From Theocolax elegans (lineage: Eukaryota > Arthropoda > Insecta > Hymenoptera > Cerocephalidae): a stretch of 64,000 nt of DNA. Below, piece by piece: positions 1-64,000 of this stretch (position 1 is its first letter; each line of letters opens with the position of its first letter). Location of the stretch: the NCBI GenBank assembly GCA_026168455.1, contig CM047426.1, positions 27,773,058-27,837,057 of the forward strand, read 5' to 3'. Position numbers and translations under genes: made by a program. The notes under the pieces were generated by a model. That model was given only the letters and a program-made list of their open reading frames with translations. It did no database searches and was not told where the DNA came from.

Positions 1-269
1 TTATGTACTTTGAATCCGTGCTAGTGTTTAAATGTACGGGCAGCACATTAGTTTTATTTGTACGAATGGTAGTCTGAAGTGTGGTACAAAATTAGATGAA
101 TTTTGTACGAGGGGGAGAATTGTTTCGGACAAAGTCGATGATTACGGAAATTAGAAGTGAGCGCACCACGCGTTTGTAATGTATATGTATGTATGCGTAT
201 GTATATATATACGTATATATGCGTGTATGTATGTATGTATGTAATTATTATATTGCAAGTCATTTTCTC
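1..269. other. unassigned left edge with a TATG/TA microsatellite
   Basis: I recognise no gene here. Positions about 179-244 are an imperfect microsatellite of TATG, TA and GTATGC units. The remainder is AT-rich sequence without motifs I can assign. Confidence 0.6.
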
Positions 270-1130
270 CTATTTGGCCCTCTTAGCGCGAATCGGCAAT
301 GCGATTCGTGGCCTCAAGCCAAACTTACAAGGGAAGTACATGACCTCCGGGAAACGGATCTCATCCTAACTTTGGTATGTCTTTTATAATATAAAAATAT
401 GAAGAAAGCCAAGTTATTTCTTGCCAATGGCCACTTTTACGGAAGTTATTCGACATCCAATAATAATAGCAGTAAAAATTACTTCCAATTCGATCGCTTA
501 TAACTCGAAAACAAATAAAGATAAACAATCGAACCAAAAACCAGAAGAAAGTTGAGTTCAAGTAGATTTGGTTTGAAAAAAAAGAAGCTCAAATTGCTTC
601 ATTTGAAGCAGTTATGAAGAAAATAAGAAATTGAAGATTATTAGGCCAAAAGAAACAATAAATTTTTCATATTAAATTTTGGTTAAAGTTTCTTCAATTT
701 TTTATTTTCTTCATAACTTTGCTTCAAATGAAGCAATTTGAGCTTCTTTTTTTCAAACCAAATCTACTTGAACTCAACTTTCTTCTGGTTTTTGGTTCGA
801 TTGTTTATCTTTATTTGTTTTCGAGTTATAAGCGATCGAATTGGAAGTAATTTTTACTGCTATTATTATTGGATGTCGAATTACTTCCGTAAAAGTGGCC
901 ATTGGCAAGAGATAACTTGGCTTTCTTCATATTTTTATATTATAAAAGACATACCAAAGTTAGGATGAGATCCGTTTCCCGGAGGTCATGTACTTCCCTT
1001 GTTAGTTAGGAGTGGTTTTAATGACTCTGAGACTATATAGACTTCAATTGGGAGTTCGCTCCATGGTACCTGTAGGTCAAACCTCTGTGCAGGGAAGCCG
1101 ACAAGCTTAACTGTGACTGCATGGCTGGAG
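270..1130. repeat. repeat copy interrupted by a foldback MITE
   Basis: The sequence on both sides of the MITE (about 270-327 and 1005-1130) resembles the uninterrupted stretch at about 25785-25950. Shared blocks include GATTCGTGGC, GTTAGGA and CTGAGACTAT, followed by a weaker match. The two loci are therefore copies of one dispersed repeat whose class I cannot name, and the copy at 25.8 kb shows the site without the insertion. Confidence 0.5.
328..1001. mobile_element. foldback MITE, copy 1
   Basis: This 674-bp element is nearly one long palindrome. Its left arm starts CAAGGGAAGTACATGACC at 328 and its right arm ends with the reverse complement at 1001; the arms extend inward to about 575 and 740. 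Both sides carry TTA (325-327 and 1002-1004), so the target-site duplication is three bases. It has no coding capacity. A second member at 51242-51918 has almost the same length and shared internal words such as ATAAAAATATGAAGAAA. A 3-bp TTA/TAA target is typical of PIF/Harbinger, so that superfamily is the best guess for the mobilising enzyme; the assignment is inference. Confidence 0.85.
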
Positions 1131-1487
1131 GGCTAAATGGTGGGAGAGTGTTTGTTTTTGGTGCGTATATACGCAGTTTCTTATGGCTGTAGAGGAAAAG
1201 TACGCTCGGGCAACTTCGAAGTTTTTCGGTAATTATTGGCGATGCATATGTGCGTTTAACGGTTAGGATTTCGGCGGCTAAGCGTGAGCGGAGCTGCTGG
1301 TGAGTGGGTGATCGGCATTATGTATTTTATTGAACTTATTTTTAATTAATTAGTTTTAGTTTCTCGAGAACGTTATTTTATAAGATGTATTATTTGTAGT
1401 ATTCTCTTATTAATATAATTATATATAGATAATATTTATAGTGTATATTTCTTGTATATTTTACTCTTTTCAAATCTGTTTCCTTAT
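1131..1487. other. non-coding stretch, probably LINE 3' region plus flank
   Basis: No gene is visible. The part next to 1488 probably is the 3' untranslated region of the minus-strand R1-like remnant, because the reading frame ends at 1488. It becomes very AT-rich from 1310. Confidence 0.4.
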
Positions 1488-2414
1488 TTAATACGCGAAC
1501 ATCGGGGTTCCATATAAAATTACCGAGCTTACCATTGTCGCTAAGAGGGCTCGCCCTCCTGACACTTTAATCTTAATGACGTCGGGACGGGCTGGTTTTA
1601 CGACCGCTTTAGGTTTTTTGGACACCTTTGGCGGTCCTCCGACATCCTTGGCTTTCTTCAGCTGCGTATTTTGCTGAGCCTCTTTCTTTTTGCCCTTACG
1701 CACTACAGTAGCCCAGTCAAGGACCTTTGACTGGTTCCCACCGGTTTTAGGAACGGATGTCGAAGCATCTGCTGGCCCATTCCTGCTAGTGGGCTGCTTC
1801 GACCCCTTCTTCCTTTTCTCTGGAGGATGCTGAGGTGGTGAGGGCCTTTCCCTCTCCACCGGCCTCCTTTGACGCTCTTCAGCGCAGAAGATGTGCGACG
1901 TTTGGCACATTCCATCCTTACGCGCATCTGCCATTTTAATTCTCGGCGCTGTCGAGCACACAGCACTGCTCACCCGCGCGTATTCATTAAGAGCCCTGCT
2001 TGTTGTTCTCGTCATACTCTTCAGCTCTTTGTGGATGTTGTTCTTATTCAGAACAAACTCCACCAAGATATCTATTTTCTTACGCAGACGGAAGAAAGCT
2101 CTGTCAGCGTCATTCGATATCCCCGTCGAGGGCAGGTCACACGTAGCATTTGATGCTACAGAGGCCGAGTGACCAACCTCCGCAGCACTTACCATTTTAA
2201 CGGTGTGAGTTTGGTCCCCCCCAAAATCCGTGGGACCAGCACTGACCACCGGGGCTTTTACCCGATCGGAATCAGTGGCGGGATTTGACAGAACTGCCGT
2301 GCCCGCTTGGGGTAGTGTTGTTTTAATCTCACTATCCATAATTGGTTTAATTTCGGGGTGCCTTCCCCTATTAGGTTTTGGTTCGCCCCGAATATTTGAT
2401 TTTTTCCGTACCAT
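1488..2414 (-). CDS. R1-like LINE ORF1 (Gag-like) fused to the tail of the RT ORF
   Basis: The frame encodes 308 residues. Residues about 1-285 look like the N-terminal, basic and proline-rich half of an ORF1 protein from an R1-group non-LTR retrotransposon: a charged linker rich in K, R and P is followed by RPDVIKIKVSGG, which resembles the start of the conserved ORF1 core. The CCHC zinc knuckles that should follow are absent. Instead the frame ends with VSSVILYGTPMF, which resembles the segment just after the palm of R1-type reverse transcriptases. The simplest reading is a large internal deletion joining ORF1 to the 3' part of ORF2 in frame. It is a defective copy, not a host gene. The start ATG is the first in the frame; the upstream GT-rich tract would be 5' UTR. 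Confidence 0.6.
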   Translation of the reverse strand: MVRKKSNIRGEPKPNRGRHPEIKPIMDSEIKTTLPQAGTAVLSNPATDSDRVKAPVVSAGPTDFGGDQTHTVKMVSAAEVGHSASVASNATCDLPSTGISNDADRAFFRLRKKIDILVEFVLNKNNIHKELKSMTRTTSRALNEYARVSSAVCSTAPRIKMADARKDGMCQTSHIFCAEERQRRPVERERPSPPQHPPEKRKKGSKQPTSRNGPADASTSVPKTGGNQSKVLDWATVVRKGKKKEAQQNTQLKKAKDVGGPPKVSKKPKAVVKPARPDVIKIKVSGGRALLATMVSSVILYGTPMFAY

Positions 2415-2490
2415 CCATATCTGGAAAGCATTCCCCTATCCACCACCTGGGGAGGCGCCACGATGCGGGACCAGCAAACCCGGCACGGGG

Positions 2491-2550
2491 TGTGTGTGTG
2501 TGTGTGTGTGCGTGTGCGTGTGTGCGCGCGCGCGCGCGTGTGTGTGTGTA
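2491..2550. repeat. GT/GC microsatellite
   Basis: Sixty bases of alternating GT and GC dinucleotides lie upstream of the R1-like frame. Alternating purine-pyrimidine DNA of this kind can adopt Z-form; no function is implied. Confidence 0.9.
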
Positions 2551-3020
2551 ACGTTTGATTGCTGCGCGGATGTTTATTTTATTATCGTGGCTGCTCAGTG
2601 GTATGGTTGAACTTACGGTACTTAAATAAACGTATTTTTCCCGCGTTGCGGCGGCGGTTACCTGTCCGCTCTCTCAGATCTGCAAAGTCGGAAATCAAGG
2701 TCCGGTTTCAGATAACAACCAGGTAAAAATGAAATTTAAATTTGACCGCGAAATAGGGATATCACGTCGAGTACTTGTCAATTAAAAATATATGGTCTCT
2801 TAGGATCACGGAAGGAATTGTACGTGGATTAAAATTCAATTACTCGAACACCGCATTGAATATGTATTAATAAAATGAATTTCTTGAAATAGATATAAAA
2901 AATAAATAACAGACAAAATATCTATTTGTCGCCGAGGTCTACGCTATTTATTATTGTTATTAGTGTTATTATTTATTTCTGCTCGTTGTTGGAATCGTAT
3001 AACGATCAGCTGGACGGTCG
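2551..3020. other. intergenic, nothing assigned
   Basis: I see no open frame, RNA gene or repeat boundary here. Positions 2580-2760 are somewhat GC-richer and may be the 5' end of the R1-like remnant. Confidence 0.4.

Positions 3021-3058
<38 letters not shown>
3021..3058. repeat. CT microsatellite at the edge of an RT fragment
   Basis: A nearly pure CT run of 38 bases ends exactly where LINE-like coding similarity starts, which suggests the 5' truncation point of the RT fragment lies in or beside this tract. Confidence 0.85.
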
Positions 3059-3310
3059 AGGCACATCTAGAGGGGTTCTGCAGGGCAGTGTCCTGGGCCC
3101 ACTGTTGTTTTCCATCTTTATTAATGACCTATCGCATGTCTTAAGACATTCTGATCACATAATCTTCGCGGATGACATCCAGATCTATCACTCTTTCCAT
3201 CCTGCCGATCTCGTCCAGGGTGTCCAGAAAATTTCGGATTATGCAAATGCGGTGGATAACTGGGCGAGGTCGAACGGATTAAATTTGAACGTGAAAAAGA
3301 CGAAAGTGAT

Positions 3311-3324
3311 GATCTTGGGCAGTT
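3311..3324. repeat. 14-bp target-site duplication, left copy
   Basis: GATCTTGGGCAGTT here is repeated at 4166-4179 on the other side of the inserted LINE. It is part of the RT coding sequence of the host element. Confidence 0.95.
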
Positions 3325-4165
3325 TTTTTTTTTTTTTATTTATTGCTTTATTTAATCCCTTCTCGGGATAATTTAGCATTACATTGTTTGTTGCGTTTTA
3401 CATTATTGCATACATTTTTTGTCTAATTACTATAAACTTAAATTTCTAAATTACAAGCGGAGAAGAATTTATACAATATTTTACAAATATATGGTTTGGG
3501 ATCGCAAATTAGTGTTCTTATTCTAAGAGGGGGAAACATTTTTATTTTTCCGAGTTTGAGAAGCAGCTCAATTCTTTGATTTTCAAATAGTGGGCACTGC
3601 CAAAGTATGTGATCGACGTCTTGAGTATTGTGGCCACAAGTGCATTCTGGTGATTCGATCATCTTTACACGATGTAGTGAAGCGGCTAAATTATAATGGT
3701 TTGCTCGACATCGATTGATTGAAACAATAATATTTCGACTAAGGTTGTATTTGCAAACCATGGGGTGGATTTGTGTGAGTAATAAAACTTAAAGTATTCA
3801 ATTCCCTTTTTCAGACCTGAATTTTTATTAATCAGTTTCGTGGCAGCTCTAGCGCTACATTTAAAATTTTCTCTCAAGTCGGAAAAAGGAATACTCAAGC
3901 TTTCGTCGAAAACGTTATTAGTGGCTATTTTAGCAGATAGGTCAGCCTGTTCATTACCTACGATTTTCGAGTAAGAAGGAATCCAAGTAAATTTTATTTT
4001 ACTATTGTTAGGACTGCTTTGGTGAAATTTTAGTATTTTTTCTTTAATATTGAAAATATAATTGTTTGTGGTGATATCTAATTCTCAAGATTTTAATTTC
4101 AGTAATACGCTCAGAGAGTCGGTAAAAACTATAACGTTATTATCATTGTTTTTAATAGCAAAATC
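3325..4165 (-). mobile_element. 5'-truncated I/R1-type LINE with RNase H and CCHC-like tail
   Basis: The insertion ends on the minus strand in AATAAA signals and a poly(A) run (T run just after 3324). The minus strand encodes the end of a LINE ORF2. First comes an RNase H-like stretch around 4140-3900 (VIVFTDSLS, later GNEQADLSAK), with a stop between. It is followed by the terminal cysteine-histidine segment ECTCGHNTQDVDHILWQCP at about 3660-3590, which closes many I- and R1-group ORF2 proteins. The element is bounded by the 14-bp duplication GATCTTGGGCAGTT, proving target-primed insertion into an older RT fragment. A frameshift separates the two halves of the frame near 3690-3760. It is dead on arrival by truncation. 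Confidence 0.9.
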
Positions 4166-4179
4166 GATCTTGGGCAGTT
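4166..4179. repeat. 14-bp target-site duplication, right copy
   Basis: Identical to 3311-3324; marks the 5' end of the inserted minus-strand LINE. Confidence 0.95.
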
Positions 4180-4384
4180 AGGCCTATATTTCGCGCATTG
4201 ACTTGGATACTGTCCCGAAGGTTGTAATAGAAAATAATTTCCTTGACTATGAGTCTGAAGTTAAATAATTGGGCCTTTGGATTACACCTACTCTGGATTG
4301 GTTTCGTCAGAACAGAAAAAGTCTAGTTGACGTTAACATTATAATATCACACCAAGAAGAGTTACATAATATTTTGTATTCTGT

Positions 4385-5930
4385 TTGGAAATTCCGTTTT
4401 GGAATTCTGGTGGAGGATATAATGACCAAAATATGCTATTGTTTTGTCTTATAAAGAAGAAACCATTAAATTTAGAGGAAAACCCAGAACCCAAAGTCAT
4501 TATATGGGAGTATTATTTTCATTATTCTGCCAATCACGTTAAGGTTTGTCAACAGTTTTTGTGCAATTTGTTTGACATAAAAAAAGAAAGGTTTGCCAGT
4601 ATCCAAAAAAAAATTAAAGAATAAAGAATCAGTACAAGATAAACGAGGTTTACACAATAATCATAAAAAATATTTAACCGATGATTTAAAAGAAATAATC
4701 TATGAACATTGCTTATTATTGCCTCATTCCGAATCTCACTATAGTTTAGAAAAAACCTCAATGAAATATTTATATATTTAAATATTTATAAATATTTAAA
4801 TATTTTGAACACCCGGATTTGACTCACGAAAAATTATATAATTTATTTCTCGAATATTACACAGCCAAAACTGGAGAATCAAAGGCTCCCTTAAAACTAT
4901 CAACATACATTAAGTATTTTAATCATAATGTGAATTTTTGTTTTTCAATGCCACGTACGGATGTTTGTAATTTTTGTTTTGAGAATAAAAATAGTGCAGA
5001 GGAAAATATTGCATTTCAAAATCACAAAAAAAGTGTTGAAGAATACAAAATTTTAAAAAAGCAAATGTTATCAGAGAAAAATGTATTATGTATTGAATTT
5101 GATTTTGGTCAAAATATGCCATTGCCGAAAATTCCAGTTTCTGATCAATTTTATCGTAGACTCATTTGGTTACATGTATTTAATGTACATGTTTTTGGCC
5201 CTCATAAACGAAGTTACATGTATTTTTTTATGGAAGGAAATTTAAAGAAAGGAGCTAGTACTGTGTGCAATCTTATACTTGATGCAATACAGCGAGAAAT
5301 GAAATTAGATTGCTACGATAAAATTTACGTATTTTTAGACGGATGTGGAGGTCAAAACAAAAATTATTTGGTTCTTTCTTTTTTATCTTTGCTTTCAAAA
5401 AACTGGAAACTGAAATTCAGCACTTATACCCTGTCCGTGGTCACTCATACTGTTCTTATGATCGCAATTTTGGATTATATGGCCAAAAAAAGAAAAAATT
5501 GGAAACAATAGAAACAGCAGAAGATTATTATAAACTGTTGAAAGTGCAAAAAATCCTCCATTCATTGTAATCAAAGAATTCGAAATAAATGTTTATGATT
5601 TTGAAAAGCTGATACCAAAATAAATTAAAATTCCAAAACAATTGTCTATAAGTGGCGCTGTAAGGATACAATATTTTCCAAACCAACACATAAATGTGTA
5701 TAATTCTTACAATAATAATAAACCCGTTGATTATCTCTTAACATCTGCTATTAGCTTTGATGATTTACTAAAAGTACCCTTGGCGTGCGCTACAGGAGTA
5801 GGTAAAGATAGGTTAAAGGATGTCCAATCATTAATTCGATATTTGAGTCCTAAGGGTAAAGATTTTTTCAATTCTTCTATAGAAAAGGAATTGTTAAAGA
5901 GCCTAAGCAAATGTTAATAAATGTTAATAA
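4385..5930 (+). pseudogene. decayed DNC/GGQN-type transposase (DUF7869-like), copy 1
   Basis: Several frames in order make one protein family. About 4490-4780: an N-terminal helical region with the words DKRGLHNNHKK and SHYSLEKTSMKYL. About 4819-5410: a DVCNFCFENK motif (D-x-C-x2-C), the probable first catalytic aspartate in CIEFDFGQ, and the second in LDGCGGQNKN. About 5420-5570: PVRGHSYCSYDRNFG, a probable third acidic segment. About 5642-5917: a C-terminal region ending in a KDV-x-S-L-I-x-YLSP segment. The same order is seen in the transposase at 45.1-47.2 kb, so I read both as DDE-like transposases of one superfamily. Frameshifts near 4621, 4790, 5410 and 5575 destroy it. Terminal repeats were not found. 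The name DUF7869 is a recollection of where this GGQN motif occurs, not a database result. Confidence 0.65.
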
Positions 5931-6512
5931 AAAAAGAATCAGCAAATGTAAAAAAGAAGTTAGTCCGGTTAAGAAAAGTGATTAAACAATAATTTAAAAT
6001 AAATAATTTAATATAAAATTGTATTGTAAATAATTGTTGTAACTATGTTGTAACAATAAATATGAAAAACTTGAATACGTAAAAAGCGTGTAGAGTTATT
6101 ATATTAAGACTATTTATTCAATAATTATTATTCGAAAAAAACGTACGAAAATGTCTCTGGTTATAGGCGGTTACATTATTTCTCTGATCTCGGCGCTTGC
6201 TCTATCTGCGAAATTTTTTATCCAACTAAGCTGAAATTTTTAAGAAATTATCTTCAAATATAAACGAACAAATCTCTCGCTGGAAGTTTGCGAAGTCTAA
6301 GACTTTACAACACACTTTCGACTACTGAATACTGAAACCGTATTAAAAGCTTGTTATTTACGTTAGGTTCAATCGTTGTATAAAATTTGTTTAAAGTAGA
6401 ATTTTTTACAGGTTTATATTTATCGTTAGACTATATTAAGTATCTGTACGAAAAATCAGGGAATTTCATTAAGATTTGTCAAAGTTACAGCGATTCAATT
6501 TTGAAAAATGGA
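5931..6512. other. AT-rich flank up to the assembly gap
   Basis: No gene is recognised. The first 100 bases may be the 3' UTR of the decayed transposase; they hold several AATAAA-like words. The sequence ends in the N gap. Confidence 0.4.
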
Positions 6513-6612
6513 NNNNNNNNNNNNNNNNNNNNNNNNNNNNNNNNNNNNNNNNNNNNNNNNNNNNNNNNNNNNNNNNNNNNNNNNNNNNNNNNNNNNNNNN
6601 NNNNNNNNNNNN
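6513..6612. other. assembly gap of 100 N
   Basis: Exactly 100 N, the usual placeholder for a gap of unknown size. Any upstream exons of the gene at 7.2 kb may lie in it, and all translations crossing it are meaningless. Confidence 1.
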
Positions 6613-7166
6613 AACGCCCCGCTCCGAGCCATTCCTGGGCCCCACTGTCGGAGTCGATAAATTCTGATCGGTACGAAATTACGGCCAAAAGTATTGAAAT
6701 GTGAGCTCAAAATTGATTGTAGTTGATGTTGACTACCTTCGATAGTTGAGACGAAGTCAATCCCGTTTGTAATATTGATTTTATATGTAACAATTACTTG
6801 TCGGAAACAGTAAAAAAAATTACTTTCTTGCCTCTTTTGATGATATGATTTTTTTTACAAAGTTCGCCACTTTCGTAGACTTGTAACAGATGCACGTGTT
6901 ATATCTATCTATGCTGTTTATTTCTAATAATTAAAAATAATTGTTGTTAAATAAATAATTGCAGATTTATTATTCACTTCTAAGCAATTTAAGACTTTTT
7001 CAAGACTGCCTAATTACGCATAGAAACGTAGTATTACGTATAAAAAATAATATTACATAATAAGTAGATAAATAAATAAATAAGTAAATAAATATATAAA
7101 TAAATATTATGTATAACAACTGAAATTATGATTAATTAACCATCCAAGCCAATCATAATTTTGCAG
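6613..7166. other. intron-like AT-rich sequence
   Basis: No frame is recognised. It ends in ATAATTTTGCAG, a plausible 3' splice site for the exon at 7167, so it may be an intron of that gene. Confidence 0.4.
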
Positions 7167-9241
7167 GTAATTGTACGAAAGGCTAAATCAAAGCAGTACA
7201 GAATTTTGAGAAGCAACGGTCAAACAATTTGCCCAAATGACAGACAAATTTTGAAAAAAATTCTGTCACTGCCATTGTTGCCGGCAATGAAAATTGAAGA
7301 AGCAATAACTATTATTTTAGACCTTATCAAAAACACATTTAGCGGGGCAGATCAGTCTTCAAAAATTAAAAAATGGAATAAATTTATTGAGCATTATTTT
7401 ACTAAAATATGGATAAACAAAATTAAGCCTGAAATATTTAACGTATTTTTGGAAAATGATAGAACCAATAATTATCTTGAGTCCTATCATAGGACACTAA
7501 ATGCGACCATAAGAGCGAAACCAAGCTGCCCTGTATTTCTGAGTAAGTCGAATCATCTAATTATTATATTACATTAACACAATGCTGGTTTTTATTTTCT
7601 CGACCATTCTAATCAATCAAATTCATTTTACGAGATCAAAGTTAAACATAATTTAGTTCAATTCCACATAGATTGCAATCAATAATCATCCTGAATCTTG
7701 AAGTGTAATCGAGGTTGACTAGTTTTTAGAATGGTTAAACAAAAAAGTTTATTTTTATTTAAAAAAGCTTATCATTGTTGCAATCCTTGGCAAAGTTATA
7801 GGAGAATATAAATTAGACAAAATTTTAGCATAAAAATAAGCAAGACCTATTAAATCATTTTTTGTTTAACATTATATCTAATTTTTATTTCTGCTAATAA
7901 CTTTGCAAAGAATCAACCTGTTGACTCAATTTAAAAAAGACAAAATTCATTTGATCTAAACTGATATTTAGGATTTATAACGTTTGTAAAAACGATCATT
8001 AGACAGAAAAAATTTGTCTTTGAGTTGGTAAATAACAAAACTATTAACAAAGTTTTCTTTGTTGCTTAATTCTAATTGTTTAATTTTATCACAAGAATCA
8101 AACGTTCTTGTTTCTATAGTTTAATATCTGTACTTTTAGTTTGGTAAGAAAAGGATTGATTATTACAGGTGGCCTCCTTAACTTAGTTAGTAAGACCTTA
8201 GACGATCTTCTCCGTACTAAAAAAAAGTTAAAGCCGACCACTTTAGCAACAGAGAGAACAAGGTTAAGAGACAATACAATCAGAAACGTTTGGATGGACA
8301 TATTAGCTTATTCACAATGGCCAACGGTAAAATTTCTAAACGAATTGTCGGAATCCGAAGAAAATTCAGTTGATAATTTTGAAGATGGTAAATGTTAATA
8401 TTTAACAATCCGTATAAAATAATTTGTATATTCATTTGCTTAGCCTGATGTCAATAATGTTTTACTGTTGAAAGTAAAATAATACAAGCAACATAATTTA
8501 AGCAAGTTTTTTTCAGATTTATCTTCAACATCCGACAATTACACAGATGATTCCGACGATGAGGATAAAGAAATTGACTTCTTGGACTTTGAATTCACCA
8601 TAAATGTATATATTTTCTCGGCTGTACAGTACTAGCAAACTTTAATATCTTCATATATTGATATTTAAAAAAGCTTTGAAAATCTCTATCAAAATAGTTT
8701 ATTAATCAACATGAAGTTAACTCTTCGGTTATATAAACTTTGTTGTCTTAAAGATCAAATCAATTTCTGATAAAGAATTTCGTTAAAAATTTGGTTTCAT
8801 TGTCCTTTTTTAGAATATTTAATTTCCAGATGGATAAAAAGTTAATTAATTAAAAAAATGTAATAATATTTTTCTGATTTTCTAAAACAGAAGCCACCTA
8901 CCAATCCGATTTCTTCTCAAGATCCTTAACCGATTCCTATCAGTAATCCTCAACCAATTCCTGAACCTGAAGCAACCACTTCCGAACCAACCATTAAAAC
9001 GACTCCAAAAGCATCTTTTACAATTAGTAAACTAGAAAAAGTTAGTAAACTAAAAAGTTAATTAATTAAAAAATGTTATAATATTTTTCTGATTTTCTGA
9101 AACAGAAGCCACCTGCCAATCCGATTTGTTCTCAAAATCCTCAACCGAGTCCTATCAGTAATCCTCAACCAACTCCTGAACCTGAAGCAACCACTTCCGA
9201 ACCAACTATTGAAACGACTCCAAAAGCACAACTAGTAAGCT
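7167..9241 (+). CDS. C-terminal exons of a Mutator-like (MULE) transposase-derived gene
   Basis: Candidate exons are 7167-7541, 8168-8390, 8517-8602 and a last exon at 8891 or 9106. Each has AG before and GT after (for example TTTTGCAG/GTAATT and TTTCTGA/GTAAGT), and the splice phases agree (1, 1, 0), so the joined frame stays open. Exon 1 encodes IEHYFTKIWINKIKPEIFN followed by NDRTNNYLESYHRTLNA. This W/F-N...RTNN-x-LE-x-H pattern is typical of the C-terminal region of MULE/FLYWCH-associated transposases. Exon 2 is basic and helical, exon 3 very acidic (DDSDDEDKEIDF), and the last exon is Pro/Glu/Thr-rich. The catalytic core is not visible and may fall upstream or in the gap. It may be a MULE copy or a domesticated derivative; the kept splice phases favour recent function. 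Confidence 0.6.
8830..9241 (+). repeat. tandemly duplicated terminal exon
   Basis: The block at about 8838-9055 is repeated at about 9058-9241, including the intron end TTTTCTGATTTTCTRAAACAG and the exon beginning AAGCCACCTRCCAATCCGAT. The first copy has a TAA where the second has CAA (after the word for QDP/QNP), so the first exon ends early and the second stays open to a GTAAGC donor at about 9236. Used alternatively, the two exons would give different C-termini. Confidence 0.8.
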
Positions 9242-9379
9242 AGAAACAAAACCAGCCGTACTAAAACAAAATAGAAAAATAAAAGTGAATGATAGTTTTA
9301 AAACAAAATCAAAACGAAAAAAATGAAAAAAATTGATGTAAACTATGAATATTATTAAAAATAGTAAATTAAAAAAACC
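9242..9379. other. spacer between MULE-like gene and Penelope-like element
   Basis: A-rich sequence with no assigned feature. Confidence 0.4.
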
Positions 9380-9586
9380 TAAATTAATTAATATTTTTAT
9401 CGGTCTTACAGTCAATTATATGGGCAGTCAGATTGCCCCTACTTATAATCACCCCCGAAGAATCTATAAAAATAATAAGAATACAAAATAAAAAATAAAA
9501 ACACTAACTAAAAATAAAAACAAATTATTAATATAGCAATCTGACTGCCCCCCTGCACGAAAAATCTACTAACCCCAAATATGCTG

Positions 9587-9621
9587 TCCGACGTTTCGAG
9601 CTCGCTGCTGCTCCTCATCAG
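9587..9621 (-). ncRNA. hammerhead-ribozyme-like core, left arm
   Basis: On the minus strand the arm reads CTGATGAG, a short stem-loop (GAGC..GCTC), then CGAAAC. This is the conserved core of hammerhead ribozymes, which established work reports inside Penelope-like elements. I cannot draw a good stem III with a cleavage triplet here, so activity is doubtful. Confidence 0.4.
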
Positions 9622-9966
9622 GGACTGAAATGAAAAACTATTCCACACGATATTTATACCCTCAAAAAAGCCTCCCCGCTCCAAGGACCCACACCTAAAT
9701 AAATTCACACCAATAAACTAAGTTAAGTTAAGATAGGATGATTAATCTTATTTAATTTACTTGACTCTAACATTAAATTAACATTCTTATCATTCTTAAA
9801 TATATGAATATTCTCAAGACTTTCTCTTTTAAATTTATTCATAATATTTTGTTCTAAAACTTCTACATTATTAAAATCAAATGAATGAACAAAATCTAAA
9901 CAATGCTCTTTCAAACCTGATGTATAAAACATTTTATAATTAATTTTATGATTTATCTTTACGATA

Positions 9967-10854
9967 GTACCTGAATGTTTTGTTGATGAAATGGTTGATG
10001 TTTTTAATTCAATTCATGATACAATTAAATTTACAGTAGAGGTTGAGATTGATAAAGAATTAAATTTTTTAGATATTAAAGTTATTAGAGATCATAAAAA
10101 TAAAGTTAAATTAAATTAGTATAAAAAGCCTACTTGGTCGGGTAGATTTTTAAATTTCCATTCTCATCACCAGTTCAGTGACAAGATTGGTGCGTTGAAA
10201 GGTGTTATTGACCGTGCCGTTGGACTATCACACGGTGATTTTAGAAAAGTAAATTTGGATTTAGTTAAAAAAACTTTTGTCAATAATAATTAACCGATAG
10301 ATTTGATTAATAGAGTGATTGAAGAAAGAGTGAATCTAATTTATAATAGTAAATTAAAAGTTAGAGTAGATATTAAAAATGATGCATTTGTTGTTATACC
10401 GTATGTTAGAGGTTTATCTGAAAGAATAAGAAAATAATTTAAAAATCTAGATATTCAAGTTTTCTTTAGAAATATTAATAATTTAAGTTTTTTGTTTAAT
10501 AATTGTAAGGATAGAGATAGAAAGGATGATAAATCTGGAGTTGTTTATAAAATAAATTGTATTGATTGTGATAAATGTTACATTGGTCAAACTAGTAGAT
10601 ATTTGAAAAAGAGAATTTATGAACATAAATATAGTTTGAGGAGTGTATCTGTCACATCAGGTTTGAAAGAGCATTGTTTAGATTTTGTTCATTCATTTTA
10701 TTTTAATAATGTAGAAATTTTAGAACAAAATATTATGAATAAATTTAAAAGAGAAAATCTTGAGAATATTCATATATTTAAGAATGATAAGAATGTTAAT
10801 TTAATGTTAGAGTCAAGTAAATTAAATATGATTTATCATCCTATCTTAACTTAA
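9967..10854 (+). pseudogene. Penelope-like RT end plus GIY-YIG endonuclease
   Basis: From 9967 the frame gives the end of a Penelope-type RT (KELNFLDIKVIRD, then KKPTWSGRFLNFHSHH, then IPYVRGLSERIRK), with in-frame stops near 10117, 10291 and 10434. From about 10492 an open stretch of 120 residues carries the endonuclease: GVVYKINCIDC-x2-CYIGQTSRYLKKRIYEH. It has GIY-like (VVY) and YIG motifs, a CxxC pair and later histidines that fit the CCHH zinc site of this family, and the conserved arginine. The RT active site (usually YVDD) lies upstream of the break and is missing. The stops mean this copy cannot make the full protein, though the endonuclease part is intact. Confidence 0.85.
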
Positions 10855-10955
10855 CTTAGTTTATTGGTGTGAATTTATTTAGGTGTGGGTCCTTGGAGTG
10901 GGGAGGCTTTTTTGAGGGTATAAATATTAAGTGGAATAGTTTTTCATTTCAGTCT

Positions 10956-10990
10956 CTGATGAGGAGCAGCAGCGAGCTCGAAACGTCGGA
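10956..10990 (+). ncRNA. hammerhead-ribozyme-like core, right arm
   Basis: CTGATGAG at 10956-10963, a GAGC/GCTC stem with an 8-base loop, then CGAAAC at 10979-10984, mirroring the left arm. The two cores face each other in inverted orientation. A cleavage-site stem III is not evident, so this is a motif match, not a proven ribozyme. Confidence 0.4.
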
Positions 10991-11195
10991 CAGCATATTT
11001 GGGGTTAGTAGATTTTTCGTGCAGGGGGGCAGTCAGATTGCTTTATTAATAATTTGTTTTTATTTTTAGTTAGTTTTTATTTTTTATTTTGTATTCTTAT
11101 TATTTTTATAGATTCTTCGGGGGTGATTATAAGTAGGGGCAATCTGACTGCCCATATAATTGACTGTAAGACCGATAAAAATATTAATTAATTTA

Positions 11196-13868
11196 GTTAT
11201 ATTACAGTCGACATAAGTAATAATTTATTAAATTAAAAAAACGTGTTTAAATTTTATTTTTAAAAAAATTGAATCGACAGTATTGACTTCAAGATTTTCA
11301 TTTGTGATGTAGTTTAAAACGGTCTCGTTCGTAGCCTCAAATTAGGTTTCAGTAAATGCAGATATTCGTTTCGATTTACTGTAATCTTCACCTTGATTGT
11401 CCTTGATGTGCCACAAGATAAGGTTGAATTTTCTTTGTTTTTTGACACCCTCGCTACGTCGAAAAAGTTTCCATAAACTTACCGATAACAGACTTTCTAT
11501 TCTCACTTTTGTGTATAATATTTAACTGTAAACTCAATTATTTTCAATAACAATCCATTATAATTTATTAATAACTCATTCATCTCATTTATTTATTTAC
11601 ATACATTAGCCTATTAACATATAATTTTATTATATAAGTATTTTCAAATTCTGCTGCGAAATTTACCCAAAATTATAGCTGCAATTTATGGAAAATTGTT
11701 TTATTTTTCGTCGTACTATCTTTTTTGTTATAGTCTATACACTTTAATAACGGTTTGGTGTAATGTACCATAATCATGTGCAATAACGAATATAATTAAA
11801 ACATTTAAGACTAAGGGAGTACAATTGGTTTTTATTCCCGCAGTTGATTTTCATGCCCAAGCTTTGTGTTTTTTCACGAAGTGCATTATGACTTTTCACG
11901 CCGATTAATAGTAGTTTCATTCGACAAGAAATTTATTTTCAGAGAGTAAAGTAAATTTACCGCGCAATAAAGTACTTTACATCCCTAGGGAGTAAAATGA
12001 TTTTTTAAAAGTCTTTGGGATAGAATCATAAAATACACTTTTTATAGTCAGAGAGAAAAATTAATATAAAATGGGTTACTATGTAAAAAAATTTTACTCT
12101 CCTTAGTTTTTGCCCTAGTTTTTGATGCAAGCAATACCTAAGAATTTTTTAAATTTTGAAGTTGGTCGGCTAAATATTCTTTACTTAATCAACGTCGACG
12201 TCAACATTGACATTATATTGAAATTTTATAACTAAAATGTGATTTTCTCAGATAAAACATACCTTAACAAGGAAAAAGTATAAAGAGATGTACTGGATAT
12301 CCTCTGTAGTATTATTTTCACTGAAAGTAATTGCGCTTGTTCATAGAGGATGCTATTGGTTTATATAGTCACCATACTGATCTATCTGAACATTAATTAA
12401 AGAAATGTTTAATAGCTTTTTTATATACTATTTCTATGCACTTTCTAATATATGAAAATGTGGATTTCTGTAAATACAAATTAAATTGAATCTTTACGAA
12501 AAGACATGTTAATAGATTACCGAAAATCAGAAATATCTATGCAATCTCCGGGGGGGGGGGGGGGGTGATTCTGTAAATACCGTAAAATATAGCATCAATC
12601 CTGTCCAAAAAATCCGTATGGATTTGCTGCTGGAATATTCAGTATTTTATTCAGGTTGATATCGAATGGACTGGCAGTTCGATTACGAGTTGAAGGGTGT
12701 AATTCTAGCTGAGTTTTGGGTTGTATTTTAAGGTACAATCGTGGCTTATTTTTTAAGCTGGTTTCTGGTTGTGATTTCCTCATGTATTGATTGCAATTTT
12801 TGCAGATGTATTCAGGCAGATTTAAGTTAATTCCAGGTTGAGTTTTCGTTAGATTTTTTACAGAATTTTATGCTGTAATTATAGTTGAATTTCCAGTTGA
12901 ATCCAGATGAAATTAATTAGAAAAAAAAATTAAATTCTTTTAATTGTCGACGATATCCAGTTTATCAAAAGACCTTCCGGTGAACGCATGCATCATCTAC
13001 TGGAATATCCACTGGCTATCCCAAGAGTTGAATAAAAATACATAATTCCAGGAGACGATCTCCAGGATATTAGCAAGACCTTATAAAGTGGACTGACACA
13101 TTATTTTCTGGAAAATAAAGATAAAATTGACTCACGTAATCAACGAAGACTATGGCATGGTAATAAAGAGCAAGCCTCCAGATTTAGAGGTCCGAAGTTT
13201 GGTTACCGTCGGCGGTGCAAAGTTTTACTTAATTCGTTTTAGTAAATTTTTTCTCAAAGTTTGTACTTATTTATTACGCTTAAAATAATAATTTTTAATT
13301 TGAATAATTTATAGACTATTGCCGCTAGTTGGGCGGATGCTTTTGCCGACATTGTAATACTTATTGCCCATAGTTTTGCAATATCTTGGCAATAGTTTCG
13401 ATTTTGACGCGAGTAACCATTGAAACCTAAATTTGACTATTGTAAAATTTTGACATTTTGTACAAACGAAATAATTATCGTGTATAATTATATTATGTTA
13501 AAAGCTAATTTGCGTCAGCAATCGTGTTGGCTGTCATTATTGATACCTCCCAGTAAACATCATGTCGGCACAATGCTGTCATATTATGTGGCATGTCACG
13601 CATCTGCCAGGCGTTGCAGTAACTCCTATAAAAACAGACACTTCTTTGACAAAATAATTTAAAACAAAAAATTTTTTAAAATCAATAGTTCTTTTTTCTT
13701 CTTAACGACAATATAATTATTGTCATCATATACGGTTTTCCCTACTCTAAAAGCCCTGTAGTCGAATTTTGAATGTAATAAAATTACATAAATGCAAAGT
13801 TATTTTATTTTACTAATTTTAATCGACATTTTATACAAATATTAATTTTGGGGTTGCAATTGCGCCAA
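11196..13868. other. AT-rich intergenic region
   Basis: I find no gene. A run of 16 G lies at 12550-12565, a likely quadruplex or slippage site. At 12600-12930 there are loosely repeated words (variants of GGTTGAATTCCAG) without a clean period. The small frames here look like chance. Confidence 0.5.
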
Positions 13869-15290
13869 AATTATTGTGTTTTCATTATTTAATAATCATT
13901 ATTGTTAATATATTGCTAGTATTTTGCTATGACAATTAGCACTATATTGTCAATGTATTACCAATTGTGTAGATTTTGCCATTGACGCCAGTATTATTGT
14001 ATTCTAATTCTTTACGACAACAGAAGTGTACATATAAAGGTGCTTAAAATTTACTTAAACGCATAATAAACAATTATAATAATTCTAGGGTATTATTTTA
14101 AACTTACAAAGAGACTTTGTGTAACTCAGATCTCACTAGCTCTGAAACACATCATTCATTGGTGAAAATAATTCAACACGTGTCTCAGAATTTGGTCAAA
14201 TATGGGACGTAGTTTTAAAAAAATAATCGGTAAACAATTATTGTTTTAATACAAATTCATTATTAACAGTTCTAAAACCATAAGTTCTATACAAATTTTA
14301 AAGCACATCGTAATATTTTCTATCTATATTAAAGCCCATAAATAAGACACTTTTCTCAAAATTTTATAAACATCTACTGAAATTACATAAACATTTAAAA
14401 TGAAAAACCAAATGCTTATGCTTAAATATATTCTCACACATTAATTTCAGTTTTAACAGTATAAAAACGCTTATTATTTTCTATTCTACTGTACAACTTA
14501 TACACAATGACAATATGTAACAGAAAAAGATGATATGTAAACTAGAAATGGTAAGTTTATAGAAAATGAGGAAAAGGTAATCACATTTCTTCTTCTATTC
14601 TCTGCCTCCATAACTTCTTCGTACAATTTACTTATTTATTATTCTAGAAATAGTATAAGTGTTTATTGTGGACAGTGGATTTTATTGTCGAAGGAGGCAT
14701 GCGATGTCCTTGTGAAGAAAGCACTTGTTGAAAAATACATTTCCCCATTGGTGCTTGTATCAATTAGTCGGGTCCGGGAATCGAACCTGGGACCTCCAAG
14801 TTACACTAACCGATTGAATCATCGCCTCAATGTATGAATATTGAGCGTTAATCTGAAATTTGGTTTTTCACTTAAATATGTACGTAAAATAATTAAATTG
14901 AATAAACTGTTGATAAATCTTTTTAAAAAAGTGTCTTATTTATCTGTTTGAAAGGCGGAATCAAAATATAAAATATTATATGCATTTAACATTTGTATAA
15001 ACTTAGGGTTTTAAACTAGTTAATAGTGAATTTATGTTAAAACAATGATTCTTGTATACTTGTTCTTTAAAATAATGACCATTTAATATTAGAGAAGTGA
15101 AATGTATTATTCATTGGTAAAAATAATATATAAGTAATAATTCATATCTGTTTGTCATCGACAAAAATCATTAGAATTGTTAAATTCATTTACCAGCTTA
15201 GTATCATATAATATCAGATGTACGTGAATAAAGTTTAAATTGAAAATTTAATAATTTTGTTGATTCGCTCAATTCTTGGCCTGCATCAAT
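13869..15290. repeat. 1.42-kb tandem duplication, unit 1
   Basis: The block starting AATTATTGTGTTTTCATT recurs at 15291, a period of 1422 bases, with only scattered indels and substitutions. It holds an old minus-strand SINE and no gene. Confidence 0.9.
14689..14832 (-). mobile_element. old tRNA-derived SINE in duplication unit 1
   Basis: On the minus strand it reads GAGGCGATGATTCAATCGGTTAG, then the pol III B-box-like GGTTCGATTCC, then the SINE body words ATACAAGCACCAATGGGG and AACAAGTGCTTTCTTCAC. The body matches the better preserved SINEs at 26.8, 30.9 and 41.0 kb, but the poly(A) tail and TSD are lost. Confidence 0.8.
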
Positions 15291-16733
15291 AATTATTGTG
15301 TTTTCATTATTTAATAATCATTATTGTTAATATATTGCTAGTATTTTGCTATGACAATTAGCACTATATTGTCAATGTATTACCAATTGTGTAGATTTTG
15401 CCATTGACGCCAGTATTATTGTATTCTAATTCTTTACGACAACAGAAGTGTACATATAAAGGTGCTTAAAATTTACTTAAACGCATAATAAACAATTATA
15501 ATAATTCTAGGGTATTATTTTAAACTTACAAAGAGACGACAAACTTTGTGTAACTCAGATCTCACTAGCTCTGAAACACATCATTCATTGGTGAAAATAA
15601 TTCAACACGTGTCTCAGAATTTGGTCAAATATGGGACGTAGTTTTAAAAAAATAATCGTAAACAATTATTGTTTTAATACAAATTCATTATTAACAGTTC
15701 TAAAACCATAAGTTCTATACAAATTTTAAAAGCACATCGTAATATTTTCTATCTATATTAAAGCCCATAAATAAGACACTTTTCTCAAAATTTTATAAAC
15801 AATCTACTGAAATTACATAAACATTTAAAATGAAAAACCAAATGCTTATGCTTAAATATATTCTCACACATTAATTTCAGTTTTAACAGTATAAAAACGC
15901 TTATTATTTTCTATTCTACTGTACAACTTATACACAATGACAATATGTAACAGAAAAAGATGATATGTAAACTAGAAAATGGTAAGTTTATAGAAAATGA
16001 GGAAAAGGTAATCACATTTCTTCTTCTATTCTCTGCCTCCATAACTTCTTCGTACAATTTACTTATTTATTATTCTAGAAATAGTATAAGTGTTTTATTG
16101 TGGACAGTGGATTTTATTGTCGAAGGAGGCATGCGATGTCCTTGTGAAGAAAGCACTTGTTGAAAAATACATTTCCCCATTGGTGCTTGTATCAATTAGT
16201 CGGGTCCGGGAATCGAACCTGGGACCTCCAAGTTACACTAACCGATTGAATCATCGCCTCAATGTATGAATATTTGAGCGTTAATCTGAAATTTGGTTTT
16301 TCACTTAAATATGTACGTAAAATAATTAAATTGAATAAACTGTTGATAAATCTTTTTAAAAAAGTGTCTTATTTATCTGTTTGAAAGGCGGAATCAAAAT
16401 ATAAAATATTATATGCATTTAACATTTGTATAAACTTAGGGTTTTAAACTAGTTAATAGTGAATTTATGTTAAAACAATGATTCTTGTATACTTGTTCTT
16501 TAAAATAATGACCATTTAATATTAGAGAAGTGAAATGTATTATTCATTGGTAAAAATAATATATAAGTAATAATTCATATCTGTTTGTCATCGACAAAAA
16601 ATCATTAGAATTGTTAAATTCATTTACCAGCTTAGTATCATATAATATCAGATGTACGTGAATAAAGTTTAAATTGAAAATTTAATAATTTTGTTGATTC
16701 GCTCAATTCTTGGCCTGCATCAACAATTATTTT
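15291..16733. repeat. 1.42-kb tandem duplication, unit 2
   Basis: Second copy of 13869-15290, differing by about ten short indels visible by eye, e.g. an extra GACGAC near 15536 and single-base length changes in A and T runs. The open frame at 15960-16163 exists only in this copy because of one such indel and is not a gene. Confidence 0.9.
16117..16263 (-). mobile_element. old tRNA-derived SINE in duplication unit 2
   Basis: The duplicated copy of the SINE at 14689-14832, same orientation and same B-box-like GGTTCGATTCC. It arose by the segmental duplication and not by a separate insertion. Confidence 0.8.
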
Positions 16734-16929
16734 ATAATTTTTATTTTTATATTAATTGAGCTGCATACACTTGTGTATTTAACTTTTCATAGCGATATTT
16801 GAGTTGGAGGATACGTAATTTCAGCAGCAATATTTGTATCTTTTTTATTGCAAAAATGAAAATCCTATATAGAATAACTTATAAGTAGGTAATTTCGTAT
16901 GAAACGAAAGCAAATCTTATGTATGAACC

Positions 16930-18130
16930 TTATAGAACAAAGGATGGGGTCGGGAATAACCGTTGGCTGCCGTTTGACGGACAAGCACTATTGAAGGAAT
17001 CGTGAGCAATCCTTTTAATAGTACTTTATTGATCTCCAACCTGTAGAGATGCGCCGGGGTGTTTTGAACAACGCCTTGAGCAACCCCTGATCGGTTCTAG
17101 GTATGACCATCGTTCCGGAGGTCGTATCGATTGTGTGCTGTCTCGCGATCGCGGTGTTCAAGAAGTTTATTGGCTTCATTGCTTTGTCAAACATATCGTA
17201 ATGAGCGCGAGTTGTAAAATGATTTGCATTCTCATTATGCAGATATTGCTGATAAAGTTCGTACGGGTCGATCAGCGTCTTTGGTTTCGGCAGACCACTC
17301 AGGTGACACGGTGGTCGTACCAGGACTTGCGGAGTTGGTGGTATCTTGGTTTATCGAGTCACGGGCACAAGGATTTGGGGTGACCGAAGTGATGCAGGAA
17401 AATCAATTAGCAAAAGGTGGATTTATTGCATCCAAGGACGGCGCAGTTACAACGTGCGCAAACCGCGGATCGGGACTTGGACCGAGAGAGAGAGCGAGGA
17501 ACAACCAGCAGGTGGGGCACTTACAGCAATTGTCCCGTGTCGATCGGGTAGGCGTTGATTGAGGTAGTCAGGCCAATCCCGGGTGATGGAGCAGTTTCGC
17601 TTGCTGTCCTCCGAGGAAGACGTACGTAGTCGAAAGCGGCGACTGGTGCCTTGTCTTGGTTTCGAAGAGAAAGTTCGTGTTGCTTCTTACCACGGACCGG
17701 ATAGATAGCACCACCGCACATCAGAAGAACCACGACAAACATCCCGCGCGTGTCAGAGACTCAAACAATCTCATCATATGCGGGTGTTGCGATTATTAGC
17801 GTGAGCGCGACCTATATTGCATTTCTCTAATGTTAACCTCTCTCTCTACAAAATCGTTCACGCCAACCTGTGACAGATGATTTTAAATTAGAACGATCCA
17901 ACTAGAGAAGAGAAAAACTTAGACGAATGATTAGTTATAATATTTAGTTCTAATTATTGGAACGAACATAATTTTAATGTATTTGTAACATATTATTTAA
18001 CTTTGAGCTATCTAGTGGTGTTCCCGATGAAGTTCGTACGGTGTCGATCAGCGTCTAATTCGTTACGATCAATTGCCATTTCGGGGTTCGCGGGTACGCG
18101 TTGATTCGCGTTAGGTTCTAATCGTACGTA
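16930..18130. repeat. unclassified GC-richer repeat block
   Basis: Base composition changes from about 16940 and returns to AT-rich after 18130. The 29-base word AAGTTCGTACGG(T)GTCGATCAGCGTCT occurs twice, near 17257 and 18030, about 773 bases apart in direct orientation, which could be the ends of an LTR or a tandem unit. The frame at 17224-17562 has no recognisable domain. I leave the class open. Confidence 0.35.
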
Positions 18131-18275
18131 ACACAAATCAGGAAATCGGAATTAAATACTTGCAATATGTAAAAACGTTTGAACCAACCCAAATTGCTTT
18201 TATCTCATTCAACTTCATTTAAATTGTTTTATGCGGTAACTTGGGAGAAGTAATAAAGAAGTTTTCTTCATCCCC

Positions 18276-18340
18276 CCGCCGAAAGTACGTGTTTCCCGGC
18301 CGCATATGGATACGGGAAGCGCGACTTTTGCGGCCGGCGG
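18276..18340. other. hairpin E
   Basis: CCGCC/GGCGG, GAAAGT/ACTTTT and TTCCCG/CGGGAA pair across a short loop. The copy at about 43820-43885 keeps the same pairing. Confidence 0.65.
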
Positions 18341-18915
18341 AGTCTTGCGCGTTCTTGATTGGCTCACAGATTTTCGCGGCCTCGATGCATAGCAACGGCT
18401 GTAGCAACGGCCGCAAAGTTCCCAATATAACATGTGCGTTGCTTAACCTCTCACGTAAACATTGCTAAATTATTTCAAATTTATTCATTTATTTACTACA
18501 AGCACTTTTGTTTTTCAAATGTAAAATGTATTTTAATATTGCCTTATAAAATATCTTGTATAATTGTTTTGATTAATAAAACGAGAGATAGAAAGAGAGA
18601 GCGAGAGTATATATAGAATACTTATGTAGACTGTGTTCATTCTATCTATTTCGTGTCATTTTCAAATTTCACACTATCAATTTAGTATTGATTTAATATC
18701 GGTGATGTAAATACATGTGAAAGAAATATGTTTCATTTTTTTATGTTCAAATTTTAACAGTGCAATTGATATTTAACTACAAATGTAAATTTTATTAATG
18801 TAAAGTCGACTTCTTCTATGCACGCTGTTTATCGCAACTTTGCATTAAAACCGCTGCTAAATTAGTAATACGATTTTACAATAAATTTATACATGCTTAT
18901 GTGTATGTTTGATAT

Positions 18916-18993
18916 ATTTTTGATGCCCGCCCCCGACCCGCAAAAACCTCGGCTTCGCCTCGGTTTTGCAAATGTCGGGCGGGCATCAAAAAT
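18916..18993. other. hairpin D
   Basis: ATTTTTGATGCCCGCC pairs with GGCGGGCATCAAAAAT; inside are CGAC/GTCG, CAAAAACC/GGTTTTG and the apical word CTCGGCTTCGCCTCGG. The stem is almost continuous over 78 bases. The second copy is at 43184-43259. Confidence 0.8.
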
Positions 18994-19189
18994 ACAGCAT
19001 GAATCGAATATAACGTCTCACGTGTCGCGTAATGCGAGGTTACCCGAAGCTTGCTCTGAAATTGGCTACGGAAAACGTAGCAGACAAATACTGTAAGATC
19101 GGTTAGTATTTTCTGTTCGTCGTAAATGATTATTTAATAATTAATATTAATTATATTATTGTATACTTTCGGACTGGGATGAAGAAAAA

Positions 19190-19320
19190 TAGTATACGAC
19201 ACTCGGCCAGAATTTTGGATGCCCTGGCCTGCGTTTTATGACGACCTCGGCTTCGCCTCGGCCGTCATATCACGCAGGCCAGGAAATCCAACTTTCTGGC
19301 CATGTATCGTAATATACTAT
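19190..19320. other. hairpin C, ATAGTATA-ended
   Basis: A 131-base hairpin with ends ATAGTATA and TATACTAT. Internal pairings include GGCCAGA/TCTGGCC, CCTGGCCTGCGT/ACGCAGGCCAGG and ATGACG/CGTCAT, capped by CCTCGGCTTCGCCTCGG. It is preceded by GATGAAGAAAA. A shortened copy lies at 42959-43018. Confidence 0.8.
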
Positions 19321-19325
19321 TAATT

Positions 19326-20269
19326 CATGACCAGTAACAACAAACTTATAAATGGCGAATTAATGATTTATTTATCAATTTTGAAAATAATTTATTATTT
19401 CACCTAATTGCAAGATAAATTATATATATGTTATATAATTTAATGAACAAATTTTTATTACCATTTCTAATAGGTTGTATTAGGTTCACGAAGCTAAACA
19501 TATGGCGCATAAAAGATATTATATTACACTAATCAAATACTTGTAATTCTACATTTAATATTTCGTCTTATTACTGCAAAAAACTAGAGTTCATTAAAAC
19601 CGAACGACGTTAGGAGCGAGGTATAACTGCTAGTATAATATTAATCATGGTTTAAACAATAACACAAAAGTTAAGTTAAGATTAGATAATATCACAATAG
19701 CAAGTGTAAAAAATAAAATTGACAAAAAATAATGAGAAAACTTATACAAACAATGTTTACTTTCAATTGACCAAATTTATTGAATTATTTATTCTTAGAG
19801 AATTATTCAGCTTTATCACTTAGCATGACAATATCAGCGCACTATGAAATTTTACTACAACATTCAGTCAATTGTAGAATAACTTTTTTGGCCAAAAAGG
19901 ACGTAAATAGAAAGGAACGATTATCATAATTTATTTTCAATTTTGATAATTTTAAGTACATATATAAAAGTGGTTCAATCGTTGAGTGTATTAGAATGTT
20001 TCGTAAAAAGGGATACTGGATTGGTGTACAAAAATGCGAAAATAACTGTGCTTCGAAAATATCGTCTAAAATCTTAAAATTTAAAAGTCTAAACTGCCTT
20101 TATAAGTTGTTGACGTTTTTGCTTAATCGCGAACATTAATGAAATTTTAATTATTTCTAGAAAATGAAATAATTATCAAAATCACCAAATGTGTATTTTA
20201 TACTTACTGTATTTTGATTTGAATTTGTTACGTTACATCATTAAATGTAACATAAACGTGTATAATAAA
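19326..20269. other. AT-rich intergenic region
   Basis: No gene or repeat recognised. Confidence 0.4.
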
Positions 20270-20465
20270 AACGCAACCCGAAGCAATGCCGCTGTGGGCG
20301 CTCTCCGACGTCCGCGCGCGACCAAGACTCGACACGAAGCAACTCCGCCGCGGGCGTTCTCCGACGTCCGCGCTCGCCCAACTATACTCGCGATATTCGC
20401 CGCCGCGGCCGCTTCCAACGTCCGCGCTCCTTTAGTATAATTAACTCGCGTATCCACGCGCGAGC
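20270..20465. repeat. GC-rich degenerate tandem repeat
   Basis: An isolated CpG-rich island in AT-rich DNA. The word (C)TCCGACGTCCGCGC recurs at about 20298 and 20359 and, as TTCCAACGTCCGCGC, at about 20416, with CGAAGCAA between, giving units of roughly 60 bases. The minus-strand frame across it is a by-product of the GC content. Confidence 0.55.
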
Positions 20466-21470
20466 ATTGAAAATGAAAACTTTTGCTACATGTTTCATGT
20501 AAAGTGTATGTTTCGGGCGAAGTACGAGGAAAATTTAAAGGGATAATTATAAATTTCTTCTCAATATTGATGATTTTGGCAATGTATAGGTTGCAAATGT
20601 AAGAATGTGTAAAATTACTTTTAGTGCAGAATATATGAAAGTTTAGATCATTTAAAGAAATGATTGTCAAAAATGGTTAAAAATCATCAATAAGTCTAAA
20701 AAATTATAGTCCGAGTCAAAAGTAACATATGCACAAAGTTTCAACAAAAGAGATTGAATTGAGTTTTACACGAGAATCTAGTAATTCTTAATTCTGAGAA
20801 TTATCACTTAGACTAATCTGAAAACGTAAATTATATAAATACATAAAATTAGGTTGCGATAATATTATTGCGAAAAAAACAAAAGTTAACAATCTTCCTA
20901 AGCTGTTATTATACCGTCAAAAGCTGAATTTTGTTCTATTTGTTTATTTTTTGCACGATCGACATTTAATAACGTCGATTATTACGTAAACGAAACGTTT
21001 AACGAAAAGTTTAATAGATTTGCGGAACTATACATATAAATATATGATCTATAATTTTAGTTATCCACCCCACGAAGCAAAACTAGCACTCGCGAAATCT
21101 ATCGTAACGGTACTTCCAATGCTGAAAAATGAACTCACCTTTGTTTAACTATTCTACGCCTATAAAATATACACTCGTTTGCATTAATATAAATAAAAAT
21201 GGATGCATTTACTTATTTTCCTTAAATTTGAACAAAATCAACAAATCAACTACAACAAGTCTGAATTGCTGGCTGATGACGAATTAATTGAAAAAGATAG
21301 TAACTCCATCCAAAATTTGCAAGCATGCTAATTATTTATTAAAGTTTCTATTAAATATTTTTTATTTTTATTAAATTAATTTTAAAATTCAGAAATTTAT
21401 TAAAAGAGCTCTTCGAGTCCTATAAAGGATAGAAACGAGTGAAAAGACGGTAAAAATCAGACAAGGAGGC
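20466..21470. other. AT-rich intergenic region
   Basis: Nothing recognised. Confidence 0.4.
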
Positions 21471-21474
21471 GTGA

Positions 21475-21548
21475 ACTCACGTCCCATTGCGACGTTACGA
21501 GACCCGTGCCTTGACCACTAGGCTTACGTTCGTGCTAGTCTGCAACGC
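21475..21548 (-). repeat. tRNA-like pseudogene or SINE head
   Basis: The minus strand reads TAAGCCTAGTGGTCAAGGCACGGGTCTCGTAACG, close to a tRNA D-arm/A-box region, then GTGAGTTCACGCCTCC where GGTTCGAATCC would be expected. The acceptor stem does not close, so it is not a working tRNA gene. It resembles the tRNA-like block at 59027. Confidence 0.5.
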
Positions 21549-23890
21549 TCACAATTGTCTAGTTCCCGTATGGGTCACTATATTCCTTTTTACGTGCTTC
21601 CAATCGAGGTAGCATATGTATCAGTATAATTAAAAGAAAATAATATACTAATAATAGGTTATCTAATGTCATATATTAGATAATGTATATTTTACAACTG
21701 CACTTAATAAAGTATATGAAGAATTTTTCATAATTCGAAATACTTTTGATAATTTCTAAATATAGCTTAACATTGCCGAAATATTGCATATTTATAACTA
21801 CATTAAATACTTACAAGTAGTACGTTGTCATAAGTTTCTCAATTTAACATGGGCCACCCCCACCACTTATCAATAATGATCAATTATCGATTGCTTAAAT
21901 AATACAAGAGATATAAAATGTGTATATCATATTATATACTTATAATCCTTTATTTATAGCTGCTTTTATTTTAGTATCTTGATTATATTCTACAAAACTA
22001 CTGGTACAAAGTAATAGTACATTACGATACAAGTGCGCAAAATAGGTGATTCCCACACGAGTCGGATTTGCCGCTCGAGCGAAGCGAGGTGTTGGGCTTT
22101 TGTGAGAATGAATAAGTCAAATAAATGTTATTCGGGTGACAGTAGTGTTATTCGAACGATAGGTTGTAGCAGATGATTCCTTGTCCTAGGCAATTAGTCT
22201 GGAATATCTGGACATCGCCTTCAAGAACAAATTTTATTTTTAATAAATGGTTTAATAATTAATAAATTTTAATAAATTTATTTTTAATCAATAATGATTA
22301 ATGATTGATGATGAGTTCTTCACAGACGTACTTCTCATCCTGGGAGGCCACACAGAGGTACCTGGACATCATCTCCAGGCACAAAGACGTTTTTCAACTT
22401 AATTATTTCAAATAAGTAGCAAAAACCGTGAAATCGAATACCGAAATCGTCCTCATTAAAACTTTCTGCATAAAACAGTGAGAAAAATTGTGCACTTAGT
22501 ATTTTAGAGATATTCACATAAAAATCAGCACATAATTACTTGCATTAAGATTTACGATTTTGACTCGACACTTGGAAAAATTTGTTATTTGTACTAATGG
22601 AAAGATTGATAATAATTGCAAATAAATATGTATAGATTTTCGTGGTAAGTTTTTATGTCATGCAATTTATATGTAGCATATAAAGTTGAAAATTATTGCC
22701 GTAAAACGATTGAGACAGGTGTAACTTTTTTCTCTATTAAAGTGTAAAACTTGACAATCAAAAACGTCCACCTAAGTGTAGTTCAACCTTTAGACTTTCA
22801 ACTGCATTCATCGATAGAATTGGGATGCATATTTAAATTTTGTAATTTATTCAATCTGTAGGAATAAATTAACAATAATAAGAAAATAATATATACAGCA
22901 ATTGCAATTATTATCAATTCTAACAAAGTATTAAAATTATGCGCTTTAACATAACAAAAACTGTTTTGATGTCAAAATTTTTAAAATTGTTAAGCAATTA
23001 AATCAACTTGTTATTTTCAATAGTCAGTAGTTTAAGTTAATCTATCATCCAGCCTTGTTCAAGTCCGATAATGCTTTATGGAATCGAATTTAATAATTAA
23101 AAAATATTTTGTTTAAACAGCCATAAGTATGTTTATTTTACAGTCTTGATTGTTATAAAAATGGCAAAGTAGAAATAAACGTACCTAATTATAGAGAATA
23201 TTTATATAATATTAATATTTTTAATAATGCTTAATGATATTAAGAATAATGGATAGTCTTTATTACTGATAAGTCTTTATTATTGACCACTAGACAATCC
23301 GTAGCGACTTGCGAATGAATGATGCATTTACAAAACCCAAAGATAATTTAATTTAATCCAATTAATTGGATGACTGATTACAAAAGAATTATATTTATTG
23401 ATGACGTTACTTTCTGTAATGTATAAGCTGTCTGAATTAATTAAAACATATTAAATACATCAATACTGTGTGTCATCGCTTGTTCTAAATTCAAGAGTAG
23501 CAGGCGCTTATATTGAAATGGGAGGTGGCACGCATCTCGCCTAATAGTTAACCTAGACACGGAGATGTCGCCTCTTTCCACAGAATGTTTTATTGATATA
23601 TTTCGTCGTCGTTTCGAAAATTTTCTGAACTACCCTCGATATTTTGTAATACACTCCCTTTGTTTGAGCATAAATCGAAGATAGTGCAATATCATAATAG
23701 AAATAACTTATCACTGTTTTCCCGTTCTGAGATTATTATTTTTATTATCTACGCACAACAGAAATTTTAATTGATTTTATTAAAATTGAATTTATTGAAG
23801 TAAAAATTATCAATGAACGCCATCTAATCAACGCATATCGAATTACAAATTGCCGACATAGTGAGCTGTCCCCTCCATGAATTTCAAAAG
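21549..23890. other. AT-rich intergenic region
   Basis: No gene is seen. A small imperfect hairpin with the word GCCGCTCGAGCGAAGCGAGG lies at about 22055-22115 and recalls the CTCGGCTTCGCCTCGG caps of the 18-19 kb hairpins. Short related words (CTGGACATC) at 22209 and 22361 suggest an old local duplication. Confidence 0.4.
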
Positions 23891-23894
23891 CTAA

Positions 23895-23970
23895 AGAGTG
23901 GCTCTGATTGGTGGGCGGAAAAACGTCACATCGGCCTCTCATTGGTAGGCGTTTTGTTCCCTGGGCGAAA
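23895..23970. promoter_or_regulatory. promoter-like cluster with two inverted CCAAT boxes
   Basis: ATTGG at 23907-23911 followed by TGGGCGG, ACGTCAC (CRE-like) at 23923-23929, and ATTGG again at 23941-23945 with TAGGCG. The cluster stands out in AT-rich DNA. No gene follows on either strand, so it may belong to an unrecognised repeat. Confidence 0.3.
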
Positions 23971-24299
23971 TGATCCCCATTCAAATTTTTTTATTTTTTT
24001 TATTTTAAAATTAATTAATTAAATATAAGAAAATTAACTAATAAAACGCGAAATGCTTAAAATAACAAAAAATATAATTTTACTATATTTTTTATTATTA
24101 TTATTATTTTTTACTATTATACATGCGAAAAATTAGAAAAACACACATAAATTTACGAAAACTTCTTATTTGCGATTTTATAAAATTAATTAATAATTAT
24201 TTATAAATAAATAATTATAAATAAAGTATCAGCTGAACGAAAGTTTATGTAAATATAGTAAAATGATACAGTGATTTAATTAAGTAATTTATATTATAT

Positions 24300-24660
24300 A
24301 GATATAGTACCAAGAGCGACGCATAGGTGGCGAAAGCGAGAAAATTGAAACTCGAAAGTAAAACTCAACCGAGAGTGTATATAAGAGCAGCCAGCGGAGC
24401 AGTCGAGAGACTCGATCGATCTCAATACTTTTGTATGTAAGGCTTATAGCCTTACAAGTCTTTATCAAAAGTTCTTTACTGATGGAGGCACTTTGCGCTC
24501 CCCAGTAGTCGAACAAAATAAAGAACCAAAAATTAATCTTTCTTTTCTTTTCTTGTTTATAACACTGAGTCGAAACCAATACACTTATACGAACCGCTCA
24601 TGGAAGAGCAAGGCGCGTCTTCCATGATTCGGTATCGTCAACGCATACATATATACTAAT
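24300..24660 (+). repeat. possible solo LTR with TATA box and poly(A) signal
   Basis: TATATAAG at 24378-24385 is followed about 20 bases on by GCAGTCGAGAG, an initiator-like site, and by AATAAA at 24517-24522. That order (promoter, about 130-base leader, polyadenylation signal) fits the U3-R-U5 of an LTR. I could not find its ends, a TSD or a partner LTR. Confidence 0.3.
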
Positions 24661-25784
24661 ATACACTTACAGTTTAAGGTGCTACAGAGAGAGCAGTGCG
24701 CGTCTCCTTGTTTTCACTGACACTTCTTTTTCAGCACATCATTACAGCATAAAAGTATCTACATATAAATTTTGTATAGGTGCACCAAATGGAGCACGTT
24801 ACAACCTAACAAAATTAATAATTTTCAAATAGAAGATTTAATCGACGTCTCCGAAGCTCAGTAATTTTAAATTAATAATTTAATCATTTTTGAAAAATAA
24901 AAAATATTTTCATGTTATTTTAACAATTCTAAGTCAAAAAGGTCCTTACCAGTAGCTCTCTAAAATGCATTTTGAAAAGCTAAAAAACTTATTTAAAAAA
25001 AAAGCTAAAAAAAGTTTTAAAAATTGTCAAATTGCGATTTTTACATAATCATTGCGCCGAGTATTTAAAAGCGATTTCGATCTAACCTGGACTAAATTAC
25101 TTAATACAAACATTAATCTTACTAATTATAAACATTAGTCTTCGAAATGCATAAAAAATATTAACAATTTTAAGCGCGTAATGAAACTGGAGATATTCTA
25201 GCAAATATTACACTCGTCACTTAATAAAAAGCTGCAACTTTATATCTATCTAAAATTAGTAAACAATTGTTTATCACTTACAAACATTAATTTTAGTATA
25301 CATTTTTTTTGTGTACACATACTTTTATTTCATTTTTAAACAGTATTCGACGTAAAATTGCGGATGAATACTTGTCCAGCTCTGGTATATATGTACTAAA
25401 ATTAATATTTGTAAAAGTTAAATAATTTATTATATTAATTTTAGAAAGCTATTCGCCACTCGGATATAAAGTAAAAACTACTATTCAAATTCCATATGTA
25501 ATTCAATGCCGATTTTTTTAAAAATAAATCGAAGATAAAAGTTCTTGCAGTAAATTGTAGCTTTTTTAAAAGCTTTGGATAGCATTTTCAAAAATTTTAT
25601 GAATATTAATTGTTACGAAAAAAGCGCTGCTAATTCGTATTAGCTCGGTACAATGCTTATTTCTGTGTTTGTATAACAGTACTGTTCCGGACAGATACAT
25701 TAGAGAAGTAGGAAGTACGCAAATGCACATTCAAGTCTATTATATTTTAATATTTAACGTGCATTTTGTGCGTATTTTCCTACG
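24661..25784. other. AT-rich intergenic region
   Basis: Nothing recognised. Confidence 0.4.
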
Positions 25785-26290
25785 GTTTAGCCCCACCGCG
25801 CGAGTCATATGGTGATTCGTGGCTTCACGCCTCTAGTTAGGAACGATGCGAGTCGTCCTGAGACTATTATAGATCTCGCATTTTCTGGCAATAAGGCCAG
25901 AAAGAACTGAAGATCGCTACCTGGACGGTAAAACCGAAAGGTTTGCCGGGACTGTAAGGCGACGGGGCGACGCCGTGGAAATATACGGCACATATGTTTA
26001 CGCACACTCTTCTATTTTCGTGTATTGTACTATATACGTGTGCATAGGCTACTTCATGTTTCTCAGGTAATGGCAATAAAATGCACGTGATGACCTTATG
26101 TGCGTCAAGTCTCGGCGGCGAGGCGTTAGGTAGGTAATGAGCAAGAGAAAATAGCAAGGAACCTCCACTCCTCTCTATCCCTTCGATTTGAGCAGTTCTT
26201 TCGAGCCTCAAATAGCATACATTGTTCGTTAAGCCGACTTGTATTGGCGCGCGCGCGAATCGTATTCACAGACGCATATAATTTAGTAAA
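25785..26290. repeat. dispersed repeat, copy without the MITE
   Basis: Positions 25785-25950 match the sequence flanking the foldback MITE at 270-327 and 1005-1130, but run through without the insertion. The right part (to 26290) is GC-richer than its surroundings. No coding domain is recognised; the class is unknown. Confidence 0.5.
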
Positions 26291-26776
26291 TAGCTTTATC
26301 TAGTACAAAGAATAAATATATAAGTTAAAACAAACTATTTTGTGTTAAGTTTATTTATATTTGGAACTCCATAATCACCTTTACTTTATACGAAACAAGT
26401 ACTTTATGCAACTCGTGTGTGAAATACATTTTGAACATTCGTGTTATCGCTACATGAACACAAACACTTGTTGTCTCGCAATTGTACAAGTAGTACATAT
26501 TTTTTGCTAATTTTAATAAATTTTCCATTTTTTAAATTTTGTTTCACTACTTGTAATATTTACTCAAATAGAGATATCAACATTGTACAAAACGCAACTA
26601 AAAGTTCTTAAAAAATGCTATTTGCACCTATTTTCATTATTTTTTTAACTTCTATTGGTACACAGTACGCTCATAGTGCAACTTATTATGAAAAAATTAC
26701 TTACAAATAATTGAAAAAATAATAATAATATTTAATTGAATATTGTTATTAATTTGTAATTAACTCTATTTACATG
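26291..26776. other. AT-rich intergenic region
   Basis: Nothing recognised. Confidence 0.4.
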
Positions 26777-26786
26777 AAATGAAAAT

Positions 26787-27005
26787 GAGGCCTGCGATGG
26801 CTCGGTCGGTAGGGCGCCGGGCTCGTAATCTGGAGGCCCCAGGTTCGATTCCCGGCCCCGGCCGATTGATACAAGCACCACTGGCGAATGTATTTTCAAC
26901 AAGTGCTTTCTTCACCAAGACATCGTATGACCTCCGTCGCTGATTAGCACCGGTTTGGGAGCATAAAAAGAGCGACGTTAAAATAATAAAAAAAAAAAAA
27001 TAAAT
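26787..27005 (+). mobile_element. tRNA-derived SINE
   Basis: The head is tRNA-like: A-box region TGGCTCGGTCGGTAGGGCG and B-box GGTTCGATTCC. The body runs from ATACAAGCACCACTGGCG through GTCGCTGATTAGCACCGG to GCATAAAAAGAGCGACGTTAAA and a poly(A)-rich tail. It is flanked by AAATGAAAAT at 26777-26786 and 27006-27015, a 10-base TSD. It would be transcribed by RNA polymerase III and moved by a partner LINE. It encodes no protein. Confidence 0.9.
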
Positions 27006-27285
27006 AAATGAAAATAATGTTTCGACATAAGCAGTACTTTGAGCATAAATATCTGAAGGTGTTTTATAAAGTACTCACAAGAGATACAAATTTAATGTTA
27101 AAAAATTAATAATGAATAAACAAATTATTGAAACTGAAATTCTAATAAATAAATTAAAAGTTTCTGTTGATATGGTACAAAATATTTGCCGTGTCCATTT
27201 TGATTTCAGTACTTTCAAATGCAAAAACTTTTTATGGAGTTTAAGTTTTTACATCGATAATTTAATTACAATGTTTGGTTAGAAA

Positions 27286-27690
27286 ATTGATGCCTTTTTG
27301 GACTAATAATTACCGACCTGAAATTGTTTATTCAATTATTATCAAAAAATTATTTTTTCTTTAAAAATGAACCCTTCAAGCCCTTTCTTATCTTTTAAGG
27401 AGATGTCGGACTCAGAAATGGTAACTTTAATATTTTTTTTATAAACAAAAGAATGAAGTTTTGAAAAAATCCTCTCCATCAGGCCCTCAGGCATGTTTTC
27501 AACAATAGACCCAAATTTTTCCACATTATAATTGATATTATACAATGACGATGTTTGGTTTGAAAGTTTATGCCTTTTTTCACTAATAATTACAGACCTA
27601 AAATTGTTTATTCAATTATTATTATGCAAATTATTTGTTCTTAAAAAATCGATCCTTCAAACCCTCGCTTATGTTTTAAGCTATCCTTAC
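27286..27690. repeat. direct duplication of an AT-rich segment
   Basis: About 27290-27395 (from ATGCCTTTTTGGACTAATAATTACC) recurs with changes at about 27565-27670. The unit includes CCTTCAARCCCT. No function is seen. Confidence 0.6.
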
Positions 27691-27774
27691 GAATTTTCTC
27701 AAATTTTTAAATGAATATTAAGATAGATATAATTTTTGGGTCGAAAGGTCTTTTTTTCAATAAATTTTCAAGTA

Positions 27775-28815
27775 TTACACTAATAATTATTGATTTTGAT
27801 TCATACTATCAATTACTTAATCCTTGAAAATCTATGGATTGAAACATATTGATATAATAAAATATTAATTTTTTCATTTTTTATTTTTCAGTGATTTACC
27901 GATAAAACATCTTAAATGCTGTTTTTAACGACAAATATATGGCCTACATGATTCTTACATGGGCTCGTTCTTTCGAACACAATATATTTGTAGCAGGTAT
28001 TACGGAAACATTAAAGAAACTCTTTGAATAGACAAGAAGTTATAAATTGTGACACGACAGAGGCTAAAGTTCCATAAGAAATATATAAATATTCCCCAAA
28101 TTGAAACCACCAAAATTGCTGCAGAAGTGTGCTTTTAGTTTTTGTAGTATATTGATAATAATAATAATAAGATAGAAAATGTTCATTAAAAACGTGATTT
28201 AATACATATTTATAATGCATACATTTGAAGAATAATACAAACTCTAAAAGCGCACACTCGCATAAAATTTTTGTGACTGAAATGGTTAAAACACCTATAT
28301 ATTTCTTATGGAACTTTGGCCTCCGTCGAATAATAATTTTTAACCTCTTGAATTCAAAGTGTTCATTACACGTGTCCATATTGTTTAATAATAGCTGCAG
28401 TAAATATTTTATGTTCAAAAAGTGAGCCTATATAAGAGTCATAAAGGCCATGTTTTTGTCGTTGAAAACAGCATTGAGGATGTCTATCAGTAAGTCCTTG
28501 AAAAATGAAAAATCAAAAAAATTATATTTTATTCCAATTTCAATATCTTTTAATCAATAAATTTTCATTGTTGATTTTGATTCATACTATCAATTACTTG
28601 ATTCCTGAAAATCTATGGATTGAAACATATTGATACAATAAAATATTCATTTTTTAATTTTTTATTTTTTAGTGATTTACCGATAGACATCCTGGACGCT
28701 GTTTTTAATGACAAATACATGGCCTATATGACTGTTATATGGGCTTGTTCTTTGAACATAAAATATTTCCAACATATGTTATTAAGGGAATGTCGCACCT
28801 TCAATTAATACACAC
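27775..28815. repeat. three copies of an exon-like segment, one inverted
   Basis: A block with a 3' splice-site look, TTTTTTAG/TGATTTACCGATAGACATC, followed by a short open stretch (DLPIDILDAVFNDKYMAYM in the best copy), occurs at about 27890-28000 and 28665-28790 on the plus strand and inverted at about 28425-28520. The arms 28040-28110 and 28285-28345 also form an inverted repeat around TTCCATAAGAAATATATA. It may be a duplicated exon of an unrecognised gene or repeat. Confidence 0.5.
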
Positions 28816-30852
28816 ACTTACCGACATTGGAATTAACTTGTATGTTATCAGAAAGATAGATTTAGATAGATTTGACGTTACAAAAAAGAATGTACTAGTT
28901 GATCTTTCCGAGTAGGTAAATGGGGGCATTTGAGACAATAATCACATACAAGATTCAACTTTATTTATATACATGTAAAATGAAGCAAAGGAGCTTGTCA
29001 GCGTTGCAATTACTTTGCTCTTCACTTGCGATTAAACGCTGTTAAGCATTTTTGGGTGGGCACAATTTTAAAAGAAATAAAATAAAAAAATACTAGTATA
29101 ATTGTATCACTCATGAAAAATCAAATTTCAAACAATAGATTTAATAAATATATATTCCTAGTTATAATTACATGCATGTAATAGAAATTAATCAGATGGA
29201 TAAGATCAATATTAATTTAAAAAGATCAGTAAACTATATTTTCACCCTGATCATCTAAAAAGTCTATTTTGTTATTACAGCATTTTATGCAGATTTACTA
29301 TTATAAGTTTTTTTAAATTCTACTTACTTCTTACATTTATATTGAATTTATATTGAAATATATGTCCGTGTTATGTTTGAAACTTTGGTGAAATTTATAT
29401 AACAAAATTATAAATTTGCGGATAAACATACATATTTATATTGCAAATATTACGTTCACTTTTTATTATTTATATTACAGAGTTTCCTTTTATACACAGA
29501 TAATACTGAATCAAAGCTGCAAATCATTCAGACGTGTAGAATCATATTATTAAATTTTTTTAAGGCATAAAACAAAGTGCTTATAATACGTAACATTAAA
29601 AAAGTACCAAATTTAGTATTTCTCAAAAGTAATGTAAATATAATTCAAATTTTTTCAGATTTTTTAAAAGTTTCTATTATGATTAAAAATAATGTAAAAA
29701 ATAAAACTAACAAAAAAGATGTATTAAAGATGTATTATTAGTGTAATAAAAAACATGGTAGATTCTCAAAATAGGAGCAAAAAATAATTAAAAATTTTTT
29801 TAATAAAATAATCGTACTTATTAAAAACTTTTTATTCTTTTTATGCTTTGAAAAATTTTATATAATTATACCTTTACATTATGCCTTTGTTTTACATAAA
29901 ATTGTATTTTTTTAAAACTCTGTCGAGAATTTTAGTTTATAGGAGCAAGGTCTTTAATAACATACATAAGAATTATAATTACTAATTAGATTTTTTTAAT
30001 TTATTATACGTTTCTTTATTAAAAATCAGAATAGTGAAACGTTACTATTGACTAAATAGTATATGTAAGAATTCTGCATTTCAAAAAATCATTTTTTCAA
30101 CTATCAGGATTTATTTTTTTCTTCGCTTATAAGGTATTAACCTATTTAAAATAAAAATATCAGTCAATTATTTGTAAAAACTGCAAAATTTACTTTTTTG
30201 TATATTCTAAAAATTATTATATATACAATACATACATATTTTGTTTTGTGTGAGTTTACCACAAAAAGTCTATTACATGGTAATTATATATTTATGAAAA
30301 GAATGTATAATACATATTTTATAAAATATAGAAATCTCCTATACCGAAAATTATGTACAGAGTTTTAGAAAACGACTGTTTTATGTATTTAAGATATCAA
30401 CGGTGCAAAAAATGAAAGACATATTTACATATATCTGTTCCGTCACTTTTTTAACACCCTGTATATTAAATATGTGCAACATAAATTATTTCAAACAATT
30501 TTTATCCATTTTCACCACCATTTAAATAATTTACAACATAATAATTGTGCACATAAGAAGTTTTAACATCACACAGTACCAGTACATGCACATTCAATAA
30601 CACGTGTACCCTTCACGTAATTTAAAAGGCAAACATCATTCAAAATTTTATTGAGTGAAATAAAATTACCATACAATGTAATACCAGGTATTCTTTGATC
30701 ACGTCAGTGTGTTGCGCCCTTTTGAGATGATAATCTGAAATTATTGTTACATTAATTTCGATGATAAGTAAACTTTTGTATGTTATTAATCTTTAGAGTT
30801 ACTTATGAACTCGCTGAAATTGGTTCATAGTTTATTACTCTAAAAATACATT
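28816..30852. other. AT-rich intergenic region
   Basis: No gene or repeat boundary is recognised in two kilobases of low-GC sequence. ACACCCTGTATA near 30455 resembles the end of several insect DNA transposons, but no partner end was found. Confidence 0.5.
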
Positions 30853-30863
30853 GTGTAATAATA

Positions 30864-31075
30864 CATTTTTTTTATTAATTTATCGTCGCTCTTTTTATGC
30901 TCCCAACTTGGTGCTAATCAGCGACGGAGGTCATACGATGTCTTGGTGAAGAAAGCACTTGTTGAAAATACATTCCCCAGTGGTGTTTGTATCAATCGGT
31001 CGGGGCCGGCAATCGAACCTGGGACCTCCAGATTACGAGCGCGATGCCCTAGCCGACCGAGCCATCGCAGGCATC
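30864..31075 (-). mobile_element. tRNA-derived SINE
   Basis: The same family as the SINE at 26.8 kb, on the minus strand: T-run at 30866-30872, tail word TTTATGCTCCCAA, body, B-box complement GGAATCGAACC-like (here GGCAATCGAACCT) and A-box complement. It is flanked by GTGTAATAATA at 30853-30863 and 31076-31086. The gypsy element at 31092 integrated one base beyond the right TSD. Confidence 0.9.
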
Positions 31076-31087
31076 GTGTAATAATAT

Positions 31088-31091
31088 ATGA
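31088..31091. repeat. gypsy target-site duplication, left (ATGA)
   Basis: ATGA here and at 40269-40272 flank the outer ends TGTAACGG and GTTACA of the gypsy element. Confidence 0.85.
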
Positions 31092-31892
31092 TGTAACGGT
31101 TTTGCTATTTTTCATAACAATAAATAAAATAATAATAATTCAGAACCGTTAAAATAATAGTCTCATTTACGCGATCAGCCGCTCAGTAATAATACGACTA
31201 TAATAAGCCGTATAGGCGGAGGCGGCGGTAATCTTTACTTAGCGAAACGCGAAAAAAAAGGAGTAAACAACTAAATAAGCAACAATGCAATATTTAATTA
31301 ATAATTAAAATAAATGTATTCGGGAAAAACAATAATACATGCGCGTCGCAGCGCGCGAAACGCAGGTCAGTATACACGCGAGATAAATAAAGAGAGAAAG
31401 AGAGAGAGAGAGACTACAAGACTGGCACTTACAGTGCTTGAGACGCGATCGATGGTTAAACAACCAGGTGAAGTCTGCGTAGTCGCTACTCTTTAGCTTC
31501 CTGGGCTGCGTCGTCGCCAAACAAACTATTGCAACTTCACTGGATCACCAGCACAGCACCAGGATCACAAGCACAGGGCGATAAAAATATGGAGAAAACA
31601 AATCGCAAGGTTTCTCACGTCAGTGGCAATTAATCACACGGTTGACTTTTAATCTCTCGGCGGTTGAGATTAGTCGCTCCACGGTTGAGTTTAATCTAAG
31701 TGCTCTCGCACTTACGAACCGAAAACTCTCTCTCTCTTTCCCTACTTTTACCTTTACGAAGGTCCGCGAAAATCGCCGACAATCGTCGAACGTCGACCTG
31801 TAACATCTGTAAATATTAATACACAGGCTAGACAGAGAGAGAGAATGTAACGAGCAATGTAATATAATCAAATATTACATTGATTCGTTACA
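31092..31892 (-). repeat. gypsy 3' LTR
   Basis: 801 bases, TGTAACGAATC ... AAACCGTTACA on the minus strand. It is almost identical to 39469-40268; one length change in an A run (near 31309) was noticed by eye. It contains GA-rich tracts and short unrelated frames that recur in every LTR copy. Confidence 0.95.
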
Positions 31893-31904
31893 CTCCCCCC
31901 TTCC
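31893..31904 (-). other. gypsy polypurine tract
   Basis: GGAAGGGGGGAG on the minus strand directly precedes the TG of the 3' LTR, as expected for the plus-strand primer of reverse transcription. Confidence 0.85.
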
Positions 31905-32182
31905 AGACGCTGGGTAGCCGAAGACGTACCAGCTCTGCATTTCTACTCTCTCTCTAGGCCAGAAGACAAAATAAAAAAGATAATTAACATAAATAATATT
32001 TATAAATAAATAAAATAAATTTATTTGTAAGCAAAACATCAGACAAAAGAAAATGGTAAGCAGGCCAACATATAAAAGATTTCTCTCTTTATTATAACAA
32101 CAATTAAGAGCGATACGCCTTACGAAGATGACAAGATCGGAGAAAAGGTACGCGTAGATACATCAATCGCTCAAAGGAACAT

Positions 32183-32886
32183 TTACGGTTTCTGCGACCG
32201 AGTGCGCTGTTCGATCGTTTCCACCGGGGATACGGGCTTGTTCTTTGAACCCTTCGGCCTTCCGCGCCTAATTTCCGTCATCGGAGGATTCGCGCATACA
32301 ACGGTATTCGCGTTTAATCGCTCTTTAGAAGGGGCACGATCTACCGCAGTCATACGATTAACAATTACCCGAGTTTTGCGCGGCCTACCTCGCTTACGCT
32401 GTGCGTTCGCGCTCACAGGATCATTATCGTTGGACTCGTCGCTAGCTCTTCGCTCTGCGTTTAATCCCTCGCTGTCCCTCGTCGCATCCTCTCGATTTAA
32501 TCTACTCTCCACAGATACGTCCGTTTGGTCTTCGTAGAATGGCTTAATATCACTGATGTGGCATTTACCTGCTTCTTTTCCATCATTGTCGATGAGCTCT
32601 ACCACGTTTGAGCCGAGTAACGCCGAAACGATAAAAGGGCCGATGTACTTTGGAGCTAGCTTAGCAGCTATGCCTTGGGCAGTGGACGAAAGTATACGAT
32701 TCCGCTTAGAAACTTTTTGTCCCACAGCAAATTGTACATCGCGGCGTTTTGAATTATAATATTCGGCCTGACGGGCTTGTGCGCATGTCGCTCGTTCAGC
32801 AGCTTGAGCTTGCAGCTCTGGCAACGTTTGCATACGCTGTTGCCAATTTTGAACAGCTGCTGCGGCTTTGCTATCAGCGACAGCTT
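32183..32886 (-). pseudogene. gypsy integrase C-terminal part
   Basis: The frame (open from about 32886, first ATG at 32833) encodes the last part of a gypsy integrase. A helical linker (AQARQAEYYNSKRRDVQF) leads to the GPF/Y module KLAPKYIGPFIVSALLGSN and a basic tail with two AT-hook-like RGRP motifs (KRGRPRKTR and RRGRPKGSK). The zinc finger and DDE catalytic core are gone because a deletion joins this segment to the start of RT near 32886. The stop at 32183 is probably the original end of pol. AT-hooks in the tail could help target chromatin; that is inference. Confidence 0.85.
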
Positions 32887-33681
32887 AATCTTCCGAGAGA
32901 CTAGATAATAGCGCTGCATGATGGGACGCAAACCGCCCACATCAATTTCATGCTCAGCTAAGTTAGTACAGCCTAGCTTTGCATTCGGAGCAGTCAAACG
33001 CTTTTCCAACAACTCATTGAGTTGTTTGCGTTGCGCTTCGTCAATATCTGCTAAGCCGACGGCAGCTAGCGTACATACATCGCCAATGCCGATAGCAGAT
33101 ACTTCAAGCTGAATTGCTTCGGCCACGTTCTCAATCACTAACTGATTTTCACGGGGCAACAAAACAGCATTAAATGCACGAATAAAGTCGGCACCGAGAA
33201 TGCAGTCGGCGTCGAGATCGCTCATCACTAGTACGTCCAAGTAATGGCGTTCATTCGCTAAATCAAACGGCAGTTCCAAGCGTCCAAGGATTGGAACACT
33301 TTGACCGTTAGCGAGTCGTGCACCTGGTCCAATGTAACGTGTTAACGGTTTTCCTATGGCTGATGCTATTTGCAAGCCTAAGGAATTAATAACCGTGCGA
33401 GCCGCCCCTGAATCGTACAAAGCGCGTACGCGGAATCCACCGATTCCAATCTGCAGCCACCAGCGAGTAAACTGCGGAGTTTCCTCCTCCACTGGCGTTT
33501 CAGCGCGGGAATCGCAAACACCTTTTTCCGCTGATTGTCTGTCCACTCCGACAGGCAAAAGCGAGGGCACTTTTTCCGTTTGCGCAGGTACTGATTGTGA
33601 CTTATCACCATCAGAGGTCTCACTAATAATTGGGGCGATAGGGACCTTATCTATTCGCCCCTTTTCTCGTTTCCCGAGCAC
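32887..33681 (-). pseudogene. gypsy protease and first residues of RT
   Basis: Residues about 70-170 form a retroviral-type aspartic protease: active-site motif ALYDSGAARTVI and the flap and C-terminal motif ADCILGADFI. Then come LGCTNLAEHEIDVGGLRPI and YYLVSRKIK, the conserved entry to gypsy RT, where homology stops abruptly at about 32886. The frame overlaps the end of gag in another phase, so pol would be made by a frameshift. The RT palm (usually YVDD or YLDD) is absent. Confidence 0.9.
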
Positions 33682-34326
33682 TCAGGACAATCCGTCTTGA
33701 TATACCCGGGCCAACCGCAGCGATAGCAGTACACACGCTCTTTGGGACCTGCTTTCTTATCGCGGTTGCGACTACGCGCGGATTGTCCATTAGTAATGGA
33801 TGATTTATTTTTACCATCATCCTTCCTCTCGGTACTAGTCACGCCAGATGGCTTATCAGAAACATTCTTTGCTCCTTTCGGCACACCTGGTTTACTAAAA
33901 TTACGCGCGTTTTGGCCTTTCTTATTGGCGGAATTCGCACAAGAATTCGCATATTTGCTAAATCTTTCATCTAGCATCTTCTCTAAGAGTTTGGCCAAAT
34001 TTTCCATTGTCGGTTCTGCGATACTCGCTACTTTTACCGTAGCATCATCGCTAGCAGCTTTTCCGCCCTTCTTACCTCTGGTATCTGGCTGCTTATAAGC
34101 CACAGAAGGCAGAACGCTCTTTTCTGGCGGCGGAGGCGCGGGAAAATTCCGCTCTTCCTCGATAAGCTCTTCCGCCTGACGAGCTAGCTGCACAAGCCTA
34201 TCGACGCTTGTAACTTTTTCTTTCGGAACTAACTTCCGAACAGACGGCAACATGTTAGCATACAACATGTCTAGCTGAAACTGCGTACTTGGAGGCGCAT
34301 TCATTCTGCTAAATATAGTTAGCAAG
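33194..34326 (-). repeat. 1.13-kb tandem duplication in gag-protease, unit 1
   Basis: Starts CCGAGAATGCAGTCGG and ends GTTAGCAAG; the next unit begins immediately at 34327. The junction fuses the protease motif DADCILG to the middle of gag (LLTIFSRMN), giving a chimeric frame at 33651-34412. Confidence 0.9.
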
Positions 34327-35456
34327 CCGAGAATGCAGTCGGCGTCGAGATCGCTCATCACTAGTACGTCCAAGTAATGGCGTTCATTCGCTAAATCAAA
34401 CGGCAGTTCCAAGCGTCCAAGGATTGGAACACTTGACCGTTAGCGAGTCGTGCACCTGGTCCAATGTAGTGTTAACGGTTTTCCTATGGCTGATGCTATT
34501 TGCAAGCCTAAGGAATTAATAACCGTGCGAGCCGCCCCTGAATCGTACAAAGCGCGTACGCGGAATCCACCGATTCCAATCTGCAGCCACCAGCGAGTAA
34601 ACTGCGGAGTTTCCTCCTCCACTGGCGTTTCAGCGCGGGAATCGCAAACACCTTTTTCCGCTGATTGTCTGTCCACTCCGACAGGCAAAAGCGAGGGCAC
34701 TTTTTCCGTTTGCGCAGGTACTGATTGTGACTTATCACCATCAGAGGTCTCACTAATAATTGGGGCGATAGGGACCTTATCTATTCGCCCCTTTTCTCGT
34801 TTCCCGAGCACTCAGGACAATCCGTCTTGATATACCCGGGCCAACCGCAGCGATAGCAGTACACACGCTCTTTGGGACCTGCTTTCTTATCGCGGTTGCG
34901 ACTACGCGCGGATTGTCCATTAGTAATGGATGATTTATTTTTACCATCATCCTTCCTCTCGGTACTAGTCACGCCAGATGGCTTATCAGAAACATTCTTT
35001 GCTCCTTTCGGCACACCTGGTTTACTAAAATTACGCGCGTTTTGGCCTTTCTTATTGGCGGAATTCGCACAAGAATTCGCATATTTGCTAAATCTTTCAT
35101 CTAGCATCTTCTCTAAGAGTTTGGCCAAATTTTCCATTGTCGGTTCTGCGATACTCGCTACTTTTACCGTAGCATCATCGCTAGCAGCTTTTCCGCCCTT
35201 CTTACCTCTGGTATCTGACTGCTTATAAGCCACAGAAGGCAGAACGCTCTTTTCTGGCGGAGGAGGCGCGGGAAAATTCCGCTCTTCCTCGATAAGCTCT
35301 TCCGCCTGACGAGCTAGCTGCACAAGCCTATCGACGCTTGTAACTTTTTCTTTCGGAACTAACTTCCGAACAGACGGCAACATGTTAGCATACAACATGT
35401 CTAGCTGAAACTGCGTACTTGGAGGCGCATTCATTCTGCTAAATATAGTTAGCAAG
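34327..35456 (-). repeat. 1.13-kb tandem duplication in gag-protease, unit 2
   Basis: Nearly identical to 33194-34326 but three bases shorter: a T is missing near 34434 and two bases near 34470, which break the protease frame of this copy (it ends at 34440). One Pro/Ser codon differs near 34100 and 35217. Confidence 0.9.
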
Positions 35457-36970
35457 CAGAAAATGTAATCGCGAGCAGGCTCTTCTCTACCCTGCTTGCG
35501 TGCTTGCGCTTCCGCCATTAAGCGCTGCTGAAAGTTCTGTTCGACGCCATAACATCGTCGAGCAGCACTGCAAAAATCAGCCCAGGTATTCCAATCTTTC
35601 CGCGATTGGCGATACCAATGTAGCGCTACGCCAGTTAACAACTCCGAGAAAGCATTCAGTAAATCCGCGTCGGAAATATGCGCTAACTTGCGACATTCTT
35701 CTACGCGCTGAATAAATTCCTCGATGCTTTCGCGTTTTTCGCCGGAAAACTTAATATTCCACTGGCGAACTGTGCGACCTACGTCATGTGACTGTATAGG
35801 CGCTCTAGTCGACATATTCGACAAGATTTGCGTAAGTTGATCGCTTGTAACTACAGGCACATTTTCCCCCCTTCCAGACTCTTGCCAATCCGCAGGAGCT
35901 GGCAGAGACGAGAAATTTGACGTAGGAGTCGGAAAATTTAACGCGTTTGCGTTTAAACGCGATCCAAGCGACTTTTCCGTTTGCGTGTGTAATACCGCTT
36001 GAGGTGCTTCAGGATGCTTATTCGTTTCAAAATAATTTAAATTAAAAGTATCTTGAAAATTAACACTTTTGCGATTTTTCCGCTGCTTTTCCGCTGCAAT
36101 TGACGTTTGCGTCGGAAGCTGCGTACTCGTCGCAAAATCCGCTAATTGCTGCCTTAGATAATTCAACTCCTTCTCTTGTTGAAAGGCAAGCGATTGCGTT
36201 CTACTCAACTCCAGGGCTAAACCCCTTGGAGCGTTGTAGACTACGCCATTAGCTAATGCACATAAAACGATATCATTATCAATTTTATTATTTTCTTTTG
36301 AAGAAAATACCGTTTTTGGTATCGCACCTCTTGATTGTAAATGCGTACTCGCTGCTTGCGTCGTCGAGTACGTAGTTGTAGTAGCGGTGGTTATCATCGC
36401 GGTCGAAATGGTAGGAATTGGCCTTACCGGTATGGTTGTGTTAAGCGTTTTTATCGAAGTCAATTCAAAATTTGATTTACAATTATTTTCGGCGGTGTTT
36501 TCCGCCGCGTTTTCCGCAAGGTTCCCCGCGATATTTCCCGCGTTAACCTCGCTATGCTGCGATTCCGCATCGGAATCGGCAAGTTGATCGTCATTTGACT
36601 TCGAGCTATTGGCAAGCGGAGAGAATCCGCTCTCATCCGCTCGATTGAGATTTTCAAATTGTCTGTGCGCAATCTGTACTTGCGCTTCTTCGCTAAATTT
36701 CGCATGTTTCAAAATGGTGCAGAGTCTTTGTTCACGACGAGTCCGCGAAACTAAATCATCGTCACTAGTTGACTGGACGAAATCCGCGGCTGCATAATCG
36801 CCGCGTAAACGCCTATATAACCTGTCTACACGTACAAAGGGCGTACCGTCGCGCGTCAATTCTAGCTGATCAAGTACAGAATCGAATTGATCGCTTGTTA
36901 GATTCAAAATCCATCCTTGGATCTCAACTCCGTACGTTTGATCGAAATCACACTCGTTCATACACGCCAT
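34781..36970 (-). CDS. gag: gypsy Gag polyprotein
   Basis: 729 residues, the longest open frame in the window. The N-terminal 60 residues are a conserved gypsy Gag head (WILNLTSDQFDSVLDQLEL). A low-complexity middle follows, then a capsid-like retrotransposon gag domain at about 415-530 (KFSGEKRESIEEFIQRVEEC, ALHWYRQSRKDW). A basic nucleocapsid ends with CYRCGWPGYIKTDC near 710. In that knuckle the usual CCHC histidine is a tyrosine, which would weaken zinc binding; the same change occurs in the duplicated copy. The start is ATG at 36968-36970, just after the leader. Gag would form the capsid around element RNA in the cytoplasm. Confidence 0.9.
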   Translation of the reverse strand: MACMNECDFDQTYGVEIQGWILNLTSDQFDSVLDQLELTRDGTPFVRVDRLYRRLRGDYAAADFVQSTSDDDLVSRTRREQRLCTILKHAKFSEEAQVQIAHRQFENLNRADESGFSPLANSSKSNDDQLADSDAESQHSEVNAGNIAGNLAENAAENTAENNCKSNFELTSIKTLNTTIPVRPIPTISTAMITTATTTTYSTTQAASTHLQSRGAIPKTVFSSKENNKIDNDIVLCALANGVVYNAPRGLALELSRTQSLAFQQEKELNYLRQQLADFATSTQLPTQTSIAAEKQRKNRKSVNFQDTFNLNYFETNKHPEAPQAVLHTQTEKSLGSRLNANALNFPTPTSNFSSLPAPADWQESGRGENVPVVTSDQLTQILSNMSTRAPIQSHDVGRTVRQWNIKFSGEKRESIEEFIQRVEECRKLAHISDADLLNAFSELLTGVALHWYRQSRKDWNTWADFCSAARRCYGVEQNFQQRLMAEAQARKQGREEPARDYIFCLLTIFSRMNAPPSTQFQLDMLYANMLPSVRKLVPKEKVTSVDRLVQLARQAEELIEEERNFPAPPPPEKSVLPSVAYKQSDTRGKKGGKAASDDATVKVASIAEPTMENLAKLLEKMLDERFSKYANSCANSANKKGQNARNFSKPGVPKGAKNVSDKPSGVTSTERKDDGKNKSSITNGQSARSRNRDKKAGPKERVYCYRCGWPGYIKTDCPECSGNEKRGE

Positions 36971-37947
36971 TTTGAATTATAAAAATTAAATAAAATTTAA
37001 ATTTTAGGCCTTATTGGCAAAATAAATTCTCACAATTAAAAAAATTTATTAAACAAATTACAAAATAATTGCGAATCGCTATTAAATTATGCGCAAATTC
37101 GCTTAACCAAATTAAATTTACTAAGATCAACCACTTTGTAAAAAAAAACAAAATATTACAAATCTGTAATTTGTTAAAAATAAATTTTTCAATTGTTTAC
37201 AAAAAAAAATAGAATTAAATTGAATTAGCGAATTTAATATACAAGAAATTTGAAGAATTTAAAATAAATTGTTTAAATATAATAATTATTTAAAAAAAGA
37301 CAAAATTTTAAATTGCGAAGAAACGCTATAAAAATTATTTTAATAATTTATAATAACAACAAAAAAAAATTAAATTGAATTCAAATTAAAAAAAAAATTA
37401 ATTTACTTTATTTGCGCACACGCTTACATACACCTACATACATGTACCGCGATACGCTACAATACTTATATTTACCGCGTAAATCACACACACACTTACA
37501 CGCACGCACGCGAAATAGACTAACTCAACCTAAATTGCGATTATACAGTTTACGAGAAATTATTAGAAAAGCAATAATTTTATTTTCTGCGGTGTCGCTA
37601 ATAATTATTTAAATAAACAAATAAATAATAAAAGAAGCACGAAATAATTAATTAATTCGCGATACGCTAAAATTAAATCGAAAAGGAAAATCGATTTACA
37701 ATTCGAATAATATAAGATTCAAAAGAATAATTTCGAAATGTATAGAAAGTACAATATTCGAATATTATTCGCTGCGTAAACACCGCGAATCACCGCGAAA
37801 CGTAAACAATGCGCTCGCTCGCTCTCGAAATGCTCGAAATAAAATCTCTTAATTTAACACGCCTATTGACTGAATTGAAAATTTTTAAATATTAGAAATT
37901 TAATTTTGAGACTATTAATTGTCAATAATATGCGTATCGCTAATTAC
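36971..37947 (-). other. gypsy 5' leader, copy next to gag
   Basis: Untranslated AT-rich leader between primer site and gag. It is repeated at 38495-39450 with small indels in A runs. The short frames inside it are not genes. Confidence 0.7.
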
Positions 37948-37965
37948 CATGCACGTTGGGCGCCA
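37948..37965 (-). other. gypsy primer-binding site, inner copy
   Basis: TGGCGCCCAACGTGCATG on the minus strand immediately follows the CA of the truncated LTR. The TGGCGCCC start is the usual complement of a tRNA 3' end. Confidence 0.85.
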
Positions 37966-38494
37966 TGTAACGGTTTTGCTATTTTTCATAACAATAAATA
38001 AAATAATAATAATTCAGAACCGTTAAAATAATAGTCTCATTTACGCGATCAGCCGCTCAGTAATAATACGACTATAATAAGCCGTATAGGCGGAGGCGGC
38101 GGTAATCTTTACTTAGCGAAACGCGAAAAAAAAGGAGTAAACAACTAAATAAGCAACAATGCAATATTTAATTAATAATTAAAATAAATGTATTCGGGAA
38201 AAACAATAATACATGCGCGTCGCAGCGCGCGAAACGCAGGTCAGTATACACGCGAGATAAATAAAGAGAGAAAGAGAGAGAGAGAGACTACAAGACTGGC
38301 ACTTACAGTGCTTGAGACGCGATCGATGGTTAAACAACCAGGTGAAGTCTGCGTAGTCGCTACTCTTTAGCTTCCTGGGCTGCGTCGTCGCCAAACAAAC
38401 TATTGCAACTTCACTGGATCACCAGCACAGCACCAGGATCACAAGCACAGGGCGATAAAAATATGGAGAAAACAAATCGCAAGGTTTCTCACGT
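37966..38494 (-). repeat. truncated gypsy LTR between the two leaders
   Basis: 529 bases identical in sequence to the 3' part of the full LTR (minus-strand sense). It breaks at TTTCTCACGT and continues directly into leader sequence AAATTAAATAAAATTT, so it and leader copy 2 form a second tandem duplication, 37966-39468. Confidence 0.9.
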
Positions 38495-39450
38495 AAATTA
38501 AATAAAATTTAAATTTTAGGCCTTATTGGGCAAAATAAATTCTCACAATTAAAAAATTTATTAAACAAATTACAAATAATGCGAATCGCTATTAAATTAT
38601 GCGCAACTTCGCTTAACCAAATTAAATTACTAAGATCAACCACTTTGTAAAAAAAACAAAATATTACAAATCCTTGTAATTTGTTAAAATAAATTTTTCA
38701 ATGTTTACAAAAAAAATAGAATTAACTTGAATTAGCGAATTTAATATACAAGAAATTTGAAGAATTTAAAATAAATTGTTTTAAATATAATAATATTTAA
38801 AAAAAGACAAAATTTTAAATTGCGAAGAAACGCTATAAAAATATTTTAATAATTTATAATAACAACAAAAAAAATTAAATTGAATTCAAATTAAAAAAAA
38901 ATTAATTTACTTTATTTGCGCACACGCTTACATACACCTACATACATGTACCGCGATACGCTACAATACTTATATTTACCGCGTAAATCACACACACACT
39001 TACACGCACGCACGCGAAATAGACTAACTCAACCTAAATTGCGATTATACAGTTTACGAGAAATTATTAGAAAAGCAATAATTTTATTTTCTGCGGTGTC
39101 GCTAATAATTATTTAAATAAACAAATAAATAATAAAAGAAGCACGAAATAATTAATTAATTCGCGATACGCTAAAATTAAATCGAAAAGGAAAATCGATT
39201 TACAATTCGAATAATATAAGATTCAAAGAATAATTTCGAAATGTATAGAAAGTACAATATTCGAATATTATTCGCTGCGTAAACACCGCGAATCACCGCG
39301 AAACGTAAACAATGCGCTCGCTCGCTCTCGAAATGCTCGAAATAAAATCTCTTAATTTAACACGCCTATTGACTGAATTGAAAATTTTTAAATATTAGAA
39401 ATTTAATTTTGAGACTATTAATTGTCAATAATATGCGTATCGCTAATTAC
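38495..39450 (-). other. gypsy 5' leader, outer copy
   Basis: Repeats 36985-37947 with slightly different A-run lengths. It connects the true 5' LTR primer site to the truncated LTR. Confidence 0.8.
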
Positions 39451-39468
39451 CATGCACGTTGGGCGCCA
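39451..39468 (-). other. gypsy primer-binding site, outer copy
   Basis: TGGCGCCCAACGTGCATG on the minus strand directly after the full 5' LTR; the one expected to prime cDNA synthesis. Confidence 0.85.
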
Positions 39469-40268
39469 TGTAACGGTTTTGCTATTTTTCATAACAATAA
39501 ATAAAATAATAATAATTCAGAACCGTTAAAATAATAGTCTCATTTACGCGATCAGCCGCTCAGTAATAATACGACTATAATAAGCCGTATAGGCGGAGGC
39601 GGCGGTAATCTTTACTTAGCGAAACGCGAAAAAAAAGGAGTAAACAACTAAATAAGCAACAATGCAATATTTAATTAATAATTAAATAAATGTATTCGGG
39701 AAAAACAATAATACATGCGCGTCGCAGCGCGCGAAACGCAGGTCAGTATACACGCGAGATAAATAAAGAGAGAAAGAGAGAGAGAGAGACTACAAGACTG
39801 GCACTTACAGTGCTTGAGACGCGATCGATGGTTAAACAACCAGGTGAAGTCTGCGTAGTCGCTACTCTTTAGCTTCCTGGGCTGCGTCGTCGCCAAACAA
39901 ACTATTGCAACTTCACTGGATCACCAGCACAGCACCAGGATCACAAGCACAGGGCGATAAAAATATGGAGAAAACAAATCGCAAGGTTTCTCACGTCAGT
40001 GGCAATTAATCACACGGTTGACTTTTAATCTCTCGGCGGTTGAGATTAGTCGCTCCACGGTTGAGTTTAATCTAAGTGCTCTCGCACTTACGAACCGAAA
40101 ACTCTCTCTCTCTTTCCCTACTTTTACCTTTACGAAGGTCCGCGAAAATCGCCGACAATCGTCGAACGTCGACCTGTAACATCTGTAAATATTAATACAC
40201 AGGCTAGACAGAGAGAGAGAATGTAACGAGCAATGTAATATAATCAAATATTACATTGATTCGTTACA
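39469..40268 (-). repeat. gypsy 5' LTR
   Basis: 800 bases, complete, near-identical to 31092-31892. TSD ATGA follows at 40269-40272. Confidence 0.95.
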
Positions 40269-40272
40269 ATGA

Positions 40273-40997
40273 TATAGTCTTACAAAATTACTGATAGTTA
40301 ACATCTTTTTTGATAAATATCGACTTTTTTCTATAAATAGAAAGTGATGAGAAAAAAAATAGTTAAAGCCTTATAAATATTTTTAATTTACGTAACTATA
40401 ATTTTTGTTATATTTTATAATATAACGGTAGGTAATGTGAAAGAGGAAAATTTCGTGTTCTATGCACGCAAGTAGAGATAGTGCCATGCGCAAATCGGCA
40501 GATTGAAGACGTCACCTATGAGCGGGCTGATATTAAACTAGGAGAGTTTCTCACTAGTTCACTAGGAGAAAGGATTCTATTAATTACAATTTTGCGATTA
40601 ACAATCGTTTAATTTGACTATGAAATAACTATAAATAATTCTATACCATTTTTATACATATTTGAATCATTAATTTAAACTAATGTACCTCTATTTAAGT
40701 ACATGTAGACTTCAGTTTTGTTCTAAAAATGTAAATATTTATATAATCATTAATGGTAGTCCGTAGAGTATAGTTTAACACATCACCACCCGAAACTACC
40801 GATTTCGTCGATAATACTGACTTTTCGATCAGCTAAGTAATATGTAAATAATCATTACATCAATAGATGGCGCTAAACTTCGATTTTGGGTGGTGTAACT
40901 CTATTTTCTTTAATTGCCCATAATTATTGTCAAATATATGAACTCAACCTATTTGACGGGAACACTACTTCTGCTCGCAAATTTTCAGGTTATGAAT
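40273..40997. other. intergenic, nothing assigned
   Basis: AT-rich flank between the gypsy element and a SINE. No gene seen. Confidence 0.4.
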
Positions 40998-41010
40998 TTG
41001 TACTGCTATT

Positions 41011-41222
41011 TTTTTTTTTATTATTTTAACGTCGCTCTTTTTATGCTCCCAAACCGGTGCTAATCAGCGACGGAGGTCATACGATGTCTTGGTAAAGAAA
41101 GCACTTGTTGAAAATACATTCGCCAGTGGTGCTTGTATCAATCGGCCGGGGCCGGGAATCGAACCTGGGACCTCCAGATTACGAGCCCGACGCCCTACCG
41201 ATCGAGCCATCGCAAGCCTAGA
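41011..41222 (-). mobile_element. tRNA-derived SINE
   Basis: Same family as 26787-27005, on the minus strand, with poly(T) at its left edge, the tail word TTTATGCTCCCAAACCGG, the body and the B-box complement GGAATCGAACC. Flanked by TTGTACTGCTATT at 40998-41010 and 41223-41235, a 13-base TSD. Confidence 0.95.
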
Positions 41223-41235
41223 TTGTACTGCTATT

Positions 41236-41705
41236 GTTACGGACCCCCATTTAGTAAAATGTTGATAGAATAATAAAATATTGGTAGTGATGATAATACT
41301 TGTTTTTCATCCTCCAAAGTTAATTTTGTAAAAAATTTAGTACATTCCGCGTATACCTTTTGTGGATTTCTACGTACCCCCTACACCTTTATTCAATTTC
41401 CATCCTCCCCCCCTTTTTTACCCTCCGTTTTGCATTCGCCAAGATGTTAGTGATTTTATTTCGTCCGGGGAGTCGAGTTTACACAGTTAAACTGCGCTCT
41501 CATTGGCTTCTTGCGTCGGTATATATGAATTCGACTGGTGAAGGAGGGGAGCACAATTCGAGCCACCACACTTCCAAAATCGAAACTGTATTAAAATTAC
41601 CGAAAAAAAATATACTACTAGTTGAAGCACATAAGGAGAAATATAATTAACCTTTTAGCTGCGGGAGTTATCGATATATGGACTACTCAAGAAACATAGA
41701 GTATT
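41236..41705. promoter_or_regulatory. promoter-like segment without a recognised gene
   Basis: ATTGG at 41502-41506 is followed by TATATA at 41520-41525 and a G-rich leader. The frame at 41360-41650 (96 residues) has no domain I know. This is suggestive of a promoter only. Confidence 0.25.
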
Positions 41706-42075
41706 TCGACGCATCCCAACAATATCATTCTAACTCAGAAGTAAATTCAATACAAATCTAACTCAGCGAAAATTTAATATAAATCTAACTCGAGGCTTGC
41801 TTCAAAACAAATCTTATTCAAAAGTCAGTTCAATATAAATCTAACTCGAATGTCCGTGCAAGAGAATTCTAACTCGAGGGTAAATGCAATTCCATTTTAT
41901 ATCAATATCACAATATGATAATCGCTGTTTCAGCATGCAATACGATGCTAATAAAACATTTACAGATAAATTAATACAGAAATATAACGTAAAAACTTAA
42001 AAATATTAAATATTATTTCTTAAATTAATATTATTGAGTTCGAAATAATAGTTTGGTTGAAACTTCTATTTTTTA
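41706..42075 (+). repeat. terminal inverted repeat, left
   Basis: Pairs with 47822-48191. The outer 180 bases hold at least six copies of (T)CTAACTC(A/G), spaced about 20-40 bases, e.g. CTAACTCAG, CTAACTCAGCG, CTAACTCGAGG. Such arrays are likely transposase-binding sites. Confidence 0.9.
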
Positions 42076-42225
42076 TTATTACTTTATACCTATTGTTACT
42101 TTTATTATTTAAATATATTTAATCCAGACGATTTTAATAATATATAATTCTATAATAAAAATTAGTAAAATAAATTTTAATTCATTAAAATTTAAATCAT
42201 TAAACATGATGTGCAACTCTTCATA

Positions 42226-42291
42226 TCATATATATATATATATATATATTTATACATATATAATTTATATATATATATATATATAAATATA
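42226..42291. repeat. TA microsatellite
   Basis: Two runs of TA with short interruptions inside the transposon's 5' region. Confidence 0.9.
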
Positions 42292-42958
42292 ATAAAAACA
42301 CCATTCTACCCAATGAAAAAAACCAATGCCATTTCATTGGCACGTAACTTCCTCAAAAATTAATGTATCGCTCCTTTATGTAATATATCAATCTAATATA
42401 AAATTTAATTAATCATAATAAATTTATTCAACGTTTTTTAAATTATTTATGATAATATCATTTAAAACATGATTTAAAAAATGTTAAATATCTGAATCGC
42501 ATAATTTTAATATTACATTTATACCATATTTTAGAATTTAAGGTGTTTTTATTGTTACTAGAGTAATTAGATTTTTACTAGATAACAATTATTATGCTAT
42601 TATCCAAAGATTAATGCATTTTCCAACAGCTCTGTATAAAAAAATAAAGCATTTAGATAATGCAAGAACATCAAAACAAGTTTTTCAGAAGTTTTAATAG
42701 AGAATATTATTAAAAAGTACACCAAGAAAAAAAATTAAAAAGAAGAACCTTTTAAAATATAATTTTTTTTTCGAAAAACATTTGATAAAATGTTTTCAAA
42801 TTTTCACAGTATGTAGCCCCCCTTATTTTCTATTATCACGATTTTTTCAACAATTTCACCAATTAATTTTGACTAAAATTTTATTTAATAATATAAATTG
42901 AAGTACTTGAATTTTATTTGAAATTGGCTAAAAAATGAAATTGAATCTACAGATCCAA

Positions 42959-43018
42959 ATAGTATATTGCGATACATGGCCAGGGCATCCAAAATTCTGT
43001 CCGAGTGTCGTATACTAT
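42959..43018. other. hairpin C, internally deleted
   Basis: Keeps the ATAGTATA and TATACTAT ends and the outer arms (CATGGCCAG, CCGAGTGTCG) but lost the inner 70 bases seen at 19190-19320. Confidence 0.7.
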
Positions 43019-43183
43019 TTTTCTTCATCCCAGTTCGAAAGTATACATCTAATAATTAATCTAATACAAAATGCCCGGTGCCGCAATATTCGTCTGCAGC
43101 TTCTTTCGTGGCCTGCTTCAGAGCCATGTAGATGTAACCTCTCGTACCGCGACGTGACATGCGATATTCGATGTGTGTTATAC

Positions 43184-43259
43184 ATTTGATGCCCGGCCGA
43201 CATTTGCAAAACCTAGGCGAAGCCGAGGTTTTTGCTGGTCGGGGGCGGGCATCAAAAAT
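43184..43259. other. hairpin D, copy 2
   Basis: GATGCCCGGCC ... GGGCGGGCATC with the apical word CCTAGGCGAAGCCGAGG. It is the inverted homologue of 18916-18993, with substitutions in arms and loop. Confidence 0.75.
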
Positions 43260-43819
43260 ATAACAAACATATACACTTAAGCATGTATAAATTTATTGTA
43301 AAATCGTATTACTTTAGCAGCGGTTTTAATGCAAAGTTGCGATAAACAGCGAGCATAGAAGAAGTCGACTTTACATTAATAAAATTTACATTTGTAGTCA
43401 AATGTCAATTGTACTGTTAAAATGTGAACATAAAAAAATGAAACATATTTCTTTCACATGTATTTACATCACCGATATTAAATCAATATTAAATTGATAG
43501 TGTGAAATTTAAAAATGACACGAAATAGATAGAATGAACACAGTCAACATAAGTATTCTATATATACTCTCGCTCTCTCTTTCTATCTATCGTTTTATTA
43601 AACAAAACAATTAAACAAGATATTTTATAAGGCAACATTAAAATACAATTTACATTTAAAAAACATAAGTGCTTCTAGTAAATCGATTGATAAATTTGAA
43701 ATAACTTAGCAATGTTTACTTAAGAGCACTGTACATGTTATATTGGGAACGTTGCGGCCGTTGCTACAACCGTTGCTATGCATCGAGGCCGCGAAAATCT
43801 ATGAGCCAATCAAAGCGCG

Positions 43820-43889
43820 CGAGTGAGCGCAAAAGTCGCTCTTCCCGTATTCATATGCGGCCGGGAAACACGTACTTTCGGCGGGGGGA
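43820..43889. other. hairpin E, copy 2
   Basis: Inverted homologue of 18276-18340; CTTCCCG/CGGGAA and AAAAGT/ACTTTC still pair. Confidence 0.6.
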
Positions 43890-43902
43890 TGAAGAAAAAT
43901 AA

Positions 43903-43991
43903 TTTTTCACCACACGTAGACCGAAAGTACCACATTCCCTCCCGGCACCGAAAGAGGAATGTGTTATTTTCGGCCTACTGGTGGTGAAAAA
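43903..43991. other. hairpin A
   Basis: TTTTTCACCAC pairs with GTGGTGAAAAA; inside, GTAGACCGAAA with TTTCGGCCTAC and CACATTCC with GGAATGTG. The stem covers nearly the whole 89 bases. Confidence 0.8.
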
Positions 43992-44125
43992 TAGTATACA
44001 TCCCACGGGAGGTAAAATGGTCATCCCATAGCACATGTTTGCCACCCTCGCCTTCGGCTCAGGTGCCAATTTACGTGTGCTATGGACTGACCAATACTTT
44101 ACCTCCCTAGGTGTGTAATATACTA
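43991..44125. other. hairpin B, ATAGTATA-ended
   Basis: Shares the ends ATAGTATA and TATACTAT and the apical CTCGCCTTCGGCTCA style loop with hairpin C, but its arms are different: GGGAGGTAAA/TTTACCTCCC, CCATAGCACA/TGTGCTATGG and GGCACC-like/GGTGCC. Confidence 0.8.
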
Positions 44126-44130
44126 TTTTT

Positions 44131-44740
44131 CCTGAATTCAGAAATTGAAACTAAAACTACAAGCGCTGGGCAAATTTTTGTCAAAACACGTGATTTGGAT
44201 TCTAGACATCTCAAAACATACTTCTAACATGTTTTTAGTAAATAAAAAAATATTACTATTACAAAGCTTCCTCTGCGAGAAAGCAAAATAATTACGTTCT
44301 TCTACTAAATATAAAAAACTTTAAAAAAATGTTCTTAAACGTCTAACTTAACAACTTCTTAAATAAAAATGTTAATGTTGTTGAGAAGGTATAATTTCTT
44401 TATATTTTTCACTTGAAAATTCTTTGTAAATACTTTAGTTATTAAATATTTAAATAAAATTATATTTCAATACTTAGTAACTCAAATAGCCAGTTAGAAA
44501 TTAAATTTCAATAAGTATATACAACAATATTATTATAATTTGTTTATATTTACATATACGGAAAGACTAATACATTATTTACTTTCATACATAGAGTAAC
44601 AATAAGCGTTGTAGCTGCGAATAGTTCATCTGCTCATTAATGAAACCTTTTGTGTTGTTGTATTAAATTTTTCTGGAATTTCTTATTTTAATCGACGTGT
44701 GTATTTCACCGATACCAGACGTCAGTTGAAGCTTGAAGAG
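44131..44740 (+). promoter_or_regulatory. 5' region of the transposase gene
   Basis: AT-rich sequence upstream of the coding part. A good 5' splice site, GAAGAG/GTAAGTG, lies at 44740/44741 and could pair with TTTTTTAG/ATTC at 45097/45098, giving a 357-base intron in the 5' UTR. The promoter itself is not identified. Confidence 0.4.
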
Positions 44741-45111
44741 GTAAGTGAAATATCTCTACCTCCAATCCAATTTTTCGTTTTCATTTTTTTTTGTATTAAG
44801 AAAATAGACTAATTATATTAATATATTAATATTAAGAAAATACAAGAACATAATTTCTATTAAACTTTTATTTACCTTAAATGGGAGAAAACTATTGTTG
44901 ATGTTGAAAAGAATTTTTTGACCTCTAAATATTTAAGTATACATGTGATATTTTAATATTTTTTGAAATATTTATATAAAAAATTCTTTAATTGGAAATT
45001 GTGACATGAATATTATTATAATTTTGTTATAATATTTTATATTTCTTTTTAATTATGCGTGCTTTAATTTATTACGTATTTTTTATCTCTTTTTTAGATT
45101 CTTCAAAAGAG

Positions 45112-47166
45112 ATGAAGGAATGGTTTGACATGGATAAGCAATGTATAATAAAAGATAAAACAGATCATTCTCCAAAACCGATAAATTATACTATTGATAC
45201 AAACATACATGAAAATCTGCATGATATTGCATCAAATTTTGATTTAGATAGTAATAATTCTGATGCAGATGAAGTTAATATTTACACCCAAGATGAAGTT
45301 TATTTGTCAATTGATGAAGAAGATTGTAATTATGATAATGATCAGCGCACAGATTTTATTGAACAGGAACATCCGAGTACCTCGACAAGTATCACGGAAA
45401 ATAAAACATGTAATATTTTGAATCAAGTAGCGCGAAAAAGGCAATTCAATCAAGAACAGTGGGAAAAAATGTTATGAAAAGAAAATTAAATCTCGGTCTT
45501 GAGTATACTTCCGCATTCACAAATAAAAATGTTCCAGCCAGACAAATGAAAGAAACGTGTGGTCCTGGATGTAGATATAAATGCGACGAAAAGATTTCAG
45601 AGGAAGCAAGAACAAAATTTTTTGATTCTTACTGGAGTTTACCAGATCATACTCGTAAGTATGAATTCATCGTTCGTCATGTTTCTGAAAAGTGTAACGA
45701 GAAAAATTCAGAGGGATCAAAAAGAAAATTTCTTAGAACTTTTACTATTGTTCAAAACAATGTCAGTATTACTGCATGTCAAACAATGTTTCTTAATACG
45801 CTTGATATCAGTAAACAAATTGTTACAACAGCCTTAATGAAATTAAGAAATGAAGAAATAAACCTTTCTGATAATCGTGGAAAATCAAAACGGCAGCGCA
45901 AAGTAGACGTTGAGAAAACTTCGAGCATTATCGAGCATATAAACAGCTTTCCAAGGGTCGAATCGCATTACATTCGTAACGATTCTAAGCGTGAATATTT
46001 AGAAGAGACATTATCTCTCAGTCTTATATACACCTTATACAAACAATGGGCAGAAGAAAATGAAAAAAAAGTAGCAACAAAACACCATTACTATGACATC
46101 TTTAAGACAAAATTCAATATTTCTTTTTTCAAACCCAAAAAGGCTCTGTGCGAAGGTTATAAAAACGCCAATGACGATAATAAAGTAGATTTAGAAAAGA
46201 AATATAAGGGTCATATTCAAAACAAAGAGGTCAAGATAAATAAAAATTGAAGATACAAATTTAGCTAAAAAGAATAATAAAATTAGTATGATTGTTTTTG
46301 ATTTTGAAAAAGTTCTCACGACACCAAGAACAGAGGCGAGTTCATTGTATTATAAACGTAAACTCTCTGTTTACAATTTTACTATTTACGATGTAATACG
46401 CCATGAAGCATTTTGTTATGTATGGACAAAAAGTGATGCTAGGAAAGGCTCAAACGAAGTGGCAAGCTGTTTACTCCATTACATAGAGAAAGAAGTTGCT
46501 ATGGGCATGTCAGAATTTTATCTGTGGTCAGATAATTGCTCGGGACAAAACCGTAATCAAAACGTTTTTTCAATGTTTGTATACGGTGCCGCCAAATATC
46601 ATGTAAATATAAAGCATTCTTTCTTAGAAGTCGGGCATACACAGAATGAAGGCGATTCTGTGCATGCCACGATCGAAAGATATGCAAAAATGAGAAAAAT
46701 CTAATCATCGGATGAGTGGTGCGAGATAATACAAAATGCAAAACAAACTAATCCGAAGTATGAAGTAGTAAAGGTCACTTATGACATGATTTTTTGTTTT
46801 AAAGATCTTTCGCATAAAATGAATTGGTTGAGAACAGTAATTCAGAATAATAAAGAAAAAAAACTGGCTATAGGTATTTGTAAATTAAAACAAGTGTTTG
46901 TATCAAGAGATCAATCAAATGAGCTTTATTATCGGTACTCATTTGATGAAGACTTCCAGACTCTAGTAACAAGAAAACCAAAACATCAAATAAATGTAAA
47001 TAAATACAGTCTAAAAGAGGCTTATGCAGGTGTTCAAGGACTTCCTGCTTTAAAGATCAAAGATCTGTTAACTCTTTGCAAGCAAAATATCATTCCATCG
47101 CAATATCATGATTTTTACAAATCTTTTCCTATAAATAAATGTAAGGAAGAGAACGATGAATCATAA
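45112..47166 (+). pseudogene. DNC/GGQN-type transposase (DUF7869-like), copy 2
   Basis: The start ATG (45112) lies 14 bases after a splice acceptor. Order: acidic N-terminus (to about 45440); a cysteine cluster ETCGPGCRYKC near 45550-45590; helical DNA-binding-like region; IEHINSFPRVESHYIR; FNISFFKPKKALCEG, where relatives have D-x-C-x2-C; probable catalytic MIVFDFE; SDNCSGQNRN near 46530; GHTQNEGDSVHATIER near 46640; a C-terminal helix-rich end. The D...DN...D/E order fits an RNase H-fold DDE transposase, by inference. It is disabled by frameshifts near 45468 and 46250 and a TAA at 46702. It sits centrally between the inverted repeats it would act on. Confidence 0.75.
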
Positions 47167-47821
47167 ACAAAAATTTATTTTTTTACGTTTATTTTGTTTT
47201 TATTGATATAAAATATGTCTACTCCTGTATACATGGCTTTGTTGTGCATATATGATGTAAAATACGTATACATATATTTTTATTTATATTATTTATCAAG
47301 TATATATTTTTTATTTATATTATTAAACGTAATGTAAAATTAATAAATATATTATATTTTTGTTCTTATTTCATACAAAAATTTTGTATAAATTATTTAT
47401 TTCTGTCTTTATTGTCTGAATTTTATGATTTGGCTATTCTATATATTAAGGTAGCTCTATTAACAATCGTTTTACTGCACACACTCATAAGAAAAATACG
47501 TATAAATCTATGAATTTCAGAGAAATTTTCGGTATTTTTTCTACCTATGTTGCCAAACTATCTTTAAAAGCAAAATAAATATTAAAAATCCTTACAGTAA
47601 CATAAGCGTGAATGGGAAACATAGGGTTTTACGTGATTATTTAAAAAGTTTTCACCTGAAGATACTGCACAGGCAATTGAACAGCGACGTGATTGAAGTT
47701 TATAATTTATGCTTTCAATTGGTATGTCGAAAACTATAGCAAACCAAACGATATCTTGAAATAATTATTGTTAAAAAATAATAACTGGTTGGTTAAATGA
47801 AACAAAAAACAAATAATATTA
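47167..47821. other. 3' region of the transposon
   Basis: AT-rich, with AATAAATA words that may end the transposase transcript. Nothing else seen. Confidence 0.5.
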
Positions 47822-48191
47822 AAAAAAGTAGGAGTTTGAACCAAACTATCATTTCGAACTCAATAATATTAATTTAAGAAATAATATTTAATATTTTTAA
47901 GTTTTTACGTTATATTTCTGTATTAATTTATCTGAAAATGTTTTATTAGCATCGTATTGCATGCTGAAACAGCGATTATCATATTGTGATATTGATATAA
48001 AATGGAATTGCATTTACCCTCGAGTTAGAATTCTCTTGCACGGACATTCGAGTTAGATTTATATTGAACTGACTTTTGAATAAGATTTGTTTTGAAGCAA
48101 GCCTCGAGTTAGATTTATATTAAATTTTCGCTGAGTTAGATTTGTATTGAATTTACTTCTGAGTTAGAATGATATTGTTGGGAGGCGTCGA
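47822..48191 (-). repeat. terminal inverted repeat, right
   Basis: Reverse complement of 41706-42075 with a few substitutions, including the CTAACTC array (here GAGTTAG). Confidence 0.9.
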
Positions 48192-48490
48192 TTTGAAGTT
48201 TTTAGATCAAATTTGATGATTTGAATGTATAACAAATAATTTAAAAATTTCTCAAGAATTCTTCACCTTGATATACTAATTTGCAAGGTTAAATTATAAT
48301 AGTAGAATTGAAGCCTTTAGAGTGTTTTCCGATGCAATTTAATGAATTGAATACAAAAGAAACACTGACCTATCCTTGATTTTGAAAAACTACACTGATC
48401 GTCACATTGCATTTCTTGCATAAGTGAATGTTGGTGACGACTTTGAAACGTCATTGACGCGCTAAAGTGAGAAAAAATATTTTGTATTGT
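48192..48490. other. flank of the transposon
   Basis: No feature recognised; part may belong to a degenerate unit of the tandem repeat that follows. Confidence 0.4.
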
Positions 48491-48800
48491 TTTTTACGTA
48501 TTCAGCGCATCAAAATCCCTAAGATAGCCTTTTCAAAACTCGAGTTACAGAAGAAATGCTATTTGACCTTGAAATAGAAATGTTTCAGGTCAGGATTATC
48601 AATAGGAATTTTTTTATTATTTTTTATGTATTTAGCTCATCAAAGTACATAAGAAAACCGTCTAAAAACTTGACATATAGTATAGGAATGAAATTTGACC
48701 TTCAAATGGTGATTTTCAAGGTCAAGGGTATCTGCGAGAATTTTGTTACTATTTTTTCATATTCAACGCGTGAAATTACATAGGAATATCCTATCATATC
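48491..48800. repeat. 130-bp tandem repeat, about 2.4 copies
   Basis: Units start at 48491, 48621 and about 48752 with TTTTTACGTATTCAGCGCATCAAA-like words, and each complete unit carries TTGACCTTGAAAT...TTCAGGTCA. Units differ by roughly a third, so the array is old. Confidence 0.7.
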
Positions 48801-48914
48801 TTTATAATAAAAAAAAAATTATTTTATTTTACTTTTCATTGCCTGCGGGGCTGGTCAGTTTATGAATTCGATAAGTCAACGACTCTATCTGAGATATCCA
48901 TTGATATTATGGGT

Positions 48915-49983
48915 TGTAACGAATTAATATAATACTTGAATGTATTATATTGTTCGTTACATTCTCTCTCTCTGTCTAGCCGGTGTATTAACATTTACAG
49001 CTGTTACAGGTCGACGTTCGATGATTTTCGGCGATTCTCGCGGACCTTCGTAAAGGTAAAAGTAGGGAAAGAGAGAGAGAGTTGTGGGTTCGTAAGTGCG
49101 AGAGCACTTAGACTTAATTCAACCGGCGTTAGACCGATATCAACTGTAGAGAGAGAGCCGCGGTGGCTCATGGGCAGAGCTCCCGACTCTCACACCGAGG
49201 GTCGTGGGTTCGATCCCAGACGTGTACCTCTGAAAATTTTTTCATGTGCATTTTTCGAACACCGCGACTCAGTGGCTCAGCGTGTCACTATAATGTGACG
49301 CCAGTTCAGGTGCGCGTGCGATTCGTGCACTTGTCAGTGCATGAAAGGCACGGGCATCTGAACTATAGGGAACGTTAGGGACGGGAAGATGTAGAGAGGA
49401 TCGCGGTGGTTCCATCGGAAGGACAGGAAACTGTAATTATTAGACTAATTACAGTGACCGATGATATCTTCCGATGGACACAAGCACCACTGTTTCAACT
49501 ACATGTGCTTTGTTTACAGACACACCGTTCACCTTCGTCGCTGATTAGCCCTGGCAGCATAAATAGAGCGACGTTAAATAAAAAATAACAAAAAAAAAAA
49601 AAAAAAAACTGTAGAGAGACTTATTTCAACCGTCGTGAGAGAATTATTTTGTTTCCTCTTATCTCTCCGTTTTAATTGCCTCGTGCCTCTTGTGATCCTG
49701 GTGCTGTGCTGGTGACCCAATGAATTCGTGGTGGTTTGTTCAGCGACGACGCAGCCCAGGAGAGAATCGATCACACGGACTTCGTCCGTTTTCACTCTTG
49801 TTGTTTGCCCTTTATTTTCGTTCGCGTTCGCTAAGTAAAGAATACCGCCGCCTCCGCCTATATGTGTTTTATAGACTCGTATTATTACTAAGCGGCTGAT
49901 CGCGTAATGAGACTATTGTTTAACGGTAGTCAATTGTTATTATTTTATTTATTATTATCATTAAAAATAGCAAAACCGTTACA
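48915..49983 (+). repeat. solo LTR of the gypsy family, with a SINE inside
   Basis: Ends TGTAACGAATTAAT and AAAACCGTTACA match the LTR ends of the 31-40 kb element, in opposite orientation to that element. Internal landmarks also match: the GTCGACGTTCGATGATTTTCGGCGA region, the GCCGCCTCCGCCTATA region and the AGCGGCTGATCGCGTAATGAGACTATT region. Divergence is clearly greater than between the young LTRs. No internal gypsy sequence adjoins it, so it is a product of LTR-LTR recombination. TSDs are not evident. Confidence 0.85.
49155..49606 (+). mobile_element. long tRNA-derived SINE, second family, inserted in the solo LTR
   Basis: The head GCCGCGGTGGCTCATGGGCAGAGCTCCCG plus GGGTTCGATCCC gives A and B boxes. 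A 150-base middle and a second block beginning GGATCGCGGTGGTTCCATC follow. The 3' end, ACAAGCACCACTG ... GTCGCTGATTAGC ... GCATAAATAGAGCGACGTTAAA plus poly(A), is shared with the shorter SINE family. The TSD AACTGTAGAGAGA is at 49142-49154 and 49607-49619. Confidence 0.95.
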
Positions 49984-50153
49984 TTTGCAGGGTACATTTT
50001 AAATATTCTGAAAGGTCAATTTGTACTAAAATTTCCCCGCAGCCTAAAGGTTAAGGTGTTAATAATGACATGAACTGATTTATCACAGTAAGTAATTTTT
50101 TAAACATTTATATTTTAGCATTGTCTGCTTCTTATATAAAAAGGGTAGTAATG

Positions 50154-50158
50154 TATAT
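50154..50158. repeat. copia target-site duplication, left (TATAT)
   Basis: TATAT here and at 58065-58069 directly flank the two LTRs. Confidence 0.85.
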
Positions 50159-50400
50159 TGATGAAGTTGCGATCGGCCCTTAAGTCGATTTCCCCCACTA
50201 CCTTATAGACAATTGAAGCGCACGGTGTTCGTCGGAGGGCTTACTCTCTGCTCGGCTACCGATCCGTTTAGATCTATATACGGCGCACCCGCGAACTACT
50301 TTTACAGTTTATATTTTTGCATATATATATTAATAAATAACTTTAAGTGAAGTGTAAAAGTGAGGCGAGTTTTATTGCTGCCATCTCTTAATTTCCATCA
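50159..50400 (+). repeat. copia 5' LTR
   Basis: Begins TGATGAAGTTGCG and ends ATTTCCATCA. CTATATACGG near 50275 is a possible TATA box and AATAAATAA near 50330 a possible poly(A) signal. Confidence 0.9.
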
Positions 50401-50418
50401 GGTTATCGGCCCACCACC
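50401..50418 (+). other. copia primer-binding site
   Basis: GGTTATCGGCCCACCACC begins right after the LTR. Drosophila copia uses a very similar sequence complementary to the middle of initiator methionine tRNA, so the same half-tRNA priming is likely. Confidence 0.75.
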
Positions 50419-50490
50419 GCTTCCTTTTGCGCGGGGAATTTAGAGAGGAAGTTGTCCTTTTTGTCTTGGTAAGAGACGGACAGAACAAGG

Positions 50491-50533
50491 ATGTCGGAAC
50501 AAGGAGAGAAGGCGACGAGCAGCATCACCAAGG
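50491..50533 (+). CDS. possible spliced leader exon of copia gag
   Basis: ATG TCG GAA CAA... gives 14 codons plus one base, ending at a strong donor AAGG/GTAGGTG (50533/50534). An acceptor GTTTTCAG/ATATGGATCACC lies at 52378/52379, and splicing keeps the frame into the gag start at 52381. This exon would add a short N-terminus rich in E, K and S. It is an inference from splice signals and phase alone. Confidence 0.45.
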
Positions 50534-52378
50534 GTAGGTGAAAATATTTATTAAAAAAGAAGTGAAAATCGATTTGAGAGCGACGCGGTGATTTTTTACT
50601 TATAACGATATCGTTGTGCAATGCGATCCTGGACAGACGCGGTATGAAAATTCACCGGCCGGTATTCATTTTATTAATTATCATTTGATTAGTGAACAAA
50701 TTATTAATCTCCTATTAACGGGATGAGAAAAGTGTGATGAGAGGAAAAATATTTATAGATGCGTTTGTCTTTTCGTAAAAATTCGTGGAACAGGACATTC
50801 GAAAGGTCAGAGCGCGGCATTTGCTTATACCGGGTATTTGCATGCGGCGGGAACACGTGAGCGACGTAGCGGGAATAGCCGAGAGCGAGAGAGCGAGAGT
50901 GCGAGTGAAAAGGGGAGCGAGAGTGCGAGTGAGAAGGAGAGCGCAAGGCGGGAGCTCGGGAACACTCGAGAAGGAGAGAGAAGGGCGAGTACGGGAGAAG
51001 CGCGAGTTCGGGCGCGCGCGATGTGGGAAAGAGAGCGGAGAGGCGTACTTATGTAGTAGGGAAACGAGCGAGACTAGGTGAGCGCGGAGCGGGGCGTTCT
51101 TGAGGCAAAGAAGCGCGAAGTAGGGTAGACGAAAGGCTAGGTAGGCAGGATCTTGCGCGCAAAATTCATATCAGCTGTTCTTTCTTTTCTTTCTTTTTCT
51201 CGTACCACATGCGATACAATACCGGTCCAACAAATGACTAACTAGGAGAGGCCACGGCCTTCGGATCACGGATCTTGACCAAACTCTGGGATATGTTTTG
51301 TAATATAAAAATATGAAGAAATCCAGATTTGTAGACCTTAACGCGCAAATTTACCAAAGTTATGGGCAACTAAAGCAAATTTTGTAGAAAAGTAACTTCC
51401 ACTTTAATCGCTCATAACTCTGAAGCAAATAGAGATAGACACTCAAACTGAAATTCAGAAGAAAGCTGAGATCAAGTAGATATAACTTGAAAATAAAGCA
51501 GCTCAGATCGGTTAATTTGGCTCAAAGTTATGGAGAAAATACGAAATAGTAGAAATTTTGGACCAAAAATCAATAAATATTTATTAGTAAATTTTGGTTA
51601 AAACTTCTACTATTTTTTAATTTCTTCATAACTTTCAGCCAAATTGACCGATTTGAGCTTTCTTTTTTTTTAAATTATATCTACTTGAGCTCAGCTGTCT
51701 TCTGAATTTTAGTTTGATTTTCTATCTCTATTTGCTTCAGAGTTATGAGCAATTAAAGTGGAAGTTACTTTTCTACAAAATTTGCTTTAGTTGCCCATAA
51801 CTTTGGTAAATTTGCGCGTTATCGTCTAAAAATCTGGATTTCTTCATATTTTTATATTACAAAACATATCCCAGAGTTTGGTCAAGATCCGTGATCCGAA
51901 GGCCGTGGCCTCTCCTAGTAAGTGACTTTAAGATGATATTAAATAAAAGTTAACGTTAACAAAGTGATGCGCTTTTTAAAAAATGAGAATTGACACGTGT
52001 AATTACTTGCAGATGAGCTAACTCTGCTACTGTTTTTACGAACACAGTATGAGTTACTAAAATTTGAGAAGAGGTTTCCCGGGCAGAAGGTTGGTCTAGA
52101 CCTTTTAGAAAACAAAATAATTTTTACAACAGAATCCGGATTCACATGTACCCTAGGTACGTAATAATAATAATTATTAAAGAGTTTTAGAAGTTACATT
52201 CATCGGCACAGCTGGTCTGCTGGTGTGCTGCAGGCGTCGTACGTTCTCGCAGTACATTAGTGGGGATATGGTTGATTACACTTTGTATTCAAGTGCTAGT
52301 TGGCTACATTCGCTGATGGTTTAACAGCTTTGAGTTCGAGAGGTTGAACCATCAGCTGATTGCGATACATGTTTTCAG
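50534..52378 (+). other. copia leader or intron
   Basis: 1.85 kb between primer site and gag. Positions about 50880-51070 are a purine-rich GA tract whose open frames are low complexity. The foldback MITE (51242-51918) is a later insertion. Confidence 0.5.
51242..51918. mobile_element. foldback MITE, copy 2
   Basis: A 677-base palindrome with arms CTAGGAGAGGCCACGGCC and its complement, flanked by TAA (51239-51241 and 51919-51921). It shares with copy 1 the length, the ATAAAAATATGAAGAAA and CATAACTT words and the same arrangement, though the arms have diverged. Confidence 0.85.
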
Positions 52379-54170
52379 ATATGGATCACCTATTGGGAGA
52401 TCAGTTTCGAGTGGTATCTGAGGCAATCAAGGCTAGGCGCGATAAAGGGGAAGTACTGAAAATTCCGGTCAAAAACTAGCTAATTACTTATCCCTCTACT
52501 GAATTAGGCAATTTAGGAAAATCTGAAACAACTAAGTGGGATTTGAATGATGCGATAGAGATGGGTATTACAAGCGATGAGTTAAACGATGACGCGTTTG
52601 AGGTCGACCTGAGAGACGTGGACGTGAAGGGTGAAGAGATGAGCAGAGATATTGAATGTGTTGAATAAAAATGCGCCGTTAATTATTGCTGATGAAAAAT
52701 GTAACATAAGCATGCGAATTGAAAACAAAACTAAATTGCCTAATATTTATAGAGATGATTTTTCAGATGAGATGGGAATTGTGATGGACCGAGTCACTCA
52801 AGTTATTGAGGAAAAAATGCAACCAGTCGAAAATTTGATGATCCGGGTAGACAGTGCAGTTACGGACATACATATTTTCTTTGACCCAATGATGGGACGT
52901 GATATATCGCAACAGAACCATCTGAGAGAGAACATTGATGAGATGCGCAACCTCAACGATGAGATGCGACGAATGTGTTCGGAGATGAAAGGATGCATTC
53001 GCGAAGGACGAGAGGTGTTGAGGGAAATGAAAGAGGTAAGGGATGAGTTTTATGATAATAATGAAAATAATCTTGAAGAAATTGCACATAATTCGACGGA
53101 AAATTCGGGTTATGACGTTATATCGAAAGCGGATATAATAAAATTAATTAAACTAAAAAATTAATGAAACTAAAACTTTTAACAAATCGAATGACGTGAA
53201 TGAGTTTAAAGACGCGATTAAATTACTGAATGTGAAAGATTCGAGTACAAAGAGAGATTATAAATTATCGGTACAAATGAAATACGAACTGTTTATTGAT
53301 TACTTTACTTCGGAATTAATTGCCTTGGATTTACTGTATATTATTGATGAAGACTCTGAAAAACGAGACGCGACGGATAGAGAAATGTTAACGCGAGATC
53401 AGTTCAAAGTGAGAGATATTTTAATAAATCATATTGATCAAAATTATCATGCCAAATTAATTGATATTAAAGACCCAAAAGAGATGCTGGAAAAAATTAA
53501 GGAAATTAAGAGATATGAATGTAGTTTATCGTCTGTTAACTTAAGGAAACAGTTATATTCTTTGGTGTTCAATCGTAAAGAGAGAGTGTCAGTTTTCGTG
53601 GACAAATTTGACGAGATAATAAGAACACATAATAATATTACTCATACTCAGCCGTTTGCTGAATCTGAGATTCGTGATGCATTTTATAATGCAATAGTAA
53701 GAGAAGTGCCACAGATTCACGAACATAATTTTGTGAACAAAAACGCGACGGGTAAGGATCTAAACTATAATCAATTAAAAATATTTCTTTTACAGCATGA
53801 AGCGATGAGGAAGGGAAGTGGAGGTGCGACAGCGAGCACCAGTGTGGAGCCTAGAGCAGGTCTGGCTACCACACAAATGGAAGGGATGCGCTGTTATGAG
53901 TGCCATGCGAACGGGCACATAAGCCGAGATTGTCCCAGGAAAAATTCAGGAGAAAAGCTGTGATACAATTGTAGACAATTTACACGGGACCACAAGGCTG
54001 AGAATTGCCCGAATCCTAGCACGAGAGATGCGAGTAACGAGATACGTGGAAGAGGACGCGGTTTTATAAGGTATGCGAGATTTAATAAAGAGAATAGAAT
54101 TTTGGTTACAAAAGACATTTTGGAAGTGATGGGAGAAATGTTAGAGATGCGAAAAGACAAAAATTTATAA
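52379..54170 (+). pseudogene. copia gag, broken into three frames
   Basis: From ATG at 52381 (MDHLLGDQF...) the frame meets TAG at 52477, then shifts at about 52655. The middle part (52652-53164) is a charged coiled-coil-like region, and a further shift leads to 53196-53963. That last part has a UBN2-like capsid domain (LRKQLYSLVFNRKERVSVFV) and a perfect CCHC knuckle CYECHANGHISRDC. The second knuckle follows but its first cysteine position is a TGA (53961-53963). Five lesions in all mean no Gag protein is made. Confidence 0.8.
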
Positions 54171-57100
54171 CAAATCGGGGAAAATTCAATTCATATAAAC
54201 CTAAAGGTAGAGGGGCAAGTAATTTGCTAAATTCGTCCAGAAGCAAGGAACCGAAAGCAGGTAAAATTTTAAATACTTTAATTGATGAAACAAATATTAC
54301 GAATGTGAGATATGAACCTAGTAGTCGGAAACTTTTAGCAAAATTTTTAGTTGACTCGGGAGCAACGGAGCATCTCACCAACTCTAGGCTAATTTTTACA
54401 AGATTTGATAATAAAGAAAACCTTATAAGATGCCCAAATAAAAATCCAGAGGCGAGCTTAAAATCGGAGGGAGCGGGATGCGTAGGTATTAAAACGGGAG
54501 ATAATAGAATTTTAACCTTAAATAATGTAATTTGCGCGGAATCACTGTCGGAAAACTTGCTATCCTTAAGAAAATTTGTAGACAAGGGACTAGGTATTTA
54601 TTTGGATAACAAGAGAGTAGATATATTTGATCCTATTTCGAATAAAACCTTTCTAACTGGAATATACGAGAAACCATACTGGTTGATTAAAGTCGAAATA
54701 GAAAAGCGAAGCGATACTTTAAAATCGAGTTCTGAAAAATTCAATTGCACACCAATTGCCTACCTTCTGACCCGAAGTAAAATTAAACAGACTCCTGATG
54801 TAAAATTAAATGAAATCCATGAAGTCGCATCCCAGTCAGAAATTAAGAATGAAACTGGTGTGTTGAAAGTCGGTTTTAACTTTGAAACAACAGTGACGCA
54901 TAGAAAACTGCATAACCCTAACGAAATAACTGTAAACACTGATGAAAAATTGAGATTTGAAAAGGAAATTAATTGCGACACAGATTTACCTGCCCAATCA
55001 AATAAGTCAATGTTATGGCATGTGAGAATGGGTCATGCCTCTTTAAATTATCTGAGAAACCTGCAGAAGAGATTTCCTGATTTTAAGAAATTGAGTGATG
55101 TGAAATTTGATAATTCCGTGCTTGAATGCGAAGTGTGTAAAATGACTAAAATGAACAGACTGCCTTTCAATGAGACGAGGATGAGAGCATCTGCTCAACT
55201 ACAAATAATTCATTCGGACATAATGGGCCCGATAAGTCCGAAATCACACCCAAAGGGATATCGCTTTATTTCTGTATTTGTATATGATTATTCCTGATTA
55301 GCTCAGGCATATCCCATGAAATTTAAAAATGATAGAGGATCGTGTCTTGATCACTTTGTTAAAACTTCTAGAAATTTACTTGGACGAGACGCGAAAGTCT
55401 GTTACTTAAGATCAGATCAGGGCACAGAATTTACGAGAGACGATACAGTTAAAGTACTGGAAAAACTCGGAACTGAACTGCAGTTGGCATGCCCTGATAC
55501 TCCTCAGCACAATGGAGTGGCTGAGAGATTCAATCTGACTATTCAGACGAAAGTAAGAGCGCTGATGTTTGATTCCAAATTTCCAGAAAATATGTGGGAC
55601 TTGGCTTTGGGTGCTGCTGTTTATGCTTACAATAGAACTCCACACAAGTCAAATGAAATGGTTTCTCCTTTGGAAAAATTTAACCCAAATTATACCGTGA
55701 ATTTAAAACAATTTAGGCGTTTCGGTTGCATGGCTTATGTGAAGATTCAGAGAAAAATAGGTGCTAAGTTTAGACAGATTGCAATCCCAAGTTTTCTTGT
55801 TGAGTACAAAGCCACCGGTTATGTCTTGTTCAAACCAGATGAGAATAGATTTTATGAAAGTCGAGATGTGAGATTCAATCAAAAAATTGTTTTTGGTGAC
55901 AGATTCACAAAGAATCAAATACAAGACTGGGATAATAATTTTGAAAAGGTAAACAACGAGAAGTGGTTCTTAAATTATGAGAAATATGTGTCGAGAGAAT
56001 CTGAGGAAATAATAAGAAAGGAGGGAGTAGAAAAGAGAAAGAGAGGTCGCCCGAGGAAATTACAAGCGAAAGAAAGCGAAACAGAAAAGGAACAAACATT
56101 AAGTGATCCGAAATATCATGCACTGCTAGCAAAAATTAACTGTGACCCACAATCGTATAGAGAGGCGATGAGTTCAAATGACAAAGAAAATTGGTTGTCT
56201 GCAATTCAGAGTGAATTGGACTCAATGAACAAAAATGAAGTATGGGAACTGGTAGAACGATCTGAAATTATGAGAGGCGAAATTAAACCGAATATAATAG
56301 ATTCTAGGTGGGTCTTGAAGAAAAAGGTGGAAAAGGAAGGGACGTGTAAATATAAAGCGAGACTTGTTATAAGAGGCTTCAAGGATAGAAATGAATATGA
56401 TTTGGTTGAAACATACGCACCTGTTTCGAGATTAACCTTGATAAGATCGGTTCTAGCCATCATTAATAAATATGATTTGGACGTATATCAAATGGACGTG
56501 AAAACCGCTTTCTTGAACGGAACTATAAGCGAAGAGATATACATGGAATTGCCAGAAGGCATGAATGTGACGAGCAAAGAGAAGCGAGAGAAGGTCTGTA
56601 AATTGAAGAAAGCGCTGTATGGGTGAAAAATCAGTCTGAAACGTTGGAATGAAAGGTTTACGGAAGCTGCTAATAAAATAGGTCTACACACTCATGATAG
56701 CGAACCATGTTTATTTACTTGGCGAGAGAGGAATAAATTCTTGTTTTTGGTTTTATATGTTGCTGATATGTTAATTGTTAGCAACGATAAAGTCCGACTA
56801 AGCGAGGTGAAAACTAAATTAAAATCAGAATTTGAAATGACTGATCTGGGAGAACCGAAGTGCTTTCTAGGAATTAAGATTTTACGGGATAGAGTGAATA
56901 AAACGTTGACATTGTCACAAGAAAGCTATATATTAAAATTGTTACAGAGATTTGGGTTTAGTGAGATGCATTCGCAAAGGACTCCGATGATTACAAACCA
57001 GGTAGCAAATCGTAAGAGACGCGATCGCGAAGAGAATGAGACAGGATTGGAATACAAAATTGACGAATTCAAACTGAATGTTCCCTATAGAGAAGCCGTG

Positions 57101-57736
57101 GGTTCATTATTGTATCTAGCAAATGTGACGCGTCCAGATATCACTTATGCAGTGAATATTGTCAATAGGCATCAAATAAATCTGAATGAGGACGATTGGG
57201 AAATGATAAAAAGGATTTTTAGATATTTAAAGGGAAGTGCGTCCTTTGGTCTAAAATATACTGGCAATACTGACGATATTGAAACCTATTCGGATGCAAG
57301 TTTTGCCGATTGTAGAAATAGTTTGACAACTAGTGGTTTTGTAATTAAATTATTTGGAAATGCGGTGTCTTGGAAGACGCACAAGCAATCATATGTCACA
57401 CTATCTACCTGTCAAGCTGAGTATGTGGCAATGAGCGAGGCGTGTCAATATAGAATTTCGTTGTTAAATTCTCTAAAATTGATTCTAATTGATGACTTTA
57501 AACCTATGATTTTGTGGTGTGACAATAAGGCGGCTGGTGCAGCCACCCAAATGACAGGTAGCAATAAGTTACGACATATGATTGAAATTAAAGAACATTA
57601 TGTGAGAGAATGTGTTAAAATGGGTTTTGTTAAAGTGATGTGGGTTAAGTCTAAAGAACAACTTGCTGATATATTTACGAAGCCATTGGCTTTTGATTTA
57701 CATAATAAACTAACCTTCAAGATAATGAATGGATAA
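54171..57736 (+). pseudogene. copia pol: protease, integrase, RT, RNase H
   Basis: One frame from 54224 with two in-frame TGA codons. Protease: [14 protein letters not shown]. Integrase: [14 protein letters not shown] and CEVCKMTK (HHCC zinc site), then IHSDIMGP, then DQGTEFT and CPDTPQHNGVAERFN (D, D, E all present). TGA at 55295 probably replaces CGA. RT: DSRWVLKKKVEKEG, YKARLVIRGF, YQMDVKTAFLNG; TGA at 56624. The catalytic YVDD motif is LYVADML, so the first aspartate is lost. RNase H: YSDASFADC, STCQAEYVAMSEA and LWCDNKAA. It ends at 57736 just before the 3' LTR. Confidence 0.9.
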
Positions 57737-57814
57737 AGAGATGCGTATATATTGTACTTAATATGTGTGATTTGTGTTTCTTTCAGGAAACAGTAACTGA
57801 TTCCAGGTCCGATC

Positions 57815-57823
57815 GGGAGGGAG
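57815..57823 (+). other. copia polypurine tract
   Basis: GGGAGGGAG lies immediately before the TG of the 3' LTR, the expected primer for plus-strand synthesis. Confidence 0.85.
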
Positions 57824-58064
57824 TGATAGAGTTGCGATCGGCCCTTAAGTCGATTTCCCCCACCACCTTATAGACAATTGAAGCGCACGGTGTTCGTCGG
57901 AGTGCTTACTCTCTGTTCGGCTACCGATCAGTTCAGATCTATATACGGCGCACCCGCGAACTACTTTTACAGTTTATATTTTTCATATATATATTAATAA
58001 ATAACTTTAAGTGAAGTGTAAAAGTGAGACGAGTTTTATTGCTGCCATCTCCTAATTTCCATCA
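57824..58064 (+). repeat. copia 3' LTR
   Basis: TGATAGAGTTGCG ... ATTTCCATCA; about nine substitutions and one indel from the 5' LTR. TSD TATAT follows. Confidence 0.9.
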
Positions 58065-58095
58065 TATATACATTACGATTAAAAAATATTTATCT

Positions 58096-58349
58096 CTAAA
58101 TATTTACCATATTTCGCAAACATTTTTTATTTTTTTCATTTAGCTTTGCCTTTACTTCCGTAATTTTTTTTAAAGGATGATCCTCTTTATCGTCGATTGG
58201 AAAATATTTTAGTAGTTCTGTAACTTCTTGATGTGACACTCGAGTTGTTTCAGAATCTGCGTTGTGTTGAACTTTTCCAACTTTGTGCTCCATCAATGAT
58301 ATTTTTTTACTATTAATATTTGTTTTTTCTACCAATTTTTTCAACAACG
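58096..58349 (-). CDS. candidate coding exon, DUF4806-like end
   Basis: On the minus strand an acceptor TTTTTCCAG is followed by 83 open codons to a stop. The end, LLKYFPIDDKEDHPLKKITE followed by a NEKNKKCLRNMV segment, recalls the C-terminal domain I know as DUF4806 in insect proteins (FP-x-... E-x-L ... MV). The upstream part is basic and coiled. No start codon is in the exon, so other exons would lie to the right. It could be a host exon or part of a transposon gene. Confidence is low. Confidence 0.3.
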
Positions 58350-58753
58350 CTGGAAAAATTAATCAAAATAATTAATATTAATTGACGAAAGGTTAAAAGT
58401 TGAACATAAACAATAATTTATCATTCTCACTGACTTATATTATGAAGTCATTGGTAATACAAATATAATTAGAAAGATAAGAGTTAAGCTTTTCAGACGT
58501 ACATTTTTATAAATAAATTTCAGCCTTATTTTTATGTATTATTAGCTTACATAACTTAAAAGCGTAAAATTGCATTATTTAGACAAATAAATGTTTTTTA
58601 TAATTGTTCAGAAAAAATTTTATGTTTTTTTAAAAGTTTTTTTAAGCTTTAATATTTTTTGTTTAAGAAACATTCTATCTAAAAGGGTTATACAAATAAT
58701 AATATGCAATATCGTAAAAAAATATTCATTATACCATTATTAAGAATTAAAAT

Positions 58754-58869
58754 TTATCGATCAGACATATTATTTAAGTCGGATTCTATTTCAGGCCCTC
58801 GTGTTTGTTCTTCAATTTCTGATGGGGCAGTTGGCGACGTCTCATCTTCATCGTGATCTGTATTTACAA
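58754..58869 (-). CDS. candidate acidic terminal exon
   Basis: After AAATTCCAAACAG on the minus strand, an open stretch of 37 codons rich in D and E (NTDHDEDETSPTAPSE) ends in a stop. Because it has its own stop it cannot precede the exon at 58096-58349 in one message; the two would be alternative ends. Confidence 0.25.
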
Positions 58870-59026
58870 CTGTTTGGAATTTTTGTAATAAAATTTATTT
58901 AAGGATATGTCGGTGTTACGTACGTAACATCGACGCGCGGATCGGCGCGTGTGTGAGAACGGTGTAGGATGACCGAAACGCGAAATATCATGACGAATGC
59001 AACTACAACAAGAAATCGCGGACGGT

Positions 59027-59092
59027 GGCCTAGTGGTTAGGTCTCGTGACTGGAAACTCGCGGATCCTCGGTTCGAGTCCCGACGTCCGATC
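59027..59092 (+). repeat. tRNA-like pseudogene or SINE head
   Basis: GGACGGTGGCCTAGTGGTTAGG and CGGTTCGAGTCCCGACGTCC give A and B boxes and a five-pair acceptor match (GGACG/CGTCC). The T-stem has mismatches and no clean cloverleaf forms. It lacks a poly(A) tail or TSD that I can see. Confidence 0.5.
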
Positions 59093-59255
59093 AATTTTTT
59101 ATTCGGTTCTCTCCTATCACCTTCTCCATACGCAACATTAAATGTTAAATAATATTAAATGTTTTAAATGTTAATAAGTATTAAAGTTAGCGATAAATTT
59201 GAAATTAACCAATTATATTACCTTGCAAAGACTCTTGTATTTCCGTAAGGATTGA

Positions 59256-59407
59256 TTGTCGCGAGCTGGTAATTTTATTTATTTATTTAGTCATTTTCAT
59301 GCATTATACTATGTTAGTTATTTGATTGGAATACTTAAGCTTATATTTATAAGCAGGAGAAAAGAGAAGAGAAGAAAAAAAATATTGGGAAAATAAATGT
59401 TTAACAA
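59256..59407 (-). repeat. possible 3' LTR of the env-bearing element
   Basis: On the minus strand, AATAAAGGGT is followed by TGTTAAACATT, a TATAAATA box about 60 bases on, AATAAATAAATAAA and ...GCGACA. This order would suit a short LTR just downstream of the last ORF. Without the partner LTR, which is outside the window, it stays a guess. Confidence 0.2.
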
Positions 59408-59449
59408 CCCTTTATTATTATTATTAATTAATTTATTTTTTTCAAGCCT

Positions 59450-60805
59450 TTACTTTGTCTTGTTATCTCCTTTTTCCTCAGAAAATACACTTCTTAACTC
59501 GTCCATATATGAGGGTGTATTTAGTGTGATCAATTCTAAGGTGTCCTCGGGGGCCATTGACAAGAAGTTATAGAGGGCTTCCATTCCTCTTTCTTCGTTA
59601 TTTCCATTTTCCTCCAATATCTGGCCATAATTCTGTGGTTTTGTTAACTTTGGTGTATAATAATCAAATTTGGCCATGTTGCATATTTTCAAGTGCTGCG
59701 TCCATTCTGCTTCTCTGATTAATTTTTCGCAAAATCAATGATCTTTTGTTTTATGGCACCTCATTTGTTACATATATCTACGTGTGTTTCAAAATGCTTC
59801 TTATTGACCCATGTTTTACATGGGACGTGATATTTTTTTAAATCATGGTGTGGGGTGTCACACGGTCGATTTTTCTTGTAGGACCAACTAGGCTTATAGG
59901 CGACGGCCATTTCAATTGCCCTTTTGGCCTCCTCTTCGTTTACATAGGTAACAAACCCGTGATAGGATGGATGCTGATTATCGTACTTGGGTTCTCTCAT
60001 TTTTACCCAATAAATGACTTCGATTTGGCCATATTCTGCGAAAGTTCTTTTGAACTGTTCTTCTGATGTCCCCCAGGGAATCAAAACATGTAAGCGATGG
60101 GAACTTAAATCTTTACTGGGTTCTAATTGGCCACTCTCCTCTGCTTCTGGATTTGGCCCCGCTGCTTCACTTAATCTTGCTTCTTCCAAAGCTTCCTCTT
60201 CTTCTTGGTTTTGTCGCCATTGGTCAACAGGATTCATGGTCTGATTTATAAGTGGGCCAAGACTTATTATTGTTTTTGTTAAAGCTGCGATACTATTAAA
60301 AATGATTTCTAGCGTAAAATTTGGGCCAACCGTTCGGATTTCATGTGAGATTATCTCGCCTGTCCTTCTAATGAAATTTATTAGCATAGACCCTATATCT
60401 TCTCGTTCGTACAATATGGCCAGTCCCCTTGACTCGTTGGTAATAGGGTGAAGGCCAATTAATGAAACTCCTTGCAATGAGTCTCTTTCAAATATGGGTT
60501 GTGCCCGGTTGTGTGCGATGATTTGAGCATACATCTCCTCTCTCGTAAGTCTTCTCATTTTTAACAAATCGATTTCTCTGGCCATTTGATTACGTGTTTC
60601 TTCTGTTTTGAAATGAGCTACTATTCGGCCATTTCCATCATCCAGGAGTGTATTGGTATATTGTACCAGGTCGGGACAAGTGAAAAACTCCCGAACTGCT
60701 TCCGCGCTTAACTCCGTTGAGTTTTGATAATAAATTATCAACGTATGTGGCCCTTCCTTTTTAGTCGAAATTACATTCATTGTTTCCATATTTTCGGCCA
60801 TTTTC
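59450..60805 (-). pseudogene. accessory gene 2: triple RRM-like protein with tandem HCHC zinc motifs
   Basis: ATG at 60801 follows a splice acceptor, poly-T then ACAG/GAAA (acceptor AG at 60806-60807). The first 346 residues have RRM-like regions at about 18-80, 112-180 and, clearest, 236-302 (HRLHVLIPWG as RNP2, then HGFVTYVNEEEAKRAIEMA as RNP1 plus helix). An acidic linker lies at 195-230. A motif H-x2-C-x11-H-x3-C spans residues 325-344. A TGA at 59761 ends the frame, but another frame at once continues with a second H-x2-C-x11-H-x3-C (stop inside it) and 80 more residues to 59450. The gene is thus recently broken near its 3' end. The RRMs predict RNA binding; resemblance to RBM45-type RRMs is faint. 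It is related to accessory gene 1. Confidence 0.65.
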
Positions 60806-60821
60806 CTGTAAAAAAAAAAAA
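60805..60821 (-). other. splice acceptor before accessory gene 2
   Basis: A 11-base T run then ACAG on the minus strand, four bases before the ATG; a strong pyrimidine tract and acceptor. Confidence 0.7.
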
Positions 60822-61073
60822 TTAGATTAGTTAAGATATATTTGTGTGCGTTTTTTTTCCCAAGTTTCTGCAAAAGGAAAATAATGGTTATTATTTTAAA
60901 ATATAAAACACTTTTAATTGTTAATAACCCATAACCTTGCCCCCCTTTGTTAAATTTTTGGACGACACAAGGACAAAACAATATAGCACATTTATAATAT
61001 TAATGTATTCGCGTACTATACGTGAATTTAATCTGTTTTTGATGTTTTTATTTTCTTGGTTAATCCTTGATTT

Positions 61074-61788
61074 TTAGTACACCACTTGTGGTTCCCATTG
61101 ACGAGGAGATATGTTTGCGCCACATAATTCATGTATTGGCCAGTGTTGTTCTATTTCCTTCTGCTGCCAGAATGTTTGTCTTTGCAACCTACATGTTTTT
61201 GTATGCATTTCAAATATATCAATGTTTATTTGTCTCAAGCATGCTAAATGCAATTTTTGTGGTAAATTGCCATTTATCATGCATTTTCTGGACAGGATTT
61301 TCTTGTCTAAATATTTTGGTTTATATATGGATTCTGCTTCCTTCAATGCCTTTGCTGCTTCTTCTTCGGTAGAGTACTGTATGTATGCATGAGTTGGCGT
61401 TCCTTCGGCGTTATATAGTATTTGGTGATAGTCTAATTGGCCAAATTGTACAAAATGTTGGAAAAACCTTTCCTCACGTTCCATGTTGCTGTCTGTAAAT
61501 GGTAATTGACAGAATAGTCTTCTGTGATCCTTTTCTCTGTTCCCTGTCTTAGCAATTTCTCTTTTGTGTTGTCCTTTATTGTTATTTTTGTAATATATCA
61601 ATGCTTTATTGAAAGAGGATTTGTCCATATAGTTTATGATGATGATCTTATGTCTGGTTCCTAGGTTATTTAAAACACGTAAGTTTATTATTTGTCCAAA
61701 TTGTTGGTACTCGGTTATTGTTTTGCCAAGTGCTTGTCCCTGGTCAAATGTCATTCTCAATTCTGGAAATCCTATGTTTGATTCCATT
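61074..61788 (-). CDS. accessory gene 1: RRM protein with HCHC zinc motif
   Basis: 237 intact residues from ATG at 61787, one base after a splice acceptor TTAAGTTACAG (AG at 61789-61790). Residues 8-66 are RRM-like without clear RNP motifs. Residues 89-155 are a good RRM: RLFCQLPF (RNP2), FFQHFVQFGQLDYHQIL, HAYIQYSTEEEAAKAL (RNP1 and helix 2). Residues 180-199 carry H-x2-C-x11-H-x3-C, identical in spacing to accessory gene 2, and a weaker second H/C cluster follows (209-222). It overlaps the end of env by 44 bases in another frame. It presumably binds RNA, perhaps element transcripts; that is inference. I know no errantivirus with such a gene. Confidence 0.7.
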
Positions 61789-63730
61789 CTGTAACTTAAA
61801 TTGGTTCTCAAGATTAGACCAATGCATTGGTTGTATAAAATTTTTTTTCAAATTATCAGTAAGGCATTGTTGAGGTGGCAAGTACGAGGATTTGGTTGGG
61901 GTCTTTTGGATAAGATTATCAGAAGTTGTGTTGTGTTCTACGTCTTCGTTACGTTGGTCTGTTCTACTTGTAATGTTTTGTATTATATCTTTGTTTCTTT
62001 TGTGTACGTTTGTCCTTCTCTTCCTTCTGTTGTTGAGCATTTTCCAAAAGGTTATAATTAGTCCAATTATGATAATTTGTGATGATATGATGCCATATAT
62101 CATATAGTGGGTATTGTTTAATTCTCTCTTATGCTGTCCAATCTCTTTCATTTTCGAGATTATTTGATGTATGGATTTGTCTCTAGCATACCAAATATCA
62201 GGTGCTTCATGAGTCAATTGTAATTTCTTGTATTCGGGGTCCTTAAATATTGGGTAGATTTCTGAAATATTTAAATTTATTTCGGGTTTATATATGTATT
62301 GGCGATTGTTTTTGCGGATAACCTCCTGTGTTAATTCATCTGTTTCTGTCCTAGCTGAGCAAGTAGGAGCTAATCTTAAGATTCCTACCCCCTCGATAGC
62401 GGTTAGTTGATCTGGTTGATTTGTACAAGTTACGTGTAATATTTCCCTTTTTAGTGTGGAAAATATCCACGTTCCATCGGCTTGTAAATAACTCTACTGA
62501 GTATTTGTATTTGTTTTTAATATTATGTTATATTTCCTCAAGTTATCATGTTCTGGGGTCAATAACATTGATAACTCACAATCTTCGTGTGAGGAGGTGT
62601 CTTTTAATGATTCTTGTATGGGGTATATGAGTGTATAATGTGTTCGTATACACTCATTAAATAATTGGCTGTGTATTTTTAAATATTGTTTCTGGTTTGC
62701 TGCCAGCATAAGATAGTCATGTGAGGGTACTATTTGCGCTGTACCGATAGCGTTGTTGAGTTTGTCATATTGTGGCACGCCTAGTGGATGTAGTCTGTAC
62801 AATTCGTATTCTGTTCTATCTACTAGGGGTAGGTATAGTACTGTTAATACTCTACCCTGGTTATTGGTAGTATCTATTTTTGCTATTTTAGCAATTTCTT
62901 CGGGTCTTAGATGCTCTGTTTGGACTGTCCACTACAATTTGTTGTAAAATTGTGGGTCTTAACAGTCCTGGGTGAACTCGTCCTTCTTTTAATAATTGTA
63001 AAATTTTTAAGAACTTCTCACAACTATTTATTAGGTGATACATTTTTGATTCTACCCTTCTACTGTAACTTATTAGGTTCATCATATACTTCATTTTATT
63101 TTCTCGTTCTTGAAAATCTTTTATGTGTTGATTCATTATTTCTTCCATTTGGTGTAAGGTTTTGTCGTGTAATTTTGTAATGTTGTATATTTCTTCAAAT
63201 CCTGTTGTGATTATATATGTCTTTTCTTCGGTTAATTGTACCAGTGTTTTCTGATCCTCGGAAAGCTTATCAATGTTCTTGTTTAGCATGTTTAGGTCAT
63301 CCTCCGTTATTAGGCCAAATAAACTTTTACTCAAGGATCCTACAATTCCCAATGGTGCTAATCTCTTTACTTTTATGCTTCTTGGTTGTCTAATTTTGGT
63401 GTGGTCTTCGAGTCCAATATTTAAAATTGTTTCTCTAATTTCTCGATGTACATTTTCCAGTTTTTGTTGTTTTATTTCTATCAGATCCTTTACTAGTATG
63501 TCCTTACATTCATCTGTTCTAAATCTTTGTACACATCGGAGATAAGTAACTATATACGATTTAATGGGTCCATGATCTTGTAAAAATTGGTTCACTTCCA
63601 ATGAGATTGCTAATTTCCAACTAGTTCTTCTAAGTTTTATTGTATCTATTTTTTCGTAGTATATCCCAGGGTTTGAGAGTACATGGCTTATTACAAAGTT
63701 TGTATTTAACCAATCATATAAGAGAATTTT
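61744..63730 (-). pseudogene. env: errantivirus-type envelope (F-like) glycoprotein, broken
   Basis: On the minus strand after the end of pol. The open frame starts near 63730; its head holds NPGIYYEKID, a motif common near the N-terminus of insect retrovirus Env and baculovirus F proteins. RQPRSIKVKR is a furin-like site, followed by a fusion-peptide-like segment with GIVGSLSKSLFG. Long helices follow, and late in the protein a transmembrane segment (MIYGIISSQIIIIGLIITFW, about 62100-62040) and a cytoplasmic tail of some 130 residues. A frameshift near 62935 and an in-frame TAG near 62492 inactivate it. No signal peptide or start codon is clear; an upstream spliced exon may have supplied them. 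Confidence 0.8.
61788..61799 (-). other. splice acceptor before accessory gene 1
   Basis: TTAAGTTACAG on the minus strand ends one base before the ATG, so the gene can be read from a spliced message. Confidence 0.6.
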
Positions 63731-63789
63731 TCAATTAATTTTATGTTAATGCAAAATTGTAGTTATTTCAATTTGAATATCATTTTAAT

Positions 63790-63815
63790 ATATATATATA
63801 TATGTGTGTGTATAC
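63790..63815. repeat. TA/TG microsatellite between pol and env
   Basis: A run of TA followed by TG dinucleotides, probably a later expansion. Confidence 0.85.
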
Positions 63816-63840
63816 ATTCAATTCATTTATTAATGAATTT

Positions 63841-63998
63841 AATTCAATCGGAAGTTGAGGGGCGAGCTTGACTTTGTTTTTGTGTTTGCATACTAGTTAT
63901 CCGTTAGGTTTTTCTAAAATAACATTTTCGCGGCCTTTAATTTCAAATATTTTGTATTTCGCGTCATAATAAGGGCTGGCTTTATTTTCCCTCTTGTC
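63841..63998 (-). pseudogene. end of gypsy-type integrase (pol), cut by the window edge
   Basis: The minus strand from 63998 reads SPYYDAKYKIFEIKG, then a segment resembling the LEKPNG...KHKNKVK end of gypsy integrases (the SH3-like C-terminal domain). A TAA lies inside it at 63897-63899 and similarity runs on for about 15 codons. This places pol directly upstream of env, as in errantiviruses. The rest of the element is beyond the window. Confidence 0.65.
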
Positions 63999-64000
63999 AT

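What the first reader, a model, noticed from the sequence alone, without database searches (positions are those of the whole stretch)
59450..61788. Two related RRM plus zinc-motif genes downstream of env in an errantivirus-like element
Seen: after the end of a gypsy integrase and an F-like env, the same strand carries two more ORFs. Both have RRM-type RNP1/RNP2 sequence, and both end in the identical spacing H-x2-C-x11-H-x3-C (residues 180-199 and 325-344). Known: errantiviruses normally end with env followed by the LTR. Inference: the element captured an RNA-binding gene, duplicated it, and expresses both copies. RNA-binding accessory proteins could serve RNA export, translation or evasion of small-RNA silencing. 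The last half of the zinc motif (F-x2-H-x3-C) recalls CHHC fingers such as those of the piRNA factor GTSF1, though the spacing is not the same.
Basis: partly seen in the sequence, partly recalled or inferred. Interest (0 to 1): 0.9.

Follow-up and report, generated by a model that had tools for sequence, protein, structure and literature searches.

The report
Endogenous retrovirus with paired RNA-binding genes
A family of insect-type endogenous retroviruses in this arthropod genome carries, after its envelope gene, two related RNA-binding genes that look captured from a host gene (RBM45), which would make it a virus with its own RNA regulators.

Summary
On the minus strand, after a broken F-like env, lie two ORFs (window 61787-61074 and 60801-59761), each with an RRM and H-x2-C-x11-H-x3-C. 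The host assembly (658 Mb, arthropod) shows they belong to the element. Four related families, F1 (window type) to F4, share the order env-ORF1-ORF2. Two F3 copies have identical 610-bp LTRs and target-site duplications, with gag, pol, env, ORF1 and ORF2 between the LTRs. Of 74 env places at 35% identity or more, 60 have an RRM match within 6.5 kb downstream; of 67 more distant env places, none does. So the association is old and clade-specific, not chance. Family profiles of both ORFs match RBM45 best among solved structures, and the host has an ordinary RBM45 gene. ORF1 keeps, in 10 of 10 aligned members, the Arg/Phe/Tyr that read adenine-cytosine in RBM45. ORF2 shows purifying selection in F1 and starts behind a splice-acceptor-like site in F1-F3. 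Best mechanism: a self-encoded regulator of viral RNA (splicing or export); packaging and silencing suppression are rivals. Function is inferred, not shown. The GTSF1 resemblance is not supported. My library searches listed no description of such genes.

The parts
62888..63730 (-). env, N-terminal piece (F-like fusion glycoprotein), frame broken after it
   Evidence: Pfam Baculo_F E 1.5e-11
62494..62931 (-). env, middle piece, other frame, ends at an in-frame stop
   Evidence: Pfam Baculo_F E 3.1e-9
61744..62493 (-). env, C-terminal piece with hydrophobic stretch and tail
   Evidence: open frame, no Pfam env match; matches the same region of L015 and F2 loci downstream of the other env pieces
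61074..61787 (-). ORF1, 237 aa, RRM-Zn protein; its ATG overlaps the end of env
   Evidence: 106 matches in the host genome
61335..61475 (-). RRM of ORF1 (Pfam core, residues 105-151)
   Evidence: Pfam RRM_1 E 4.3e-8
61191..61250 (-). zinc motif H-x2-C-x11-H-x3-C of ORF1 (residues 180-199)
60806..60823 (-). pyrimidine tract plus AG, acceptor-like, 4 nt before the ORF2 ATG; a second such site ends at 60868
59761..60801 (-). ORF2, 346 aa, RRM-Zn protein; frame broken after the zinc motif in this copy
   Evidence: 79 matches in the host genome
59911..60081 (-). RRM of ORF2 (Pfam core, residues 241-297)
   Evidence: Pfam RRM_1 E 8e-7
59770..59829 (-). zinc motif H-x2-C-x11-H-x3-C of ORF2 (residues 325-344)
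59450..59734 (-). C-terminal part of ORF2, in another frame here; continuous with ORF2 in L006, L017 and L019; holds part of a second zinc motif
59185..59449 (-). element sequence after the last frame; homology to four of seven other copies ends at 59185

Best explanation
This is the 3' part of an old copy of an errantivirus-like endogenous retrovirus whose lineage has, downstream of env, a conserved pair of accessory genes. SHOWN: the pair sits between the LTRs of two complete proviruses, follows env in four families (F1-F4), and is found with one env clade and not with the more distant env copies; ORF2 has evolved under purifying selection in F1. WELL SUPPORTED: both proteins carry an RRM most like those of the host splicing factor RBM45, followed by one or two H-x2-C-x11-H-x3-C fingers, and the two genes are paralogues. 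INFERRED: they had separated before the families did; ORF2 is made from a spliced subgenomic RNA. INFERRED, most likely mechanism: the proteins bind the element's own transcript in the nucleus, ORF1 at GAC-type sites because it keeps RBM45's A-C reading residues, and set the balance between unspliced genomic RNA and the spliced env, ORF1 and ORF2 messages. That would be work like that of Rev or Rex in complex retroviruses, done with a captured cellular splicing factor. Confidence: about 0.95 that they are genuine accessory genes of the element, 0.75 for the RBM45 origin, 0.4 for splicing or export control as the main function.
For: Complete F3 proviruses: C3:12789344-12805460 has 610-bp LTRs identical over all compared bases (357 of 357 and 354 of 354, overlapping pieces) and duplication CGAG; the C5 copy has LTR pieces identical at 465 of 465 and 246 of 246 and duplication CTAAA. 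Inside are gag 492 aa, a pol frame of at least 1,598-1,639 aa, env 674, and ORF1 and ORF2 frames of 347-367 and 286 aa. Eight F3 loci have both ORFs open, six of these eight with an env frame of 664-674 aa. Env-RRM linkage 60 of 74 against 0 of 67; three of the 67 read directly show no RRM in the 1.4-1.7 kb after env. Profiles against the PDB: A1 RBM45 1.3e-9, next other protein 5.1e-5; A2 RBM45 5.4e-19, next other protein 4.8e-12. The host RBM45 exon aligns at 96.5% and 95.2% probability. Queried with human RBM45, the host genome gives its RBM45 first; of the next 20 rows 12 are element ORFs by overlap or by a nearby env. R/F/Y in 10 of 10 ORF1s, the residues named for A and C reading in RBM45 (PMC11402289, passages). 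ORF2 dN/dS 0.16-0.21 at dS 0.46-0.51 in the 12 pairs across the one split between the two F1 subgroups. Acceptor-like AG 4, 3 and 10 nt before the ORF2 ATG in F1, F2 and F3, where 0.9-1.5% of positions have one within 30 nt. RBM45 is needed for splicing of a parvovirus B19 message (PMC7064759, abstract and outline).
Against: Searched alone against the PDB, window ORF2 finds RBM45 first but only at E 0.0021, and window ORF1 finds no RBM45 among its 4 matches, the best at E 1.1; the RBM45 link rests on family profiles. The tree join of element RRMs with RBM45 RRM2 is weak (61/69), long branches were flagged, and the ORF2s do not come out as one clade. GAC is only weakly and unevenly enriched (F3 env z 2.5, rank 4 of 64, paired GACs 12 against 3.4 expected; F3 ORF1 and F2 leader below expectation). 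ORF2 keeps the Arg but has His or Phe, and Phe, at the other two places. No acceptor-like site before ORF1 in the three copies tested, nor before ORF2 in two F4 loci, and the rule was set after the sites had been seen. No expression or RNA-binding data. The one structure model, single-sequence, failed (pLDDT 33).
Confidence: 0.45

Rival explanations
1. Genome-binding or packaging factor: the RRM-Zn proteins bind genomic RNA in the particle or as nucleic-acid chaperones, as nucleocapsid zinc knuckles do in retroviruses and as RRM-plus-zinc ORF1 proteins do in LINEs.
For: The three Gag frames examined have no CCHC knuckle. The layout RRM(s) then zinc modules parallels type I LINE ORF1 proteins (PMC4120745, passages). 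Zinc ligands invariant in the aligned frames.
Against: Several errantiviruses have no CCHC array in Gag anyway (PMC2774666, passage), and more distant env-bearing copies in this same genome show no RRM gene. ORF2 starts behind a splice-acceptor-like site in F1-F3 and is not fused to Gag.
Confidence: 0.22
2. Silencing antagonist: the proteins bind small RNAs, their precursors or factors of the piRNA or siRNA pathways and protect the element's transcripts.
For: Insects silence env-carrying gypsy elements by piRNAs (PMC13172572, start of abstract in the listing and four passages). Between one F1 and one F2 copy the env-ORF1-ORF2 part has diverged far more than pol: pol 97-100% identical per window, env about 65-75%, env tail and ORF1 51-66%, ORF2 45-65% at DNA level, as could happen in genes under conflict.
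Against: The steep step at the pol-env boundary is better read as recombination bringing in a diverged cassette than as fast evolution. ORF2 is under purifying selection in F1. No match of the finger to GTSF1-type CHHC proteins was listed.
Confidence: 0.2
3. Chance neighbours: host RRM genes or another repeat lie next to decayed elements.
For: The window copy alone is broken and shows no LTR, so from the window this could not be excluded.
Against: Two complete proviruses with both ORFs between identical LTRs and target-site duplications; 60 of 74 against 0 of 67; same order in four families.
Confidence: 0.02
4. The RRM genes came from another mobile element (such as a LINE ORF1) or another RRM gene and not from RBM45.
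For: RRMs are common in LINE ORF1 proteins (PMC4120745, passages). Window ORF1 alone does not find RBM45 in the PDB. The tree join to RBM45 RRM2 is weak. RRM profile scores are not very specific.
Against: With family profiles RBM45 leads the PDB list by more than four and by about seven orders of magnitude. By eye, RBM45-like sequence continues past the RRM: F4 and host RBM45 share a stretch of the type YKAVxAxPx. No CCHC knuckle as in LINE ORF1 was matched.
Confidence: 0.2

Closest known systems
Errantivirus-like Ty3/gypsy endogenous retroviruses with F-like env (Metaviridae)
   Same: gag, pol with integrase, F-like env, LTRs, short target-site duplications; no CCHC in the three Gag frames read
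   Different: Two extra RRM-Zn genes after env; the F3 provirus measured is 16.1 kb with a leader of about 3.9 kb without long ORFs
RBM45 (cellular RNA-binding protein)
   Same: RRM most like RBM45 RRM2; Arg/Phe/Tyr for A-C reading kept in ORF1
   Different: zinc fingers added; two paralogous genes; encoded by a retroelement; counterparts of RRM3 and the HOA region were not looked for separately
Type I ORF1 proteins of LINEs (RRMs followed by zinc knuckles)
   Same: Layout RRM then zinc modules, in a retroelement
   Different: Zinc motif is H-x2-C-x11-H-x3-C, not the gag-like CCHC knuckle; located downstream of env; RRM closer to RBM45 by profile
Rev/Rex-type regulators of complex retroviruses (recalled)
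   Same: Small RNA-binding accessory proteins (here RNA binding is inferred), ORF2 behind a splice-acceptor-like site
   Different: RRM fold instead; function here only inferred; no sequence comparison was made
LTR retrotransposons of bdelloid rotifers with additional ORF3 (PMC5408684, passages)
   Same: Extra ORF in LTR elements, shared by several families
   Different: Those are DEDDy-like and GDSL-like ORFs; the text has no occurrence of RRM

Membership tests
Errantivirus-like endogenous retrovirus | F-like env after pol with integrase | tested here: met
   Baculo_F in env pieces; Integrase_H2C2 E 2.8e-23 and rve E 5.8e-8 in L015 upstream of env
Errantivirus-like endogenous retrovirus | Paired LTRs with target-site duplication | tested here: met
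   Met for two F3 copies; no pair found for the window copy or the two F2 copies examined
Errantivirus-like endogenous retrovirus | Genus placement by reverse transcriptase phylogeny | not tested
   No tree of pol was made; 'errantivirus-like' rests on env and gene order
RBM45 | RRM sequence closest to RBM45 among known RRMs | tested here: met
   met by family profiles and genome ranking; not by window ORF1 alone; tree support weak
RBM45 | Arg and Phe in RNP2 and Tyr in RNP1 that read A and C | tested here: inconclusive
   ORF1 met 10 of 10; ORF2 keeps Arg in 10 of 10, Phe in RNP2 in 2 of 10, Tyr in none
RBM45 | RRM3 and HOA region | not tested
   not searched for separately
GTSF1/U11-48K CHHC fingers | C-x5-H-x9-H-x3-C spacing (recalled) and profile similarity | tested here: not met
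   spacing H-x2-C-x11-H-x3-C in the 20 aligned frames; none of 7 PDB matches up to E 10 is such a protein (that the PDB holds them is recalled)
Type I LINE ORF1 protein | gag-like CCHC knuckles after the RRM | tested here: not met
   no zf-CCHC or other zinc family among the matches of 10 ORF1s and 10 ORF2s at E 5 (HMMER filters drop most weak matches)
Known zinc-finger families | Pfam match of the finger | tested here: not met
   none listed at E 5; the spacing recalls the C2HC fingers of PF13913, from memory only

The most novel reading that the evidence does not exclude
An arthropod retrovirus lineage became a 'complex' retrovirus by taking in the host splicing factor RBM45, adding its own zinc finger, and doubling it; the two proteins read marks or motifs (GAC, perhaps in m6A context) on the viral RNA and switch it between genome and spliced messages, and the env-ORF1-ORF2 cassette moves as one unit between gag-pol backbones.
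Probability: 0.3. Interest if true: 0.9.

Novelty: new variant of a known kind. Interest (0 to 1): 0.78.

Why it matters
Complex retroviruses with their own RNA regulators are known from vertebrates; gypsy-type retroviruses of arthropods are described as gag-pol-env (both recalled). A conserved pair of RBM45-like genes in such elements would be an independent origin of retroviral RNA regulation from a known cellular gene, with a testable binding motif. It would also give natural variants of RBM45 RRMs joined to a zinc finger that matched no library family here, and a case in which env and accessory genes travel together as a module. If instead they act against piRNAs, they would be a silencing antagonist carried by a retroelement.

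Tried and rejected
Homologues elsewhere: protein searches with ORF2, ORF1 and profile A1 gave no match at E 0.001; viral-contig scans with A2 and A1 gave none. I expect few insect genomes in these collections, so absence says little; genome contigs and metagenome contigs were not scanned. PHROGs at E 1: one weak match to a family without known function for ORF2, none for ORF1.

LTRs of F1 and F2: the F2 copies at C1:20.03 Mb and C5:77.6 Mb have an LTR-type sequence downstream but none found upstream in direct orientation; near the C5 copy it lies inverted. I therefore used F3 for the LTR test. For the third F3 copy searched (C4:45.2 Mb) and for L028 no repeat pair was found in what was fetched.

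GAC enrichment: weak, not used as support. Zinc-finger profile against PDB: best ORC3 at E 0.0057, first half of the motif only, read as chance. Spliced-copy idea for L002: by eye the env junction is a 10-base microhomology, not GT-AG, so a deletion. Structure: the single-sequence model of ORF1 failed, so no fold search was run; the job for ORF2 was never accepted. Loci from the host genome were not handed to the structure tool because its stated rule does not list them.

dN/dS at few changes is noisy: F2 ORF1 L019-L021 gave 1.73 on 8 changes, other F2 ORF1 pairs 0.20-0.49 (one pair without synonymous change), F2 ORF2 0.10 and 0.31, F1 ORF1 0.59 and 0.75. Env-RRM table: one search used 141 of 150 env rows and a hand-picked 159 RRM places; one search repeated it with all 150 env rows (merged to 141 places) and all 79, 106 and 133 rows, with the same 60 of 74 and 0 of 67 (36 with two places instead of 35); alone it is 58 of 74 (25 with two) and 0 of 67.
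Full report
THE OBSERVATION. The window's last 5 kb carry, on the minus strand, env pieces (two of three with Baculo_F matches), then ORF1 (61787-61074, 237 aa) and ORF2 (60801-59761, 346 aa), each with an above-threshold RRM. Both have H-x2-C-x11-H-x3-C, a motif that arises in 27 and 9 of 200,000 shuffles of the two proteins. ORF2's C-terminal part continues in another frame (59734-59450); in L006, L017 and L019 it is one frame and contains a second finger of the same spacing. Searched singly, ORF2 finds RRM proteins in the PDB with RBM45 first at E 0.0021, ORF1 nothing better than E 1.1.

THE HOST AND THE COPIES. The window lies at C2:27773058-27837057 of a 658-Mb assembly in 1,277 contigs that holds 58 matches to the cuticle domain Chitin_bind_4, none in the tool's 14 control genomes (that this domain marks arthropods is recalled). 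ORF2 has 79 matches and ORF1 106 at E 0.001 (lower bounds by the tool's statement). I sort them into four families, names mine: F1 (window type; the seven best other ORF2 rows are 82-95% identical), F2 (ORF1 46-49%, ORF2 40-42% in L017-L022), F3 and F4 (more distant). The order env, ORF1, ORF2 is read in F1 (L015 with L007), F2 (L017, L018, L019, L021) and F3 (L023, L024, L025). In F4, ORF1-type and ORF2-type frames follow each other in L027, L062 and L063, with env matches upstream of all three. L026 has env and an ORF2-type part in one 805-residue frame between 760-bp repeats 98.6% identical.

INSIDE THE LTRS. Two F3 copies settle membership. At C3:12789344-12805460, 610-bp LTRs beginning TGTTACATGCC and ending TATAACA are identical in all compared bases (357 of 357 and 354 of 354, overlapping pieces) and flanked by CGAG; the C5 copy has LTR pieces identical at 465 of 465 and 246 of 246 and CTAAA on both sides. 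A purine tract precedes the 3' LTR, and a stretch that I recognise from memory as a lysine-tRNA type primer site follows the 5' LTR. Between them are frames for gag (492 aa) and pol (at least 1,598-1,639 aa), env (674 aa), ORF1 (347-367 aa) and ORF2 (286 aa), after a leader of about 3.9 kb with no frame over 75 aa on the coding strand. The two copies are 99.8% identical over 5,562 bp and 99.3% over 7,301 bp. Eight F3 loci have both accessory frames open, and six of these eight also have an env frame of 664-674 aa. So the lineage moved recently with both genes.

CLADE LIMIT. An F3 env fragment gave 150 scored env rows of 426 candidates, 141 places after merging the pieces of broken copies. Of 74 places at 35% identity or more, 60 have an RRM match or 66 within 6.5 kb downstream on the same strand, 36 of them two; of 67 places under 35%, none (with alone 58, 25 and 0). 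Fourteen of the 74 have no such match; many of these are fragments, but I did not examine them. A caveat: RRM genes too diverged for those queries would be missed. Three of the 67 were read directly: env frames of 673-749 aa, no finger and no RRM in the 1.4-1.7 kb after env; the best hit of the family profiles was E 0.01 to a 42-residue frame inside the env part.

ORIGIN. The profile of 10 ORF1s (A1) and that of 10 ORF2s (A2) match each other with probability 98.8% and E 1.4e-16 over the RRM-Zn part. Against all PDB sequences both have RBM45 first: A1 1.3e-9 with the next other protein at 5.1e-5; A2 5.4e-19 with the next at 4.8e-12. The host has an RBM45 gene split into exons at C1:5945702-5946882; its RRM2 exon aligns with A1 at 96.5% and A2 at 95.2% probability, and no such finger is in the 2 kb read. 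Asked with human RBM45, the genome returns RBM45 first; 12 of the next 20 rows are element ORFs by overlap or by an env upstream. A tree of 22 RRMs puts the ORF1s of F1-F4 together (87/89), which suggests that the ORF1-ORF2 split is older than the families; the ORF2s do not form one clade, the join to RBM45 RRM2 is weak (61/69), and long branches were flagged. In RBM45, Arg and Phe of RNP2 and Tyr of RNP1 hold the adenine and cytosine of GAC (PMC11402289, passages; the placing on the alignment is mine). ORF1 has Arg, Phe, Tyr in 10 of 10; ORF2 has Arg in 10 of 10 with His (8) or Phe (2), and Phe in place of Tyr in 10.

SELECTION, EXPRESSION, MODULE. In the 12 pairs between the two F1 subgroups, one split and so not 12 independent tests, ORF2 has dN/dS 0.16-0.21 at dS 0.46-0.51; the other 9 F1 pairs, at low divergence, range from 0.19 to 0.57. 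F3 ORF1, ORF2 and env give 0.31, 0.21 and 0.50 (one pair each). F1 ORF1 is higher, 0.59 and 0.75; F2 values are in Tried and rejected. An acceptor-like site ends 4, 3 and 10 nt before the ORF2 ATG in F1, F2 and F3, where 0.9-1.5% of positions have one within 30 nt upstream; two F4 loci and the three ORF1 starts tested have none by this rule, which I set after seeing the sites. The F1 copy at C7:33.6 Mb is 97-100% identical per window to F2 through pol, then drops to about 65-75% in env and 51-66% in the env tail and ORF1; ORF2, compared between L006 and L017, is 45-65%. I read this as recombination at the pol-env boundary that moves env, ORF1 and ORF2 as a cassette.

MECHANISM. Shown: a conserved accessory gene pair. 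Inferred: RNA binding, since RRM and finger residues are kept. RBM45 regulates splicing (PMC11402289, abstract) and is needed for the maturation of a parvovirus message through intronic splicing enhancers (PMC7064759, abstract), so a viral copy that controls the element's own splicing or export is the best single guess. Packaging is next: the three Gag frames read have no CCHC, but several errantiviruses lack it too (PMC2774666, passage). Silencing antagonism is third; gypsy elements with env are piRNA targets in insects (PMC13172572, start of abstract and passages). GAC enrichment in the element is weak.

NOVELTY. Library searches for errantivirus with RNA recognition motif, errantivirus with RRM, extra ORFs in gypsy with env, RRM in LTR elements, and accessory genes of insect endogenous retroviruses listed nothing that by title or start of abstract describes such genes. 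I looked for terms or passages in PMC13172572, PMC12992720 (none of the six terms present), PMC2774666, PMC5408684, PMC3230855 and PMC4120745; no paper was read whole. The library misses most subscription journals and preprints, and repeat databases were not searched, so this is not proof of absence. I file it as a new variant of a known kind: an errantivirus-like element with a captured RBM45-like gene pair.

Noticed in passing
L020 (C7:49617000-49626900): Three near-identical tandem units of about 2.18 kb, each with part of ORF1 and an ORF2; cassette amplified without env in the stretch read, or an assembly effect.
   Followed up: no
L026 (C1:61010693-61013107): Env and an ORF2-type RRM-Zn part form one open frame of 805 aa in an element with 760-bp repeats 98.6% identical; by eye the 5' repeat is followed directly by integrase-like sequence, so gag and most of pol seem to be missing.
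   Followed up: partly
L009 (upstream of the window, C2:27836300-27841300): A transposon with PF13843 (DDE_Tnp_1_7) pieces sits in the upstream part of the window's element.
   Followed up: no
L031 64-1006 and L051 1060-2115 (C5:77.6 Mb): LTR-type sequence as a palindrome (99.7% over 943 bp) and in inverted orientation on the two sides of an F2 copy.
   Followed up: no
L016 126-773 (C2:5590325-5590972): Open frame matching Monjiviricetes_fusion (PF24664) at E 1.1e-65, a different viral glycoprotein-like gene about 5 kb from an ORF2 copy.
   Followed up: no
window 50159-50318 and 57824-57983: 160-nt direct repeats 96% identical around frames with a copia-like look (52-57.7 kb), probably LTRs of a neighbouring element.
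   Followed up: no
window 59018-59092: tRNA-like prediction with an undefined anticodon just past the element's end.
   Followed up: no
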